In this document: piece by piece, positions 1 to 64,000 of the stretch | Layout of the letters: each line of letters starts with the position of its first letter | Position numbering within the stretch: the first letter of the stretch is position 1 | DNA from: Chloroflexota bacterium | GTDB lineage: Bacteria; Chloroflexota; Anaerolineae; Aggregatilineales; Phototrophicaceae | Assembly (NCBI GenBank): GCA_028873975.1 | Contig: JAPPMO010000026.1 | Location: 149,378-213,377, forward strand | Direction of reading: 5' to 3' | DNA length: 64,000 nucleotides | Position numbers and translations under genes: made by a program | Notes under the pieces: generated by a model | The model's database searches: none | Told to the model about the DNA's origin: nothing | The model's input: the letters and a program-made list of their open reading frames with translations, nothing else

Positions 1-2293
1 CTCCCAAGCCGCGCAAAACCAGCCCTTCCATGTCTCGCTTGGACTGCCCTTTGAAGAGTTCGTTGGCGCCCTCCAACATCTCGATCGCTTGCTTGGTGTC
101 GCCCGCGTCCAGCTGCGCCATACCCAACTTGTAGAGAACATGAGCCTCGTTTTGCTGGTCGTCGCGGTCCCGGGAGATGGTCAGCGCCATTTCATAGTTT
201 TCGATTGCCGTCACCGCTTCGCCCAAGGCGCGGTGAGCATCGCCGAGCGTGGCGCGCAAGAACATCTCCGTCTCCTGATCGGCAAGCTCTTCCGCGAGGT
301 GCAAACCGCGCTGGATATGATTGAGCGCTGTGACAGCGGCATCCGTGCGCACATGCAAGCCCGCCAACATGTCCAGCGTCCCCAGGATGCCCGCTTTGTC
401 CTCTTCGGTCTCGTGAATCTCCAGCACTTCGTTGAAGGTCGCCACCGCTTCGTTTTCGCGCTTCTGTTCGATCTGCACCTTGCCGATCGCTTCCAGTATC
501 TGCAAAACGCGCGGGCTATCCTCGTGTTGGCCCGCAAGCGTGAGCGCCGCGCGCAGCTTCAGCTGTTCCAGAATCGACGGCGCGCTTTCACTGCTCACGA
601 GCAAACCTGCCAGCGCGTCAAGCGTTTCCAGGACGCCGTCCTTATCCGCGCTCGTCTCATAAATCTCCAGCACTTCTCCGTAGGTTCCGGCCGCTTCGCT
701 GTCCCGCCCTTGATTGATCTGCACCTTGGCGATGGCCTTGAGAATCCGCAGCTGTCTGTCGGTCTCGTTGTTCTGGCTGGCAACATGCAGCGCAGTCCGC
801 AACTGATCGATATTCACGGACTGCAATTCTTCGTCATCAATTGAAATGAAAGTCGAGTCGTCCGCCGCCGGCGCCGCGGCTGGCCGCGTCGATTCATCGA
901 CGCCATCTTCCGCTTCAAGATCCCCTGCTTCCGCGAGGTTTAGCGTTTCGTCGTCTGCGCCCCCCGGCGCGTCCTCTCCAGGCTCGACCGCCCGATCTTC
1001 GTCGGTTTCTGGCTCGGCGACCAAGTCCACTTCATCGGCGAATTCAAGTTCGATTCCGTCACGGAGCGATTCAAGCAGCGCCAACTCATAAGCGTAACCC
1101 GCTTCCTCCACCAGCCCGTCCACGCTGGACAAAGCGTCAACTATGCCGCCAGCCAGGTCGCGGTCGTCATTGTCCGCGGCCCAGGCTGCCGTGGCGATCA
1201 GGTTATCCAGCTCGCTCACCAGTCGAATCAGCGCATCGGGACCAGCGCTGTGGGCAGCGAGATAGTCGCTGACCGCAGTCTTCACGTCCTCGCGCAAGTC
1301 GTCAAGACGATTTTCTTCGGCGGACCTGGATCCTAGAAATCCATGCACCAGCGGGTGCATGCGGTAGCAGGTCTCATCAAGGCGCTGAAAGCGTTCGACA
1401 AGGAAAAGGCGCGACAAGATCGTCATGGATTGATCGATGGCCGACACGGGCATATCGCTCAGCAAGCGCAAGAAAGAGATCGAGGCTTCCCCGCGCGGCG
1501 TGGCGCCCAACTGCTCCAGCAAGTCCCGCAGGCGCGGATTGAGCGCATCGACGCTGGCAGCCAAGGCGGCGCTGTCCGCTTGACCCTCGTATTCCTCCAG
1601 CAGCCCCGCCAGCGTAGCATGATAGTCTTCGAGCTTCTGGCGGGAAATGATCATACTGCGCGCAGCTAACACGACGGGAAAGGCTTCATGATTGAGTTGC
1701 CCCGCAATCGCAGCAGCCGTGCTATCGGCTTCGCCGCCTTCGATGCCCGCTTTTTGTTTGAAGAGCAGCAGCGCATCGTCTTCACTCAAGTTGCCGATGG
1801 CTTGGTTGCGCCAGGCGCCGCCCGCCAAGGCTTTCTCGCTGGTGACGACCAGCGGTAAATCCCCCGCGCAATCGTCGTGGAACTGATTCAAAACCGATTC
1901 GTCAACCCGACCATCAAGCACGATCAGCGGCTGATGCTGTCGCAGCAGCCCGGCGACTGCCGCGCGCTTGTCCAAGGGATTGGGGGCATTGCAGACATCC
2001 AGGGCGCCATAGGCGCGGCTGATGCGCACGATCAATTCGACCAGGGGCGGCGCCTTGACCGGCAGCCATAGAACGGACTGCTCCGGCTGCTGCGCATAAA
2101 CATTGGCGATGGTCGCGGCGATGGTGGTTTTGCCGATGCCGGACATGCCGTGCAAGACCAGGGGTTGGTTCTGTCGCAAGCGCAGGAGGAGCGCCCGCAA
2201 CAAGTCGTCGCGCCCGATGGGTCTGCCGAAGCGCCGCAGCGGCAGATCGTTCATCGTGGTGACGGCAGCTTCCAGGGGTCTCAGTTCAGCCAT
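1..2293 (-). CDS. STAND/NB-ARC-type ATPase with TPR repeats (C-terminus cut by window edge)
   Basis: The reading frame opens at an ATG at 2293 and runs off the left edge with no stop, giving at least 764 residues. A Walker A motif (GMSGIGKTT, residues 49-57) follows a short N-terminus that resembles the linker before an NB-ARC/STAND ATPase. 'PLIVLDG' further on fits a Walker B strand. After an acidic low-complexity linker the C-terminal part is built of TPR-like helical repeats (for example 'AKVQINQGRDSEAAGTYGEV' and a near-duplicate copy). In this family the ATPase is a switch and the TPRs sense a ligand or partner. No effector domain is visible at the N-terminus, so the output is unknown. 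Regulator or defence sensor are both possible. Confidence 0.85.
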   Translation of the reverse strand, partial: MAELRPLEAAVTTMNDLPLRRFGRPIGRDDLLRALLLRLRQNQPLVLHGMSGIGKTTIAATIANVYAQQPEQSVLWLPVKAPPLVELIVRISRAYGALDVCNAPNPLDKRAAVAGLLRQHQPLIVLDGRVDESVLNQFHDDCAGDLPLVVTSEKALAGGAWRNQAIGNLSEDDALLLFKQKAGIEGGEADSTAAAIAGQLNHEAFPVVLAARSMIISRQKLEDYHATLAGLLEEYEGQADSAALAASVDALNPRLRDLLEQLGATPRGEASISFLRLLSDMPVSAIDQSMTILSRLFLVERFQRLDETCYRMHPLVHGFLGSRSAEENRLDDLREDVKTAVSDYLAAHSAGPDALIRLVSELDNLIATAAWAADNDDRDLAGGIVDALSSVDGLVEEAGYAYELALLESLRDGIELEFADEVDLVAEPETDEDRAVEPGEDAPGGADDETLNLAEAGDLEAEDGVDESTRPAAAPAADDSTFISIDDEELQSVNIDQLRTALHVASQNNETDRQLRILKAIAKVQINQGRDSEAAGTYGEVLEIYETSADKDGVLETLDALAGLLVSSESAPSILEQLKLRAALTLAGQHEDSPRVLQILEAIGKVQIEQKRENEAVATFNEVLEIHETEEDKAGILGTLDMLAGLHVRTDAAVTALNHIQRGLHLAEELADQETEMFLRATLGDAHRALGEAVTAIENYEMALTISRDRDDQQNEAHVLYKLGMAQLDAGDTKQAIEMLEGANELFKGQSKRDMEGLVLRGLG

Positions 2294-2541
2294 TTTCCCC
2301 CCAAGATAATGGTATCCACGTCCAAGAGTAAATTACAGTCCAGTATAGCATTGACAAAGAAAATCGGGCAATTTGAAGGCGCGCTAATATCGTGGATTGC
2401 CGGCTCTGCCGGGCAAAGTACCGGGTGCTTAAGCACCGAGAGCAAGGAGGGCGCAGAGATAGCTTCTGCGAGCGCGCGCAACTGATCGAGATTGTGGAAT
2501 CTTCCCACGCGGCCAAGCGGGCTTCATGACTAAGATTTGGC

Positions 2542-2570
2542 TTGATTCCCGCAGCGAGAGTCTTTATACT
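2542..2570 (+). promoter_or_regulatory. sigma70-type promoter of tRNA-Lys
   Basis: A TTGATT box (2542-2547) and a TATACT box (2565-2570) are separated by 17 bases. The predicted start is about 6-7 bases before the tRNA. Spacing and position fit a housekeeping promoter. Confidence 0.65.
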
Positions 2571-2582
2571 GATTTGCTGTTT

Positions 2583-2654
2583 GGGCGCGTGGCGCAATGG
2601 CAGCGCAGTTGACTTTTAATCAATTGGTTGCAGGTTCGAGTCCTGCCGCGCTCA
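2583..2654 (+). tRNA. tRNA-Lys (anticodon TTT)
   Basis: The cloverleaf folds by eye. The acceptor stem GGGCGCG pairs with CGCGCTC (one G-U). The D stem is GCGC/GCGC. The anticodon loop CTTTTAA gives anticodon TTT. The T arm is GCAGG-TTCGAGT-CCTGC and the discriminator is A. The 3' CCA is not encoded. A promoter lies just upstream. The TPP enzyme gene converges on it with about 16 bases between. Confidence 0.95.
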
Positions 2655-2670
2655 ATCTTTCGCAGGGACC

Positions 2671-4344
2671 TCAACCAGGTACCCAAGCCTGCGGAGCGAT
2701 GCCCTCGACATCGGTCTTGACATCAATGACAACCGGGCGATTCGCCGCGAAGGCGCGCTCCAGCGCCCCGGCGATTTCGCTCGGCTTGGTCGCGGTCATG
2801 CCCAGGCAGCCCATCGATTCGGCGATGCCCGCGAAGTCGGCATCATCGAAAAGCCACAATTCATCCGAGCCCGCCGTCGTCCCCCCATAGATGGCTTCGA
2901 CGCCATCGCGTTCCTGATTCAGCGAGTGATTATTGTTCACAGCGATCACAGTATTGACGCCGCAGCGCGCGGCCGTCTCCAGCTCCGCCAGGTGGTACCA
3001 GATGCCAGCGTCGCCGGTGAAGCAGAGCACCGGACGATCGGGCGCGGCGCATTTGGCGCCGATCGACGCGGGTAGGCCCCAACCCAGCGAACCTGAACAG
3101 CGAATATAAGACTGCTCGGGATGGCGCAGGTCGAGCATGGCGCCGGTCCAGACGCCGGAGTGCCCGGTATCGGAAACGAGGATGGCGTCCGAGGGCAGGT
3201 TCTCGCTGAGTTCGCGGCAGAGGCGCTCGGGGCGGATGGGCAGTCTGTCGGCCTTGTAGTGTTCGCTGACTTCGGCTTTCCATTCGCGCGCGAGCGATTG
3301 TACACGCTCAATCCATTCCTGGCGCCGCGGGGCGCTTTCGGCGGTTGCCAACAGCCGACGCAAAGTCTCCCTGACATCGCCTTGCAAGCCGACCTCAACG
3401 GGGTAGTTGCGGCCGATCTCGGCGGGATTGATATCGAGCTGAAGGACTCTGACACCGGGCGGCGGGATGGTGTAATTATTGGTGAGCTGCCCGCCGGTGT
3501 GGCTGCCGATGTAGAAAACCAGATCGGCCTCGCACAGGATCTGGTTGGAACAGGCGCGCGAATATGAACCGGGCACGCCGACCGCCAGGGGATGATCGGC
3601 TGGGAACATAGCTTTGGCATTGAGCGCTGTCGCAACCGGGATCGAGAGCTTGTCCGCCAATGCAACCAGTTCAGCGCGCGCGTCCGATGTCGTGACGCCG
3701 CCGCCGGCCACGATGACCGGTCGCTGCGCCCGGGACAGCAGCGCCAAAGCCTCGTCGATCGAGCTCTGATCCGCCGTCGGGCGAAATGGCGGCAAGCTCG
3801 CGAATTGCTCCTCGACAATGACTTCCAGGTCCGCCTCGACATTGACAACCGCGCCGCCGTCAATCCCTTGCAGGTCCAGGTGCGTCGGTCCCGGCGTGCC
3901 TGTCGTCGCCGAGCGAAAGGCTTGTCGCAGATGATGCCCCAACTCCGTCGGATTGGAGACATAAGCCTTGTACTTTGTGACAGCCGAAAAAGGCGCCATG
4001 TGATCGACTTCCTGGTAAGCGTGACGCAGTTGACGCTCCTGCAATTCGCGACCGGTGATGGCGACAACCGGCGAACAGGACAAGAAAGCGTCTTGCAAGC
4101 CGGCCGCCAGGTTAACCGCGCCCACGGATTGCGCCATGCACAAGCTGGGGGCGCGCCGGACACGGGCATAGGCATCGGCCATATAAGCCGCCGCTTTTTC
4201 GCCGCGCGCTTGCACGCGTTTGATGCCTAGCGATTCCATCTCCATCAGCGCGCGCGGCGCGATATAGGGCACGAAGAACACGGTATCAATACCGTATCCG
4301 TGGACGGTCTGCGCGAGCAGCCTGGCGCCGGTCATTTTAGGCAT
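2671..4344 (-). CDS. Acetolactate synthase-like thiamine pyrophosphate enzyme
   Basis: The 557-residue protein has the three-domain order of TPP enzymes: an N-terminal Pyr domain with the cofactor-activating glutamate (E49 in 'RGEKAAAYMADAYAR'), a central domain, and a C-terminal PP domain with a GDA...NNN metal/TPP motif near residues 440-470. The usual third Gly of GDG is Ala here. This family condenses or decarboxylates 2-oxoacids in the cytoplasm. Biosynthetic acetolactate synthase normally has a regulatory subunit gene beside it, and none is present. A catabolic or other carboligase is therefore as likely as branched-chain amino acid synthesis. AAGGG stands upstream of the ATG at 4344. 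Confidence 0.85.
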   Translation of the reverse strand: MPKMTGARLLAQTVHGYGIDTVFFVPYIAPRALMEMESLGIKRVQARGEKAAAYMADAYARVRRAPSLCMAQSVGAVNLAAGLQDAFLSCSPVVAITGRELQERQLRHAYQEVDHMAPFSAVTKYKAYVSNPTELGHHLRQAFRSATTGTPGPTHLDLQGIDGGAVVNVEADLEVIVEEQFASLPPFRPTADQSSIDEALALLSRAQRPVIVAGGGVTTSDARAELVALADKLSIPVATALNAKAMFPADHPLAVGVPGSYSRACSNQILCEADLVFYIGSHTGGQLTNNYTIPPPGVRVLQLDINPAEIGRNYPVEVGLQGDVRETLRRLLATAESAPRRQEWIERVQSLAREWKAEVSEHYKADRLPIRPERLCRELSENLPSDAILVSDTGHSGVWTGAMLDLRHPEQSYIRCSGSLGWGLPASIGAKCAAPDRPVLCFTGDAGIWYHLAELETAARCGVNTVIAVNNNHSLNQERDGVEAIYGGTTAGSDELWLFDDADFAGIAESMGCLGMTATKPSEIAGALERAFAANRPVVIDVKTDVEGIAPQAWVPG

Positions 4345-4563
4345 TTTGCCCTTCCCTTCTCACAGTCGCTTTTAAGGAGAATAACGCCGTTTCCAATCAA
4401 TCGCCAACCCTCGAAAGTCGACGCCGCGCTCACGTCAAATCGATTGAGAAGCCCGGTATTTGACACCCGGCCATAAAATGTGCCAAAATCCCTGACAATC
4501 CGCAAATACTCTGGCGAGCCCATCAACTAGCTGGATAGGCAGGGCTGGACTGGGTTCAATTAC

Positions 4564-4592
4564 TTGACAAGAATTTTCTCGCAGTTTATACT
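4564..4592 (+). promoter_or_regulatory. sigma70 promoter of sugar importer 1 operon
   Basis: A consensus TTGACA (4564-4569) and TATACT (4587-4592) are separated by exactly 17 bases. Transcription should start near 4599, a few bases before the operator at 4603. The leader is about 140 nt and ends in a GAGGAG ribosome site before the ATG at 4742. The rest of the 4345-4741 gap shows nothing recognisable. Confidence 0.8.
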
Positions 4593-4602
4593 ATGCGCAT
4601 AA

Positions 4603-4616
4603 GTTAATCGGTTAAC
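4603..4616 (+). promoter_or_regulatory. LacI-family operator, importer 1
   Basis: GTTAATCGGTTAAC is a near-perfect inverted repeat with the central CG usual for LacI-family operators. It lies at about +4 to +17 of the promoter, where a bound repressor would block transcription. Its reverse complement shares GTTAACCGATT with a site in front of the LacI gene at 10664-11707, so that repressor is the probable ligand. Confidence 0.7.
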
Positions 4617-4741
4617 CTGTCATCGTTTTTCAAATCGGCTTTTGTGATTTCACCATCAGGAAAGTGTGGGTTAAGGAGGTGCGCAACGAATATGCCAATT
4701 TGCGGTCAAGCTAAAGGTGTCACTATTTTGAGGAGCTAAAC

Positions 4742-6127
4742 ATGAATGAAAAGGAAAGAAAAGCGGGAAACGAGCAGCAGCTAAGCAGGCGCGATCTGCT
4801 GAAAATGCTGGGCGGCAGCGCCGCTGGCATGAGCATGGCCAAGATCGCCGGCTTGGGCGGCTCGGCAGCAGCATTGCTGGGTGGCATGCCGGCCGGCGCG
4901 CAGAGCAAGGTCGAGATCTGGACCGGTTTCGGCCAGGGGCGTATGGCTGATGCCATGCAGGGCGCGATCGACAATTTCGCCGTGGAGAATCCCGAATTTG
5001 CTCCCGAGCACATCATCGTGCCCTGGGGCGAGATTACCGATCGCGTGATCGCCGCCACCGCCGCTGGTTCGCCCCCTGACGTGCATCGTGGTTGGTCCGG
5101 GACCGTTGGCAATGCCGCTATCGGCGCGCTGACCAATCTGCAGCCCTATGTCGATGCGCAAAATGTCGACTTGTCGGACTTCTGGCCTGCGACGCTTGAT
5201 CAGATGAAGTTCCAGGGCGATGTGCACGCCATGAGCATCTCGACCATCGTGCAATTCTTGTATTACAACAAGGATCGCATGAGAGAGGCTGGCTTGGATC
5301 CCGATAGCCCGCCGAGCACTATCGCCGAATTGGATGAGCAAGGCGCGGCGCTCAACGATGTGTCTGATGACGGCACGATCAATCGACTTGGGTTCTCGCC
5401 GACGGTGCCGGGCTTGCAAATCTGGGACTGGGGCGCGGCTTTCGGCAGCCAATACTGGGACGAATCCGAAGGCAATATCGCCATTGACGAAGAAGCCATG
5501 ATCGCCTTGTTCGAGTGGTACAAGTCCTACGCCGATCAGTTTGGCGCCGAGAACCTGCAGGCCTACGCCAGCACCTACGGCGGCAACAACTTCGGTCGCA
5601 ATACGCCACAGGGCATCTACTATACCGGTTTGATCACCTTCTGGGTCCTGGGCAGTTGGTCCTATAACGATATGGGCGAATACGGTCCGGATGTCGATTT
5701 CGATGTCATTCCGATCCCGCAACTGGCGAGCGCTGATGACTCGGCTCCGGGAACATCTAATGGCAACATGTATTTGGTGCCCGCCAATTGCGCCAATCCG
5801 GATGGCGGCTTCGCCTTCGCCAACTTCATGAGTTCGTCGCCCTTCGTGGCCATCAACAAGGCGCTGCCCGACAGCGTCATGCCTTCCCGACGCTCCTTGG
5901 CGAACCTGCCGGAAGTTGACGAGAAAGAAGGCGGCTGGACGATCCTGGCGCGCGACGAAATCTTGCCCAATACCTTGCAGCGTCCCAGCTTCGGCGGCAA
6001 CGGCTTCTTTGGCGGCGCGCTGAACGAAGCGGCGGAAAATGTCATGTTCCACGGCGCCGACCCGGCCGAAGTGCTGGCCGATGCGGTCGCGCGTTCGCGG
6101 CGTGAAGTTGAACGTCTGCGTGGCTAG
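4742..6127 (+). CDS. ABC importer extracellular solute-binding protein, Tat signal (importer 1)
   Basis: This 461-residue periplasmic/extracellular sugar-binding protein looks like solute-binding family 1. The N-terminus carries a twin-arginine export signal (SRRDLLK, R16-R17) followed by an Ala/Gly-rich hydrophobic stretch and an AGAQ cleavage-like site near residue 53. The mature part begins 'KVEIWTGFGQGRMADAM', typical of carbohydrate-binding proteins. A GAGGAG site precedes the ATG. Two CUT1-type permeases follow after a 162-base gap filled with repeats. The substrate cannot be read from sequence, though oligosaccharide or polyol is likely from the family. Confidence 0.9.
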   Translation: MNEKERKAGNEQQLSRRDLLKMLGGSAAGMSMAKIAGLGGSAAALLGGMPAGAQSKVEIWTGFGQGRMADAMQGAIDNFAVENPEFAPEHIIVPWGEITDRVIAATAAGSPPDVHRGWSGTVGNAAIGALTNLQPYVDAQNVDLSDFWPATLDQMKFQGDVHAMSISTIVQFLYYNKDRMREAGLDPDSPPSTIAELDEQGAALNDVSDDGTINRLGFSPTVPGLQIWDWGAAFGSQYWDESEGNIAIDEEAMIALFEWYKSYADQFGAENLQAYASTYGGNNFGRNTPQGIYYTGLITFWVLGSWSYNDMGEYGPDVDFDVIPIPQLASADDSAPGTSNGNMYLVPANCANPDGGFAFANFMSSSPFVAINKALPDSVMPSRRSLANLPEVDEKEGGWTILARDEILPNTLQRPSFGGNGFFGGALNEAAENVMFHGADPAEVLADAVARSRREVERLRG

Positions 6128-6145
6128 CATCCCGAAACAAACGTG

Positions 6146-6275
6146 TAGGGGCGTTTCGCTGAAACGCCCACTGAAGCCAACCCCACCCCCGGCCTCTCCC
6201 CGAAGCACCAGGGAGGGGAGCTAGATAGAGAAGCCCTTCCCTCTTTAATGGGGGGGAGGATTTAGGATGGGGGTA
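6146..6275. repeat. GTAGGGGCG hairpin and C/G-rich intergenic repeat
   Basis: A perfect 9-bp hairpin (GGGCGTTTC GCT GAAACGCCC, 6149-6169) is followed by paired C-rich (about 6181-6200) and G-rich (about 6251-6275) tracts. The same hairpin core recurs at 35060-35080 and the C/G tracts recur near 38200-38300. It lies between binding-protein and permease genes. It has no U-run, so it is not a standard terminator, but it may reduce read-through. Confidence 0.7.
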
Positions 6276-6289
6276 TAGAAAGAGTTTTC

Positions 6290-7210
6290 ATGTTCAAACT
6301 AAAGCGAGACCCCGCCGATCAATCCAACAGTTGGCGCACGGACAATTTGCCGGCATGGGGCTTGTTCTTCGTGGCGCCCTGGATTATTGGTTTTCTGGCT
6401 TTTACCGTTTATCCCTTCTTCGCGTCGCTTTACTTCAGCTTCACGAATTTCAATATCATCAACTTCAGTCCGCGCTGGGTCGGCCTGGACAATTATGTCG
6501 AGTTGTTTACTGCCGATCCGATCTTCTGGATATCGATCGGCAACTCGATCAGATACGCCGCGCTCTTGCTCATTTTTGCGACCGTGTTTGACATCTTCAT
6601 CGCCTATCTGCTGAGCTTGAATGTCAAGTTCTTGTCGATATATCGGACGGTTTTCTTCTTTCCCGTCCTGGTGCCGGTGGTCGCGGCCAGTCTGACCTGG
6701 ATCTGGATTCTGAATCCGCGCTTCGGACTTATCAATGGCTTGCTGGATTTGATAGGCGTCAAAGGACCCAACTGGCTGGCCTCGCCGGATACTGCCATGT
6801 TATCGATCATATTGATTGCGGTCTGGGGCAGCGGGCGCCAAGTAATCGTCTATCTGTCGGGCTTCAACGATATTCCGCGCTCTCTTTATGAAGCCGCCGA
6901 TATTGATGGCGCCTCCGGCACGCAAAAGTTCTGGCGCATCACGTTGCCGCTCTTGTCGCCGCAGATCTTTTTCAATGTCGTTACGCTGATTATCTTTTCC
7001 CTGCAATCATTTTCCGAAGTTTATATCATGACGGGCGGCGGTCCAGCCAATTCGACCCTGCTCTACGCCGTCAATCTGTATAACCGCGCCTTCCGCGATT
7101 TCGCCATGGGTTACGCTTCGGCGCTGGCTTGGATCATGTTCCTGCTCATATTGGGATTGACACTCATTATCTTCAAGTTCTTAAGCGGACGAGTCATCTA
7201 TGAACGCTAG
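6290..7210 (+). CDS. Sugar ABC transporter permease, MalF/UgpA-like (importer 1)
   Basis: The 306-residue inner-membrane permease has six hydrophobic segments. The cytoplasmic ATPase-contact loop contains 'SLYEAADIDGASGTQKFWRITLPLL' (the EAA motif), near residues 200-225. It is the first of the paired CUT1 permeases and lies 15 bases upstream of the second. It should form the channel with that protein and an ATPase encoded elsewhere. Confidence 0.92.
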   Translation: MFKLKRDPADQSNSWRTDNLPAWGLFFVAPWIIGFLAFTVYPFFASLYFSFTNFNIINFSPRWVGLDNYVELFTADPIFWISIGNSIRYAALLLIFATVFDIFIAYLLSLNVKFLSIYRTVFFFPVLVPVVAASLTWIWILNPRFGLINGLLDLIGVKGPNWLASPDTAMLSIILIAVWGSGRQVIVYLSGFNDIPRSLYEAADIDGASGTQKFWRITLPLLSPQIFFNVVTLIIFSLQSFSEVYIMTGGGPANSTLLYAVNLYNRAFRDFAMGYASALAWIMFLLILGLTLIIFKFLSGRVIYER

Positions 7211-7224
7211 GACGAGGCGATAAG

Positions 7225-8115
7225 ATGGCAGTATTGCGACCTGCCCTCGCCAACAGCCGCGCTCTCAGCGCTGAAGAGCGAAGGTATTTCCTCGCTCGGC
7301 GAATGAAGACGCTCCTCACGCATGCCATCTTGATCATCTTTGGCATCACCTTCATGCTGCCTTTCGTCTGGATGATCAGCAGCTCGTTGAAACCGAATGT
7401 CGATATCTTCGAGTTGCCGGTGCGTCTGATCCCCAAAACCTATCGTCCGGAAAACTACATCGACGCCACCAACGCCATCCCCTTCTGGCAGTATCTGTGG
7501 AACTCAACCTATTACACCATCTTCGCCACCATTGGCGCGGTGCTGTCCAACACCTTCATCGCCTATGGCTTCGCGCGGGTGCGCTGGCGCGGGCGCAATG
7601 TGCTCTTCATCATTGTCATCGCCACCATGATGCTGCCCTTCCAGGTGCGCATGATCCCGCTCTATATCCTCTTCGCCAAGATCGGCTGGCTGAATACCTT
7701 CTTGCCGCTGATCGTGCCGAACTTCTTCGGCAACGCCTTCTACATCTTCCTGATGCGTCAGTTCATGATGACGCTGCCGAAGGAGCTGGATGACGCGGCG
7801 CGCATCGACGGCGCCAGCGAATGGGGCATCTTCTGGCGCATCGCCGTGCCGCTTTCCAAACCGGCCATCCTGACTGTCGCTATCTTCGAGATCATCCACA
7901 CCTGGCATGACTTCGTCGGTCCGCTGGTTTATTTGCGGCACCCGACCAAGTACACGCTGTCCATCGGCTTGCGCCTGTATTTCACCCAGTACGGCGCCGA
8001 ATGGGGACTGCTGATGGCGGCCGCGGCCATGTTTACCATACCGATGGTGATCTTCTTCTTCTTCGCGCAGCGCTCCTTCATTGAAGGCATCACCCTCACC
8101 GGGCTCAAAGGCTAG
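7225..8115 (+). CDS. Sugar ABC transporter permease, MalG/UgpE-like (importer 1)
   Basis: The 296-residue protein is the second CUT1 permease. An EAA loop is visible ('ELDDAARIDGASEWGIFWR', residues about 190-210), and the C-terminus 'FIEGITLTGLKG' is the ending usual for this subfamily. The stop at 8115 is followed within 5 bases by the chaperonin-like gene, so the two are almost certainly co-transcribed. No ATP-binding subunit is present in the operon. Confidence 0.92.
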   Translation: MAVLRPALANSRALSAEERRYFLARRMKTLLTHAILIIFGITFMLPFVWMISSSLKPNVDIFELPVRLIPKTYRPENYIDATNAIPFWQYLWNSTYYTIFATIGAVLSNTFIAYGFARVRWRGRNVLFIIVIATMMLPFQVRMIPLYILFAKIGWLNTFLPLIVPNFFGNAFYIFLMRQFMMTLPKELDDAARIDGASEWGIFWRIAVPLSKPAILTVAIFEIIHTWHDFVGPLVYLRHPTKYTLSIGLRLYFTQYGAEWGLLMAAAAMFTIPMVIFFFFAQRSFIEGITLTGLKG

Positions 8116-8119
8116 GCGC

Positions 8120-9772
8120 ATGGCTCGAGTGCTGCATCAGCCGCAGACGCGAGACGCGATCAAAGCGGGCATTGATACGCTGGCGGGCGCGGTCATCCCC
8201 ACGCTGGGACCGCTCACGGGACCGGTCGCGCTGGATGACGCCAATCGGAAGGGTTCGCCCGAACTGCTGGATGATGGCGGGGTTATCGCCCGGCGCATCC
8301 TGCAATTGGACGATCGCGACGCCGATATCGGCGCCATGCTGCTGCGCGAGGCGCTCTGGGAACAGCGCCAGAGTTGCGGCGACGGCACGGCGACGGCCGC
8401 GGTCCTCTATCAAACGGTTTTCAACGAGGGGCGCCGTTTCATCAGCGCCGGCGGAGATGCCATGTTATTGCGCCAACACTTGGAAGCCGGCATCCAGATC
8501 ATGCTCGCAGCCTTGCAAGAGCAGGCGCATGAGATCAGTTCGCCGGCTGAAATCGAGCGCCTAGCTTTGTCCGTCTGCGGCGACCGAGAAATCGCGCGGA
8601 CACTGATGGATATTTTCGACGTGCTGAGTCCGCATAGCCCGATCGACGTCCGCGATGGCGGGCGCGACCTGCGCCATGAGTTCTTTTTGGGCTCGTTTTG
8701 GGAGAGCAAAGTCCCCTCCGGCATTGTTTTTGAGGGTGTTGCGGGCGAGCGCATCGAACTGAAGAACACAGCCTGGCTGATCAGCGATTTTGAGATTGGT
8801 GATCTGGGGGTGCTGGTCGCGCTGGTTGCTGGCCTGTATGAAGCGGGCTACGACTCGCTGGCGATCGTCGCCAAGTCATTCTCCGAGCAGGTTATCGCCG
8901 CCCAAGGCGCCAACAAACAGATGGACGATTTTACGCTCGTCTATATCGAGCCGACCGGACTGGTCGACGAGCAGGAAGCCGCGCTTGAGGACCTGGCATT
9001 GATTACCGATGGTCAGGTCTTGAGGACGATTACCGGGCACAGCCCGGGCGCGATCACGCCAGACATGCTCGGCGCATCGGAACTGGCTTGGCTCGATCGG
9101 GAGCGCTTCGGCATCATCGCCGGCGCTGGCGACGAGGAGACTGTCCAGCGCGAGATTGCGGCGCTGGAGCGGCGTTTCGCGCTGAGCGGCGATTCGCGTC
9201 AGCAAGAGCTGCTGCGAAGTCGAATCGGGCGACTGCGCGGTGGATCAGCCGTCGTCTACGCCCACGGCAGCAGCGAGAGCGAGATGCGCTATCAGAAAGA
9301 CCTCATCCAGCGCGCAATCGCAGCGATCCGGTCCGCTTTGCTGGGGGGCGTCCTGCCCGGTGGCGGGGCTGCCTTGCTGCGTTGTATCGAGCGCTTGCGC
9401 GAAAATTACGGCGCGGGCAGTGCCCCGCAGGAGCGGGCAGCCGGGCAGATCCTGATTGGGGCGGCGACAGCCCCGTGCCGACAGTTGCTCAGCAATGCCG
9501 GGCACGAAGCGCCGGGAATCGTGGTTGACAAGATCCTCTCCGGCGAAAACGGCGCCGCTTACGACCTGCGCGCCGACAACGCTGCGGTTAGGACCGAGGA
9601 AGGCCTGATCGATTCGGCGGCGGCGGTCATGAGCGCGGTGCGTAATGGCATTGGCGGGGCGGCGCTGGCGCTGACAGTCGATACGATTGTGCACCGAGTC
9701 AATCCGCCGTTGGCGATAGAACCGGGCGGCTTGCCATCGTCGACGGATATAGGAAATATCGAACTGAAATAA
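8120..9772 (+). CDS. Divergent GroEL/Hsp60-like chaperonin in ABC importer operon
   Basis: The 550-residue protein is about the length of GroEL and keeps its landmarks in order: TLGP (residues 28-31), 'LLDDGGVIARRI' (GroEL D52 region), GDGTATA (87-93), 'GGVLPGGGAALL' (GroEL AGGG region) and 'EEGLIDSAAAVMSAV' (GroEL D495 region). The apical domain is strongly diverged and the C-terminal Gly-Gly-Met tail is absent. By hand alignment the position of GroEL D398 is Arg. The ATG at 8120 was chosen because N-terminal homology begins there; an upstream ATG at 8081 lies inside the permease. No GroES gene is nearby. It could be a specialised chaperone for the importer or dioxygenase, or a scaffold without ATPase cycling. 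Confidence 0.85.
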   Translation: MARVLHQPQTRDAIKAGIDTLAGAVIPTLGPLTGPVALDDANRKGSPELLDDGGVIARRILQLDDRDADIGAMLLREALWEQRQSCGDGTATAAVLYQTVFNEGRRFISAGGDAMLLRQHLEAGIQIMLAALQEQAHEISSPAEIERLALSVCGDREIARTLMDIFDVLSPHSPIDVRDGGRDLRHEFFLGSFWESKVPSGIVFEGVAGERIELKNTAWLISDFEIGDLGVLVALVAGLYEAGYDSLAIVAKSFSEQVIAAQGANKQMDDFTLVYIEPTGLVDEQEAALEDLALITDGQVLRTITGHSPGAITPDMLGASELAWLDRERFGIIAGAGDEETVQREIAALERRFALSGDSRQQELLRSRIGRLRGGSAVVYAHGSSESEMRYQKDLIQRAIAAIRSALLGGVLPGGGAALLRCIERLRENYGAGSAPQERAAGQILIGAATAPCRQLLSNAGHEAPGIVVDKILSGENGAAYDLRADNAAVRTEEGLIDSAAAVMSAVRNGIGGAALALTVDTIVHRVNPPLAIEPGGLPSSTDIGNIELK

Positions 9773-9816
9773 GGCGCAAGCGCGCACTGGGCAAACTTGA
9801 AGGAGTTTTGAAAAAA

Positions 9817-10671
9817 ATGAGTTGGGAACCAACAGAAGAACAAAAGCGAAATTATGAAGAGCGCGGTTACTTCACAGTGCCTAACGTGGTCCCGCGGCAG
9901 ACCGCTGCCGAGATGCTGGGCGTGATCAAGAACGCGATCTTGACGCCGGATGCCGACGACATCATGACCGATGCCGACCCGATGGATCCGATGAACGATG
10001 ATAGTCCCGACGCGCGCGCCGTGCGCTTCCGCAAACTGAGCAAGTTCAATCAGCGCAATCCGTTAATCTGGCATAACGCCCACTGCGGCAAACCGGTTCT
10101 GGAAATCGCGCGCTACTTCCTCGGCGACGACATCTTGCTGAAATACGACAGTTGTTTCCTCAAGCCGGCGCGTTCGGGCAGCGCCACGCCCTGGCATCAA
10201 GACAATGGGCTCTGGCGCGATGGCGATATCGAGCCCTTCAACTTCTGGATGGCGCTGGACCCGGCCACGATCAAGAACGGCTGCCTGCAAATGATCCCCG
10301 GCAGTTACAAGACCGAGATCGTCCCGCACGTTCTGTACGAAGACAGCATCCATGGCGTGCTGCCCAAGGAGCGCGTCGAGGAGATGATCGATACCTACGG
10401 CGTCGAGCATATCGAGCTGCAACCGGGCAGCATCGTCGTCTGGCATAGCAGCGCCTGGCATTACAGCCCGCCCAATACCAGCGAAAAAGGCCGCATCGCC
10501 ATCGCCGGCGTGTTCAGCAGCCCCGATATCGTCGAAAATGGGCGCAGCGGCGATGTCGGTTACAAGTGGCTGATGAAAGATGGCGCGGTCATGACCGACT
10601 TCCCGGCGAAAGAATACACGATGAAACGGCAGACATTCTATCAGGCGCAGCCCTGGAAGAAAGTCAGTTAA
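9817..10671 (+). CDS. Phytanoyl-CoA dioxygenase (PhyH) family protein
   Basis: This 284-residue Fe(II)/2-oxoglutarate-dependent oxygenase has a complete metal triad: H127 and D129 ('PWHQD') and H215 ('WHYSPPNTS'), with R226 placed to hold 2-oxoglutarate. The AAGGAG site at 9800-9805 suits the ATG at 9817 rather than the TTG at 9808. It lies 44 bases after the chaperonin gene and is probably the last gene of the importer operon. Its substrate is unknown; a modified carbohydrate or small metabolite brought in by the importer is a guess from context. Its stop overlaps that of the convergent LacI gene by 8 bases. Confidence 0.9.
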   Translation: MSWEPTEEQKRNYEERGYFTVPNVVPRQTAAEMLGVIKNAILTPDADDIMTDADPMDPMNDDSPDARAVRFRKLSKFNQRNPLIWHNAHCGKPVLEIARYFLGDDILLKYDSCFLKPARSGSATPWHQDNGLWRDGDIEPFNFWMALDPATIKNGCLQMIPGSYKTEIVPHVLYEDSIHGVLPKERVEEMIDTYGVEHIELQPGSIVVWHSSAWHYSPPNTSEKGRIAIAGVFSSPDIVENGRSGDVGYKWLMKDGAVMTDFPAKEYTMKRQTFYQAQPWKKVS

Positions 10672-11707
10672 GCCGCTCGCCGAGCGGCGGCGCCGTCGAA
10701 TCGCGCAGTACAAGATGTGATGGCATAATGACGCGTCTAATGGGCGCGTCGGGCGCGCTTATCCGCCGCAGCGCCAGTTGAGCGGCATTTTCGCCCAATC
10801 CCCGCGGATCGGCTGAGACAGTCGTCAGGCTGGGATGCCACAGCGTGGCTTCCGGCACATCGTCGAAGCCGATGACGGCGAAATCCTTCCCCGCTTCCAT
10901 GCCCGCCGCGCGCAAGCCGAGCATCACGCCAAAGGCGATGACATCACTATAACAGTAAGCGCCTGAGGGCGGCAGCGACATGTTCAAGAGTTGTTGGATC
11001 GCGTCATAACCGCCCCGTCGGGTGACCGGACTGGCGATGCAAAGCGCGGGGTCAAACTTGATATGATGTTGCCGCAAGATGTCGCGATAGCTGCCCAAGC
11101 GCCGTTGCCGGGTTAGCGCCGAGTTGTAGCCGCCGACAAAAGCGATGCGGCGATGCCCCTGCTGTATCAGATGTTCCATCGCTCGTTCGGTTCCATTTTC
11201 GTCATCCATGCCGACGCAATCAACCGCCAGTTCTTCATAATACTGGTTCAGCAAGACCATGGGACAGAACTGCGACCATTTCCGCAAAGAGTCCATTGCT
11301 GTTCCCGCAACCACTGACAAGATCAAGCCATCAACATCGCCCTCCAACATAGTTGTGATCATGCGCGACTGTTTGTCCATATCATCGTCTGTCGCTCCCA
11401 ATAGCAGACTGTAGCCTTTCCCCGCCAGTTGAGATTCGGCGCCGGATGTCAACTCCGCATTAAAAGGATTCGACACGTCCTTGATGATCAAGCCGATGGT
11501 GTAAGACCGCCGCGTGCGCAGGCTGGCCGCGCGCTGATTGTAGACATATCCCAGCGCCTCAACTGCTTCCAGGACGCGCATGCGCGTCGGTTCCGAGATG
11601 CGCGGATTTGCCCGCAATGCCAGCGATGCGGTCGCCTTGGATACCCTTGCCGCATCGGCGACATCTTGCAGCGTCACCTTTTGATTGCCTGGCCTTCGAT
11701 TCGTCAT
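10664..11707 (-). CDS. LacI-family transcriptional repressor 1
   Basis: The 347-residue regulator has an N-terminal helix-turn-helix ('VTLQDVADAARVSKATASLA', residues 11-30) and hinge helix, then a periplasmic-binding-protein-like sensor domain ('IGLIIKDVSNPFN', 'AVIGFDDVPEATLWHPSLTTV'). It converges on the importer 1 operon. An operator-like site 12-26 bases upstream of its ATG resembles the one at the importer promoter, so it probably controls both. The inducer is expected to be the imported sugar or a breakdown product. Confidence 0.93.
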   Translation of the reverse strand: MTNRRPGNQKVTLQDVADAARVSKATASLALRANPRISEPTRMRVLEAVEALGYVYNQRAASLRTRRSYTIGLIIKDVSNPFNAELTSGAESQLAGKGYSLLLGATDDDMDKQSRMITTMLEGDVDGLILSVVAGTAMDSLRKWSQFCPMVLLNQYYEELAVDCVGMDDENGTERAMEHLIQQGHRRIAFVGGYNSALTRQRRLGSYRDILRQHHIKFDPALCIASPVTRRGGYDAIQQLLNMSLPPSGAYCYSDVIAFGVMLGLRAAGMEAGKDFAVIGFDDVPEATLWHPSLTTVSADPRGLGENAAQLALRRISAPDAPIRRVIMPSHLVLRDSTAPPLGERLN

Positions 11708-11718
11708 AGCAGTGCCAA

Positions 11719-11733
11719 GTTAACCGATTCAAC
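11719..11733 (-). promoter_or_regulatory. LacI-family operator in front of repressor 1
   Basis: GTTAACCGATTCAAC contains the central CG and shares its first 11 bases with the reverse complement of the operator at 4603-4616. Its position just upstream of the repressor start suggests autoregulation, and possibly an effect on the divergent gnd gene. Confidence 0.6.
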
Positions 11734-11875
11734 GGTGTCCCCTTCATATTAGCATAGTTCCATAGTCGAAGGCACAGTCAGCCGCAGCCACGGGCAACTT
11801 GGCGACTTTCATCCAAGGCGTCTTCTGCTACAATGCGGACCTGCGATGACGAGATGCTGGGAAAAGGAAACGGGC

Positions 11876-13330
11876 ATGGAGAATCTGGCGGATATCGGCT
11901 TGATCGGCTTGGCGGTGATGGGCCAGAACCTGGCTTTGAACATCAACGATCACGGCTACCGCGTCGCCGTGTTCAATCGCACGACCTCCAAAGTGACGCG
12001 CTTCATCGAGAACGAGGCGCGCGGCACGGAGGTGATCGGTACCTATACGCCGGAAGAATTCGTCAGCAGCATCAAGCGTCCGCGAAAAATCATCCTGATG
12101 ATCCAGGCCGGCGAAGCGGTGGACAAGTCGATCGCGCAGCTCGCGCCCTTGCTTGACGACGGCGACATCATCATCGACGGCGGCAATTCCAATTTCCAGG
12201 ACACCATTCGCCGCACGGCGGAAGTCGAAGCGCTGGGCTTGCGCTACATCGGCGCCGGCATCAGCGGCGGCGAGGAAGGCGCTCGGCACGGACCTTCAAT
12301 CATGCCGGGCGGCTCGGCCGCGGCTTGGGAAGAGGTCAAGCCGATCTTGCAGGCGGTGGCGGCAAAAGTAGCGGATGGTACTCCCTGCTGCGATTGGGTT
12401 GGCGAAGACGGCGCCGGGCATTTCGTCAAGATGGTGCATAACGGCATCGAATACGGCGATATGCAGTTGATCTGCGAAGCCTATCACTTGATGGCCGCTG
12501 TGCTGGGCATGAACGAAGCCGAAATCAGCAATGTCTTCAAAGAATGGAACAAGGGCATCCTGGAATCCTTCCTGATCGAGATCACCGGCGACATACTTGC
12601 GTATCCGGATGAAGATGGTGCGCCCTTGCTGCGGGTGATACTCGATACCGCCAGCCAAAAGGGCACCGGAAAATGGACGGCGATAACAGCGCTGGAAGAA
12701 GGCACGCCCCTGACCTTGATCGGCGAGGCGGTTTTCGCGCGCTTCCTTTCCGCCATCAAAGACCAGCGCGTGGCGGCTTCCAAAGTGCTGAGCGGTCCCA
12801 GCGTCGCCTTCGACGGTGACAAAGCGGGCTTCATCCGGGATCTGGAGGGAGCGGTATACGCGGCCAAGATCATCAGCTATACGCAGGGTTACATGCTGAT
12901 GCGCGACGCGGCGCGCAGCTACAACTGGAATCTGAACTATGGCGGCGTGGCGCTGATGTGGCGCGAGGGCTGCATCATTCGCTCAGCCTTCCTGGGGGAA
13001 ATTCAAGAAGCCTATGCCCGGAATCCCGCGCTGGAGAATCTACTGCTGGATGACTACTTCCGCGACGCGGTAATCAATGCGCAGCCGGCTTGGCGGCGGA
13101 CGGTGACGACCGGCATCCAACACGGCATTCCCCTGCCGATCATGAGCGGGGCGCTGGCTTTTTATGACGGCTATCGCTCGGCGCAGCTGCCGGCGAATCT
13201 GCTGCAAGCGCAGCGCGATTACTTCGGCGCGCATACTTACGAGCGCGTCGATCGTCCGCGCGGGGAGTATTTTCATACCAACTGGACTGGTACGGGCGGG
13301 GATGTCACGGCTGGGAGTTATGATGCTTGA
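11876..13330 (+). CDS. gnd: 6-phosphogluconate dehydrogenase, decarboxylating
   Basis: The 484-residue cytoplasmic enzyme oxidises 6-phosphogluconate to ribulose 5-phosphate in the pentose phosphate pathway. It has a Rossmann fold near the N-terminus ('IGLIGLAVMGQNLALN'), the family signature 'ISGGEEGARHGPSIMPGG', and the catalytic Lys in 'HFVKMVHNGIEYGDMQ'. Its length equals full-size Gnd proteins. The ATG at 11876 has AAGGAAA five bases upstream; a further ATG at 11846 lacks a site. A TACAAT box at 11829-11834 may be its -10. It is divergent from LacI 1. Confidence 0.97.
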   Translation: MENLADIGLIGLAVMGQNLALNINDHGYRVAVFNRTTSKVTRFIENEARGTEVIGTYTPEEFVSSIKRPRKIILMIQAGEAVDKSIAQLAPLLDDGDIIIDGGNSNFQDTIRRTAEVEALGLRYIGAGISGGEEGARHGPSIMPGGSAAAWEEVKPILQAVAAKVADGTPCCDWVGEDGAGHFVKMVHNGIEYGDMQLICEAYHLMAAVLGMNEAEISNVFKEWNKGILESFLIEITGDILAYPDEDGAPLLRVILDTASQKGTGKWTAITALEEGTPLTLIGEAVFARFLSAIKDQRVAASKVLSGPSVAFDGDKAGFIRDLEGAVYAAKIISYTQGYMLMRDAARSYNWNLNYGGVALMWREGCIIRSAFLGEIQEAYARNPALENLLLDDYFRDAVINAQPAWRRTVTTGIQHGIPLPIMSGALAFYDGYRSAQLPANLLQAQRDYFGAHTYERVDRPRGEYFHTNWTGTGGDVTAGSYDA

Positions 13331-13451
13331 GCGAATCCTTTGTACCTTCTAGAATAGCATCCGTCACGAACGTCAAGCCGCTCACGCGCTACATTGGAAT
13401 ATAAAACAGTCGATTTTCCTCACGTTTGGGTTTCCAATAGCGGAGAAGCCT

Positions 13452-14828
13452 ATGGTCGGTCAGCAAACTGCGAATCAACTTTATTTTGGCGACTGCCTGG
13501 AAATCATGGCGGAGTTCGTTTCCGACGAGTCTGTGGACCTCATTTATCTTGACCCGCCGTTTAACTCCAAGCGCATATACAATGCTTTTATCGGTGGCGC
13601 GCAGTGGGTCGCCTTTGATGATACCTGGCGCTGGTATGAAGCTATTGACGACTTTCACGCGGTAGCGAGTGACGTGTCAGTGGCGCCAACGATGGAAGGC
13701 TTGCGAAAGATTCTGGGAGAAAGCGGCGAGCTTGCTTACTTGTCTTACATGGCGAACCGACTGCGGGAATGCAGGCGTGTGCTAAAGCATACGGGCAGCA
13801 TTTATCTCCACTGCGACCCGACCATGAGCTATTTCTTACGGATAATAATGGATGCTGTCTTCGGCAAGAACAACTTTAAAAACGAAATAATTTGGCATTA
13901 TCGAAAGTGGCCCACCGGAAAATACACTTTTCAGCGCAATCACGATGTTCTGCTATTCTATTCCCGGTCAGGCAGCCGAGAGCGGAGTTTTAATCAATTG
14001 TTCATGCCTAGAACAGAATCAACACTAAAGCGATTTGGCAAGAAACGGATCGTATCCGGTCACGATGAAGCGGGCCAGCGCTTGCCTTCTCAAACAGCGG
14101 AAGAAGAGTCGGAAGGCGTCCGCATGGACGATGTCTGGGAAATTTCCCGCGTCCCGCCTGTCAAGCAGCTGTATCCAACGGAAAAGCCCCTGCCGCTCTT
14201 GGAGCGAATCATATCTGCATCAAGCAATCCAGATGACCTGATTCTCGATCCCTTCTGCGGATGTGGCACAACCATTCATGCCGCGCAAAATCTCGACCGC
14301 CGGTGGATCGGCATTGATATTTGCGTAAACGCCTGCAAAGTTATACAAAAGCGAATCGAGGGCCACTTTGACAGTCTATGGGACAATATAGAATTTGTTG
14401 GCATGCCCAAGACGCTCGCAGACGCCAAGGTATTGGCAGATTACGATCCATTCAAGTTTGAGCGTTGGGCAGCGTCGCTTGTGCCAGGCGTCGAGGCGAA
14501 CAAGCGGCAGCGGCGCGACAAGGGAATTGACGGACGCGGACGGTTGCCAATTCGGAAAGGCCAATTCGTCGATGTCGTGGTACAGGTCAAATCGGGCGGC
14601 GCCACTCCAAGCCATGTACAAGCATTCAATGAAGCCAGACGGCAAGGGCAAGCCCAATTAGGCGTATTCACTTGCTTTGAGAATAGAGTTACTGACGGCA
14701 TGCGCAACGCCGCGGTCAACGCTGGCAAATATCTAGACAAATGGCCCGTCATTCAAATCTATACAATTGAAGATTTTTTTGAACGCAGATTGCCAGACTT
14801 GCCGATAGCGAATATCGCTCTGCCGTAG
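13452..14828 (+). CDS. DNA methyltransferase fused to Mrr-like PD-(D/E)XK nuclease domain
   Basis: The 458-residue protein has a beta-class N4/N6-methyltransferase domain: the catalytic motif IV DPPF (34-37) comes before the AdoMet-binding motif I DPFCGCG (266-272). After about residue 330 a second domain appears: 'FERWA' (336-340), D360 in 'KGIDG', and Q378-V-K380 in 'VVVQVKSGG'. This D...QxK arrangement is that of Mrr-like restriction nucleases. The protein may be a one-polypeptide restriction-modification enzyme. No separate endonuclease or specificity gene is beside it. The codon pattern is less GC-rich than in gnd, which suggests transfer. Confidence 0.85.
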   Translation: MVGQQTANQLYFGDCLEIMAEFVSDESVDLIYLDPPFNSKRIYNAFIGGAQWVAFDDTWRWYEAIDDFHAVASDVSVAPTMEGLRKILGESGELAYLSYMANRLRECRRVLKHTGSIYLHCDPTMSYFLRIIMDAVFGKNNFKNEIIWHYRKWPTGKYTFQRNHDVLLFYSRSGSRERSFNQLFMPRTESTLKRFGKKRIVSGHDEAGQRLPSQTAEEESEGVRMDDVWEISRVPPVKQLYPTEKPLPLLERIISASSNPDDLILDPFCGCGTTIHAAQNLDRRWIGIDICVNACKVIQKRIEGHFDSLWDNIEFVGMPKTLADAKVLADYDPFKFERWAASLVPGVEANKRQRRDKGIDGRGRLPIRKGQFVDVVVQVKSGGATPSHVQAFNEARRQGQAQLGVFTCFENRVTDGMRNAAVNAGKYLDKWPVIQIYTIEDFFERRLPDLPIANIALP

Positions 14829-14868
14829 TGTAGCGTTGCTGTGACGGCGAAAAGGCGTGAGGCATTGC

Positions 14869-16065
14869 TCAGCCGCTTGACCACCGAGAATCCTCAACCA
14901 ACATGACATAGCCATCGTGCCGCGCGATACTCTCGCCATCATAAGCTTCCCATTCCGCGAACCTCGGCAGGCACATGGATTTGAGTTCAAGTTCAAAACC
15001 CTGCAAGCGCTGATAATTCTCGATGAGCGCCTCCGCATAAGGAATTGCCCAAGAATAAAACGGGGGATTGGCTAATTGTCGTTGTCCCCAAATTTGCGTG
15101 TAAAGCCGCTTAATAGCGTCATCGTCCCAGAAATGATGGCGATATTCGCGAGCGATTTCCGGCAGTACATCACGCTTCCCGCGCAACCAGCCCTCAATAT
15201 CTAGATACCTGTCCAGGTATTCATCACTAACAGACCCGTGAAAATATATCGCTGGACTGCCGAGCCACTTGCGAACGAAGTCTTTGACAAATCGGGCTTG
15301 CTCCATAACACACTTTGAAAGCCCAATAGACGCATTCTCATCGTCGGCAATTTCCAAATGGAGGCGGGCGGACATAGCGCAAACTTTCATAGCGAGGACT
15401 TGGTATTGCATTGCCAGGTGATCGTTGGCTGAATTTATCTCGGCGCTCAATAGCTCGTCTAAATCCCAAAGCAACTGCCCTCGCGCTTCCGTTAGCGCGA
15501 AAAGCGCTTGCGACGCCGCTCCGATCTTGTAGTCTTCGTTGGTCGAGTACACTATTGTCTCCGCTACTGCGAGCGCGGCCAAGAGCTTAACTGTACGATC
15601 CCTTTGAAATTCCTCCGAAACTCTATCGAAAATCCGCTCCAGTTCCGCCTCGTGCGCGCGAATGCCAGCAATGTGTTCTACGAGCGAGAAACCTGCCATT
15701 GAGATGTGGAGTACAGGCGTAACGCTAGCGAGCAATTGACCCAGCGCCAAGTGACGTGAATTGGAAAGGCGGGTTACGTGTTCTAGCAAACCCGCTGCGG
15801 ATTCCGCCACTTGGCCCATTTGCCCGCCCCGCCGCAACCAAGCAATTGTCTGCTGATTATCCGAATATCTGATGACGCCGCCAACGCGCTCCATAGAACC
15901 ATCGATCAGCCCCGTTTCGATAAACTCCGGCACTTCAAAGTAAACGGCGACGTTCCTTTGTTCGCTGTTTGGCGCGCATTGATTCTCGGAATTAACTCCG
16001 CTTTGCGCCGAGGCGCAAGTAACAGCTATCAGAATGAACAACAGCATAGTGATTGCTTTTTTCAT
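14869..16065 (-). CDS. Exported protein of unknown function
   Basis: I do not recognise this family. From the ATG at 16065 the product is 398 residues and begins with a signal peptide ('KKAITMLLFILIAVTCASAQ'). Then come a motif-like block ('VYFEVPEFIETGLIDGSMERVGGVIR'), an apolar stretch around 'LLASVTPVLHISMAGFSLVEHI', and a mostly helical, charged C-terminal half. An upstream in-frame ATG at 16095 adds ten unlikely residues. It converges on the methyltransferase-nuclease gene 40 bases away and shares its lower GC content, so the two may have arrived together. A membrane-active or anti-phage role is possible but unsupported. Confidence 0.7.
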   Translation of the reverse strand: MKKAITMLLFILIAVTCASAQSGVNSENQCAPNSEQRNVAVYFEVPEFIETGLIDGSMERVGGVIRYSDNQQTIAWLRRGGQMGQVAESAAGLLEHVTRLSNSRHLALGQLLASVTPVLHISMAGFSLVEHIAGIRAHEAELERIFDRVSEEFQRDRTVKLLAALAVAETIVYSTNEDYKIGAASQALFALTEARGQLLWDLDELLSAEINSANDHLAMQYQVLAMKVCAMSARLHLEIADDENASIGLSKCVMEQARFVKDFVRKWLGSPAIYFHGSVSDEYLDRYLDIEGWLRGKRDVLPEIAREYRHHFWDDDAIKRLYTQIWGQRQLANPPFYSWAIPYAEALIENYQRLQGFELELKSMCLPRFAEWEAYDGESIARHDGYVMLVEDSRWSSG

Positions 16066-16158
16066 GTGTTCCCACCGCAATTTCATGGCATCCAAATCTT
16101 CATGATGAATTTCACGGGTCTCAAACTATGCAAACTGCGACTATGGTGAAAATGTGAA

Positions 16159-17157
16159 CTAAGGCAGCTCCGGCGCGAACTGATAATCCGGCTCGCGCTG
16201 CTGGCGGCGCAGGATGGGGATGATCTGCGCCCAGGCGCCCGTGACGCCGCGCGAGCTTTCCGGCAAATCATGCTTGATCAGCCGGTGAAGCTGGGGCAAA
16301 TTGTAGAAGGGTACCGCGGCGTACATGTGGTGCTCGATATGATAGTTCATCTGCCAGTAGAGATAAGCCAGCAGCGGATTGAGCAAGATGGTGCGCGTAT
16401 TGATGCGGTAATCGTCGACCTCGTCGGTCAAGCCGATATGCTGCGCCACATTGAGCAGGTACTGAAATCCGCCGCCATAAAATGGCGCCAAAGTAATCAG
16501 AACTGCCAGCATCCACCAGCCCGTCAGCAGAGCGAACAGGGCGATCAGGCCGTGCCCGATAATGAGCAGCCGCGCCCAGTTGAAGAGCGCCCGCCTGCCC
16601 TCGGCGTTTTCCGGCGGGAAGAGCGCCCGCTCCCAGTCGTTTTCGATGACCCCGAAGCAGAGCAGAATCACGTTCTTCATGCGCAGGACGAAGCCGCGCG
16701 GATTGACAAAGGCGAAGCCGAGATAGGAGCGCAGGCTCAGTTCAACGGGCAAAACCACTTCGAGGTCGTCGGGCGGGTGCAGGGTATAGCGGTGATGCGC
16801 CTGATGGCTGGCCCAAAACGAGACATGGTTGTACCAGCCCAGGAAACTGTAGATGTTGCGGAAGATGATATTGAGCGCGTTGGTCTTGAAAACGGTCTTG
16901 TGGCAGAGCTCGTGGAAACCGTTGACCATGAAGGCGTGCAGCGCGCCATGCAGGTAAATCAGCGCGAGCGCGCCCAACCAGTGCGCGCGACCGACCGCGT
17001 AGCAAGCCAAGCCGCCGCTGCAAATCAACAGCGCCAAGAAACTGAGTGTTTGAACCAGTCCGCGGGCATCGCTGCGCTGATTCAGCCGAGCCAGTTCCGC
17101 CGCGGCCACCGGTGAGCGGTACCACTTGATGCGCTTTGCTTGCCGATTCGCGTCCAT
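16159..17157 (-). CDS. Fatty acid desaturase-like membrane di-iron protein
   Basis: The 332-residue integral membrane protein has the three histidine boxes of the family: HELCH (82-86), HQAHH (118-122) and HIEHH (about residues 276-280), with hydrophobic segments between them. Family members insert double bonds or hydroxyls into lipids using O2. It lies about 47 bases downstream of the fucose-type dehydrogenase and may be read through from that operon, though no functional link is evident. The O2 requirement implies at least occasional aerobic life. Confidence 0.9.
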   Translation of the reverse strand: MDANRQAKRIKWYRSPVAAAELARLNQRSDARGLVQTLSFLALLICSGGLACYAVGRAHWLGALALIYLHGALHAFMVNGFHELCHKTVFKTNALNIIFRNIYSFLGWYNHVSFWASHQAHHRYTLHPPDDLEVVLPVELSLRSYLGFAFVNPRGFVLRMKNVILLCFGVIENDWERALFPPENAEGRRALFNWARLLIIGHGLIALFALLTGWWMLAVLITLAPFYGGGFQYLLNVAQHIGLTDEVDDYRINTRTILLNPLLAYLYWQMNYHIEHHMYAAVPFYNLPQLHRLIKHDLPESSRGVTGAWAQIIPILRRQQREPDYQFAPELP

Positions 17158-17203
17158 CGCTATTCTCCAAGCCTCACAAGCCCATCATAGATTATCAAGC
17201 CCT

Positions 17204-18238
17204 CTATTGCAATTGATCGAAGCTCAGCATGGCTTTGACAACGCCGGTCGCCGGATCCAGCCAGGTCGGGAAATCGTCGGCGATCGTCTCCGGGGCGGCG
17301 CGATGGGTGATCCAGGGGTCGAGGTTAATGGCGCCCTTCTGCAAGCATTCGATGACCCGGGCAAAATCGGACGGGGTCGCGTTGCGGCTGGCGAGCAAGC
17401 TCATCTCGCGCGAATGAAACTGGGGGTCGCTGAAGCGCAAATCGCCCTTGATATGCCCCACTAAAACCAGCGAGCCGCCATGCGCCACATAGTCAAAAGC
17501 CGCCTCCATGGAGCTTGCGCTGCCCGTGCAATCGAATACGAGCGTCGGCAATTCGCCGCCGAGCAGTTGCTGGATCTGCGCCATCGGGTCCTGGCCAGCA
17601 TCAATCAATTTATCGATGCCGAGGGCTTCGGCGCAGAAATTGAGCCTGGCGTCGTTCATCTCCATGACCATCACATCAGCGCCGGCGATCTTGGCGAAAG
17701 TTGCCGTCGCCAAGCCGATGGGACCAGCGCCGATCACCAGCGCATTTTCTCCGGCCGAGATGCGGGCGCGTTCGGCCGCGCGCGCGCCGATGCAGAGCAT
17801 CTCCACCAGCGCCAGCTGCTCGACCGCTACCCCGTCCGCCCGCAGGAGCTTGTCGACCGGCAAGGTGAATTGCTCGCGCATGCCGCCGTCGATATGCACG
17901 CCCAGGACTTGCATGTTCGTACAGCAATTGCTTTTGCCGCGGCGGCAGGCGACGCAGGCGCCGCAATTCAGATAGGGGATAACGCAGCATTGATCGCCGG
18001 CGGCATAGTCCAGCGCGCGCTCGGTTGCGCCGATTTCCAGCACTTCCACCGCCAATTCATGTCCCATGACGCGCGGGTAGCTGAAAAAGTTCTGGTTTCC
18101 GCCGAAGGCATGCAAATCGGTGCCGCAGATGCCCACGCGCTTGACCCGCACGAGCGCCTCCCCGCGCCCCGGTTTGGCCGGTTCGGCGACCTGCCGCAAG
18201 CGGAGTTGAAAGGGTTCTTCCAGTACGATTGCTTTCAA
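17204..18238 (-). CDS. Zinc-dependent alcohol/sugar dehydrogenase (fucose operon)
   Basis: The 344-residue medium-chain dehydrogenase has catalytic zinc ligands C38 and H60-E61 ('GHE'), a structural-zinc cysteine cluster near residues 92-106 and a Rossmann motif 'VIGAGPIGLA'. I chose the TTG at 18238, preceded by GGAG, because homology starts with 'KAIVLEEPF'; a longer reading to 18364 would run into the preceding gene. It is the last dedicated gene of the fucose operon. By analogy with L-fucose oxidative pathways it could act on fucose or on 2-keto-3-deoxy-L-fuconate. Confidence 0.88.
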   Translation of the reverse strand: MKAIVLEEPFQLRLRQVAEPAKPGRGEALVRVKRVGICGTDLHAFGGNQNFFSYPRVMGHELAVEVLEIGATERALDYAAGDQCCVIPYLNCGACVACRRGKSNCCTNMQVLGVHIDGGMREQFTLPVDKLLRADGVAVEQLALVEMLCIGARAAERARISAGENALVIGAGPIGLATATFAKIAGADVMVMEMNDARLNFCAEALGIDKLIDAGQDPMAQIQQLLGGELPTLVFDCTGSASSMEAAFDYVAHGGSLVLVGHIKGDLRFSDPQFHSREMSLLASRNATPSDFARVIECLQKGAINLDPWITHRAAPETIADDFPTWLDPATGVVKAMLSFDQLQ

Positions 18239-18257
18239 GGCATTTGCTCCAGTAATC

Positions 18258-19088
18258 TCAAGGAAGGCCGTAAAAGGTCCTCGCGTTCGCTCCCATGACT
18301 TTGTCTTTGTCCACTTCCGACAGCCCGCCAATGTAGTCGCGGACAATGCCGACCACTTCTCCATAGCTGCCAGAGAGCGTACAGACAGGCCAGTCGCTGC
18401 CGAACATCAGCCGGTCAATGCCGAAGCAATCGAACACGACGTCCAGGTAAGGCGCATAGTCTTCCTGCGTCCATGTCTTCCAAGCCGCTTCCGTGACCAT
18501 GCCCGAGACCTTGCACCAGACGTTTTCGTAAGTCGCCAGTTCGCGGATCTCGCTCGCCCAGGGTTCCATTATGCCGTCCTTGATGAAGGGTTTGGAGATA
18601 TGGTCGAGCGCAAAGGGCTGATCCGGGAAGCGCTTGACCACATCAATCGCGACCCGCAGGTGCTGCGGATAAAGCAGCAAGTCATAAGTCAGCTTGTATT
18701 GATTGAGCAGCGCCAGCCCATCAAGGAAGCCGCCGCCGAGCATGAAGCGATCGTCGATTTCGTCATGCACGATATGACGCAGGCCGACCAGGCGGGGATG
18801 CGGCGCGACGCGCTCCAATTGCGCCGCAATATCCCGCGCGCGCAGATCTACCCAGCCGACGACGCCGCGGATGAAGTCGTTCTTATCGGCCAGTTCCAGC
18901 AAGAATTCGGTCTCGCGCAGGTTCTGCCGCGCCTGGACGGCAACAGTGCCGTCGATGCCATTGGCGGCCAGCAGCGGGACCAGATCAGCCGGCATATAAT
19001 CGCGCTTGAGCGCGCCCTTGTCATCATCAATCCAGGGATATTCGGCAGCCTCATACAGCCAAAAATGTTGGTGCGAATCAATGCCCAT
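18258..19088 (-). CDS. Amidohydrolase-2 family lactonase, probable L-fuconolactonase
   Basis: The 276-residue TIM-barrel metal hydrolase has an N-terminal H6-x-H8 ('DSHQHFW'), 'ALDHISKPF' and a C-terminal 'LMFGSDWPV' aspartate. This is the layout of sugar-acid lactonases such as L-fuconolactonase and L-rhamnonolactonase. An AGGAGG site precedes the ATG. It lies between the aldo/keto reductase and the Zn-dehydrogenase, and together with the upstream alpha-L-fucosidase this points to hydrolysis of L-fucono-lactone. Rhamnonolactone is an alternative substrate. Confidence 0.85.
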   Translation of the reverse strand: MGIDSHQHFWLYEAAEYPWIDDDKGALKRDYMPADLVPLLAANGIDGTVAVQARQNLRETEFLLELADKNDFIRGVVGWVDLRARDIAAQLERVAPHPRLVGLRHIVHDEIDDRFMLGGGFLDGLALLNQYKLTYDLLLYPQHLRVAIDVVKRFPDQPFALDHISKPFIKDGIMEPWASEIRELATYENVWCKVSGMVTEAAWKTWTQEDYAPYLDVVFDCFGIDRLMFGSDWPVCTLSGSYGEVVGIVRDYIGGLSEVDKDKVMGANARTFYGLP

Positions 19089-19097
19089 GCCAACCTC

Positions 19098-20027
19098 CTA
19101 GTTGTTTTCGGGCAGTCCGGTCTGCCAGGTCTTGTCCCGGATCGGCGCCAAGACATCCAGCGCCGCCGCAATCAAGGCTTCGTCATAGGGCGCATCCAGC
19201 CATTCAACATTGCGCCGCATATTGTCCGGGTTGGCGGTGCCGATCAAAGTGCTGTGGATCTCCCGATTGCGCAGGGAGAATTGTACCGCAAGCTGGGCGA
19301 TATCAATGCCTTGCTCGCGGCAAAAAGCGGCGGCGGCGGCGCAGACGGCTTTGATCTCGTCCGTGGCGGGATGCCAGTCCGGCGTACCGCGGTTGGTGAG
19401 CAAGCCCATGCTCAGCGGCGACGCGCCGATGATGCCGACGTCTTTTTCCCGCAAATAGGGAATCAGTCCCGCCAGCGTGGCATCGTTCAGCGAATAATGC
19501 GCGTAGGACAAGATGGTATCGACCTCAATGCGATCCATGATGGCGGGATAGATGGCGAGGGGGAAACCGGTGATGCCGACGAAACGGGCTTTTCCTGTTT
19601 CCTGCACCCGCCGCAGCGCCGGGATGGTCTCGTCGACGATCTGATCCAGCGACGCATATTCGATATCGTGGCATTGGATGATGTCGATATGCTCGAGGCC
19701 CAATCGTCCCAAGCTCTCGTCGACGCTGGCTGTGACGCGCTCGGCGCTGAAATCGAATTCCTCTTCCCCATAACGCCCGACTTTGGTCGCCAGCACATAC
19801 TTGTCCCTGGGAACGCCGCGCAGCGCCTTGCCCAGGACCCTTTCCGCCGTGGTGATGCCATAGAAGGGCGAGCAATCGATCAAATTGACGCCCAGGTCCA
19901 GCGCGACATGCAGGGCGCGGATGCCCTCGTCGTCGTCGATGGGACGGAAGACGCTCCCCAGCGACGAAGCGCCAAAGCTCAGGATGGATACCTCCAGACC
20001 GGTTTTGCCTAACTTGCGATATTCCAT
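19098..20027 (-). CDS. Aldo/keto reductase, probable L-fucose (aldose) 1-dehydrogenase
   Basis: The 309-residue AKR barrel carries the catalytic tetrad D51, Y56, K82 and H120 ('LIDCSPFYG', 'LATKVGRY', 'IQCHDIEY'). It most resembles the L-galactose/L-fucose/D-threo-aldose dehydrogenase branch, which oxidises the sugar C1 to a lactone. It lies 15 bases after alpha-L-fucosidase and 9 bases before the lactonase gene, the expected order for fucose to fuconolactone to fuconate. Confidence 0.87.
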   Translation of the reverse strand: MEYRKLGKTGLEVSILSFGASSLGSVFRPIDDDEGIRALHVALDLGVNLIDCSPFYGITTAERVLGKALRGVPRDKYVLATKVGRYGEEEFDFSAERVTASVDESLGRLGLEHIDIIQCHDIEYASLDQIVDETIPALRRVQETGKARFVGITGFPLAIYPAIMDRIEVDTILSYAHYSLNDATLAGLIPYLREKDVGIIGASPLSMGLLTNRGTPDWHPATDEIKAVCAAAAAFCREQGIDIAQLAVQFSLRNREIHSTLIGTANPDNMRRNVEWLDAPYDEALIAAALDVLAPIRDKTWQTGLPENN

Positions 20028-20042
20028 TTAAGCGCGTCCTTC

Positions 20043-21503
20043 TTAGTACGTGGTATTGCGGGTGATTTTGAAGGCGTAGACGTGGTCGCAGGGTTTGTGA
20101 TCGGGCCGCTCGATCCGGAGCCCGGCCTCCGTCATCTCCCATTTGAGCTCGCCTTCGCTGCCAAGCAATTCGACCGAGCGCAGCTCGTCCGGATAAAATG
20201 CCCGCGCCGACTCGATGAGGAAACTTTTCTCCGGCCAGTCAAAGGTCATGGCATAGAGCATGTTTCCCCGCACGGTGAAGCGGATATCCCGAGCCGTGTA
20301 GCGCAGCGTTTCCTTGGTATCGCTGAAGGCGCCGACGTGGGTCATGCGGGTCGGTCCTTCGCCGAAGGTATTCCAGGGCGTCGTATCGTAGATCGCCTCC
20401 CCGTTTACCCGCAGCCAGTCGCCCATGCCCTCGAGGATCGCTTTCGACTCGTCCGGGATGGCGCCGTCGGGTTTGGGACCCACATTGAGCAGCATGAAGC
20501 CATTCTTGCTGACGTTGTCCGCCAGATATTGCACCATTTCTATCACCGACTTGTATTCGGTTTCCTTGATGTAGCCCCAGCCCTGGCCATCATCGACGGT
20601 GGTATCGGTGATCCATTCGTAATGGGTCAGTTCGGCGGTCTTGCCCAGTTCAAAATCGAGCAGAGCGGCGCCGGGCGGGATATCATGCCATTTGTAGCTG
20701 GCGACGACTTCCCGTCCCCATTCGGCTTCTTTATTGTAGTAATAGGCCAGGAAGTCTTGTTTATACTGATCATGTACGAAGCGCATCCCGAAATCGAACC
20801 AGATATAATCCGGCTGGTAGCGCTCGACGACTTCGACCAGCCGCCCTTTCCAGCGATCAAGAAAGGCTTTGCTGGGCTTGTCCTGCGCCATCCATTCCCC
20901 GTGGTCTTCATGAGCGCCGGCTCGCTTAGGATCGTAATCGAAGTCCAGGTTATGAAGCTCGCCATAGAGCCCGGCGTATGCGGGATCGGAGGTGTCGTAT
21001 TCGCTTTTCCAATGCGGGAAGAACCACCAGTTCTCGGCGTGGTGCATGGCGACCATGAAGCGCAGGCCCTGGGCGCGGATGGCTTTTTCCAGCTCGCCGA
21101 CGACATCGCGCCTGGGTCCCATCTTGCCGGCGCACCACTCGGTGTCGCTGGCGTCCCACATCGGGAAGCCGTCGTGATGTTCGGCGACCGGCCCCGCGAA
21201 TTTGGCGCCGGCGCGTTTGAAGAGCTCCGCCCATTCATCGGGGTCGAAGTTCTCGGCAGTGAACATGGGGATGAAGTCCTTGTAACCGAACTGCGAGGGA
21301 TGCCCATAAGTCTTGCAGTGATAATCGAACTGCGGCGTGCCCTCGCGGTACATATTATAGGGATACCAGGTCACGTTGGGTCCGGTGGCGGGCACGCAAT
21401 AGATGCCCCAATGCGTGTAGATGCCAAATTTCGCCTTGCGCATCCATTCCGCGGTAGGATGCGTCTTGAGCGATGCCCAGGTCGCGTCGTACTGTTTTCT
21501 CAT
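20043..21503 (-). CDS. Alpha-L-fucosidase, GH29
   Basis: The 486-residue glycoside hydrolase has N-terminal 'KFGIYTHWG' (residues 25-33), 'AEHHDGFPMWDASDT' (107-121) and the nucleophile aspartate D237 in 'PDYIWFDFG'. A beta-sandwich C-terminus follows. No signal peptide is present, so cleavage of fucosides should take place in the cytoplasm after import. AGGAGAAA stands before the ATG. It is the first enzyme gene after LacI 2 and begins the fucose operon. Confidence 0.93.
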   Translation of the reverse strand: MRKQYDATWASLKTHPTAEWMRKAKFGIYTHWGIYCVPATGPNVTWYPYNMYREGTPQFDYHCKTYGHPSQFGYKDFIPMFTAENFDPDEWAELFKRAGAKFAGPVAEHHDGFPMWDASDTEWCAGKMGPRRDVVGELEKAIRAQGLRFMVAMHHAENWWFFPHWKSEYDTSDPAYAGLYGELHNLDFDYDPKRAGAHEDHGEWMAQDKPSKAFLDRWKGRLVEVVERYQPDYIWFDFGMRFVHDQYKQDFLAYYYNKEAEWGREVVASYKWHDIPPGAALLDFELGKTAELTHYEWITDTTVDDGQGWGYIKETEYKSVIEMVQYLADNVSKNGFMLLNVGPKPDGAIPDESKAILEGMGDWLRVNGEAIYDTTPWNTFGEGPTRMTHVGAFSDTKETLRYTARDIRFTVRGNMLYAMTFDWPEKSFLIESARAFYPDELRSVELLGSEGELKWEMTEAGLRIERPDHKPCDHVYAFKITRNTTY

Positions 21504-21683
21504 GTTTTTCTCCTATCCAAACGCGGACCGGATTTGATGCCCCCGGTCTATTCTCTTCTCAAGCCTGGTCGGTATCCCCCAGCGCTGCAATCATGAGGCG
21601 ACGATCCCAATGGATATAAAGCGCGGCTTTTCCGCTCGCTGGCATCGGGAAGCGCGCGTTAAATGTCGCCATTTGTCGAGATT

Positions 21684-22679
21684 TCAACTCGATTGCCGCA
21701 GGACCAGTTCACAATTGAAGATTGCGGAAGGAATATCATCTTGATCTCCGTTGAGCGCCTGCAGCACCTTGCGCGCGGCCGTCTCGCCAATGCGATAGGT
21801 GGGTTGGCGCACCACGGTCAAGGGCGGGCTCGATACCTGCGCCCAGGGATGGTCGTCAAAGCCGACGATCGCGACATCCTCCGGGCAAGTCATGCCCAAG
21901 GCTTGCAAGCCCATGAGCGCGCCCAGGCTCAGCAAGTTATTGCAGACGAACACAGCCCGCGGCCGCTCTTCTTGCGCCATGAGTTCTCGCATGGCGCGCT
22001 GGCCGTCTTCAATGCTCAATGGACTGGCGACCGACCAGCGCTCGCGCCGGGGCAGATCTGCTTCCGCCAGCGCCATTTCGAAACCGGAGAGACGCTCGCG
22101 CATGGTCGACAAACGCTGAAAGCCCGAAAGAATGCCGATTTCGCGGTAGCCGCGCTCGATGAGATGCTTCGCGCCCAGATAGGCGCCATATTTGTTGTTG
22201 ACCCCGACATAAGGCGACTTGGCGTTGTCGAAGGTGCGATCCAGCATGACAATTGGAATGTTCAGCTTGGCTGCCTCGTTGAGCGCGTCCCAGTTTTGGC
22301 TGGTGGCGGCGGCGATGATGCCATCGACGCCCTGCCGCAGCAGGATATCAATGTAGTATTCCTCTCGTTCCAGCACCTCGCTGGTATTGCAGACCATCAA
22401 GCTATAACCATTGGCGATCAGCACATCTTCCACACCCAGCATGATTTCGCCGAAGAAAGTATTTGTGACATCGGAGACGATCAAGCCGATGACACGGGTT
22501 CGTTGCGTGGTCAGGCTGCGGGCAGCCACATTCGGTCGATAGCCGAGCGAGCGTATGGCGTCCTGCACGCGTTCTTTGGTGGCCTCTTCCACAAAGCGCG
22601 TCTCGTTAATCACATGCGAGACGGTGGCTTTGGATACGCCGGCTTGTTCAGCAACGTCTTGCATTGTTATGCGTTTCAT
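21684..22679 (-). CDS. LacI-family transcriptional repressor 2
   Basis: From the ATG at 22679 the protein is 331 residues, with helix-turn-helix 'ITMQDVAEQAGVSKATVSHV' at the N-terminus and a sugar-binding sensor domain ('IGLIVSDVTNTFFGE', 'AIVGFDDHPWAQVSSPPLTVV'). A TTG three codons upstream is less likely. It heads the fucose operon on the same strand, with 180 bases to the fucosidase gene. Its own promoter carries two operator-like sites, and related sites occur at two other promoters, so it may control a regulon for fucosides. Confidence 0.93.
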   Translation of the reverse strand: MKRITMQDVAEQAGVSKATVSHVINETRFVEEATKERVQDAIRSLGYRPNVAARSLTTQRTRVIGLIVSDVTNTFFGEIMLGVEDVLIANGYSLMVCNTSEVLEREEYYIDILLRQGVDGIIAAATSQNWDALNEAAKLNIPIVMLDRTFDNAKSPYVGVNNKYGAYLGAKHLIERGYREIGILSGFQRLSTMRERLSGFEMALAEADLPRRERWSVASPLSIEDGQRAMRELMAQEERPRAVFVCNNLLSLGALMGLQALGMTCPEDVAIVGFDDHPWAQVSSPPLTVVRQPTYRIGETAARKVLQALNGDQDDIPSAIFNCELVLRQSS

Positions 22680-22702
22680 CAATGGCAACCCTATGGGTAA
22701 CG

Positions 22703-22753
22703 CGTTGCGTAACCGATTCCTGGAATGGTATCCGATTGCGCTGGAATCGTCAA
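22703..22753 (-). promoter_or_regulatory. Promoter of LacI 2/fucose operon with two operators
   Basis: On the minus strand TTGACG (22748-22753) and TACCAT (22725-22730) are 17 bases apart. Inside the spacer lies GCGCAATCGG (22732-22741). At about +5 to +16 lies GGTTACGCAACG (22703-22714), an imperfect palindrome with a central CG. Both match parts of the operator at 34867-34881, which suggests autoregulation by LacI 2. Confidence 0.65.
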
Positions 22754-22770
22754 ATTTTCGCTTATCCGGT

Positions 22771-23027
22771 ACAGGGCAATCGCATCAAAATGATAGCGAC
22801 TGAAATGGTCGGAATCTAAACCAAATATTAACCACAGAGAACACAGAGGGCACAGAGAAAATATAAAATGTCTGTTTTCAAGTGTGTTTTCGGGTGAAAA
22901 CCACGTTTCGCTTATAACCCTTTCTTATGCTTAGTCCCGGATTTTAGAAGAAATGTCGTCTGAACACCAACGAACTCTGTGCGCTCTGCGCGCTCTGTGT
23001 TGAAAAAATTTGATGCGATTGCCCTGT
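22771..23027. mobile_element. MITE-like element A1 (257 bp, perfect TIRs, 8-bp target duplication)
   Basis: ACAGGGCAATCGCATCAAA (22771-22789) is the exact reverse complement of 23009-23027. The element is flanked on both sides by the direct repeat TATCCGGT (22763-22770 and 23028-23035), a clear target-site duplication. The interior has CACAGAG-type repeats and no open reading frame. A diverged inverted copy of nearly the same length lies at 55259-55517. It must be moved by a transposase encoded elsewhere. It separates the LacI 2 promoter from the promoter of the 23176 operon. Confidence 0.88.
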
Positions 23028-23065
23028 TATCCGGTAGTGGATCCTTTTCGATTCTCATGACCTTG

Positions 23066-23126
23066 TTGCGGGCGAAATCGCCCTATGTTATAGTCGCCCC
23101 CGTCGCTGGGAAACCGATTGCGCGGC
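23066..23126 (+). promoter_or_regulatory. Promoter and LacI-type operator of the 23176 operon
   Basis: TTGCGG (23066-23071) and TATAGT (23089-23094) are 17 bases apart, and transcription should start near 23101. ACCGATTGCGCGGC (23113-23126) follows and shares CCGATTGCGC with sites at 22732-22741 and 34867-34876. The operator position just downstream of the start matches that at the other two promoters, although the right half-site is weak. Confidence 0.5.
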
Positions 23127-23175
23127 TCGGATAGATCATCAATTCCTTGACGCGCGCCAATAATTGGGAACGCCA

Positions 23176-24210
23176 ATGAAACGTGTCACTGTGTTGGGAA
23201 AAGAACGCGCGGGAATCGCCATTGGGCAAGCGCCCCGAGCCAAAGAAAACTGGGTCCTGATCAAAGTGCGCGCCGCGCCCATGTGTACCGAATACAAAGC
23301 CTTCGCAACGGGCGCCAATCATGGTTTTTTCGGGCACGAAGCCGCGGGCGAGGTGGTGGCGGTAGCGCAGCCGGGCAAGGTAAAAGTCGGCGACCGCGTC
23401 GTGGCGATGCCGCTGTCTTCTTGCGGACAATGCGAATATTGCCTGGCCGGCGAATACATCCACTGTCAAGACGCGATCGACTTTGAGGCTTGTCATGGCA
23501 GCGACGATGGAAAAGCGACAATGGCGCAATATCTCTTGAAACAGGACTGGATGCTGGCGCCAATTCCCGACGGCATGTCCTACGAACACGCGTCGATGGC
23601 TTGTTGCGGCTTGGGACCGACCTTCGGCGCCTTTCAGTTGATGGACCTGGACGCGCACGATACCTTGCTCATTACAGGCTTGGGACCGGTGGGGCTGGGC
23701 GGCGTGATCGGCGCCAGGTATCGCGGCGCGACTGTCATCGGCGTCGACGTGAATAGCTACCGTGCCGCGAAAGCGCTTGAACTCGGCGCCGCAGCCGTGA
23801 TCGACCCGACAGACGAAGACGCGCTGGCGCAGATTCTGGCGCGCACAAGCGACGGGCGCGGCGTCGACAAATCAGTGGATTGTTCCGGCGTGGTGGCGGC
23901 GCACCGCCTTTGCATAGACGCGACCCGACGCAAGGGCATGGTCGCTTTTGTCGGCGAATGCACAGACGACACGCCGCTGAAGATCAGCCAGGATATGATC
24001 CGCAAGGGCTTGCGATTGATCGGCTCCTGGCATTACAACCTGGCCGATACGCCGCGCATGATGGCCATGATCAGCCGGGTCGGCGATAAACTGGATCAAC
24101 TGATTACCCATCGATATCCTATCGATGATATTCAAAAAGCCTGGGAGACTCAGCTTTCCGGGCAGTGTGGCAAAGTGATTTTACAGCCCTGGGAGGGAAG
24201 CGATGTATAA
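23176..24210 (+). CDS. Zinc-dependent alcohol/polyol dehydrogenase
   Basis: The 344-residue medium-chain dehydrogenase has C37 and H54-E55 as likely catalytic zinc ligands, a structural-zinc cluster C83/C86/C89/C97, and 'ITGLGPVGLGG' as the NAD-binding loop. The ATG at 23176 was preferred over the TTG at 23164. It is the first gene of a tight five-gene operon of oxidoreductases and an isomerase, and its stop overlaps the next gene by 8 bases. The substrate is not identifiable; a sugar alcohol or sugar acid is likely. Confidence 0.88.
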   Translation: MKRVTVLGKERAGIAIGQAPRAKENWVLIKVRAAPMCTEYKAFATGANHGFFGHEAAGEVVAVAQPGKVKVGDRVVAMPLSSCGQCEYCLAGEYIHCQDAIDFEACHGSDDGKATMAQYLLKQDWMLAPIPDGMSYEHASMACCGLGPTFGAFQLMDLDAHDTLLITGLGPVGLGGVIGARYRGATVIGVDVNSYRAAKALELGAAAVIDPTDEDALAQILARTSDGRGVDKSVDCSGVVAAHRLCIDATRRKGMVAFVGECTDDTPLKISQDMIRKGLRLIGSWHYNLADTPRMMAMISRVGDKLDQLITHRYPIDDIQKAWETQLSGQCGKVILQPWEGSDV

Positions 24211-25231
24211 GACGGTTATCATCGGCGTCGGCGGCGGACGGGCCCACGGACACGCGGATGCGTATCAGCATGTGAAGCGCGGCAGAGTCGTGGCCGTCTG
24301 TGACCTGGAGCGGGGACCGATGGACGAGTTCGCCGACAAGTACGATGTGAAAGCGACTTACACCGATTACCGCGAGATGTTCGAGAAAGAACGGCCGGAG
24401 CTGGCGCATGTCAGCACGCCGCCCAATGTCCGGCTGGAGGTCCTGGAAGCGGCTGAGGCAGCCGGCGTGCCAGCAGTCTTGGTGGAAAAGCCGCTGGCGA
24501 TACAAGGCGAGGACTACCTGGCCATCAGAGACTTCGCCGCGCGCAATCCAAAAATCAAGGTCGCTATCAATCATCAATTGCAGTTTCACCCGCGCCGGCA
24601 GCATCTGCAGAAGCTGGTCGCGGATGGCGCCATCGGCGAGATCCGCTTTATCGAAGCCAGCTCAGGTATGAACCTGACTTATCAAGGCACGCACTCCCTG
24701 CAGGCGATCGGCGCTTTTAATCCGGCCAGGCCGACGACTGTCTTCGGGCAAGTATCGGGCGCGGCGGGCTTGCAGCCCAATGTTAAAGAACATTACGCGC
24801 CCGATCAAAGCTTGGCGGCGGTTGAATACGACAACGGCGTACAGGCGACGCTGCGCTGCGGCGAAAACGCGCCGCGCGTGCCGCGGGGACAGCAAATCTG
24901 GCAGCACAAGCGCATCGCGGTTTATGGCATGACGGGCTATATCCACTGGACGATGTGGGGCTGGGAGAGCTTCATCAACGGCCTTTACGACAGCGGCGAA
25001 CACGAATACCCGGAGGAAGACCTGCTCGGGCAAGCGGCCATGACCGAGGCCATGTTCGACTGGCTGGAAGACGATAGCGCCGGGCATCCGCTAAACCTGG
25101 ATCGCGCCTTGGTCGACTTCAACGTGATTTTGGCGCTTTACGCCAGTTCTCTCAAGCACAAGGTGGTCGAGTTGCCCTACGAGCCGGAAGCCAATCTGGC
25201 GCCGAAACTGCGCGACGCTCTCCAAGACTAA
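24203..25231 (+). CDS. Gfo/Idh/MocA family sugar oxidoreductase
   Basis: The 342-residue protein has an N-terminal Rossmann domain ('VIIGVGGGRAHGHADA') and the hallmark E95-K96-P97, whose Lys is catalytic in the family. The C-terminal substrate domain is of normal size. GGGAGG precedes the ATG, which lies inside the end of the upstream gene. Family members oxidise inositols, glucose or other pyranoses with NAD(P). The operon context suggests oxidation of a ring-form sugar. Confidence 0.9.
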   Translation: MYKTVIIGVGGGRAHGHADAYQHVKRGRVVAVCDLERGPMDEFADKYDVKATYTDYREMFEKERPELAHVSTPPNVRLEVLEAAEAAGVPAVLVEKPLAIQGEDYLAIRDFAARNPKIKVAINHQLQFHPRRQHLQKLVADGAIGEIRFIEASSGMNLTYQGTHSLQAIGAFNPARPTTVFGQVSGAAGLQPNVKEHYAPDQSLAAVEYDNGVQATLRCGENAPRVPRGQQIWQHKRIAVYGMTGYIHWTMWGWESFINGLYDSGEHEYPEEDLLGQAAMTEAMFDWLEDDSAGHPLNLDRALVDFNVILALYASSLKHKVVELPYEPEANLAPKLRDALQD

Positions 25232-25234
25232 ATT

Positions 25235-26242
25235 ATGGGGAACAAGCCGAAGATCCTCATCGCCATTCGAGAATCACTTTTTCGCGACCTGTTCGCGGCC
25301 GAAGAGCTTCGGCGATTGAGGCAACTGGGCGCGTTGGAAACTGCCGTATCTGACCAGAACTTGACCTCGAGTCAACTCGCCGCTGCGGTCGGCGGCGCAG
25401 ACATCGTCATCACCGGCTGGGGGACGCCCGTCTTCACGGACGAGGTGCTGACCGCAGCCCATAAGCTCAAGCTGATCGCGCACTCGGCCGGGTCAATCAA
25501 GCGCTTGCTGCCGCCGCCGGTCTTCGATCACGGGGCTCGCGTCACGCATGTCGCCGCCGCTTTGGCGCCGCCGGTTGGGGAGACCACCCTGCTGCTTGTC
25601 TTGCTCGCCCTGAGGCGATTCCACGAGCTTGACCGCGCCTTCAAGGAAGGGGGATGGGCCGCCGCGCGCTCGTTTGAACTGGGCAAGGAACTCGCCGGAC
25701 AGGTCATCGGCATCGTCGGCGCCAGCCTCACCGGGCGCGAAAGCATGCGCCGTCTGCGCACGCTGGATGCCGAACTCTGGATCTACGATCCTTACCTCAG
25801 CGCCGACGAAGCGGCGGCTCTGGGCGGGAGGAAAGTTGAGCTGGAACAGCTATTGCGCGAATGCCCCATCGTCAGTTTGCACGCGCCGTCGACAGACGAG
25901 ACCTATCAAATGATCGGCGCCGAGCAATTCGCCCTGCTAAGAGACGGCGCGATCTTCATCAACACAGCGCGGGCGCATCTGATCGACGAGGCGGCGCTGC
26001 TGGCCGAATTGCAGTCGGGCCGGATCTTCGCGGCGCTCGATGTCTTCGAGCATGAGCCCTTGCCGGACGACAGCCCTTTCCGCCAGTTGCAAAACGTGAT
26101 TATTACGCCGCATATCGCGGCGCATACACAGCAGGCGCGCGCCCGGCAGGGTCGATATTGCGTCGACGAGATCAAGCGCTTCCTGCGCGATGGATCGTTG
26201 CGCTACGAGGTCACCCGCGCTAAGCTCAATATCATGGCTTGA
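25235..26242 (+). CDS. D-isomer 2-hydroxyacid dehydrogenase family protein
   Basis: The 335-residue protein resembles phosphoglycerate/hydroxypyruvate-type dehydrogenases. The catalytic residues are R246 ('NTARAHLID'), E274 ('FEHEPL') and H293 ('TPHIAAHT'). The nucleotide loop reads 'GIVGASLTGRES' where the family usually has GxGxxG, so cofactor binding may differ. It lies 3 bases after the Gfo/Idh/MocA gene. A 2-hydroxy sugar acid substrate is plausible. Confidence 0.87.
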   Translation: MGNKPKILIAIRESLFRDLFAAEELRRLRQLGALETAVSDQNLTSSQLAAAVGGADIVITGWGTPVFTDEVLTAAHKLKLIAHSAGSIKRLLPPPVFDHGARVTHVAAALAPPVGETTLLLVLLALRRFHELDRAFKEGGWAAARSFELGKELAGQVIGIVGASLTGRESMRRLRTLDAELWIYDPYLSADEAAALGGRKVELEQLLRECPIVSLHAPSTDETYQMIGAEQFALLRDGAIFINTARAHLIDEAALLAELQSGRIFAALDVFEHEPLPDDSPFRQLQNVIITPHIAAHTQQARARQGRYCVDEIKRFLRDGSLRYEVTRAKLNIMA

Positions 26243-26261
26243 AGAAAGCAGGAGCCTCAAC

Positions 26262-26993
26262 ATGGGAAAACTACAAAACAAGACGATCATCGTCACCGGC
26301 GCCAGCAGCGGATTTGGCGAAGCGATCGCCATTGCTTGCGCGGCAGAAGGCGCCAAGGTCAGCCTGGTCGCGCGGCGCGCCGAAGTATTGGAAAAAGTCG
26401 CCGCGGCGGCGCGCGTGAATGCTGGAGGCGAAGCCCTGGTCTGCCCGGCCGACGTCAGCGACGACGCCCAAATCCATGCCGCAGTCGAGCGGACGCGAGC
26501 GGCTTTCGGCGCGATTGATGTGCTGGTCAACAACGCCGGAACCAACATTCCGCAGCGTTCTATCACAGATACCTCGGCGGCGCAGTATCGCGAACTAATG
26601 GAAATCAACTTGACCAGCGCCTACGTCTTCACCAGAGCGGTTTTGCCGGAAATGAAAGCGCGCGGCGATGGGCTTATCATCAATATCGCGTCGCGGGCGG
26701 GCATGTTCCCCAGCATCGGCGCCGGCGTCGCCTACAGCACCAGCAAGATTGGCATGGAAGCGCTCAACGCGGTCACGAACGAAGAAGGCAACGCCCGCGG
26801 CGTGCGCGCCTGCCTCTTCAATCCTGGCGCGGGCAACACGCCCATCATTGACCGGCGGCCCCTCAAGTTCAGCCAGGAGCAAAAGATGAAAATGATCCAG
26901 CCGGAGGATATCGCGGCCACCGTAGTTTTCATCGCCGGTTTGCCGCCGCGCGTCAACATCGACCTGGTATCCATGTTGCCGACCCAGAGTTGA
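26262..26993 (+). CDS. Short-chain dehydrogenase/reductase
   Basis: The 243-residue SDR has 'TGASSGFG' (12-19) for NAD(P) binding, NNAG (90-93), and the catalytic S144, Y158 and K162. AGGAG lies 8-12 bases upstream of the ATG at 26262; a longer start at 26190 lies inside the preceding gene. The stop is directly followed by the ATG of the isomerase gene, so translation is probably coupled. It could oxidise a keto-deoxy sugar acid, but the substrate is not readable. Confidence 0.9.
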   Translation: MGKLQNKTIIVTGASSGFGEAIAIACAAEGAKVSLVARRAEVLEKVAAAARVNAGGEALVCPADVSDDAQIHAAVERTRAAFGAIDVLVNNAGTNIPQRSITDTSAAQYRELMEINLTSAYVFTRAVLPEMKARGDGLIINIASRAGMFPSIGAGVAYSTSKIGMEALNAVTNEEGNARGVRACLFNPGAGNTPIIDRRPLKFSQEQKMKMIQPEDIAATVVFIAGLPPRVNIDLVSMLPTQS

Positions 26994-27803
26994 ATGAGAC
27001 GCGCGTTGAATGAATTAGCCATCTTCACCAAACCCTGGAAGAACCTGCCCCTGCCTGAACTGGCGGCGCATATCAAGTCCCTGGGCTTCGACCTGATCGA
27101 ATTGCCGGTGCGGCCGGGCTTCCAGGTCGAGCCGGAAACAATTGAGCGCGACCTGCCGGCGGCGGTCAAACTGCTCGCCGAACATGGCATCCGCGTCTTG
27201 AATGTGACGGCAGCCCTGCCCTTTGATGACGAGCGGCTTTACAGCGCCTGCGCCGCTGCCGGCATCAAGATGAACCGCGTCATGTTCTGGCAAAATGATA
27301 TGGATTACTGGACCGCCGAAGCGCAAGCGCGTCGACGCCTGGATTCCGCCCTGCCCTTCTGCGAGCGATACGATGTACGGATCGGCGTGCAGAACCACAG
27401 CGGCAAGTTCGTCCCGGTCAACGAGATGGGCGCCTACCATCTGCTCAAGAATTACGACCCGCGTTATGTAGCCGCCGTTTGGGACCCGGCGCATAACGCC
27501 CTCGAGGGGATGGATAGCGACGCCGCCCTGGACATCCTGGCGCCCTACCTGTGCGTGGTGAACCTCAAAAACGCCTACTGGAGGCGTGTGACCGGTCCCG
27601 AAGCCGCAGCCGCCGAGTGGAAGATCTACTGGACGTCTGGGGCACAGGGGCGCGCTTCCTGGTCCCGCGTGATCGCGAAGCTGAAAGCGATTGACTATCA
27701 AGGACCGATCTGTTTCTCGGCGGAATACAGCGACGAGGAACGGGTTGACGAGTTGATCGTCCGGGACCTGGCTTTTGCGCGCAGATTATGGGCGGAGCAA
27801 TAG
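26994..27803 (+). CDS. Sugar isomerase/epimerase-like TIM barrel protein
   Basis: The 269-residue protein resembles the xylose isomerase-like TIM barrel group: 'VQNHSGKFVPV', 'AAVWDPAHNALEG' and 'ICFSAEYSD' place the usual His, Asp and Glu metal ligands at the ends of strands. It starts immediately after the SDR stop and ends 10 bases from the convergent permease gene. It probably interconverts or hydrolyses the sugar acid handled by this operon; an exact reaction cannot be assigned. Confidence 0.85.
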   Translation: MRRALNELAIFTKPWKNLPLPELAAHIKSLGFDLIELPVRPGFQVEPETIERDLPAAVKLLAEHGIRVLNVTAALPFDDERLYSACAAAGIKMNRVMFWQNDMDYWTAEAQARRRLDSALPFCERYDVRIGVQNHSGKFVPVNEMGAYHLLKNYDPRYVAAVWDPAHNALEGMDSDAALDILAPYLCVVNLKNAYWRRVTGPEAAAAEWKIYWTSGAQGRASWSRVIAKLKAIDYQGPICFSAEYSDEERVDELIVRDLAFARRLWAEQ

Positions 27804-27812
27804 CTGCGCGCT

Positions 27813-28694
27813 TCAGCCTTTGATGCCCGACGTGGCAATGCTCTCGATGAATGCCCGCTGCAGCGCCAAATAGAATATCAGAACCGGAATCGTCACCAGG
27901 GTCAGATAAGCCATTATCTCACCCCAGTATGTGTATCGCTGAAAGAAGTATTGCAAGCCGACCATGATCGGCCGCAGCTCCTCCGTGCGGACGGTCATCA
28001 GGGGCCAGATATAGGCGTTCCACATCAGGAGGAATTTCAGGATGGCGACGGTCGCCAGAATAGGACCGGAAATTGGCATGACAATGCGCGTGAATATCTG
28101 CCAAATGCTGGCGCCATCGATCCGCGCCGCCTCAACCAGTTCGTCGGGCAGATCACGGAAATACTGATAGAAGAGGAAGATGCCCAGCGAATCGGCGATG
28201 AAGGGAATGATCTGCACATGGTAAGTGTTGAGCCAGCCGATTTCGATGCCTTCGGGCCCGATCCAGGGCAGGTTGTTGACGACCAGCAGCAAGGGTATGA
28301 CGAGCACCTCGAAGGGTACGATAAACGTGGCAATGATGAATGTCAGCATGAGCTTTTTCCCGCGCCACCTGAGGAAGGCAAAGGAAAAAGCCGCCATCGA
28401 ATTGAGCAGGATGCTGGCCAGCACCGCCGCGACCGTGGTGAAGATGGAATTGAAGGCGAATTGAATCACCGGTACGCGCTCGACAGCGAAGGCGTAATTG
28501 TTGAGGGAAATATCGCCATAGGGCACAAAAGCCAGCAGCGAGCCGGAGTCGCGCAGCAATTGCAGATCCGGCTTCAAGGACGAGACGACCATGAAGACAA
28601 TCGGGAAAATGAAGATGGCCGAAATCAGGATTAACAGCGTGTAGCGCAAGCTGATGACCAGGCGATGTCGCGTTTCCCAAGACATGGTCGTCAT
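27813..28694 (-). CDS. Sugar ABC transporter permease, MalG-like (importer 2)
   Basis: The 293-residue permease has six hydrophobic segments, an EAA loop ('ELVEAARIDGASIWQIFTRIV') and C-terminal 'FIESIATSGIKG'. Its ATG overlaps the stop of the upstream permease (ATGA), so translation is coupled. It ends 10 bases from the convergent five-gene operon. Confidence 0.92.
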   Translation of the reverse strand: MTTMSWETRHRLVISLRYTLLILISAIFIFPIVFMVVSSLKPDLQLLRDSGSLLAFVPYGDISLNNYAFAVERVPVIQFAFNSIFTTVAAVLASILLNSMAAFSFAFLRWRGKKLMLTFIIATFIVPFEVLVIPLLLVVNNLPWIGPEGIEIGWLNTYHVQIIPFIADSLGIFLFYQYFRDLPDELVEAARIDGASIWQIFTRIVMPISGPILATVAILKFLLMWNAYIWPLMTVRTEELRPIMVGLQYFFQRYTYWGEIMAYLTLVTIPVLIFYLALQRAFIESIATSGIKG

Positions 28695-29836
28695 GAGGTG
28701 TCCCGATCGCGCGTCAGGTAGCGATTAACGATGGTAATGGCGAGCACCACGAAGAAGAGCACCACCGAGATGGCTGAACCTTCGGCGATATCTTGCTTGT
28801 CATAACCACGCTGTACCGCTTGATAGACGACGCTCTGCGTGGCGTCCAGCGGACCGCCGCGCGTCATGACATCCACCTGCACGAACAAACCCATAGCCTG
28901 GATAACGATGACGATTAGGATCAGGACGGCCGTGTTGCGCAGCCCGGGCCAGGTGACATAGCGGAATTTTTGCCAGGCGCCGGCGCCGTCCAGCCCCGCC
29001 GCTTCGTACAAGCTGACGGGAATCGTTTGCAATCCCGCCAGCCAAATGACCATGTGGAAGCCAACAGCTTGCCAAGCCGACATGGCGATCATCGCCGGCA
29101 TGGCGGAATAGGGATTGCCCAGCCAATCGACCGGCTGGAAACTGCCAAAACTAGCTATGCCCAGCAATGTGTTGAGCAAGCCGTTTTCACCATCGTAAAT
29201 GAAACGCCATAGCAGCGATACCACCACCATCGACACCACCACGGGCGCGAAGTAAATGGCGCGGAACACATTGATGAAAGGCAATGATTGGTTTAGCAAG
29301 AGTGCCAGCAAGAGCGCCAGCCCGCCCTGCAAGGGCGCGATCACCCCGGCGAATATCAGCGTATTGATCAAGGCGCGCAGGAAGACAACATCCGCAGCCA
29401 GGATCACTGTGCGGTTCTCGCCCGCTTGCCAGGACGTGAATTCGCGCAAGCCGTTCAATTCCGGGTAATCCGGGTTCTTTCGCGTGAATGTCCGTAGTCG
29501 AGGATAAGCGATACTGCCGTCATCGTCATAGACAATGAAGCCGCTGTCGTCGCGCTCCGGCTCCAGCGTGAAGACACGAACGGTCAAGAGCCGCTCGAAG
29601 TTGCGCATGCCCACCCATTCAGTCGGGTTTGGAGAAACCAGCCTCTGGTTGGTGAAGGACATGACAAAAGCCATTAAGAAGGGGATGACCAGGAATATGG
29701 TCAGGACGAGCAGAGCGGGGAAAGCCATCAGCCAGCCAGCAATAGCCTCGTTGCGCTGGTACAGCGGCGCGTCCTTTGGTATGAGCAAACGCACCCAAAG
29801 CGGCGCGTTCTTCCTCGTTTCCGATGCGCTAATCAT
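28691..29836 (-). CDS. Sugar ABC transporter permease with enlarged periplasmic loop, MalF-like (importer 2)
   Basis: The product is about 381 residues from the ATG at 29836; a TTG at 29857 is an alternative start. This is longer than the 300-320 residues usual for CUT1 permeases. The extra 70-80 residues, rich in Asp, Arg and Tyr ('DDSGFIVYDDDGSIAYP'), lie between the first two membrane segments, as the P2 loop does in MalF, where it contacts the binding protein. The EAA loop is 'SLYEAAGLDGAGAWQKFRYV'. Confidence 0.9.
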   Translation of the reverse strand: MISASETRKNAPLWVRLLIPKDAPLYQRNEAIAGWLMAFPALLVLTIFLVIPFLMAFVMSFTNQRLVSPNPTEWVGMRNFERLLTVRVFTLEPERDDSGFIVYDDDGSIAYPRLRTFTRKNPDYPELNGLREFTSWQAGENRTVILAADVVFLRALINTLIFAGVIAPLQGGLALLLALLLNQSLPFINVFRAIYFAPVVVSMVVVSLLWRFIYDGENGLLNTLLGIASFGSFQPVDWLGNPYSAMPAMIAMSAWQAVGFHMVIWLAGLQTIPVSLYEAAGLDGAGAWQKFRYVTWPGLRNTAVLILIVIVIQAMGLFVQVDVMTRGGPLDATQSVVYQAVQRGYDKQDIAEGSAISVVLFFVVLAITIVNRYLTRDRDTS

Positions 29837-29903
29837 GAGGCTGCCCAAAGGGACCAATTCGTATCGAGCGTGGCTCTTTTCGTAATCTCAAATCAATCAT
29901 TAT

Positions 29904-29940
29904 TTGCAGGGACGGGCCAAGGCTCGCCCCTGCAGTTCTT
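29904..29940. repeat. Hairpin repeat between binding-protein and permease genes (importer 2)
   Basis: TGCAGGGACGGGCC and GGCTCGCCCCTGCA form an imperfect hairpin that resembles the GTAGGGGCG palindrome family seen at 6146, 35009 and 40462. It lies in the 118-base gap between the binding-protein and permease genes, as at importer 1. Confidence 0.6.
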
Positions 29941-29954
29941 TTGTGTTGCGCCAA

Positions 29955-31220
29955 CTACATGTCGAAGCCGTAGCCCATGTTGTCTTCGATGTCGGCATCG
30001 ATTTCATCAACGGCCGCGTCCAGCGTATCCTGTACGTCAGCGCCATTGGCGATGTCCGCCAGGGCTTTCTCGAAAATCAGCGCCAGGGTGGCATAACCCG
30101 GCGTGACCGGGCGAATCAAAGCCTGCTGGTTGCTCAGCTCATAGAAAACTTCCAGCGGACCGCCAGCCGAATAGTTTTCGCTCATCGCGGCGGCATTTGG
30201 CGTCGCCGGCGCCAAACCGGTGGCATCGCTGAAAGCCGTCAACCACTCGTCCTGGATGGCAAATTCAATAAACTGGCTCACGCCTTCCGGATGTTCCGTA
30301 GTCGAGGACGCGCCCAACTGCCAGGAGGCGGCGCCGATGATGTTGCCGTGCCCAAAATCGGGGGCAGGCAGGAAGATCAGGTCTTCACCAACTTCTCCCA
30401 GCGTGGAAACGCCAGCCCAGTTTCCCATCCACTGCAAGGCGTACCTGCCATCGATGAAACCGGTCTCGCGATCACCGGTATCCTGCGACGTGCCAGGCGC
30501 CAGCCCCCGCTCGAAGAGACTCTGCCACCATTCGCCAAAGGCCACGGCTTCTTCACCATTCAACACGCCTTCCGCGGTCGTGTAGGTTTCGCGGTCGATC
30601 ATGTCGCCGCCAAAGCTCTGCAGGAAGGGCGAGAAGGCGTAGGGATACCATTCGCCAGTCCAAGCCATGCCCAGATCCAGGACATATTCAAAGTCGCCAG
30701 TAGCTTGCAGTTGCTCCAGAATGTCGTCAAATTCTTCGCCGGTCCAGGGTTCGTCCAAGGTCGGGATGCGAATGTCATTGGCTTCCAAGACCGAGCGGCG
30801 GGCGTAAATCGATACCGCCGCGTCCCACAAGCCGACCGCATAGAGTTCGCCATTCCATTCACCGATGGGACCAGGCAGGAAGTTATCCAGCGCGCCTTCC
30901 GACAACTGCAATGGCGCCATCCAGCCAGCCCAAGCCCAGCCCGGCATGACGGGACCATCCACATCAATGATGTCCGGCAGTTCTCCGGCGGCGGCCGCAG
31001 CAACGATGGATGAGTTGTAAGACTCCTGCGGGAAAGCCTCCAAGACAACCGTGTATTCCGATTGCGACGTGTTGAAGGCTTCAATGAGGTCTATAAACAC
31101 CTGATGCTCGGCCGCCCAGGCGCCGCCATGGTACCACATGCTGAGCTCGGTCTGCGCGCTTGCCATACCGCTGAATGCGATCAGCAGAATGGCTATCAAA
31201 ATCATGCGTCTCATGTTCAT
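29955..31220 (-). CDS. ABC importer extracellular solute-binding protein (importer 2)
   Basis: The 421-residue protein has a Sec signal peptide ('RRMILIAILLIAFSGMASAQ') and the mature start 'TELSMWYHGGAWAAEHQ' of sugar-binding family 1. An AAGGAG site lies 8 bases before the ATG at 31220. It heads an operon with two permeases. The 31221-31390 region just upstream has no clear promoter, but a terminator for importer 3 stands there, so a separate promoter is expected. Confidence 0.9.
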   Translation of the reverse strand: MNMRRMILIAILLIAFSGMASAQTELSMWYHGGAWAAEHQVFIDLIEAFNTSQSEYTVVLEAFPQESYNSSIVAAAAAGELPDIIDVDGPVMPGWAWAGWMAPLQLSEGALDNFLPGPIGEWNGELYAVGLWDAAVSIYARRSVLEANDIRIPTLDEPWTGEEFDDILEQLQATGDFEYVLDLGMAWTGEWYPYAFSPFLQSFGGDMIDRETYTTAEGVLNGEEAVAFGEWWQSLFERGLAPGTSQDTGDRETGFIDGRYALQWMGNWAGVSTLGEVGEDLIFLPAPDFGHGNIIGAASWQLGASSTTEHPEGVSQFIEFAIQDEWLTAFSDATGLAPATPNAAAMSENYSAGGPLEVFYELSNQQALIRPVTPGYATLALIFEKALADIANGADVQDTLDAAVDEIDADIEDNMGYGFDM

Positions 31221-31390
31221 AACTTTACTCCTTGTGAATAAATTGGATTAGATTCAGCAATAGCCGCTGTCCAAGAGTACGGCCACACGCGTTTCAGCAG
31301 TGGGAACAAGCGTTTGCGCGGCTGAAAAAGTCGCGCAGGTATATTAGCACGATATAGATTAGGCAAAAAGCGCTAATTCTCAACTGGCGG

Positions 31391-31432
31391 AAAAAACAGG
31401 CGGCGGCGAGCCCGGGACCCGCCGCCGCGCCT
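31391..31432 (-). terminator. Rho-independent terminator of importer 3 operon
   Basis: Read on the minus strand, a GC-rich stem (GGCGGCGGG / complementary arm CCGCCGCC, plus flanking AGGCG/CGCCT) closes a short loop and is followed by TTTTTT. It begins 27 bases after the stop of the binding protein at 31459. Confidence 0.85.
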
Positions 31433-31458
31433 GCGTGAACGAATTGCGACTGCGCGAG

Positions 31459-32805
31459 CTAGCCGCCCAACAACTCGTTGGTCTGATCATGCGCGCGCTG
31501 CACCACGACCGACGCATCCCGTTCCTCGCCCGTCCAGAGCAAGTCCATATTGGCCACCCAGACCGATGTCTCCCATTCCAGGTATTTCGGATGGTAGGCC
31601 GGGTGCACGCCATCGCGCGCGCCTATGACCGAGAATACCTCGTGGTAGGCGTCGGCGTAGGGCGCGTCATCGGGCGCCGCGCAATTATGAAACTCGGACT
31701 GGCTGGTCAATGCCGCGCCCATAGCGGCCGTGCGGCAGAGGTGAGCGGGGTTGGCCAGCGTGAAGCGGATCAACTCGTATGACAGATCGGGCTGCGCGGC
31801 CGAAGCCGGGACCGAAAAGGCGGAGCCGCCGATGAAGTTGTAGCGCCCGGCCGGACCGGTCGGCGTTGGCACGACGGTCCAGTTGAAGGAATCGCCTACC
31901 AGTTCCCACATGCGGGCGGCGGCGTCGTTCAGCGCATAGTGCATCGCGACATTGCCGTTAGCGAAGAGGAACTCGGTCGTGAAGCCGGTGGCGGCGACGG
32001 ATTCAGCCGTCGGGTGCGCGCCCGAATCCCAGAGCAGGTCGACCAGCCATTGCAGCGCCGCGACAGTTTCCGGCGAATTCATCATAGACGCGGTGTTCTC
32101 TTCGTTGAACAGCTCGCCGCCGAAGCTCTTGATGATCCAGTAGGCGCCGCCGGCGCCGCGGCCGACGCTGACCATGTTGCTGATGCCCCAGATGTCAGTA
32201 TCGCCATCGCCGTCGGTATCCTGCGTTAGCGCGTTGGCCAATTCCGTAAACTCTTCGAAGGTCGTGTGCTCGCCGGGCGGTTCGACGCCGGCCGCTTCAA
32301 AGAGATCGAGGTTGATGTAGAGCCCGCCGGGCGCCAGGTCATAGGGGATGGCGTACTGGCTGCCCTGGTAATTGAAGGCATCCACCTGCGAGGCGACGAA
32401 GCTCTCGGGCCAGCCGGGGATCGGGCAGGCTTCCAGGTAACTGTCGAGGTTCAGCGCCCAGCCATTGGCGGCGAAGGTATCGTTGCGGGTATCGTGCATC
32501 CAAGCCATGTCGATCTCGGCGCCGCCAGCCAACTGCGCCGGCAAGGTCGTCCAGTAATCCGTCCAGGAGACGCCCGTGTTGAGTATCTGTTCGACATTGG
32601 GATAGTATTCGCCGAAGAATTCGTCGAAGGCGAGCAAGAACTTGTCGACCTCGCCGGGTCCTTCCCAGCCGGTGATGGTGATGGCGCCGGACATATCGCC
32701 ATCTACAGTGCCGCATGTCCAGTCGGTCATGTCCTGCGCCGAGCCCGCGAAAGCAAAGCTGAACAGCGCCATGACTGAAACGATCAGAGCGATTTTGCGA
32801 ATCAT
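31459..32805 (-). CDS. ABC importer extracellular solute-binding protein (importer 3)
   Basis: The 448-residue protein has a Sec signal peptide ('KIALIVSVMALFSFAFAGSAQ') and a mature domain with 'ITGWEGPGEVDKFLLAFDEF', typical of sugar-binding family 1. AAAGGATG precedes the ATG. Unlike importers 1 and 2 it is the last gene of its operon, after both permeases, and is followed by a strong terminator. Substrate unknown; shared operator sequences link this importer with LacI 2 and the fucose genes. Confidence 0.9.
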   Translation of the reverse strand: MIRKIALIVSVMALFSFAFAGSAQDMTDWTCGTVDGDMSGAITITGWEGPGEVDKFLLAFDEFFGEYYPNVEQILNTGVSWTDYWTTLPAQLAGGAEIDMAWMHDTRNDTFAANGWALNLDSYLEACPIPGWPESFVASQVDAFNYQGSQYAIPYDLAPGGLYINLDLFEAAGVEPPGEHTTFEEFTELANALTQDTDGDGDTDIWGISNMVSVGRGAGGAYWIIKSFGGELFNEENTASMMNSPETVAALQWLVDLLWDSGAHPTAESVAATGFTTEFLFANGNVAMHYALNDAAARMWELVGDSFNWTVVPTPTGPAGRYNFIGGSAFSVPASAAQPDLSYELIRFTLANPAHLCRTAAMGAALTSQSEFHNCAAPDDAPYADAYHEVFSVIGARDGVHPAYHPKYLEWETSVWVANMDLLWTGEERDASVVVQRAHDQTNELLGG

Positions 32806-32862
32806 GGGTACATCCTTTCATAATTGAAAATGCGATTCCGAATAGAAGAATTTGTTGGTTGC

Positions 32863-33741
32863 CTAGCCACCTCCTTTGATGCCGCTCGTTACAATGCCGC
32901 GGACATAATACTTTTGTCCGACAACAAATGCGATCAAAACCGGGATGACGACAAATGTCGCGGCCGCCATGATCAGATGCCAGGGCGTGCGCATGCCGGA
33001 CTGATTCTGGAAAGACGCCAGCAGCAAGGGCAGCGTCTTGACCTTGGGTTTGCCCAGCACGATCAGCGGCCATTGGAAACTGTTCCAGGTGTTGACAAAA
33101 GTGAAAATGGCCAGCGTCGCCAGCGCCGGTTTGGTCAGGGGCAGGATGATCAACCAGTAGGTGCGGAAGAAACCGCAGCCGTCAATACGCGCGGCGTCCT
33201 CCAATTCACGCGGAATAGTCACCATGAATTGCCGCATCATAAACGTGCCCCAGGGGGTGAAGAGGAAGGGCACGATCACCGCTTGCAAGGTGCTGATCCA
33301 ATTGAAGTAGCGCATCTGCACATACAGAGGAATCAACAGGACGGTGAAGGGCACCATCATCAGCGAAATATAGAGCAGGAAGATCTTGTCGCGCCCGGGG
33401 TAACGGAGCCGAGCAAAAGAATAGCCGGCCAGGCTGGCAGTGAACAATTGGCCCAGCACCACCGCCGCGGCGACGATAGCGCTGTTGAGAAAGCCGGCAT
33501 CGAAATGCGTCATCGTCCAGGCTTCGGTGTAGTTCTCGAAGTGCCAGACTTCCGGGATGAATTCCGGCGGGTAGGTGTAAATGCCGCGGATATCTTTGAA
33601 GGAATTGGCGACCATCCAGGCGAAGGGCATGATGAAGATGATGCCCACGACCGCCAACACGACATAGGTGAATAGATCCACCAGGATCTTGACCTGCCGC
33701 TGCCCGAATAAACTGCCTTTCATCTTTGTCGCGCTCGCCAT
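32863..33741 (-). CDS. Sugar ABC transporter permease, MalG-like (importer 3)
   Basis: The 292-residue permease has six hydrophobic segments, the EAA loop 'ELEDAARIDGCGFFRTYWLIILP' and C-terminal 'YYVRGIVTSGIKGGG'. It lies 24 bases after the first permease. A later ATG at 33723 is a possible alternative start. Confidence 0.92.
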   Translation of the reverse strand: MASATKMKGSLFGQRQVKILVDLFTYVVLAVVGIIFIMPFAWMVANSFKDIRGIYTYPPEFIPEVWHFENYTEAWTMTHFDAGFLNSAIVAAAVVLGQLFTASLAGYSFARLRYPGRDKIFLLYISLMMVPFTVLLIPLYVQMRYFNWISTLQAVIVPFLFTPWGTFMMRQFMVTIPRELEDAARIDGCGFFRTYWLIILPLTKPALATLAIFTFVNTWNSFQWPLIVLGKPKVKTLPLLLASFQNQSGMRTPWHLIMAAATFVVIPVLIAFVVGQKYYVRGIVTSGIKGGG

Positions 33742-33765
33742 CGCTTTTGCCTGATTACTCCCTGC

Positions 33766-34731
33766 TTACTCGTCTTCGTCAAAGCCGAACACCCAGCGCC
33801 GCGCCAGATGCCATTGAATGATAGTGATGATAAGGATAATAACAAACAAGACCGCCGCCAGCGCCGCGCCGTAACCCATCTTGAAGAAGGTGAAGGCGTT
33901 CTGGAAGATGTAGAGCGTTAATGGCGTCGTCGCGTGGGCGGGACCGCCTTCGGTCAATATGTAGAATTGGTCGAAGGCTTGGAAGGCGCCAATCAGCGAG
34001 GTGACGACCACGAAGAAAAACGCCGGCGAGAGCATGGGCAGCGTCACATAGCGCATACGCTGCCAGCCGCTGGCGCCGTCTATGGAAGCCGCCTCGTAGT
34101 ACTCTTCCGGGATGCCCTGCAAACCGGCCAGCAGAATCAACATGGCGAAACCGATGCCCTGCCAGTTGCTCATGATGATGACGCTGGGCATAGCCCATTT
34201 GGTATCGTGAATCCATTTCGGTCCGTCAATGCCGAGCCATTCGAGAGCATGGTTGATCATGCCGATTTCGGGTTGGTAAATCCAGCGCCAGACTGTCGCC
34301 GCTGCCACTGTCAAGGTAATTTGCGGCAGAAAATAGACGGTGCGAAAAAAGATGATGCCGCGCATTTTGCGATTGAGCGCCAGCGCCAGCCAGAAGGCGA
34401 TGAAAATGCCAGTGGGCACGGCCACGAAGGTATAATAGAAGCTGTTGCCAAGCGACTTCCAGAAAAGCCTGTCATTGACCATGGTATCGAAGTTTTTCAG
34501 ACCGATGAACTCCGGCGCTTTCGCCAGGCTCCAGTCCGTGAGCATGATGTAAAAGGCGAAGAGAATCGGGAAGAGCATGAACACCAGGAACCCGATCAGG
34601 TTCGGCAAGAGGAATAAATAACCGGCGATTGATTCTTCTCGCCGCAGCCCGGTGAAGGCGCCCCGGAACTCACGTATTTTCGCCGCCCAAAGCGACTCGC
34701 CATCGCGCCTTGCTTTTATCGTCGCGGCCAC
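33766..34731 (-). CDS. Sugar ABC transporter permease, MalF-like (importer 3)
   Basis: The 321-residue permease starts at a GTG (34731) with GGGAGG seven bases upstream. It has six hydrophobic segments and the EAA loop 'EYYEAASIDGASGWQRMRYVTLPML'. It is the first gene of importer 3, about 150 bases downstream of a promoter with an operator at its start site. Confidence 0.92.
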   Translation of the reverse strand: MAATIKARRDGESLWAAKIREFRGAFTGLRREESIAGYLFLLPNLIGFLVFMLFPILFAFYIMLTDWSLAKAPEFIGLKNFDTMVNDRLFWKSLGNSFYYTFVAVPTGIFIAFWLALALNRKMRGIIFFRTVYFLPQITLTVAAATVWRWIYQPEIGMINHALEWLGIDGPKWIHDTKWAMPSVIIMSNWQGIGFAMLILLAGLQGIPEEYYEAASIDGASGWQRMRYVTLPMLSPAFFFVVVTSLIGAFQAFDQFYILTEGGPAHATTPLTLYIFQNAFTFFKMGYGAALAAVLFVIILIITIIQWHLARRWVFGFDEDE

Positions 34732-34866
34732 CTAGTCGCCTCCCGCGACATCATTATGCGGGGTTGTCGCAATGATCCTGTTCGCCAAAATCAATGACGG
34801 TGGTGCAATAATCATTCGTAGGACCGTCAACTATTCACCTGCAATTCAGCCGTTACAACCATAAAA

Positions 34867-34917
34867 CCGATTGCGCAACCGATACAATAATCTAACATGC
34901 GGATTTTGCTCTGTCAA
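34867..34917 (-). promoter_or_regulatory. sigma70 promoter and LacI-type operator of importer 3
   Basis: On the minus strand TTGACA (34912-34917) and TAGATT (34889-34894) are separated by 17 bases. At about +1 to +15 is CGGTTGCGCAATCGG (34867-34881), a near-palindrome with a central CG. It is related to both sites in the LacI 2 promoter and to the site at 23113-23126. Confidence 0.75.
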
Positions 34918-35008
34918 ACCGCGCGCTCCTGGCTAATGTATCATTTTCGGTTGAAATACTTTTACCCAGTTCACAGCATGGGATCACAAACCAAAATACC
35001 AACGATCT

Positions 35009-35085
35009 GGTAGGGGCGAGTCGGCGAGTCGCCCGATTCTCATTCAGTTTCTACACGTCGGGCGTTTCAGCGAAACGCCCCTACC
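35009..35085. repeat. GTAGGGGCG palindromic repeat
   Basis: GGTAGGGGCG (35009-35018) is mirrored, with one mismatch-free arm, by CGCCCCTACC (35076-35085). Inside are two smaller hairpins, including GGGCGTTTC AGC GAAACGCCC (35060-35080), the same core as at 6149-6169. It lies in the gap between importer 3 and the alpha/beta hydrolase gene. No other feature is visible in that gap besides the promoter. Confidence 0.7.
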
Positions 35086-35169
35086 GGCTGTCAGGTGGTT
35101 GTCGATGCGCGTCGGCGCGGTTAATCGCCCCCCGCCACTCTAGCCGCGGCCCCTCCATCAGCGCTCGCT

Positions 35170-36141
35170 CTACCAGTTGCCCTGCAGCCAGGCCAGGCTG
35201 TATGCCAGAGCCTCGTCAATCACTTCTGTAACCTCCGCCAATACGTCGAAGATATGGTCGCCATCCAGCACGACCAGCGCCTCCGCGCCCTCGTGGTAGT
35301 CCAGAAAGACCTGGCCCGCCTGCGGTTGCGGTGTCACGGTTGTGTCGCGCGCCCCAGTGACGGCCAGCAGAGGTCCTCCATAGCCGGCTATCTCTGCCAC
35401 CGGATCGACCAGGAAGATATCCTCGAAGAACGGACCCTTGAGCGATGTCTCGGCGCCCCAGGGCAATACGATGCTCAGCGCTTCGTCGCCGGCCGCCGCG
35501 CCGGCCAGCAAGTTGTCATAACCCAGCAGGATGCCGTAACTCATGACAGGATTCGATACCGCGGACCAGAGCACGAGGTTGCTGACGCGCGCGTCGCGCC
35601 CGGCCGTCGCCGCGCCAACAAGTCCGCCTTGACTGAGACCAATGATGCTTATATTGCCGCTGTCGACGCCTTCCAGCATCTCCAGGTAATCCAGCGCCGC
35701 GATGGCGTCCGAGATCTGGCCGCTGAAGGTCGTATCTTCCCAAGCGCCTTCGCTCTCGCCGGAGCCGCGGAAGTCGATGCGCAGGCTGGCGACCCCGCGT
35801 TCGCCCAGCCAGCGAGCAGCCCGGCTGAACATCGTGTCTTCAGTGCCGAGAACCGGCAGTTCATGGCGCATGCCAGTGAAGCCGTGCAGCAGCAGGACGA
35901 CCGGGAAAGGTCCCTCGCCCTCCGGCATGGCCAGCGTGCCGACGATCGTCTGCCCCGCGTTGCTGAAGCTGATGTCGCTCTCGCTGACACCGTACTCAGC
36001 CATGGAGCCGGCCAATGCGGCCGCGGCGTCGGCGAGGCTGTCCTGCGCGGTCAGCGGCGCCGCGGCGAGCCCCAGGCAAAGCAGCAGCGCGACAATTAGC
36101 AGTGTAGAGGTAATGCGTTTCAAATATATTTTCGAAAACAT
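35170..36141 (-). CDS. Exported alpha/beta hydrolase
   Basis: The 323-residue protein has a signal peptide (hydrophobic residues about 10-30, TAQ cleavage-like site). The hydrolase fold shows an HGF oxyanion motif (86-88), the nucleophile S170 in 'GLSQGG', a C-terminal Asp in 'GARDTTVTP' and His in 'DGDHIFD'. It is probably an extracellular esterase or peptidase-like enzyme; the substrate is not known. It stands alone, with no operon partner. Confidence 0.88.
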   Translation of the reverse strand: MFSKIYLKRITSTLLIVALLLCLGLAAAPLTAQDSLADAAAALAGSMAEYGVSESDISFSNAGQTIVGTLAMPEGEGPFPVVLLLHGFTGMRHELPVLGTEDTMFSRAARWLGERGVASLRIDFRGSGESEGAWEDTTFSGQISDAIAALDYLEMLEGVDSGNISIIGLSQGGLVGAATAGRDARVSNLVLWSAVSNPVMSYGILLGYDNLLAGAAAGDEALSIVLPWGAETSLKGPFFEDIFLVDPVAEIAGYGGPLLAVTGARDTTVTPQPQAGQVFLDYHEGAEALVVLDGDHIFDVLAEVTEVIDEALAYSLAWLQGNW

Positions 36142-36331
36142 GACGAACTCCTATCAACAAGAGTTTGCAATGGCGTGATTCTGGCACACCAGCCGCTCCT
36201 TCGCAAGCGAGCCAAAGCATGATGGACTGATGTGTTCCGCACATGATTCAGTAGCAAAAATAGATTGCAGGGTCGATTCTGTGAATATTACGGTACTTTT
36301 ACGGGTAACAAATGAAGAGACGACTTGACTG

Positions 36332-37960
36332 CTATTCCCGCTCCACAGTGATCAAGGTATTCGCCCTCAATTCGTCCACGGCGCTGTATTCGCCGTCATT
36401 CCAGATGATGGTAAGCCGTTCCAGAATCGTGCCGGGAACAAAGCCGAAATGTACGCGGCTGGGATCGCCCGAAAGATAACCGCTGGATACGGTTATATCA
36501 CGGCGATAGGCGCCTGCGCCGGTTTTCAGAATCAGTTGCGCGCCGACGCCGGCGCTTGCGGAAAGCCCCCAATGCAAATCGACCTCGATACTATCGCCGC
36601 CGCAAAGTTGATTCTCGAAGACTTTCGCCGGCGCATTCAAGTTGTTGACGATCACATCCAGATCGCCATCGTTGTCCAGATCCGCCAGTGACATGCCGCG
36701 TCCGCTCGCCCGGTCGTTGAGCCCCCAGCCTGGCTGCGGCACAAACTGACTGCCGGAATGATTGCGATAGACCTGGTTTTCTTCCACCAATTCGTTGCCC
36801 GGCAAGTGCGAGAACATCTCCCGCGAGATCATGCCGTTGACGACGTATAGATCCTGGAATCCGTCGTTGTCCAGATCGCCGAATTTCGTCGACCAGCTCC
36901 AGCCGGTCGCGTCCAGGCCCAGCCGAGGCGCGATATTCGTCGCCAAGCCCGCTCCAGCGCCGGCGTAAAGCACATTCTCCATGATCTGCGGATCGCCGTC
37001 GACATGGGGCATCGCCATCATCATGTCCATCACCGGCGCCCACTGCGCCTCCGTTTCTTCGTCATCGGCATAGGGTTTCATGTCAACGGCATAGACTTCG
37101 AGCAAACCGTCATTGTCCAGGTCGGCCGCATCATAGCTCATGGTGCTGTGCGGCATCACCGGCGGCGGCTCCGCCTCTTGCCAGTTGCCGTTTACAAATG
37201 TGAAGTAACGGTCGGGCACAGCGAAGTCGTTGCCGATGATGATTTCGTAGTCGCCTTCCGCGTTGATGTTGGAGAGAAGAGCCAGGGTATTGGAGCGATT
37301 TGCGATGCGTGTCGCCTGGAAGCGGTCGTCGCCTTGTTCGTAATAGATCAGTCCCGATTTTGGCCCCGATTGGCCCAGGATCATTTCGTTCTCGACATCG
37401 TAGGAGCCGGTGAGCAAATCGAGATCGCCATCGCGGTCGACATCAAGCCAGTTCATGGCGTAGCCAATATAGCTGACGCCGGTCAAAACCTGGATAGCGA
37501 AGCCGGTCCCTTTTTGATTGCGCCAATACAGCGGCGCGGCTGCCTGCTGCGTGAAGACGATATCAAGCCACCCGTCGCCGTCGACATCAACGGTGGCAAC
37601 CGCCCGCGACGGCGCCAGGGAGGGAAGCGCCTGCTTCCGAAACTGCAGACCGCCCACATTCCAGAAAACAGCGTTGTCGCCGCCCAGGTTTGCCAGCACG
37701 ATATCCAGCAAGCCGTCATTGTTCAAGTCATTGATGGCCAAACCTGCGCCATTGCTGTCGTAAAAGCCGATCGGCAGCGAAGTCGGCGTCGTGATATGGT
37801 CCAGTTCATGAGCCAGAAATGCCCCCGAACAATCCTCGGCGCGCCGCAGCGCGACCGACTCCAGCGTTACAGGCGCGTATATGCGGAGCGCCGACGCGAC
37901 GTTCGTGACGACGAGCATTAGCGCCAGCGGGATCAAGCAAAACGGAAGACTGCGAAACAT
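36332..37960 (-). CDS. FG-GAP/VCBS repeat protein with ASPIC/UnbV C-terminus
   Basis: The 542-residue exported protein has a signal peptide at the N-terminus. At least six calcium-binding-type repeats follow (D-N/V-D-N/G-D-G-x-x-D, for example 'DLNNDGLLDIVLAN', 'DVDGDGWLDIVFTQ', 'DLDNDGDLDVIVNN'), which should fold as a beta-propeller. The C-terminal 80 residues ('VHFGFVPGTILERLTIIWNDG') match the ASPIC/UnbV ending. Such proteins act at the cell surface in adhesion or carbohydrate binding. No partner gene is close by. Confidence 0.9.
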   Translation of the reverse strand: MFRSLPFCLIPLALMLVVTNVASALRIYAPVTLESVALRRAEDCSGAFLAHELDHITTPTSLPIGFYDSNGAGLAINDLNNDGLLDIVLANLGGDNAVFWNVGGLQFRKQALPSLAPSRAVATVDVDGDGWLDIVFTQQAAAPLYWRNQKGTGFAIQVLTGVSYIGYAMNWLDVDRDGDLDLLTGSYDVENEMILGQSGPKSGLIYYEQGDDRFQATRIANRSNTLALLSNINAEGDYEIIIGNDFAVPDRYFTFVNGNWQEAEPPPVMPHSTMSYDAADLDNDGLLEVYAVDMKPYADDEETEAQWAPVMDMMMAMPHVDGDPQIMENVLYAGAGAGLATNIAPRLGLDATGWSWSTKFGDLDNDGFQDLYVVNGMISREMFSHLPGNELVEENQVYRNHSGSQFVPQPGWGLNDRASGRGMSLADLDNDGDLDVIVNNLNAPAKVFENQLCGGDSIEVDLHWGLSASAGVGAQLILKTGAGAYRRDITVSSGYLSGDPSRVHFGFVPGTILERLTIIWNDGEYSAVDELRANTLITVERE

Positions 37961-38082
37961 CTTGCAACCTGTTGCAGGGCGAATAGTGCCAGAACGATAC
38001 CATCAGGCGGATGTATTGGCAAACCTGCGTCCCGCGCGGAGGCGCCTGTGAGCAGGAGCGCGTCAAAATGAGGTGGAGAAGT

Positions 38083-38474
38083 GGGTGTATTTCAGATTAT
38101 TGGCAATTAACCACCGAGAACACCGAGATTTAAGCTCTTGCCTGCCAAAAGGGAGGCGATGTAGGGGAGTTTCGCTGGACGCTGTTGAAATACTGCCCCC
38201 ATCCCCCCAGCCCCTTACCCCCAAAATGAGGGAGGGGGAGCTTTTGAACCTTAATAAGCCGTTAAAGCCCCTCCCTCTCGGGGAGGGGTTTGGGGTGGGG
38301 GTTTTAGTGCTTTTTCAACAGAGTCCGCTGAAACGCCTGCAAACAGAAATGATCTTTTGTCTTTCTCTGTGCGCTCTGTGGCGAATCTTTAGTTTGTTCG
38401 TTGCATCGTTCCATTAGATACCATTTTTGAGACGATTGCCCTGCGGACATCTGCCAAAATATTGAAATGCACCC
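38083..38474. mobile_element. Composite repeat element B1 with terminal inverted repeats
   Basis: The ends GGGTGTATTTCAGATTATTGGC (38083-38104) and its diverged inverse (38453-38474) form an imperfect terminal repeat of about 22 bp. The same ends bound B2 at 40325-40690. The interior holds CACCGAG/CTCTGTG repeats plus nested inverted repeats: a 'TTTCGCTGGACGCTGTTGAAA' type outer pair and C-rich/G-rich tracts near 38200-38300. No target duplication was found. It contains no gene and fills most of the 37961-38556 gap. Confidence 0.65.
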
Positions 38475-38493
38475 TGAATACGCTGCGTGTATA

Positions 38494-38534
38494 AATGAAA
38501 AGCGCCTCTTCCACGCGCGGGTGGAAGAGGCGCT
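38494..38534 (-). terminator. Rho-independent terminator of the molybdoenzyme gene
   Basis: AGCGCCTCTTCCAC and GTGGAAGAGGCGCT (38501-38534) form a perfect 14-bp stem with a six-base loop. On the minus strand it is followed by TTTTCATTT. It lies just after the stop at 38557. Confidence 0.9.
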
Positions 38535-38556
38535 GACTTGACGATTGATGAGCCGA

Positions 38557-40242
38557 TTAAGCCTCGGCTTCGGTTTGCGGATTCTCCAGATCGGCTAGCG
38601 AAGGCATCGCCTCTTTCTTGGAATGGACGCCCGTAGCGCCGTCTGGGCGGGTACCGCGCGATTCCAGACTTTGCAGATTGCCGTCGCCGTCATAAGCGCG
38701 CACGGCAAAGCGATAGTCGCCTTCCTGGAAGCGCCAGTCGAAGCGCCACAGGACCCAGGTCAGTTCCGAAAGCGGCATACGCAGCTTCGCCTCTTGCCAA
38801 TCGCCGTCGTTGACACTGACTTCGACGCGGGAGATGCCCTTGGCGCCGGCATAGGCGATCCCGCCGACAGGCACGACATAACCCTCGTCGTCCTTGAGGA
38901 TGGCATCGGTTGCTACGGTGTCCACAACCGAGGTCGGATTCACCAGCGCTTCGACGCTCCAGCCGCGGCGCACCCAGTAACCCTCTTGCCAGGTATCGAC
39001 AAATTCGATGCTCTCGATCCACTTGGGTTGCTTCATGCCGTAACGATCAGGGATATAGATGCGCAACGGGAAACCGTGCTTCTGCTTCAGCGGTTGGTCG
39101 TCCCACTCGTAGGCGAACATGATGCGGTCGTCGGCCTTGATGACATCGAGCATGACATATTCATCGAAATTGTCCGCGCCGGTGATTTTCAGCGCGACAG
39201 CCTCCGCTTGCGGTTTCACCAGATCCAGGAAGTCGCTCATTAGGAAGCCCGACCATTTGGTGGTGCTGATCAGCGTGCCGCCAATGCGGTTGCTGATGCA
39301 AGACAAGGTGATAAAGCGATCAACCCGCTCGAATTTATCGTACAGATCACCCAAGGACAAGCTGACAGGATTGTCTACCAAGCCCGTGACATCGAGCCGC
39401 CATTCGCCGGAGTCAATCACCGGAGGTCGCGAACTGATGTCGATGCGATAGTGATCGTCAAGCGGCGTGTATTCCGGTCGAGTGCCCGGGGCCGGCGCCA
39501 TATTGCCTTCGCGGTTGGGCAGGACATCGCCGCCCGTCGCGCCCGAAGCGCTGCCGACGACCTGCCCTTGGCCCGGGCGATTGCCGATGAAGGCGCCCAG
39601 CCCGGCGCCGATGACCGTCAGAACCGCGCTGGCGCCGCCGATGCGCACCATGAACTGGCGGCGATCAAGCGCCTCGACAGTGATCGTCTCGCCCGTCTCT
39701 TCGTCGATCTTGGTTTTGGCCCCGCTATGCGCCAGCGTGTTATAGATCCAGTTGGCAGCCGCCCCCCAAAGCGCGAATACCAAGCCCACCCAGATGACCT
39801 GCGCGCCGCTGGGGGCGGTGGCGGTCAGGTTCACCTGCACGGAAATCATCATCATGACCGCGCCAATACCCAAGCCCAGCACCAAACCCGGGGCAAGATC
39901 GCGAGCGCGGGTATTGCTGCGATTCAATAGCGCGTAGAAAACCGCGATTATTACCAAGCCCAGCGCGAGGAAGGCGCCCAGACCCATTAACTGCTCGGCG
40001 GTCTTGGCAGCGGCTGACGTCTCGCCCATGTTAAAGGCGATGATGATATCCACCATCATATCAATGCCGAAGGTCAGCAGCGCGCCCGGCAAAATCCGCG
40101 AAACAAAGTCGAACACATCAAAGGGGATAAAGGGCAATCCAGCGAGTTGATCGGCCAAGAATAACACTGAAGTCAGCGTCATCGTCAACAGGGCGCCGAC
40201 CAATGCGCCCAGCCACAATGACGGTTTCTTGATCGTTTCCAT
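38557..40242 (-). CDS. Membrane-anchored sulfite oxidase-type molybdopterin oxidoreductase
   Basis: The 561-residue protein starts at the ATG at 40242 with GAGGA close upstream. Residues 1-170 contain four hydrophobic segments. A twin-arginine-like stretch follows (R194-R195 in 'DRRQFMVRIGGASAV') with another hydrophobic segment. From about residue 260 there is an oxidoreductase molybdopterin domain with the molybdenum-ligand Cys C315 ('ITLSCISNRIGG') and a C-terminal dimerisation domain. The catalytic part should lie outside the membrane, as in YedY/sulfite oxidase relatives. The true electron donor and acceptor are unknown. Confidence 0.88.
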   Translation of the reverse strand: METIKKPSLWLGALVGALLTMTLTSVLFLADQLAGLPFIPFDVFDFVSRILPGALLTFGIDMMVDIIIAFNMGETSAAAKTAEQLMGLGAFLALGLVIIAVFYALLNRSNTRARDLAPGLVLGLGIGAVMMMISVQVNLTATAPSGAQVIWVGLVFALWGAAANWIYNTLAHSGAKTKIDEETGETITVEALDRRQFMVRIGGASAVLTVIGAGLGAFIGNRPGQGQVVGSASGATGGDVLPNREGNMAPAPGTRPEYTPLDDHYRIDISSRPPVIDSGEWRLDVTGLVDNPVSLSLGDLYDKFERVDRFITLSCISNRIGGTLISTTKWSGFLMSDFLDLVKPQAEAVALKITGADNFDEYVMLDVIKADDRIMFAYEWDDQPLKQKHGFPLRIYIPDRYGMKQPKWIESIEFVDTWQEGYWVRRGWSVEALVNPTSVVDTVATDAILKDDEGYVVPVGGIAYAGAKGISRVEVSVNDGDWQEAKLRMPLSELTWVLWRFDWRFQEGDYRFAVRAYDGDGNLQSLESRGTRPDGATGVHSKKEAMPSLADLENPQTEAEA

Positions 40243-40324
40243 AATCCTCTTCACTCTCCTAATCGAATCGGATACGTATAGTATAGTACATGTTTTAGCG
40301 GAAATATATTGCCTTGAGATTACG

Positions 40325-40690
40325 GTGCGCATTTCAGATTATTGGCAAGCTAAGAAGTTTTGCCCGGTCGAAAGCATGACCAACCACAAAGACACAAAGT
40401 AAATGAGGCATTTCTCTGTGCGCTCAGTAATTCCAAGTAAGTAATGCGAAAATAAGGGGCGTGTAGGGGCGACCAATCTGGTCGCCCGATGCCACGATGG
40501 CTTGCTTTTTTGGGCGACATGGTATGTCGCCCCTACAGATCATTACTTTTGAAGAATTTGTATTACTTACCTGGTTTTACTTCTGTGCGCTCTGTGGTGA
40601 ATTTTCAGTTTGTTCGTTGCATTGCTCCACAAGATACCATTTTTGAAGCGATTGCCCTGTGGACATCTGCCAAAATATTGAAATGCGCCC
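40325..40690. mobile_element. Repeat element B2 with TIRs and 10-bp target duplication
   Basis: The left end GTGCGCATTTCAGATTATTGGC and the inverse of the right end are imperfect terminal repeats shared with B1. TGAGATTACG flanks both sides (40315-40324 and 40691-40700), a probable target-site duplication. The right part carries 'GCGATTGCCCTG', close to the terminus of element A. A second hairpin element is inserted inside at 40462-40537. No coding sequence. It fills most of the gap between 40243 and 40760. Confidence 0.75.
40462..40537. repeat. GTAGGGGCGAC palindrome nested in element B2
   Basis: TGTAGGGGCGAC (40462-40473) pairs perfectly with GTCGCCCCTACA (40526-40537). Internal GGTCGCCC/GGGCGACA arms allow further folding. 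It belongs to the same family as 6146 and 35009. Confidence 0.7.
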
Positions 40691-40760
40691 TGAGATTACG
40701 GCCAGAGCAATCGCGCGAACGCGCCATTTACCGCAATCGGCGGGCGAAGGGGATGCTGCG

Positions 40761-42158
40761 ATGAGTGAGCTATTGACTCGACTGCAAAACGAATCGAAAG
40801 ACAAAGCGATCTATCGCCAGGCGCTCGATCACGCCCTGGCATATCTGGATTCGCTGAAGGACCGTCCCGCCTTCCCGACTGCGCACGCCCTGGAGGCTTT
40901 GCAATCCTTGGACGAGGGTTTGCCAGCTGGACCCTGCGAAACAGGCGTCATCTTGCAGCAGCTGCACGAGATCGGCGCGCCAGCGGCGGTCGCCCAGGGC
41001 GGCGGACGCTACTTCGGCTTCGTCAACGGCGGCGTGATTCCGGCGGCGCTGGCGGCGAGGCTGCTTGCGGATGTTTGGGATCAGAACGCGGCCTTGGGCA
41101 TCATGTCGCCGATTGCCGCCAAGCTGGAAGCGATCTGCGAAACCTGGCTGGTTGATCTGCTTGACCTGCCAAAGGGCAGCGCGGCGGGCTTTGTCAGCGG
41201 GACGTCAACGGCAAGCCTTTGCGGCTTACTAGCTGGACGCAATGCCATCCTGTCGCGGCAGGGCTGGGATGTCGCCGAGCGCGGGCTTTTCGGCGCGCCC
41301 CCCATCCGCCTGATTATGAGCGAGGCGGCACATGGCAGCGTCTATAAAGCGCTGACGATCCTCGGCATTGGCCAAGCTCAGATCGAGCTTGCAGCCACCG
41401 ACGATCAAGGCAGATTCGATACCCGGCAGCTTCCCCAACTGGATAAAACAGCGCTGCTGATCCTGCAGGCGGGCAACGTCAACAGCGGCGCCTTCGACGA
41501 TTTCGCGACCATTTGCGCTGCGGCAAAGCGGGCTGAGGCTTGGGTGCATGTCGACGGCGCTTTTGGCTTGTGGGCCCGCGCTTGCCGAGCGACGGCGCGC
41601 CTGAGCGCTGGCATTGAACTCGCGGATTCCTGGTCCGTCGACGCCCACAAGACGCTCAACAGCCCCTACGATTGCGGCATCGTATTCTGCAAAGATCGCT
41701 TGACGCTGCTAGAGGCATTACAAGCGAGCGGCAGCTACCTCCACTTCAGCGAGGCGCGCGACGGCATGCTCTACACGCCGGAGATGTCGCGTCGAGCGCG
41801 CGGGATCGAACTGTGGGCGCTGCTGAAAGCATTGGGCCGCGCCGGCGTCGATGAACTGGTTGCGCAACTTTGCGCCCGGGCCCGGCAATTCGCCGACGAA
41901 CTGGCCAGGCGCAAGTTTCGGGTACTGAATGACGTCGTATTCAATCAGGTGCTGGTGGCTTGCGAGAGTGCGGAATTGACGCGGGAAACCCTGCGCGCGC
42001 TACAAGCCAGCGGCGAGTGCTGGTGTGGCGGGTCGGAGTGGCGCGGAGAACCCGTAATACGCATCAGCGTTTGTTCCTGGGCGACAACGGAAGCCGACGT
42101 GCGGCGATCGGTAACGGCTTTTGCAGCGGCGCGCTCGGGGGCATTATCGCTGATATAG
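40761..42158 (+). CDS. PLP-dependent amino acid decarboxylase, group II
   Basis: The 465-residue enzyme belongs to the aromatic-amino-acid/glutamate decarboxylase fold. It has the PLP-binding Lys K297 in 'SVDAHKTLN', D265 in 'HVDGAFG', the ring-stacking H191 in 'SEAAHGSVYKAL', and 'FVSGTSTASL' for the phosphate. The ATG at 40761 fits GGGGA upstream; a longer reading from 40659 would start inside repeat B2. The product would be a bioactive amine, but which amino acid is used is not clear. It converges on the DUF4037 gene with a 15-base overlap. Confidence 0.9.
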   Translation: MSELLTRLQNESKDKAIYRQALDHALAYLDSLKDRPAFPTAHALEALQSLDEGLPAGPCETGVILQQLHEIGAPAAVAQGGGRYFGFVNGGVIPAALAARLLADVWDQNAALGIMSPIAAKLEAICETWLVDLLDLPKGSAAGFVSGTSTASLCGLLAGRNAILSRQGWDVAERGLFGAPPIRLIMSEAAHGSVYKALTILGIGQAQIELAATDDQGRFDTRQLPQLDKTALLILQAGNVNSGAFDDFATICAAAKRAEAWVHVDGAFGLWARACRATARLSAGIELADSWSVDAHKTLNSPYDCGIVFCKDRLTLLEALQASGSYLHFSEARDGMLYTPEMSRRARGIELWALLKALGRAGVDELVAQLCARARQFADELARRKFRVLNDVVFNQVLVACESAELTRETLRALQASGECWCGGSEWRGEPVIRISVCSWATTEADVRRSVTAFAAARSGALSLI

Positions 42159-43262
42159 CCCTGCGATCTTCCGGCGCAGATGCGCCGCCTCGCGCAAGTC
42201 CGTGTTGTCGCTGAACTGATCAATACTGCCGATTGGCGCTCGCGCCGCCGCCGCCCGAAGCTGGTCATCGCCGATGCGCTGGATCAAAGCCTCGCAATAG
42301 CGCCAGGCCGCGCTGACCTGGAAACCGCGATTATGAAAGGGCAGCAGCGCCGGTTCAATCGCCTGGGTCAGTCCCAGCGCGTTGTGCTGACGGTTCAGGC
42401 TCTCGTAAGCCTCGCATAGAGCCGCCTGTCGGTCTTCATCATCCTTCGCGACTTGGACGCCCCGCAGCGCCGGAATCAATTCGCTTGCGCAGGGCAATTC
42501 CGCGAAAGCGCTGCCAAACCACTTGGCATAAGGCGCATACCGACGAGCCATCAAAAAACACAATTGCATAATGGAGCGCACCAAGCGACCGGCGATCAGA
42601 GCCGCGCCCAGTTCGTCGCCGACCATGGCAGCGCGCGGCGCTAAATGCTCGTCCTGGCCGATGCGCGACCAACCACATGCCAGCAGATACAGCCATACAT
42701 CATGCGGGTACCAAGCCAGCCGCGCCCGCAGAGCCGCCAGATCGAGATCGTCGCGAAATACCTCCCCGGCATTGAGCGAGAGCAGCTTTTGCTGTGGCAC
42801 GCTGAGCCAATCAGCAGCGCTCAGCGGCTGTTCAGCGGAAATACCAGCGGAAATACCAATGTGAGCGCGCAGATAGCCGTCAATCGTCATAATCTCGACG
42901 CGGTGATTGACCGGACCGGAATCAATCCTCTCTGGAATCTGCGTCCCGTCGTCGCCTCCGCCGACCTTTGGCAACCCAAAATGCGTTGAATAGCCCGCGA
43001 ATTGGTACGGCAGACGATGACTGAGCAAGTCCCGTAATGCCGGAGCGTGGCGGGCGTGATCCGCAGGTCGAAGGAATAGCATGACGCGCGGACCCCAATG
43101 ATGATCGGTGGACACTTCGGTATCATATCCCAGCACTTCCGAACCACTGCCGATCAAAGCGGCGCTATAAGACAAACCAGGGTAATCCTGATTAATAATG
43201 GGCGCGACCGCCTCGTGGAAAAACGCGCGCGAAAGCGACAAACCTGGAATAAAAGCCGGCAT
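42144..43262 (-). CDS. DUF4037 nucleotidyltransferase-like protein
   Basis: The 372-residue protein starts 'MPAFIPGLSLSRAFFHEAV', the usual N-terminus of DUF4037 proteins. It has a nucleotidyltransferase-like segment ('LIGSGSEVLGYDTEVSTDHHW') with Gly-Ser and acidic residues. The rest is helical. The ATG at 43262 with CGAGG upstream was chosen over an extension to 43331. Its role is not established. It is divergent from the DAHP synthase gene. Confidence 0.82.
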   Translation of the reverse strand: MPAFIPGLSLSRAFFHEAVAPIINQDYPGLSYSAALIGSGSEVLGYDTEVSTDHHWGPRVMLFLRPADHARHAPALRDLLSHRLPYQFAGYSTHFGLPKVGGGDDGTQIPERIDSGPVNHRVEIMTIDGYLRAHIGISAGISAEQPLSAADWLSVPQQKLLSLNAGEVFRDDLDLAALRARLAWYPHDVWLYLLACGWSRIGQDEHLAPRAAMVGDELGAALIAGRLVRSIMQLCFLMARRYAPYAKWFGSAFAELPCASELIPALRGVQVAKDDEDRQAALCEAYESLNRQHNALGLTQAIEPALLPFHNRGFQVSAAWRYCEALIQRIGDDQLRAAAARAPIGSIDQFSDNTDLREAAHLRRKIAGLYQR

Positions 43263-43316
43263 CACAGACCTCGCCCGGCGGATAAAATCTGACCATGCTA
43301 TTTGCCGATACCTGTG

Positions 43317-43322
43317 TATAAT
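43317..43322 (+). promoter_or_regulatory. -10 box of the DAHP synthase gene
   Basis: A consensus TATAAT lies 46 bases before the GTG start at 43368, but I see no convincing -35 at the proper distance. It supports the GTG start, since the more upstream TTG at 43302 would precede transcription. Confidence 0.4.
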
Positions 43323-43367
43323 ACCCCTCATCGGCCATTTAATGGATGTATTGGGAGTACAGAAGCC

Positions 43368-44462
43368 GTGTCCTCAACAAACCGTCTCAAGGAGTTGCGG
43401 GATCAGATTGACCCGATCAATCTGGAGATCCTGGAATTACTCAACAAGCGCGCCGAAATCGCGCTGGAAATCGGCAAGGTTCTGCAAGAGATGGGCACGC
43501 GGCATTATGACCCGCAGCGCGAAGCCGAGATGCTCACCGCGCTGCAGATGGCCAACGAAGGTCCCTTCAGCAACGAAACCATCAGCAAGCTCTTTAGCGA
43601 AATCTTCCGCGCTACCTTGAACCTCGAAGAAAGCGACGCGATGGAGAAAATCCTTGTCCAGCGCAAGGCGCCGGATCAGCATACCATCATCGAATTCAGC
43701 AACGGTTTGCGCCTGGGCAATGACAGTTTCGAGCTTATCGCCGGTCCTTGCGCCGTGGAAAGCTACGAGCAGATGGACCAGGTGGCGGCTGCGCTGGCCG
43801 CCCGCGGCGTCAAGATGATCCGCGGCATGGGTTACAAACCGCGCACCTCGCCCTACGACTTCCAGGGCATGGGCGAAGAGGGTTTGAAGATCGCGCGACG
43901 GGTCGCCGACAAATACGGCCTGGTCGTCATCAGCGAAGTACTGGATCTATCGTTGATACCCATGATGGACGAATATGTCGACGCCTTCTGGGTGGGCGCC
44001 CGCAACATGCAAAACAGCTTCCTGCTGCGGGCCCTGGGCAAGCAAAGCAAGCCCGTGCTGCTCAAACGCAGCTTCGGCGCGACTTTGAAGGAATACATTT
44101 ACGCCGCCGAATACATCATGAGCAGTGGCAACCACCAGGTCATTCTCATGGAACGCGGCATCCGCACCTTCAGCGAATGGACGCGCAATACGCTGGATAT
44201 CAGCGCTGTGCCGCTGCTAAAGCAAGAAACGCACCTGCCGGTGATCGTCGACATCTCGCACTCCGCGGGCCGCCGCGATATCGCCAATCCGCTGGGGCGC
44301 GTAGCCCGCGTCAGCGGCGCCGACGGCTTGATGGTGGAAGTCCACCCCAACCCCGACGTCGCCATGTCCGATGCCAAGCAGCAACTCAATCTCGATCAGT
44401 TCAACCAATTGATGGACGATATCGAGTCGATAACGCTAGGCTACAAGCAGCCGGCGGTTTAG
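43368..44462 (+). CDS. aroA: Bifunctional chorismate mutase / DAHP synthase
   Basis: The 364-residue enzyme opens the shikimate pathway. Residues 1-90 are an AroQ-type chorismate mutase (R11, R28, K37 positions), used in relatives for feedback sensing. Residues 105-360 are the DAHP synthase barrel: 'LIAGPCAVES' (123-132), 'GYKPRTSPYDFQG', 'GARNMQN' (210-216), 'LLKRSFG'. This is the Bacillus AroA/AroG(f) type. The GTG at 43368 follows GGGAG and a TATAAT box. A terminator follows at 44524. Confidence 0.92.
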   Translation: MSSTNRLKELRDQIDPINLEILELLNKRAEIALEIGKVLQEMGTRHYDPQREAEMLTALQMANEGPFSNETISKLFSEIFRATLNLEESDAMEKILVQRKAPDQHTIIEFSNGLRLGNDSFELIAGPCAVESYEQMDQVAAALAARGVKMIRGMGYKPRTSPYDFQGMGEEGLKIARRVADKYGLVVISEVLDLSLIPMMDEYVDAFWVGARNMQNSFLLRALGKQSKPVLLKRSFGATLKEYIYAAEYIMSSGNHQVILMERGIRTFSEWTRNTLDISAVPLLKQETHLPVIVDISHSAGRRDIANPLGRVARVSGADGLMVEVHPNPDVAMSDAKQQLNLDQFNQLMDDIESITLGYKQPAV

Positions 44463-44523
44463 CAGCGAAGCTTGGCGCCCCTTCCCAGTGGACCAGGCCT
44501 CAATTAACAAGCATCTGATGTCC

Positions 44524-44560
44524 TCCCCCTGTACAGTTGTGTAGGGGGATTTCGTTTTTT
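44524..44560 (+). terminator. Rho-independent terminator after DAHP synthase
   Basis: TCCCCCT pairs with AGGGGGA across a short loop, followed by TTTCGTTTTTT. Confidence 0.8.
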
Positions 44561-44663
44561 CAGCGAGAAACTAAAAACATTTCTGCGGGGCTATTCATAA
44601 CTCACCGCAACTCACCGCTCCATCTGTCGAGATCTGATACCCAGCAAGAGCGAAGATCGAACG

Positions 44664-46073
44664 ATGCCCAGGCCGCTTGTTCATAAGAAACTATTTCTGG
44701 TTTTGGCCATCGCCTTCCTGGCGCGGCTCGGCGCGCTATTCGCCTTTCCATCGGTCTTCGCCTTCAGCCAGCCCGGCGGCGATATTCACGGCTCGGTCGC
44801 TTATGACGCCTACGCGCTGAATCTGCTGGAGACCGGCGTTTACGGCCGCGAGCCCGGGGCGCCGGATTCGGTTCTGCCGCCGCTCTATAGCATTGCCCTG
44901 GCGCTGGTCTATGCTGTCTTCGGGCGCAGCTATGTCGCCGTCGGCCTGGTTCATACGCTCTTTGATGTTTGTTCCATCGCCCTGCTCTACGATATTGCCC
45001 GGCGGCTCTTCCCCCGACATCGCGGCGAATGGATCGGCGCGCTCGGCGCGCTCTTCTTCGCGCTCTACCCCTACCTGATCTTCCAAAATCTCACGCTGAA
45101 TGACACCGCGCTCTGGATTGCTTTGCTGCATCTCTTCGTCTGGCTGATGATCCTGCTGCGCGAACAGGAAAGGTGGAATCACCGGACCTTCGCGCTGGCC
45201 GGCGCCGCTGGAATCGTCCTGGGCATTTCCGCCCTGGCGCGAGCGCTATTGCCGCCCTTGGCGCTGCTGCTGGCGCTCTGGTTCCTCTTTCGCTTGAGCT
45301 GGCGGCAAACCCTGCTGCGCGCCCTGCCGGTGGCGATTGTCAGCGTGCTAGTCTTGCTGCCCTGGCTGGTCCGTGGCGCGGCCATTCACGGAGGATTCGT
45401 GGCTGTGGCGCTCAACGGCGGCGAGAACCTGTATCAGGGCAACAATCGAGAGACCGTGCCCATCTTCCGCGCCGGCTACGACGTGCAATGGTCGCGCCGG
45501 CCGCCCGACGCCCCGCGGACCGATGACCCCTACCGCAACAATCAATTGCTGTTGAACGCCGGCTTGCGCTACCTGCGCGAGCATCCCGGGCGCATACCGG
45601 AACTGCTTTGGGTGAAATTCTGGGTTTACTGGAACCCGCAGGTGACGCCGCTCAACAACCTGCGCGCGGGCGAACGTCTGCATGTCACTGCCGACGGCGT
45701 CCTGCAAATCATCAACGACGGCGATTCCCATACCGGCGTCAGCGCTGCCAATGCCGCCTATCAAGACGAGAGCCTCTTCGCTGTCGTCGGGCGCAGCCTG
45801 CATGTCGTTTATTTTGGCGGCTTGTGGCTGCTGGCTATCGGCGGCGCCGTCTTGAGCCGCCGCGACTGGCGGGATCTGAGCCCTCTGTTTTTCGTGCAGA
45901 TCAGCCAGACGGCGGTCTACCTGCTCTTCCATCCCTCAACGCGCTACCGCTCGCCCACGGATCCACTGCTCTTTCTGTTTTCGGCGGTCGCGGTGGTCTG
46001 GCTCTGGGAGCGGTGGCGGGGGAGGTTGAGCCCCCTTCCTCCGGTACTACGCTCATGTATAGTCCCGTGTTGA
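44664..46073 (+). CDS. Membrane glycosyltransferase, GT39/ArnT-PMT-like
   Basis: The 469-residue protein has about ten hydrophobic segments. The first extracytoplasmic loop contains 'GGDIHGSVAYDAYALNLLETGVYG', with the acidic residue expected for a lipid-linked sugar transferase, and later 'LTLNDTALW'. It probably moves a sugar from a polyprenyl carrier to an external acceptor. The last codons run into a CTCTGTG-type repeat (46085-46145), so the exact C-terminus may have been altered by that insertion. It stands alone. Confidence 0.8.
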   Translation: MPRPLVHKKLFLVLAIAFLARLGALFAFPSVFAFSQPGGDIHGSVAYDAYALNLLETGVYGREPGAPDSVLPPLYSIALALVYAVFGRSYVAVGLVHTLFDVCSIALLYDIARRLFPRHRGEWIGALGALFFALYPYLIFQNLTLNDTALWIALLHLFVWLMILLREQERWNHRTFALAGAAGIVLGISALARALLPPLALLLALWFLFRLSWRQTLLRALPVAIVSVLVLLPWLVRGAAIHGGFVAVALNGGENLYQGNNRETVPIFRAGYDVQWSRRPPDAPRTDDPYRNNQLLLNAGLRYLREHPGRIPELLWVKFWVYWNPQVTPLNNLRAGERLHVTADGVLQIINDGDSHTGVSAANAAYQDESLFAVVGRSLHVVYFGGLWLLAIGGAVLSRRDWRDLSPLFFVQISQTAVYLLFHPSTRYRSPTDPLLFLFSAVAVVWLWERWRGRLSPLPPVLRSCIVPC

Positions 46074-46155
46074 GGTGGGTCGGTTTTTCGTGAAATCTCT
46101 CTGTGCCCTCTGCGCCGAAGGGTTGTGTCTACGCGCCCTCTGTGGCAAAACCGCC

Positions 46156-48597
46156 CTACCCCCGATCCGGCGACATCAAATCCCAAAACCGGCTGAGCAG
46201 GTAGCGATACTTCATCCCGTGACTCAACAGCGCCATCGTCAGCAGGAACAAGACCGCGATGGCCACGATCAGCAGCGAGCCGTCGCCGCCGTCCCAGACC
46301 GGCGGCTTGAACTCGAAGAGCGCCGGATAGGCGTACATGATGAGGATGGTCAGCGCCGTCAAGACGCTGGTTAGCAGGGTGATGCGCCAGTGCTGAACGA
46401 AGCTGCGCGGCTGATAAAGCTCAATGCCCTGAATATGCCAGGTGATCAGCATGCCATAGAGCGCTACCATGATGGTGATGTTCGAGCGCGTCAGCGTCAG
46501 GTCGCCATCGCTGCTGAACCAGGTGATCAGATAGAGCAGCGTCATGATCACCGCGCCGATGAAGCCCATGGTGAAGATGTAGTCCATCACGTCGCGGCGG
46601 AAGCGCGCCATGTACTGCGGGCGCAGCCAGCCGAAAGCGATGAAAGTCGCCGGCAGGTTGACCGTGCCGAAGGTGGCCCAGCTGATCTGCACCGGCGTGA
46701 TCGGAAAAGGCAGCGCCATGAAAGCGATGAAAACGAAGAGCGCGATATTGTAGAAATTGCGCACCAGGAACATCTTCATGGTGCCGAAGATGGTCTGCGT
46801 GGTTTCCTTGCCCTCGCGGAAAGCCCGCGGCAGAGTCGACATGGCGTTGTTGAGCAGCACAATATCGGCCACATCCTTGCTGATCTGGGTGCCGTCGTTC
46901 ATGACGATAGCCAGGTTGGCCGCTTTCAGCGCCGGCACGTCGTTGACGCCGTCGCCGACCATCGAGACGTATTCGCCGCCCCGCCGCAGCGACTCGACGA
47001 TGCGCTGTTTGGTATCGGGCTCGACGCGGGCGAAGACCTGCGACTCGCTGACGGCGCTGGCAAAATCCGTCGCGCCCATGGCTTCAAGTTCGGCGCCGCT
47101 ATAAGCACTGTCAACCGACATGCCAGCTTCCCGCGCGATGGCGCGCACCGTTTCCAGGTTGTCGCCGGAGATGACCTTGAGCTTCAAGCCTTCGTCGCGG
47201 AAGGCTTGCAAGGTGTCTTGAATATCGTCCCGAATCTGGTCGCTCATGATAATCAGCGCAATCGGCTCTACCGCATCCGCGACCTCAATGGCCTCAGCGG
47301 CTGGCGCGCCCTGCATCCGCGCGAAAGCCAGTACGCGCATGCCGTCCCGCGCCAGCGCCTGCGCATGAGCAAAATGCGGATCCGACGGAAGCAGGAGGCG
47401 TTCCGGCGCGCCCAGCAGCAGCGTCGAGCCCGGCAACTCAACCGCCGCCCATTTGCGCAAAGAAGAAAACGGGATCTCTCGCTGCTTTGACGGATAGCCG
47501 TCTGCGTCGACGACGCCTTCGATATAGCGCTTGATGGCCTGGGCGGTATTGTTCAGATGCGCCAGATTCTTCAAGTATATGAACAGGTCGCGCTGGATCG
47601 CGCTGATATCGGCTTCGCCAATTGCGATGATCTCCTGCACGGCGAGCTTGTTCTGGGTGAGCGTACCGGTTTTATCGAAGCAAAGCACGGTGGCGTTGGC
47701 CAGCGATTCCACGGCATTGACGCGCTGAACCAGCGTCTGCTGCCGGCTGATCTTGACCGCGCCGATAGTCAGCGAAAGGATCGCCACCAAAACCAATCCT
47801 TGCGGCACCAGGCTGGTGGTGAAAACGACGGCGTTACGCACGATTTCCAGGAAGGCGTTGTCAATCAGGAAACCGGTGATGAAGATCATGGGCACGAAGA
47901 CGAACATGATCAAGACGGTGATTTCGACGATGATGTCGATCTTGACTTGAGTGGGCGTTTTGACGATCTTGTATTGCTTGGCGATGGTGGAAAGTCGATT
48001 GATATAGCTTTCCGCGCCGACTTTGCTGGCGCGCATAATGCCGGCGCCAGCGGTACAGAAGGAACCGGAGTAGACATCGTCGCCGGGCGCCTTGCTAATG
48101 GCGTCCGATTCGCCGGTCAAAAGCGATTCGTCCATTTCCAGCGAATCACTCCGGACGATCCTGCCATCGACGACCAAGCGATCGCCAGGTTCGATGCGGA
48201 TCATCTCGTCCTTGACCACCGCCCGCATCGGCACGTCGATCCAGTCCCCGTCACGCAGGCAAGACACGTTCTGCTCGCTCAGCGCCGCCAGCCGATCGAG
48301 CTGGCGCTTGGCGTTAAACTCCTGAATCATGCCAAAAAACGTATTCGAGACAACGCTGAAGCCCGCGAATATCGCCGTGGCGTAGTCTCCCAGCAGGATC
48401 ACGCCAATCAGCAGGCTGCCCAGGACGATGTTGAATAGATTCAGCACGTTCTCGCGGAAGATATCCCAATAGCTGCGCCCGACGCGCGCTTCATAGTCGT
48501 TGCTTTCGCCACTGCGCAGGCGTCGCTGCACATCCGCGCTGCTCAGCCCGACAATGGATTCAGTCTCATGATGCCTTACTTCGACGACGCTCTGCAT
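46156..48597 (-). CDS. Cation-translocating P-type ATPase, CtpE-like
   Basis: The 813-residue transporter has an actuator TGES (161-164), the phosphorylated D308 in DKTGTLT, and 'GDGVNDVPALKAANL' in the hydrolytic domain, with ten or so membrane segments. The M4 segment reads 'VPQGL' where many P2 ATPases have PEGL. The overall pattern resembles actinobacterial CtpE, a Ca2+ type pump. The ATG at 48597 was chosen because homology begins there; the 57 extra upstream codons look non-coding. No metal-binding N-domain is present, which makes a copper pump unlikely. Confidence 0.9.
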   Translation of the reverse strand: MQSVVEVRHHETESIVGLSSADVQRRLRSGESNDYEARVGRSYWDIFRENVLNLFNIVLGSLLIGVILLGDYATAIFAGFSVVSNTFFGMIQEFNAKRQLDRLAALSEQNVSCLRDGDWIDVPMRAVVKDEMIRIEPGDRLVVDGRIVRSDSLEMDESLLTGESDAISKAPGDDVYSGSFCTAGAGIMRASKVGAESYINRLSTIAKQYKIVKTPTQVKIDIIVEITVLIMFVFVPMIFITGFLIDNAFLEIVRNAVVFTTSLVPQGLVLVAILSLTIGAVKISRQQTLVQRVNAVESLANATVLCFDKTGTLTQNKLAVQEIIAIGEADISAIQRDLFIYLKNLAHLNNTAQAIKRYIEGVVDADGYPSKQREIPFSSLRKWAAVELPGSTLLLGAPERLLLPSDPHFAHAQALARDGMRVLAFARMQGAPAAEAIEVADAVEPIALIIMSDQIRDDIQDTLQAFRDEGLKLKVISGDNLETVRAIAREAGMSVDSAYSGAELEAMGATDFASAVSESQVFARVEPDTKQRIVESLRRGGEYVSMVGDGVNDVPALKAANLAIVMNDGTQISKDVADIVLLNNAMSTLPRAFREGKETTQTIFGTMKMFLVRNFYNIALFVFIAFMALPFPITPVQISWATFGTVNLPATFIAFGWLRPQYMARFRRDVMDYIFTMGFIGAVIMTLLYLITWFSSDGDLTLTRSNITIMVALYGMLITWHIQGIELYQPRSFVQHWRITLLTSVLTALTILIMYAYPALFEFKPPVWDGGDGSLLIVAIAVLFLLTMALLSHGMKYRYLLSRFWDLMSPDRG

Positions 48598-48815
48598 GTT
48601 TTTTCGATTCTCGCTGCCGATATCGTTATTATCTACGCATGCAATCCCAAAATGATGTATCCTGCACAATGCGGATGCCCAGGACAATCGCCGCATTTTA
48701 TCAAGGATGCGCCTGTTTGCGAAGTCATTGCGAATGCGATGAGAAGCGCGGCAAACCTTGACTCGCAAGCCTTCGCGCTGACCGTTAGATTGATTCGGAG
48801 CTCAAAGGAACAACC

Positions 48816-49784
48816 ATGATCGAAATTGCCGAGTATTTACCCCCGAACCATTCCGTACTCTGGGATATGGTCGCCCAATGCGGCTTAAGCAAAGTGGTTG
48901 GCGCCATGGACCTGTCCCCGCCAAGCGACGCCGACGCGCCTTGGTCTTACAGCTCCCTGCTGCGCGCGAAGAACGCCTACGCGGATCATGGCTTCGAGCT
49001 TGTCGTGATCGAGAGTCGACCGCCGCTGGACAAGGCGAAGCTGGGCTTGCTGGGCCGCGACGAAGAGATCGCGGCCGTCTGTGAGCTTATCAGCAATATG
49101 GGGCTGCTGGGCATCGAGGTCTGGTGTTACGAATGGATGCCGGTGATGAACTGGATGCGCACCTCGACCACGATCCGGTCCCGCGGCGGCGCCCTGGTCA
49201 CTGGGTACGATCACAGCCAGATGACCAAGGCGCCCCTGACTGAATATGGCGAGCTCAGCGAGGAACAGCTCTGGGACAATCTGCGTTATTTCCTGGAAAG
49301 AGTGATTCCAGTGGCGGAAGCTTCCGGCGTGAAGTTGGCCATGCACCCCGACGACCCGCCGCTTTCGCCCATCCGCGGCTTGGCTCGCATTATGCGCAGC
49401 GTGGAGAACTTCGAGCGCTTGCTCGAACTTGTACCCAGCCCGATGAACGGCATCACGCTTTGTCAAGGCAATTTCACGCTGATGACGGATGACTTGCCGG
49501 CGCTCATTCGCAAGTTCGCGGACAAGATCTTCTTTGTGCACATGCGCGATGTAGCGGGCGTGGCGGAAAAATTTGAAGAGACATTCCACGATGCGGGCAA
49601 AACGGACATGGTCGCTTGCATGCGCGCCTATCGTGATATCGGTTTCGACGGCCTGCTGCGGCCCGATCACGTGCCGACGATGGCCGGCGACAATAACGAG
49701 AATGCCGGCTATTCGGCGATCGGCCGGCTATTTGCTATCGGCTATCTCAAGGGGATCCGGGAAGCGGTTTACGAGCAGGATTGA
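48816..49784 (+). CDS. uxuA: Mannonate dehydratase
   Basis: The 322-residue TIM-barrel lyase shows 'GIEVWCYEWMPVMNWMRTS', 'KLAMHPDDPPLSPIRGLARI', 'LCQGNFTLM', 'IFFVHMRDV' and 'LLRPDHVPTMAGD', which are UxuA hallmarks with metal-binding His and Cys. It converts D-mannonate to 2-keto-3-deoxygluconate in uronate breakdown. It is somewhat shorter than most UxuA proteins. AAAGGAAC precedes the ATG. No uronate isomerase or reductase gene is adjacent. Confidence 0.92.
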   Translation: MIEIAEYLPPNHSVLWDMVAQCGLSKVVGAMDLSPPSDADAPWSYSSLLRAKNAYADHGFELVVIESRPPLDKAKLGLLGRDEEIAAVCELISNMGLLGIEVWCYEWMPVMNWMRTSTTIRSRGGALVTGYDHSQMTKAPLTEYGELSEEQLWDNLRYFLERVIPVAEASGVKLAMHPDDPPLSPIRGLARIMRSVENFERLLELVPSPMNGITLCQGNFTLMTDDLPALIRKFADKIFFVHMRDVAGVAEKFEETFHDAGKTDMVACMRAYRDIGFDGLLRPDHVPTMAGDNNENAGYSAIGRLFAIGYLKGIREAVYEQD

Positions 49785-49793
49785 GTCATTCCT

Positions 49794-50312
49794 AGAAATA
49801 CGCTGCGATAACTCAAGCGAATTACAACCTTGACTCCGCAAACATATTGGAATAAGGTTAGTTAAGTCAGAAAATCAGATAGATGCTTTAGTTTCGCGCT
49901 TTTGCCGAACAAAAAGCATGCAATACGGGTTGAGCGCACGATCCACCTGGAGCAAACATAGAACATGTCAAAGAAGCAGAATCGACTTTATCGACTAGGG
50001 AGGAGATTTCGGTGGATACCGGGACTATTATTGGTTTTGCATTAACGATTGTAGTAACCATTATCTCCGTTGTTGGCTCCGGGATAGGTTTAACAATGAT
50101 GCTGGTGCGCCATATCAACGGAACTCGGTTGGAATTGAAAGAAGATATTAAGACAGTGCGCGAAGCATCTGAAACTGCGCATAGGAGCATATTAGCTGAT
50201 CTGGGTGAAGCAAAAGCCGATCGCGCGGCATTTTCGGAGCGGTTGAAATGTGTTGAAGACAAAGTTGATGACATGAAACGAGGTTAGAGAAAATACGCTG
50301 CGATGACTTAAG
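49794..50312. repeat. Direct repeats flanking a small gene
   Basis: AGAAATACGCTGCGATAACT (49794 onward) and AGAAAATACGCTGCGATGAC (50288 onward) are near-identical 24-25 base copies in the same orientation, ending at 49817 and 50312. The core AATACGCTGCG also occurs at 38477-38487. The small membrane gene 50012-50287 lies between them. The rest of 49785-50011 has nothing recognisable. Confidence 0.6.
50012..50287 (+). CDS. Small membrane protein with coiled-coil tail
   Basis: This 91-residue product starts at GTG with a strong GGGAGGAGA site 7 bases upstream, which supports a real gene. Residues 5-33 form one membrane helix; the remainder is charged and heptad-like ('LELKEDIKTVREASETAHRSI', 'RLKCVEDKVDDMKRG'). 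The family is not recognised beyond similarity to short 'TM plus coiled coil' proteins. It is more AT-rich than its neighbours and bounded by direct repeats. Confidence 0.7.
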   Translation: MDTGTIIGFALTIVVTIISVVGSGIGLTMMLVRHINGTRLELKEDIKTVREASETAHRSILADLGEAKADRAAFSERLKCVEDKVDDMKRG

Positions 50313-51930
50313 GCACATACTCCTGTCGACGTACTAAACGATTGCTGATCATCATCCACGAGAGTATCCCGCTTAGCAAACAGAAGACGGCGCTGACCCA
50401 AAGCAGCACATTATAGGCAGCTACATGGGAAGCGCGAATTGCCGCCTCGATATTCGCTCTTTCAGCCGGGGTCAACGATTCGGGAATGGCTGTTTCCCCC
50501 AGGTCCACCGACGCGATTTCCAGTTGATTCTGGGCTGCCTCGGGCAAATCTCGCACCTTTGGGTCATTCAATAATGCGCTTGTGAATATGGACAGGACAA
50601 AACCGCCCATGACAGCCACCGAGAGCACCTGCCCCACACGGGACAAGGTGTTGCTGATGCCGGAGGCAATGCCGGCTTTGCTTTCCTCAACCGATTCCAG
50701 CACCGCAACGGTCAGCGGCGCCAGAGTGATGCCCAGCCCCATACCGGCAAGGCAAAGCGGCAGGAAGAAGGTCTTCCAGTAATCATGCTGCCCGCCCGTA
50801 ATGCCAACCATAGCCAGCAGCACAAAAGCGAGAAATGTCAGCGCGTGGCCCCCGACAATCGGCGTTCGCGGTCCATAGCGATCAACGATGCCGCCGATAT
50901 AGGCGGAAGATATGAGCATGAATATCGTCATCGGTAAAATGGCAATGCCAACGAAGGATTCGCTGTAACCTTGAATCTGTATCATATTCAGCGGAATGTA
51001 AATCAGAATCGGTCCCACAGAAACGTAGAGCAGGAACAAAGCGAGATTGCCGCCGGTGAATGTTCGCACGCGGAAAAGCGCCAGCAATTCGCGAGCGTGT
51101 TCGTGGGTTTCCAACAAAACAAACAACAACAGCGACGCGATGCCGAAGGCAAGGGACAGTCGAATTGACGAATGGCCGAAACCGACCTGTGGCGCTTCGA
51201 GGAAACCGTGGGTCAGACCGAGCAAAGACAAGGTAATCAGCAACGCGCTCAACCATCCCATGATCGGTTCAGATTCTTTGCTGTAGGTTTCTGGCACGGT
51301 TCGCCATAGCACCCAAGCCGCCGCGACTCCGAAGGGAATCTGCACATAAAATATCATGCGCCACATGCCCATCTCCGTCAGCACACCGCCGATAAATGGA
51401 CCCAAGCCACTGGAAAACAGCGTGAAAGCCGACCAAATGCCGATACCCCAGCCATGCCGGTCGCCGCTGAAATGCGCGGAAACGATAGCCAAAGTGCAAG
51501 GAACGATCATCGCGCTTCCGACGCCTTGGGCAAAGCGCGCCAGTATCAAGACCGCGACGGTTGGCGCTGTACCGGCGATCAGCGACGCAATCCCATAAAG
51601 CAAGATGCCCAGCATGCAGATACGGTTGTGGCCAAAACGATCGGAAAGCGACCCAAAGACCACCAGCAGCGAGGCTTGCACAATGATGTAGGAATTGGAG
51701 ATCCACAAGAGATCGGCGCCGCGCGCGTTCAGCTCAATTTGAATAGCCGGCAAAGAGACGTTCAGCGCGGTACTGCCGACGTAAGCCATGCTCGCCGCGG
51801 ATATCGTGGCAAACAGCACGGAATAGCTTAGCTTGCGCGTCCGCTTGGCATTTTGCGGCGGCGCGTCCACGGCGGAAATATCTGTCATCTCGTCTTTTGC
51901 AACCTCAACTGAACTGGCGAGGCGCGGCAT
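50308..51930 (-). CDS. MFS drug:H+ antiporter, DHA2/EmrB-like
   Basis: The 540-residue transporter has about 14 membrane segments. The N-half contains 'ALNVSLPAIQIEL', 'GSLSDRFGHNRICMLG' (motif A) and 'LILARFAQGVGSAMIVPCTLAIV' (motif B), and there is 'GPFIGGVLTEMGMWRMIFYVQIPFG' (motif C and DHA2 signature). It probably exports toxic compounds by proton exchange. A later ATG in the first 15 codons is an alternative start. Confidence 0.92.
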   Translation of the reverse strand: MPRLASSVEVAKDEMTDISAVDAPPQNAKRTRKLSYSVLFATISAASMAYVGSTALNVSLPAIQIELNARGADLLWISNSYIIVQASLLVVFGSLSDRFGHNRICMLGILLYGIASLIAGTAPTVAVLILARFAQGVGSAMIVPCTLAIVSAHFSGDRHGWGIGIWSAFTLFSSGLGPFIGGVLTEMGMWRMIFYVQIPFGVAAAWVLWRTVPETYSKESEPIMGWLSALLITLSLLGLTHGFLEAPQVGFGHSSIRLSLAFGIASLLLFVLLETHEHARELLALFRVRTFTGGNLALFLLYVSVGPILIYIPLNMIQIQGYSESFVGIAILPMTIFMLISSAYIGGIVDRYGPRTPIVGGHALTFLAFVLLAMVGITGGQHDYWKTFFLPLCLAGMGLGITLAPLTVAVLESVEESKAGIASGISNTLSRVGQVLSVAVMGGFVLSIFTSALLNDPKVRDLPEAAQNQLEIASVDLGETAIPESLTPAERANIEAAIRASHVAAYNVLLWVSAVFCLLSGILSWMMISNRLVRRQEYVP

Positions 51931-51939
51931 TTTGCGTTA

Positions 51940-52155
51940 TCAAGAACCTGAGGAGCGCAGGTCACTGAGTTCTTGTTCCAGTTCACTGCGGCGTTGGGAG
52001 CTGGCGCGGCGGCCAGCGGCCAGCGCCCGGCGATAGTGTTGCCGCCAGTTTTCACGAAATTCGGCCGAGGTTACCGGCGAAAAAAATGCAACTAACAATG
52101 CGCCCAATGCGGCGCCAAAACTAAGACCGAATAACAGACTCAAGAATCTCCGCAT
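51940..52155 (-). CDS. Small membrane protein, YtxH-like
   Basis: The 71-residue protein, from the ATG at 52155 with AAGGG upstream, has one Gly/Ala-rich membrane helix ('LLFGLSFGAALGALLVAFFSP') and a basic amphipathic tail. This is the general shape of YtxH/gas-vesicle-GvpP-like proteins, with unknown role. It lies 9 bases upstream of the MFS gene and may be co-transcribed. The 52156-52406 gap shows nothing. Confidence 0.7.
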   Translation of the reverse strand: MRRFLSLLFGLSFGAALGALLVAFFSPVTSAEFRENWRQHYRRALAAGRRASSQRRSELEQELSDLRSSGS

Positions 52156-52406
52156 ACGATATGCCCTTTTCTTCAGCATACGGTAACAGCTATCTCAATT
52201 ATAAGCAATGTGCCGAGATTCAAACATTTGGCGCGGGTCTCCGCAGAATCAATGGCAGAATTCAGGACACTCGGCTGTTGACTGCCGCAATCCCGTCAAT
52301 TCGAGTCAATGCAGGCGCTAAAGCCCACAGTCATAAAAGACCTGCTCTCGCATCTCAAATGATTCTCGGCGCTATGACACCTCAATGACGCCATAGAAGA
52401 CAGCCC

Positions 52407-55184
52407 TTACAGAATGTCGATGGGGTCAAGGTCAATCTGCCAACCCGGCTCTGTCGCCAGTTGGCGCAGAATCACCCGCGGGTTGGGTCCCCTCAGAAGC
52501 AGTTGCCAGCGATAATGGCGATTGATGCGCCTGAAATAGCAGGGCGCCGGACCAATCAGGCTTGTGCCAGTCATGCCATACCGACTTATCAAATGCTGGA
52601 TACGCTGGGCGGCCGCCGCAGCCTGCTGCTGCGACTTGTGAGGATCCGTGTAGCTGAAAACCATGCGCGCCAGCCGACGAAACGGCGGATAACCCAATGC
52701 CTTGCGATAGGCGATTTCCGACTCGACGAATCCGGCGTAATCGTGCCGAGAGGCGGCCTGAATGATGTAATTGTCGGGCTGGTAGGTCTGCAAGACCACC
52801 TTGCCTCCCAGGATACCCCGCCCCGCGCGACCCGCCACCTGTGTCAGCAGTTGGAAGACACGCTCGCCAGCCCGGAAATCCGGCAGCGACAGACCCAGAT
52901 CGGCGCTGACCACGCCGACCAGCGTCACCAGTGGCAGGTCCAAGCCCTTGGCGATCATCTGCGTGCCAATCAGGATATCCGCTTCGCCGTCAATGAAACG
53001 CTGCAAAATCTCGAAATGCATCTGTGGATTGCTAGCAGTATCCGTGTCCCAGCGCAGCGCGCGCGCCCCCGGGAACAGTTCGCGCAGCGCTTCATCGACC
53101 AACTGCGTGCCGGCGCCGAAGTAACGGATTCTTGATGATTGGCACATGGGGCACCGCTGGGGCTGCTCTTGGCTGGCGCCACAATGATGACAGCGCAGCG
53201 ATTGATCAAAGCGATGATAAGTCATAGGGCTGTCGCAGCGGGCGCATTCCAGGACATATCCGCAGTCCCGACAAAAGACGTAGGTGGCCTGCCCGCGCCG
53301 GTTAAGCAGCAGCATGGCTTGCTCGCCACGATCAAGCGCCTCCGCCAGACTTTGTTCCAATTCGCGGCTGAACATGCTGCTGTTGCCTTGACGGAGTTCC
53401 GCACGCATATCAACAACCGAGACCGGCGGCAGGTCAATATGGAGGGCGTCGAAAGCGCCGGGCGCATAACGCGAGACGACCCCCGCGCGCTGCGCTTGCT
53501 GCTGAATGCGCTGGCGATGTCCCATGATGCGTTTGGGCAGCCGCAGATAGATCAAGCCATCCTTTTGCGCGCGGTACCAGGACTGAAGATCGGGGGTCGC
53601 GCTGCCGAGGATCAGAACGCCGCCCTTGCGCGTCATGATATGGTCGGCTACGTCACGGGCGTGATATTGGGGTTGTCCTCGCCAGGACATTTGCTTATAG
53701 CTGGCGTCGTGTTCTTCATCAAGGATAATCAAGCCCAGATCGGGCAAGGGCGTGAATAAAGCCGAACGCGTTCCGACCACCACCGAAATATCGCCCCGGC
53801 ACGCCCGCCCCCAGGTATCATAACGCTCGCCGATGGGCAAGCTGCCATGCACCATCGCCACACGGTCCGCAAAGCGCTCTGAAACGCGTCGCACCGTCTG
53901 TGGAGTCAAGGCGATTTCCGGCACCAGAAAGATGGCTTGCTTGCCTTGCTCCAATACTTCCGCGATCGCCCTTAAGTAGATTTCAGTTTTGCCGCTGCCG
54001 GTGACGCCGTGCAGCAGAAAACGGGCGGGCTCGCTGCTATCGTCACCGTTCCGCCGCAAAGCCGGCAGGATCATATCCCAAACTGCTTGCTGATCGGGTG
54101 TCAAAAGGGGCGGCGCGGTCGGCATAAAGTCCAAATCCTGCAAAGAATCGCGCCAGATGCGCTCCTCGCGTATCTCGATGATGCCGGCGCGTTCCAGCTT
54201 TCGGATCAGGCTTGCCGAAGCGCCGGTGGCCGTCCGTATCTCCGAGGGCGTCGCGGGGGGATTGGCTTCGATTATGTGCCGCAAGAGTTGCCCGTAGAAC
54301 TCGTCCCCGCGCCAGCTCGAGAGTTGCTTCGACACTTCTTCGGGCGTCGCTTCCAGGAAAACCAGGTCTTGCTGGTCGCGCTCGGTTTTCTCGACGAAAA
54401 CCAGGCCGAGTTCAATCAATCTGTTCAAGGGCGCGCGGTTCTTCGCGCCGGCTAGTTCCAGCGCTTCATGGACACCAAGCGCGTCCTCATCTCGCCCCGC
54501 GATCAATTCCAGCAACTCGGCATGCTTGAGGCGCTTGCCGAGTTTCTTTGCAAGTTCATCGATCTGATCATTTGAGAATAACGGATAGACTCGCGGCTTG
54601 GTCTTGCCGCGCGCAGCCGGCGGCGCCAGCGCCGATTGACTCCTGACCATGCCCCCGTCTTCCAGCAGCGCCAGTTCACGTTCGACAGCTTGTTTGGGAA
54701 AGGCTCGCTTCAGTTGCTGCAATCGTTTGGGGCCGCGCTGACGCAAGTAATCGAGTAAACGTCGCGGCAGCGGTCCTTCGGATTTGATCCGCGTACCGGG
54801 CAAGGTCATTTGCGAGGGCGGCTCGTCACGCAGATCATCGCGTAAGAAACGATAGCGCCGGTCGGAGGCGCCCGTGAAGCCCGGCGGCAGCAGCAGCCAA
54901 ACGCAGGTGCCGATCGACGCCAAATAGGTTTCGCTGAGCCAGTTGACCAGTTCGATCGCGTTCGCATCAAGCGCCGGCTGCGGATCGAGCAATTCGATCA
55001 CGGGCTTGGTCTTGGGGATATCGCTTTGGTCGCTGAAGCGCAGAATGACGCCCGGTTGCATGGCCACGCCAAATTCCACGCGCACAAGCGAACCAAGCTG
55101 CAAGTCCGGTTCCAGCTCGGCCGGAATGTGATAGGTGAAGGTCGATTTGACCGGCACATTTAGCGCGACTTCGGCATAGCGCAT
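52407..55184 (-). CDS. priA: Primosomal protein N' (replication restart helicase PriA)
   Basis: The 925-residue helicase is longer than the ~730 of E. coli PriA because of extra sequence between the N-terminal DNA-binding part and the helicase core. It contains Walker A 'GVTGSGKTEIYL', Walker B 'LIILDEEHDASYKQ', and the zinc-binding cysteine set 'CRDCGYVLECARCDSPM' and 'CHHCG...CPMC'. It restarts stalled replication forks. The gene opens at 55184 next to repeat A2. Confidence 0.96.
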   Translation of the reverse strand: MRYAEVALNVPVKSTFTYHIPAELEPDLQLGSLVRVEFGVAMQPGVILRFSDQSDIPKTKPVIELLDPQPALDANAIELVNWLSETYLASIGTCVWLLLPPGFTGASDRRYRFLRDDLRDEPPSQMTLPGTRIKSEGPLPRRLLDYLRQRGPKRLQQLKRAFPKQAVERELALLEDGGMVRSQSALAPPAARGKTKPRVYPLFSNDQIDELAKKLGKRLKHAELLELIAGRDEDALGVHEALELAGAKNRAPLNRLIELGLVFVEKTERDQQDLVFLEATPEEVSKQLSSWRGDEFYGQLLRHIIEANPPATPSEIRTATGASASLIRKLERAGIIEIREERIWRDSLQDLDFMPTAPPLLTPDQQAVWDMILPALRRNGDDSSEPARFLLHGVTGSGKTEIYLRAIAEVLEQGKQAIFLVPEIALTPQTVRRVSERFADRVAMVHGSLPIGERYDTWGRACRGDISVVVGTRSALFTPLPDLGLIILDEEHDASYKQMSWRGQPQYHARDVADHIMTRKGGVLILGSATPDLQSWYRAQKDGLIYLRLPKRIMGHRQRIQQQAQRAGVVSRYAPGAFDALHIDLPPVSVVDMRAELRQGNSSMFSRELEQSLAEALDRGEQAMLLLNRRGQATYVFCRDCGYVLECARCDSPMTYHRFDQSLRCHHCGASQEQPQRCPMCQSSRIRYFGAGTQLVDEALRELFPGARALRWDTDTASNPQMHFEILQRFIDGEADILIGTQMIAKGLDLPLVTLVGVVSADLGLSLPDFRAGERVFQLLTQVAGRAGRGILGGKVVLQTYQPDNYIIQAASRHDYAGFVESEIAYRKALGYPPFRRLARMVFSYTDPHKSQQQAAAAAQRIQHLISRYGMTGTSLIGPAPCYFRRINRHYRWQLLLRGPNPRVILRQLATEPGWQIDLDPIDIL

Positions 55185-55258
55185 GGGAACTCTCTTGCGA
55201 TTGGCGGAGGTTCGATTTTACGGCATTGCCCTGCGGTCGCCAACAATTGCTTTGAGGG

Positions 55259-55517
55259 GAACCAGAATCGCTTCAAATTTTTTCAACACAGAGAGCGCAG
55301 AGCGCACAGAGTTCGTTGGTGTTCAGATGGCATTTCTTCTAAAATCCGAGACTAAGCATAAGAAAGAGTTATAAGCGAAACGTGATTTTTCACTCGAAAA
55401 CACAGTTGAAATAAGATATTTTATGTTTTTCTCTGCGCCCTCTGTGTTCTCTGTGGTTAATTTTCGGTTTAGATTCCCGCCATTTCAGCCACTATCATTT
55501 TGATGCGATTGCCCGGT
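55259..55517. mobile_element. MITE-like element A2, diverged inverted copy of A1
   Basis: The 259-bp region is an inverted, roughly 85% similar (by eye) copy of 22771-23027. The right end TTTGATGCGATTGCCCGGT (55499-55517) differs by one base from the A1 terminus. The left end is decayed ('GAATCGCTTCAAA'). Flanks TTTGAGGG and TTTGGACG could be a worn target duplication. It fills most of the 55185-55566 gap. Confidence 0.75.
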
Positions 55518-55566
55518 TTTGGACGCTCGCCATGTCCAAGCCTTATAATAGGATCATGATGTTCCG

Positions 55567-56406
55567 ATGGATCAAGTCCTGATGACCGCAACTCCTCCGC
55601 TCGACGGCGCTCTGGCGGCACGCGTCCTGCAGCATTTTGGCCTGCCGGAGCGTCCGCAAGCAACTGAAAGCGCGCTACGACGCTTGCTCGACAGGTATAC
55701 GCGCATCGTACCTTGGGAAAGCGCCTCGCGCATTGTCCGCCGGGCAAAGCATGAATCACAGGATGATTGCCCGGTCTTTGCCGAGGCTTTTTGGGAGAGC
55801 GCGCTCGAACGGGGTACAGGCGGCACTTGCTACGAGAGCAATTACGCTTTTTTTAGCTTGCTGCGACGTCTCGGTTATGACGGGTACTTGACCATCAACG
55901 ACATGGGAACAGCGATCGGCTGCCACAGCGCCATCATTATCTGGCTCGAAGGGCGCAAGCGCCTGGTGGATGTCGGTTATCCCTTGCACGCGGTATTGCC
56001 TTTGCCCGAGCGCGAAACGGTGGCGGTTGAAAGTCCGTTTTTTCGCTACCAGGTCGCAATTGCCGAAGCGAATCGCTATACGATTTGGCACCGTCCTCAT
56101 CCGCAAGAACTGGCTTTCACGCTTGTCGACGAACCGGTATCGGATGCCGACTACCGCGCGATCACGGTTCACGACTATCGCCACGATGGCGGTCAGTTTC
56201 TTAACGAGATCGTCATTCACAAAGTGATCGACGATCAGCTTTGGCGCTTCAACAGCGACGATCCGCCCCCGCATTTGCAAGTCTTCGTCGACGGGCAACG
56301 GCAAAATTATCACCTGGACGGCGATGTCGCCGGGGAACTGGCGGCAACTTTCGATCTGGATCGCGTCATTGTGGCAGGAGCGTTGGGAGCGTTAGGCTTG
56401 ATGTAG
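55567..56406 (+). CDS. Arylamine N-acetyltransferase family protein
   Basis: The 279-residue enzyme has the Cys-His-Asp triad: C88 in 'RGTGGTCYESN', H120 in 'IGCHSAIIIW' and D135 in 'LVDVGYP'. N-acetyltransferases of this family transfer acetyl from acetyl-CoA to arylamines; several bacterial relatives act as amide synthases in natural-product pathways. No such cluster is nearby, so the native substrate is unknown. It converges on the aldolase gene. Confidence 0.88.
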   Translation: MDQVLMTATPPLDGALAARVLQHFGLPERPQATESALRRLLDRYTRIVPWESASRIVRRAKHESQDDCPVFAEAFWESALERGTGGTCYESNYAFFSLLRRLGYDGYLTINDMGTAIGCHSAIIIWLEGRKRLVDVGYPLHAVLPLPERETVAVESPFFRYQVAIAEANRYTIWHRPHPQELAFTLVDEPVSDADYRAITVHDYRHDGGQFLNEIVIHKVIDDQLWRFNSDDPPPHLQVFVDGQRQNYHLDGDVAGELAATFDLDRVIVAGALGALGLM

Positions 56407-56416
56407 AGCAAACAAC

Positions 56417-57508
56417 TTACGCGATTGTCACATCCTCGTTCAAATAGACATCTTGAATCGCGTTTAACAGGCGAGCGCCTTGCGCCATGGGACGCTGGAA
56501 GGCTTTGCGACCACTGATCAAGCCCATGCCACCGGCCCGCTTATTGATGACCGCCGTCTTGACTGCCTCGGCGAAATCGTCCGCGCCGCTGGCGCCGCCG
56601 GAGCTAATCAAGCCGACCTTGCCCATGTAACCGTTAGCGACTTGGTAGCGGGTCAGGTCGACGGGATGATCGCTGCTGAGTTCGCTGTAGATACGTTCAT
56701 CGAGCTTGCCGTAGGAGGAATCGCCACTGTTGAGCGCCTTGTAGCCGCCGTTCTGCGTTGGCAGCTTTTGCTTTACGATATCGGCGCTCAGCGTCACGCC
56801 CAGGTGATTGGCTTGCCCGGTGAGATCGGCGCTGGATTCGTGGTTGGCGCCGTTGAGCGTAAAGGCGGGATTGCGCATATAACACCAGAGGATGGTCGCC
56901 AAGCCCAATTCGTGAGCGTATTGAAATGCTTCGGCGACTTCAATCATCTGGCGGTTGGAGTCCTCCGAGCCAAAATAGACCGTTGCGCCGATTGCGACAG
57001 CGCCCATATCCCATGCTTGCTTGACCGTTCCGAACATGATCTGCTCGTGAGAATTGGGATAGGTGACCAATTCGTTGTGATTGATCTTGACGATATAGGG
57101 GATACGATGGGCAAATCGACGCGCGGTCATACCCAGAACGCCAAAGGTGGATGCGACGGCGTTGCAGCCGCCTTCCAGAGCCAATTCGATAATCCGCGCC
57201 GGATCGAAGTAGGCGGGGTTGGGCGCAAAGGAGGCCCCCGCCGAGTGCTCGATGCCCTGGTCAACGGGCAAGATCGAGACATATCCCGTGCTGGCAAGGC
57301 GGCCGTTATCGTAGATCTGCTGCAAACTGCGGATCACTTGCGGATTGCGATCGCTATCCATCCAGACGCGCTCGGCGAAGTCCGGACCCGGCAGCGCCAG
57401 GTTTTCCTTGGGAATGGTGGCGGAAGAATGGTTCAAGAGATAATCGGCTTCGTCGCCGAGATATTCGACAACCTTGTCGACCCGCAACTCTGGGCTTGAT
57501 ATCGCCAT
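56417..57508 (-). CDS. fbaB: Class I fructose-bisphosphate aldolase (FbaB/DhnA type)
   Basis: The 363-residue enzyme begins '[25 protein letters not shown]' at the ATG at 57508, with AAGGAA upstream; a longer reading to 57604 lacks homology. It has '[20 protein letters not shown]', '[15 protein letters not shown]', '[12 protein letters not shown]' and '[10 protein letters not shown]', all typical of the DhnA/FbaB group that uses a Schiff-base Lys. It cleaves fructose 1,6-bisphosphate in glycolysis or acts in the reverse direction. Confidence 0.93.
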
Positions 57509-57634
57509 GATGGATTCCTTGAGATAATAGGAATATTCAAGCACAATTATAGCAGCAAATGGCGGGAATCTCCGCTCCAATACGCGAAGTGGCCAGGGAA
57601 TCAATTACGACTGGACCAAAAAGCAATTCCGGCA

Positions 57635-58336
57635 ATGTGCGATTTCCCTCACGTCGCCAACGAAGCAAACTCTGATATCATTCGGTTGAAAAATGTTTTG
57701 AGATGGGAAAACGCTTTGACAGTTGATAAGCAGATCAGAGCAATTGCCGCAAAGTACGCGGCAGATTTGAAAACTCGAGTTCAAGATCGGGTCACGGAAA
57801 TGGGGTCAGACGATAAATCGCATTTCCTGATCTATCGAGTTCTGGGAGTTTCGATTGAAGAAGGCGAGGCTATCGACATTTATCAGAACAAAGGACGCTT
57901 TCTGTATCGATATGCTGGTACTTTTTTGGAACATGCAACAAAAATTTGCATGGAAGCCAAGTTCCCGGGCGTTGAGCCAATGAGAATAGCAAATACCTTT
58001 GGCTCTAGGCCAAAAACGTTCGAAATCGATTGTCTCATCAATAATCGAGCTTACGAAATAAAGTGGCGCGACGCTACAACTGACGGGGATCACATTACCA
58101 AGGAACACACCCGAATACGCTCGATAGCGGGAGCCGGATTCGTACCTGTGAGATTGATGTATTATTATCCCAATCGTGACCAGGCTATGAGAATTCAGGC
58201 GGCTCTGGAGGATCTATATAAAGCGAATGGAGGTGAATACTATTGTGGAGGCGCGGCATGGGAACATCTTGAAGCGATAACTGACATCAATTTGTTCAGC
58301 ATTCTCGAAGAGATCGCAAATGAGAATTCCAAATGA
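57635..58336 (+). CDS. Probable ApaLI-like type II restriction endonuclease
   Basis: The 233-residue protein has a PD-(D/E)XK core: D132 in 'FEIDCLINN' and E141-I-K143 in 'YEIKWRDATTDGDHITKEH'. This block, recalled from ApaLI-family enzymes (site GTGCAC), makes that family the best guess. Its stop overlaps the ATG of the methyltransferase gene by four bases, a standard restriction-modification pair. Codon use is clearly more AT-rich than the flanking aldolase gene, a sign of horizontal transfer. The ATG at 57635 has no obvious ribosome site. Confidence 0.7.
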   Translation: MCDFPHVANEANSDIIRLKNVLRWENALTVDKQIRAIAAKYAADLKTRVQDRVTEMGSDDKSHFLIYRVLGVSIEEGEAIDIYQNKGRFLYRYAGTFLEHATKICMEAKFPGVEPMRIANTFGSRPKTFEIDCLINNRAYEIKWRDATTDGDHITKEHTRIRSIAGAGFVPVRLMYYYPNRDQAMRIQAALEDLYKANGGEYYCGGAAWEHLEAITDINLFSILEEIANENSK

Positions 58337-59547
58337 TCAACCAAATCCTGCATGGTGATTGTCTTCTTATTTTGAAGAAAGTCCCAACCAACTACGTGAA
58401 TCTTGTCTATCTTGATCCGCCTTTCTTTACACAATCGAAACAGACCTTGAAATCCAAAGCTTTGCGCGAATATAGTTTTGCCGATAATTGGGACTCTATC
58501 GACAGTTATCTAGACTTTCTATCCCCTCGTCTATACGAAATTCGACGAGTCATGAAAGACAACAGTACGATCTTTTTTCATTGTGATCGCAACGCGTCCC
58601 ATCGTATTCGGGTCCTCTTGGATGAGGTCTTTGGGTATGAGCGTTTCTTGTCCGAAATTATTTGGACTTACCGCCGCTGGTCAAACGCTTCTAGATCGCT
58701 TTTGGGCTCACATCAAACCATATTTATGTATGCAAAGACAGTGAATTACACATTCAACCAGATCTATCAAGACTATTCCGAAACAACTAATCTGGACCAA
58801 ATCCTACAACGACGAGAGCGCGACAAACATGGGAAATCCATTTACGTTACTGACTTCGGTGGCCGAATAGTCTTGAATGGACCCAAGAAAGGCGTTCCCC
58901 TAACTGATACATGGGAGATTCCTTTTCTAAATCCTAAAGCCAGGGAACGATGCGGCTACCCGACCCAAAAGCCGCTCCAACTACTTGAGCGAATCATACT
59001 CCTGGCCTCAAACGAAAACGATCTGATTCTCGATCCATTCTGTGGAAGCGGGACTACTCTGGTCGCTGCTAAGCTCCTGAATCGCAGTTTTCTTGGCATA
59101 GATTCATCTAGGGAAGCAGTTGAGTTGTCTCGTCAACGTCTTCACAACCCAATAAGATCAGAATCCAAGTTGCTCAAGGCAGGACGCGAAGCATACAAGA
59201 ATCTGCCTGATGATGTAGTCCAAATACTACGAGGCTTGCCGGTGAAGCTTGTGCAGCGAAACAGTGGAATCGACGCCATTCACAATCGTTTTCTTGGTGG
59301 AAAACCCGTTGTGTTGCGCGTACAAAGATCTGGCGAAGATTTAACAGATGCGGCAAAGAAGCTGCAACAAGCGGGAAGAAAAAAGGATGCCGCAATGCTT
59401 CTGTTGATCCGAACAGAACAAGATGAAAGGCAACAGGCGCTTTTGGACGTTTTTCCTACAGATGTTCATGTTATTGATTCGCTAGCATTGTCAGTTCATT
59501 CAAGTATTGAGAGCCTGCTCCAAACACAAAACATGCGAACCCATTGA
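58333..59547 (+). CDS. Site-specific DNA methyltransferase, beta class
   Basis: The 404-residue enzyme has motif IV DPPF (28-31) before motif I DPFCGSG (234-240), the beta-class N4/N6 order. It should protect the site cut by the neighbour at 57635. Residues 290-404 resemble the nuclease-like tail of the methyltransferase at 13452 ('SGIDAIHNRF' then 'VVLRVQRSG'), but QxK is replaced by RVQ, so the tail appears catalytically dead. AT-rich codon use like its partner. The last bases overlap a possible start of the next gene. Confidence 0.87.
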   Translation: MINQILHGDCLLILKKVPTNYVNLVYLDPPFFTQSKQTLKSKALREYSFADNWDSIDSYLDFLSPRLYEIRRVMKDNSTIFFHCDRNASHRIRVLLDEVFGYERFLSEIIWTYRRWSNASRSLLGSHQTIFMYAKTVNYTFNQIYQDYSETTNLDQILQRRERDKHGKSIYVTDFGGRIVLNGPKKGVPLTDTWEIPFLNPKARERCGYPTQKPLQLLERIILLASNENDLILDPFCGSGTTLVAAKLLNRSFLGIDSSREAVELSRQRLHNPIRSESKLLKAGREAYKNLPDDVVQILRGLPVKLVQRNSGIDAIHNRFLGGKPVVLRVQRSGEDLTDAAKKLQQAGRKKDAAMLLLIRTEQDERQQALLDVFPTDVHVIDSLALSVHSSIESLLQTQNMRTH

Positions 59548-59600
59548 TGGTATCGCATCAGGCGTTAAGCCAATACCGAGAATCAGTAAGTATAAACTGT

Positions 59601-60185
59601 ATGCTCTCAGATGATTTCGTAAGGAAACTCCGGCAGGCCGCCGAAAAGCGCGATCCCGAGCAATGTCAGTTTCTACTGAAAGCGCTCTTCATGGAGATGG
59701 AGTTCTATCTCGCCGTGGCGGTCGTTGTCGAGCGGGCGCAAACTTTCCTGGAGACCTTCGAGCACTACTACCCGGATGCGGGATTCGCGCGGCAGATCCT
59801 TATGCAAATGGTCAATACCGGCGCCGCGCCCTCTAGGCTGCCGCCACAAGCGCTGCGCGACTTCGAATACCCGGGGGCGGCAAATTATATGAAGGCGCTG
59901 TCCGACCTGGCTCATGCTTTGCAGCAGGGTCCTCTGCCGCCGCGCATCGGCTATCTGGTCAGCGCGACAGTCAACGCCATCATGGCGGAATTAGTGGAGC
60001 ATTACTATGGACGGCGCATGGATCACTGGTCCTTGGTGCGGGAAGACCCCGAATCTTCCGAAGCGCGGGAAATTGCCTACGCCTTTTGGACAGATGAGGA
60101 GATCGCCTTGCTCGATACCGATCACTGGCTGCAAGTGGCGGAAAGCATCGAAAAGCATCGGCAACGACAAATTCGTCAAGATTGA
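59601..60185 (+). CDS. Hypothetical helical protein
   Basis: The 194-residue protein from the ATG at 59601 is not recognised. It looks all-helical, with one less polar segment ('MEFYLAVAVVVERAQTFL') and an acidic C-terminus ('FWTDEEIALLDTDHWLQVAESIEKH'). An ATG at 59544 would add 19 residues that read like intergenic sequence. GC content returns to the chromosomal level here, so it is probably not part of the restriction cassette. Confidence 0.65.
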   Translation: MLSDDFVRKLRQAAEKRDPEQCQFLLKALFMEMEFYLAVAVVVERAQTFLETFEHYYPDAGFARQILMQMVNTGAAPSRLPPQALRDFEYPGAANYMKALSDLAHALQQGPLPPRIGYLVSATVNAIMAELVEHYYGRRMDHWSLVREDPESSEAREIAYAFWTDEEIALLDTDHWLQVAESIEKHRQRQIRQD

Positions 60186-60224
60186 CGCGCTTGTTATAAT
60201 AGCTTCGTCATAAGGTTGCAAAAA

Positions 60225-61067
60225 ATGAGCGTAGACAGTTTTGGCGGCGTCGCGCCACCGGCCAGTTTGTATGAATTCAAGCGACAGATCACTGGCGGCA
60301 TCGCCGGCATCGATAAGGTCCGCGATGACGATATCTTGCGCTTTCACGAATCAGGTTTTTTGCTCATCCGCAACGCGATCTCGCAATCCGACATTGTCGC
60401 CGCGCGAACGGGTTTGCGCGATTTGATCCTGCGGCGCGACACCGACAATATCATGATCGAATCCGCCGCCGCCGAAGGCTTCCATGAGCTGGGCGATGAA
60501 GAGCGCCTGAACAGTGTGCGGAAGTTGATGCCGATCGTTCAGTACGATCGACGCTTGCGCGCGGTTGCCGAGGACCCGGGCTTGCTGAGCGTGCTGAAGC
60601 GAATCATCGGCGAGACGCCGGTTCTGACGCAGGATATGGCGATGATCAAACCGCCGCGTATCGGACGCGAAAAACCCTGGCGCCAGGACCTGGCCTATTT
60701 CAATTTTCCAAAGGACAGTACCATCGTCGGCGCCTGGATCGCGCTCGATGAAGCCCTGCCGGAAAACGGCTGCATGATGATCATCCCCGGCACCCACCGA
60801 GAAGGACCTGTCATCCACTGGACAAGGCGTGATTGGCAAATCTGTGATAGCGATGTCCGGGTGGATCGCTGCGCTGCCGTGCCCATGCAAAGGGGCGACT
60901 GTCTGCTTTTCCATTGTCTTTTGCACCATGGCAGTCCGCCCAGCCGCTCGGACAAAACGCGCTGGGCGATGCAATTCCATTATGCGCCAAAGAGCGTCGT
61001 GCCTTACGCCGATAGCGAAAACCGGCTGCAAATCTTTGGCGCCGAGGGCAAGGATGTTACTTGCTAG
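60225..61067 (+). CDS. PhyH-family protein lacking the first iron-ligand His
   Basis: The 280-residue protein has the phytanoyl-CoA dioxygenase fold: 'HESGFLLIRNAIS', 'GAWIALDEALPENGCMMIIPGTH', H235 in 'LLHHGSPPSRS' and R246. The expected 'PWHQD' reads 'PWRQD' (R153), so one of the three Fe ligands is missing, though D155 stays. A TATAAT at 60195-60200 lies upstream, and AAGGTT is a weak site before the ATG at 60225. It may be a non-catalytic homologue or have altered chemistry. It lies 9 bases before the small membrane gene. Confidence 0.85.
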   Translation: MSVDSFGGVAPPASLYEFKRQITGGIAGIDKVRDDDILRFHESGFLLIRNAISQSDIVAARTGLRDLILRRDTDNIMIESAAAEGFHELGDEERLNSVRKLMPIVQYDRRLRAVAEDPGLLSVLKRIIGETPVLTQDMAMIKPPRIGREKPWRQDLAYFNFPKDSTIVGAWIALDEALPENGCMMIIPGTHREGPVIHWTRRDWQICDSDVRVDRCAAVPMQRGDCLLFHCLLHHGSPPSRSDKTRWAMQFHYAPKSVVPYADSENRLQIFGAEGKDVTC

Positions 61068-61076
61068 GGAACGAGC

Positions 61077-61373
61077 ATGACCTTGCTTATTTTTCTCGCG
61101 CTTAACCTCTTACTGATGGCCGGGCTTTTCCTGGTCGGCGTGTACCTGTTTTTGCAGGTGGAAGACAAAAGAAAGCGCAATAAGTTGCGGCTGCTCGATT
61201 CCAGCGTGGATCTGTCCGAACTACAGGCGATGCTAAAAGCGGAACGTCACGACGAAGCGCTGCAGCGCTTGATGCAAGCTGACAACATTGATCGTTTTTC
61301 GGCCGAAAAAGCTATCGAGGGACTGACAGGACCGGACCTCGGCGACGACCCATTAAGCAAAACCCGCTTCTAG
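61077..61373 (+). CDS. Small membrane protein
   Basis: The 98-residue protein has one N-terminal membrane helix (residues 4-27, Leu-rich) followed by a charged stretch 'QVEDKRKRNKLRLL' on the cytoplasmic side and a soluble helical tail ('LQAMLKAERHDEALQRLM') that resembles a single TPR/SHOCT-like unit. Function unknown. It is probably co-transcribed with the PhyH gene. Its 3' end overlaps the convergent glycosyltransferase gene by 21 bases. Confidence 0.7.
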   Translation: MTLLIFLALNLLLMAGLFLVGVYLFLQVEDKRKRNKLRLLDSSVDLSELQAMLKAERHDEALQRLMQADNIDRFSAEKAIEGLTGPDLGDDPLSKTRF

Positions 61374-62552
61374 GTGGTCAAGGATGCGTTTTGCGCGAAC
61401 GGCCCAAGTATAATTCGCCATAACCTGTTCTCGCGCATTGACGCCCAGCTTCCGCCGCAATTCAGAATCTCGTCGCAATGCGCAGATCGCCGCTGACCAG
61501 GCTTCGACATTATCCGGCGGGACCAGCAAAGCAGTTTCGCCATTCTGCAGCACGTCGGACCAACCGGGCAAATCCGAGGCGACGATTGCGCCGGCCGCCG
61601 CCATGTACTCGAACAACTTGAGGGGAGAGGTATAACGCGCGAATTGAGTTGCCGCCGGATGGGGCATCGCGCAGACGTCGAAGGCGCGCAGGTACAGGGG
61701 GACGTCGCCCGGCGGCACAGTCCCAACGTGAATGAAGCGATCTTCAGGCAGTCCTAATTCGACCCCTTGCCGAACGAGTCTATTCGCGTCCGCGGTCTGC
61801 CCGCCGACCAGCGCCAATTGCGCCCCCGCGACATTAGCTACCGCATCCAGCAACGTGCCAAGTCCCTTGTCCAAGCCAAGCATTTTCAGGCTGCCGACGT
61901 AACCAACGATGAAGGCGTCGTCATCCCAGCCCAGGCTGCGGCGCGCCTCGTACATATCCGGCAGAGTCTCAAAGCGCGCGCGTCGGATGCCATCGTGCGC
62001 GCTGATGATCCGCCCGGGGTCAGCGCTGCGCATGTCGACGAGATCGTCGCGCAATTTCGGCGTAATCGCGATGACGCTGCCAACGCCCTGGCAGACGTTT
62101 CGCTGCAAAGCCGCGCCACGTCTCGATGACGGGAAGAGATGCGCTTCGTAAGCCAATGATTCTTTTGGCTTGAGCCAGGAAAGCAGAGCCAGCAGAAATT
62201 CGTCGCGGCTGTAGAAGACATCGGCGCGGATAAAAGGCAGCGCGAAAAGCATCACCAGCGCGTAGGACAGCGTCAGCAGGTAAAAGGCGAATCGCGCGCC
62301 GGCGCTTTCCGCCGGGAATAGCGGGAAAACATCAAGACAGGGCAGGCGACGAATCCTGAAGTTGCGCTCGACGCCGTAGTATGCGTAGGGATCCGTTATT
62401 CGCCGCATCTCTGGCGTATTCCAGCGGCGCGAGACCCACAGGGTCACGTCATAGCCGGCCGCGGCGAAGGCTTCGCAGTTTTGCACGATCTGCAGCCCGT
62501 GCGCCCTTTCCGTGGGCAGGCGCATCAGCGAGATATAATGCAGCTTGGGCAT
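61353..62552 (-). CDS. Glycosyltransferase, GT4 family
   Basis: The 399-residue protein has GT-B architecture: the N-terminal half begins 'PKLHYISLMRLPTERAHGLQIVQ', and the C-terminal half has the nucleotide-sugar binding 'PLKLFEYMAAAGAIVASDLPGWSDVL' with the E-x7-E-like pattern. Retaining GT4 enzymes add sugars to lipids or polymers. AGGAG five bases before 62552 selects this start over 62588. It follows the MFS gene closely and is probably in the same transcript. Confidence 0.9.
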   Translation of the reverse strand: MPKLHYISLMRLPTERAHGLQIVQNCEAFAAAGYDVTLWVSRRWNTPEMRRITDPYAYYGVERNFRIRRLPCLDVFPLFPAESAGARFAFYLLTLSYALVMLFALPFIRADVFYSRDEFLLALLSWLKPKESLAYEAHLFPSSRRGAALQRNVCQGVGSVIAITPKLRDDLVDMRSADPGRIISAHDGIRRARFETLPDMYEARRSLGWDDDAFIVGYVGSLKMLGLDKGLGTLLDAVANVAGAQLALVGGQTADANRLVRQGVELGLPEDRFIHVGTVPPGDVPLYLRAFDVCAMPHPAATQFARYTSPLKLFEYMAAAGAIVASDLPGWSDVLQNGETALLVPPDNVEAWSAAICALRRDSELRRKLGVNAREQVMANYTWAVRAKRILDHLEAGFA

Positions 62553-62584
62553 GGCTCTCCTGTCAACCAGCGGATTCAGGAGCT

Positions 62585-63823
62585 TCAAACGTCTTTTGCC
62601 TGCCGCGGCAGCAGCATGCTGAGCGCCCCCGCGACAGCGATGATGAGCGCGACAATCTGGAAGGTGGTCGCCAAACCAATGTAGTCCGAGACAGCGCCGA
62701 TGATCAGCGTGCCGATGGCGCCGGTGCCGAAGATGAAACCCAGGATCGCGCCCGAGGCGAAGCCTTTGCGCATCGGGATCAGATCCTGCGCCATCACCAC
62801 GATCAAGCTATGCGCGCCCCCTGACAATCCGCCGGCGGCGATCGCCAGCAAGAAAGCGACAGGACCCTCATAGGCGGGCAGCAAGTAGAAAGCCGGCGCC
62901 GAACTCAACATGCTCAGCATCATGACCACCCGTCGGTCGAAGCGATCGGCCAGACGGCCAAAAACCAGACCTGACACGGCGGATGCGATCCAGTAGGCAG
63001 TGGTGATCGTGCCGTAGGCGGCGGGATTCCAACCTTTTTGTTCAAAAAGGACCGGCACGAAGGAGACCGACCCTTGCTGGCCCACCCCGCGGAGCACAAC
63101 GACCAGCCCGAGGATGATAAATGCCAAGACGGGAAAATGCTGATTTTTGCCATTGGCGGGGTCGTCTTGGCGCTGTTTGCGCTGCTGATGATGCTCATGG
63201 CGCTGGGGAATGCTGGTTGACATCAGCAGGACGCCGGGTATCGCGGCGATGCCCAGCACGATGATCGGCGTCAGATTATCCTGGATGCCAAAATAGCTTA
63301 AGCCGACCGTTTGACCCAGCCTGCCCAGCAGGTCGGGATTGGCCAGATCCAACAAGATACCGGCGATAGCTGGTCCCAGCGCCAGACCGGTCTGCCCCAT
63401 CAAGAAGAAGATCGCCATGTTGAAGGCAGAGCGGCGCGGAACCGATTCGGCCGCATGCAAAGCGCCCACGGGGTGCAAGGCGCCGCTGCCAACGGTGGCG
63501 ATGACCAAGGGAACGAACATCAGCCAGTACTGCCGCGTGAATGCCGCCAGCAGGATCGAGATCGTGAACATGCAAACATGGAAGGCCAAGCCCAGCGAGC
63601 CGATCCAGCGTCCGCCGCTGCGATCGGCCAGGATGCCGAAGAAGGGCTGCGTGAAGGCGCCAAATAACTGCGACAAGCTGACGGCGAGGCCGATCTGCGC
63701 ATTGCTCATCGGCAGCATGCCGGCCGCCAAAAACGTCAGAATGACCGGCGCCATCGATGTGAAAACATCGTTGGTCAAGTGACCGATGCAGACCGACCAT
63801 AACAGGCGATTTTTGCGCGGCAT
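62585..63823 (-). CDS. MFS transporter, Fsr-like
   Basis: The 412-residue transporter has about 12 membrane segments with a His/Gln-rich cytoplasmic central loop ('IPQRHEHHQQRKQRQDD'). The opening 'SVCIGHLTNDVFTSMAPVILTFL' and 'FFGILADRSGGRWIGSLG' resemble the fosmidomycin-resistance (Fsr) branch. The substrate is unknown. Its stop is 32 bases before the glycosyltransferase ATG. The region to the right edge (63824-64000) contains a TATAAT (63966-63971) but no supported gene. Confidence 0.88.
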   Translation of the reverse strand: MPRKNRLLWSVCIGHLTNDVFTSMAPVILTFLAAGMLPMSNAQIGLAVSLSQLFGAFTQPFFGILADRSGGRWIGSLGLAFHVCMFTISILLAAFTRQYWLMFVPLVIATVGSGALHPVGALHAAESVPRRSAFNMAIFFLMGQTGLALGPAIAGILLDLANPDLLGRLGQTVGLSYFGIQDNLTPIIVLGIAAIPGVLLMSTSIPQRHEHHQQRKQRQDDPANGKNQHFPVLAFIILGLVVVLRGVGQQGSVSFVPVLFEQKGWNPAAYGTITTAYWIASAVSGLVFGRLADRFDRRVVMMLSMLSSAPAFYLLPAYEGPVAFLLAIAAGGLSGGAHSLIVVMAQDLIPMRKGFASGAILGFIFGTGAIGTLIIGAVSDYIGLATTFQIVALIIAVAGALSMLLPRQAKDV

Positions 63824-64000
63824 TTTGCGAATCCTCGGCTAAAGTGGGGGCAATCATATACTTTGCATAACAAGATGAGAATGTGGACTCTATGCGGGAT
63901 TTCCAACCATATCAGTTCGACTCATGCCGGGTCTATTGCGCGAACCTAGCTGTATAGTCCTGGATTATAATGGCACTGTTTCCAATGAGCAAAAGGACGA

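Follow-up and report, generated by a model that had tools for sequence, protein, structure and literature searches.

The window, by which we mean the whole 64,000-nucleotide stretch of Chloroflexota DNA analysed here, carries within a sugar importer operon a gene for a divergent chaperonin (P0001) belonging to a lineage that forms a clade separate from housekeeping GroEL and is found mostly in Chloroflexota. As read from alignments, this lineage retains a nucleotide-binding scaffold and has lost the catalytic aspartate, most of the GroES-contact residues and the GGM tail of GroEL. Conserved gene order points to dedication to proteins encoded alongside, typically a BNR beta-propeller and often a sugar-type ABC importer. 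The reading we favour, which we give about an even chance of being right, is that these proteins are GroES-independent, hydrolysis-impaired chaperonins dedicated to co-encoded proteins.

The sequence-only reading of this region had described a full-length but divergent GroEL-like frame inside an importer operon, and both parts of that description hold. The 550-amino acid frame is uninterrupted from ATG to stop, its TLGP, LLDDGG, GDGTATA, PGGGAALL and LIDS motifs follow the GroEL order, and genes for a solute-binding protein and two permeases lie upstream (Table 1). A search against Hsp60 profiles, proposed at that stage as a check, returns a match to Pfam Cpn60_TCP1 (84.3 bits against a cut-off of 34.3) that places the protein in the group I superfamily. 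The NCBIfam GroEL models span it almost whole but it falls below the GroEL equivalog cut-off (TIGR02348, residues 4–525, 250.5 against 582.1 bits), and its top sequence match in the PDB (2.2e-57) covers residues 8–524. Kinship with the group II chaperonins is not seen: the best CCT model gives 1.5e-05 compared with 2e-80 for a GroEL model, with scores of at most 23.7 bits for CCT models and at most 270.6 bits for GroEL models.

Structure prediction, another of the checks proposed, gave a GroEL fold (AlphaFold2, mean pLDDT 85.1, pTM 0.83) with equatorial, intermediate and apical domains all present. The highest TM-scores among the 50 matches listed (0.83/0.88) are to 5opx_A, a GroES-bound GroEL, with apo-like GroEL chains at ~0.6 among the matches listed; this is weak evidence that the predicted structure lies nearer the GroES-bound state, the model being of one chain and carrying no information on rings. 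The positions of GroEL R452 and E461, which we take to be the inter-ring pair of the double heptameric ring, are likewise R and E in the window chaperonin. Three orthologue pairs give dN/dS values of ~0.19–0.24, showing that the gene is under purifying selection. A chance motif match or a pseudogene is excluded by the Pfam match, the predicted fold and these dN/dS values. Within the operon the chaperonin gene is one of the faster-evolving, its product sharing 71.5% identity with the L054 orthologue compared with 89.5–93.7% for the permeases and PhyH.

Table 1. Features of the importer operon and its surroundings in the window
Feature	Coordinates	Strand	Evidence
Importer solute-binding protein	4742..6127	+	Pfam SBP_bac_1, 4.9e-22
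Importer permease 1	6290..7210	+	Pfam BPD_transp_1, 4.3e-14
Importer permease 2	7225..8115	+	Pfam BPD_transp_1, 7.1e-23
Divergent group I chaperonin (P0001)	8120..9772	+	Pfam Cpn60_TCP1, 9.6e-24; predicted GroEL fold
Codon of chaperonin Arg398, at the alignment position of the catalytic Asp398 in E. coli GroEL	9311..9313	+	
PhyH family dioxygenase	9817..10671	+	Pfam PhyH, 1.9e-30 (scanned from 9808)
LacI family regulator, convergent	10664..11707	-	Pfam LacI and Peripla_BP_3

Four nucleotides, rather than the five first counted, separate the permease 2 stop codon from the chaperonin ATG, and the spacing of 44 nucleotides between the chaperonin and the ATG of the PhyH gene stands as originally given. 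The PhyH gene occupies the slot in which most relatives carry a BNR propeller gene. No structured RNA was detected at gathering thresholds between positions 4000 and 12000 of the window.

The genome yielded six cpn60 genes, one canonical and five divergent. The four other divergent copies are 36–38% identical to that in the window and the canonical GroEL is 27% identical. Canonical groEL encodes a GGM tail and follows groES on another contig (C44); no other Cpn10 gene was detected in the assembly, which is 95.8% complete, in agreement with the earlier remark that no groES lies near the window gene. An ordinary second groESL copy is excluded by the absence of a groES of its own together with the lost catalytic residue. 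Compared with GroEL/Cpn60, then, the window chaperonin shares the three-domain fold, the nucleotide motifs TLGP, GDG and GGG, and the aspartates at 87 and 495, but differs in lacking Asp398, its own groES and a GGM tail, in its changed GroES contacts and in its low overall identity.

Orthologues of the window gene (66–89% identical) are present in 26 of 34 genomes of the same genus, its own included, one of them being split into two pieces (69–70% identity). A survey of the class (298 genomes) and a scan of named records identified chaperonin relatives in many families. Among the best 80 of the 237 named loci confirmed in the scan, which was capped, nearly all are labelled Chloroflexi, Chloroflexota or classes therein, and a few Actinomycetota, Acidimicrobiia, Bacteroidetes or 'bacterium'. 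The split between divergent and canonical proteins has 100% support both in a FastTree phylogeny of 143 rows, a run that warned of long branches, and in a quick IQ-TREE analysis of 40 hand-picked rows under a mixture model. One protein initially filed as canonical (L235) groups with the divergent clade in the trees. In both trees BNR-paired chaperonins are among the earliest to diverge within that clade, and the PhyH-linked proteins form a single clade with a long stem (0.82 by FastTree, 1.26 by IQ-TREE). A tblastn search against plasmids returned 589 records, all below 60% identity to the chaperonin; 40 are listed at ~29–31% identity, and those annotated are groL. On this search, plasmid-borne relatives were rejected.

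Residue numbering at the active site was anchored on the invariant R404 and G414–G416 of P0001 in the alignments. For the residue counts, members shorter than 480 amino acids were dropped and near-copies of at least 98% identity merged, reducing 171 proteins (canonical ones included) to 144. The window chaperonin has arginine at position 398 and thus lacks the catalytic Asp398 that marks the GroEL equivalog. Not one of the 127 non-redundant divergent members has aspartate at this position (Arg in 80, Glu in 19, Ala in 12, Lys in 5, His in 4, others in 7), whereas 15 of the 17 rows of the canonical set have aspartate at both 52 and 398. The two exceptions are the misfiled L235 (Glu398) and L234 (G049:C44), a canonical-branch GroEL with alanine at 398. 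Asp495 and Asp87, the latter presumably the Mg/nucleotide ligand of GroEL, are kept in all 127 members, and Asp87 is kept in the window chaperonin also. Aspartate is found at position 52 in 65 of the 127 and at position 51 in 116, with alanine at position 90 in 119, and in 73 members positions 52 and 398 are oppositely charged (counting histidine as basic). The opposite charges may mean that the nucleotide site has been rewired and is not dead, and the 19 members with Glu398 could possess residual catalysis; both points count against the favoured reading.

The positions that we take to be GroES contacts in GroEL (Y199, Y203, F204, V263 and V264) are occupied in the window chaperonin by V, I, V, G and A, so that the contact residues of GroEL are not found there, and positions 203, 204 and 264 are changed in most core members. 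Positions 234, 237 and 259, which we assume to belong to the GroEL substrate site, remain mostly hydrophobic in core members. In the PhyH, membrane-protein and BNR groups none of 112 members carries a GGM-like tail; of 14 canonical proteins, 8 do.

The loss of the catalytic aspartate from all 127 members and the alteration of the usual GroES contacts could also be accommodated by a non-folding scaffold or regulator, a ring or smaller oligomer that would organise the importer, the propeller or sugar enzymes, or sense nucleotide. In keeping with such a role, conservation in the BNR-paired group is lowest in the apical domain (40.6% mean pairwise identity compared with 49.5% for the equatorial domain). 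In the PhyH subclade, however, the apical domain shows no such deficit (73.6% compared with 72.1%), and the whole three-domain fold is retained in the predicted structure. Moreover, an extract of PMC3326522 describes a D398A mutant of GroEL that binds ATP normally and has 3% of wild-type ATPase activity, yet retains the ability to encapsulate and fold protein; folding can therefore survive a loss of hydrolysis. On balance, we regard the scaffold or regulator as unlikely.

Gene neighbourhoods were surveyed at 128 divergent loci (the 127 non-redundant members and the window) by frame-level profile searches reaching at most 1.5 kb downstream and 4.5 kb upstream, frame translations being used because our own gene calls missed some BNR genes. 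The downstream gene encodes a BNR protein at 82 loci, a PhyH protein at 18 and a multi-span membrane protein at 13, with none at 12 and a sequence edge at 3; upstream, an ABC permease is found at 72, none at 52 and an edge at 4 (an edge being less than 300 bp of sequence and no match), all of these loci being related by descent and the counts thus non-independent trials. At 20 canonical groEL loci (19 of 20 fetched plus that of the genome itself, with L255, a groEL without a match to the search motif, left out) no partner gene was found, 19 being without one and the last lying at a contig edge, and there is a single upstream permease. The conserved linkage to permeases, proposed as a check, is seen in relatives (72 of 128 divergent compared with 1 of 20 canonical loci). 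Neither outcome named beforehand as refuting the sequence-only reading, an absent Hsp60 match or a neighbourhood conserved in no relative, was obtained. The linkage to PhyH is confined to the subclade of the window chaperonin, and in the family at large BNR, which had not been anticipated, is the usual neighbour; PhyH as the general partner of the family is excluded by the survey.

Across 34 genomes the BNR profile gives 42 matches of at least 130 bits, and every one (a single split gene accounts for two) immediately follows a divergent cpn60 on the same strand and at a distance of at most 566 nucleotides, the next-best matches scoring at most 69 bits. The profile (A3) was built from chaperonin-adjacent genes, so that 42 of 42 means that no equally close BNR protein is encoded elsewhere in those genomes, not that the pairing was discovered independently. 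In a sample of 400 genomes from the phylum, 67 have a BNR match; in 12 of the 45 checked for cpn60 the two genes lie, by our reading, side by side, 9 of these pairs being confirmed by gene calls (11 fetched). In genomes of family f71 (G368, G437 and others), BNR proteins of 668–672 amino acids also match the partner profile and are encoded away from cpn60. Split frames occur in the propeller gene of G047 (L046, G047:C1) and in the chaperonin genes of L202 and G004:C154, reflecting assembly error or decay.

The BNR partner is typically ~310 amino acids long (some are 600–720) and has no obvious signal peptide, a feature that, like membrane spans, was assessed by eye. Pfam BNR is matched in 37 of 37 partners scanned and PSII_BNR in 35, and the alignment contains six Asp-box repeats and a closing repeat, which suggests a seven-bladed propeller. 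For the structural model of the L118 copy (pLDDT 93.4, pTM 0.91), the closest solved folds by E-value are GH74 xyloglucanases, so the propeller may be a sugar-binding protein and not a typical chaperone client; the full-length matches are YCF48, beta'-COP WD40, RACK1 and G-beta-5. The partner shares its fold with YCF48/HCF136-type BNR propellers (2xbg, TM 0.73/0.74), but differs in lacking a photosystem context, in being paired with a chaperonin and in ranking GH74 higher by E-value. A chaperonin–propeller link has a eukaryotic parallel in CCT, which binds seven-bladed WD40 propeller proteins (extract of PMC8544692). CCT/TRiC is a group II chaperonin, however, whilst the divergent chaperonins are group I by sequence, and the link here is known from gene adjacency.

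Permeases are missing from most basal members (1 of 12 'mid' members has one), so that the tie to the importer is probably a secondary one. Further genes in the vicinity of divergent cpn60s encode GH29 fucosidases, MFS transporters and GH32, GH2 and GH10 enzymes, but also non-sugar proteins (SMC, LiaF-like, methyltransferase), making sugar use a frequent but not universal setting. At five loci (L039, L069, L071, L072 and L075) the chaperonin and propeller genes come first in a cluster and GH29 fucosidase genes follow; the scanned L039 cluster has two MFS transporters in place of the ABC importer. A 465–470 amino acid protein is encoded immediately 5' of the chaperonin at L172, L182, L183, L190, L195, L196, L205 and L208, the L205 copy being a GH32-like enzyme, and a 708–723 amino acid protein with LacI-type sugar-binding domains is encoded beside the chaperonin at L124:2537-4663 and L142:10267-12438, the Pfam-scanned L124 copy matching URO-D as well. 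In one subclade, whose chaperonins have Lys52 and Glu398, the next gene encodes a multi-span membrane protein of ~260–311 amino acids (L049:3218-4153, L050:4291-5073, L051, L073:10086-10919 and some among L210–L224), the three scanned having no Pfam match.

A chaperonin devoted to folding the PhyH dioxygenase, one of the roles first suggested for the window gene, would fit the position of PhyH directly 3' of the chaperonin in all 18 loci of the window's subclade, and among 21 same-genus genomes the two orthologues are found in the same 18. The neighbour here is a PhyH family protein and not a binuclear iron monooxygenase, the setting of MmoG and of the mycobacterial chaperonin-like protein that we take to be MimG; compared by setting alone, those proteins differ from the present family, with its sugar importer and usual beta-propeller. 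MmoG and its mycobacterial homologue are nevertheless a precedent, being GroEL-like proteins co-encoded with a single catabolic system that requires them, as described in an extract of PMC7994243. The dioxygenase proposal is weakened by a genome without a chaperonin orthologue. In three of three genomes tested that have the chaperonin an orthologue of permease 2 is present (93–94% identity), compared with none of eight that lack it (best 50%). In one of these eight (G031) an intact PhyH orthologue (87% identity) occupies the syntenic site, but the genes for the binding protein, the chaperonin (two pieces, of 39 and 34 amino acids) and LacI are seen there as fragments only, and there is no permease match; the other seven have no close PhyH (at most 32%). 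Importer, regulator and chaperonin have thus disappeared together whilst PhyH stayed, although this is one event at one site and may be a chance deletion. An intact PhyH beside a fragmentary chaperonin makes PhyH unlikely to be an obligate client, and PhyH adjoins 18 of 128 family members only; we consider the dioxygenase-dedicated chaperonin decidedly improbable.

Might the gene instead be an ordinary extra GroEL paralogue, performing general chaperone work and present in the operon by chance? Such genes are common, duplicate and lone groEL genes being reported in 884 and 770, respectively, of 4,861 genomes (extract of PMC5406781). Against this stand the changes to catalytic and GroES-contact residues across the clade, the adjacency of all 42 strong BNR matches and the loss together with the importer in G031, and we see little prospect of this explanation being correct.

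For a GroES-independent chaperonin dedicated to co-encoded proteins, a mechanism can be sketched in which we infer ATPase state, rings and clients. The ring would capture a client, translated from the same mRNA, that is difficult to close or bound for the membrane. Binding of ATP would shift the apical domains, and, with hydrolysis very slow, one long-lived folding, holding or assembly event would replace the cycle timed by GroES. Importer components, or some other protein encoded in the sugar operon, are the likeliest clients of the window copy, in preference to PhyH. Several points run counter to the favoured reading: 12 of the 128 loci lack all three kinds of partner gene and 52 a detected permease, the window's subclade has no adjacent propeller, the BNR link is seen in 12 of the 45 phylum genomes checked, and several substrate-site positions are still hydrophobic. 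The scarcity of permeases in basal members, the reliance on one event in G031 and the similarity of the propeller to GH74 enzymes likewise weigh against it. A more speculative idea, which we think has only a slim chance of being true, is that a single seven-bladed propeller, with its pseudo-sevenfold symmetry, would stand in for heptameric GroES as the cap or plug of a sevenfold chaperonin ring, forming a nucleotide-locked, lidded chamber that assembles or gates sugar importers, with PhyH in that role in the window's subclade.

Operon-dedicated GroEL-like chaperonins are already known (MmoG and the mycobacterial homologue; extract of PMC7994243). A hydrolysis-impaired, propeller-paired and often importer-linked lineage appears to be new: a search of titles and abstract openings, with subscription papers and preprints mostly outside its reach, found no publication on the divergent family or the chaperonin–BNR pair. 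In the portions available, the main text of PMC6306507 (on sponge Chloroflexi) does not contain 'chaperon', 'groel' or 'phytanoyl', nor does PMC5904260 (on atypical type I chaperonins) contain 'propeller', 'mmog' or 'monooxygenase'.

If the favoured reading is correct, a bacterial phylum would possess a second chaperonin system, tied to single operons and working without GroES or the GroEL catalytic residue, that would be a natural counterpart of the eukaryotic CCT–propeller pairing. It would offer a direct test of the need of chaperonins for ATP hydrolysis and a lid, and would provide a testable role for the extra groEL-like genes of Chloroflexota genomes.
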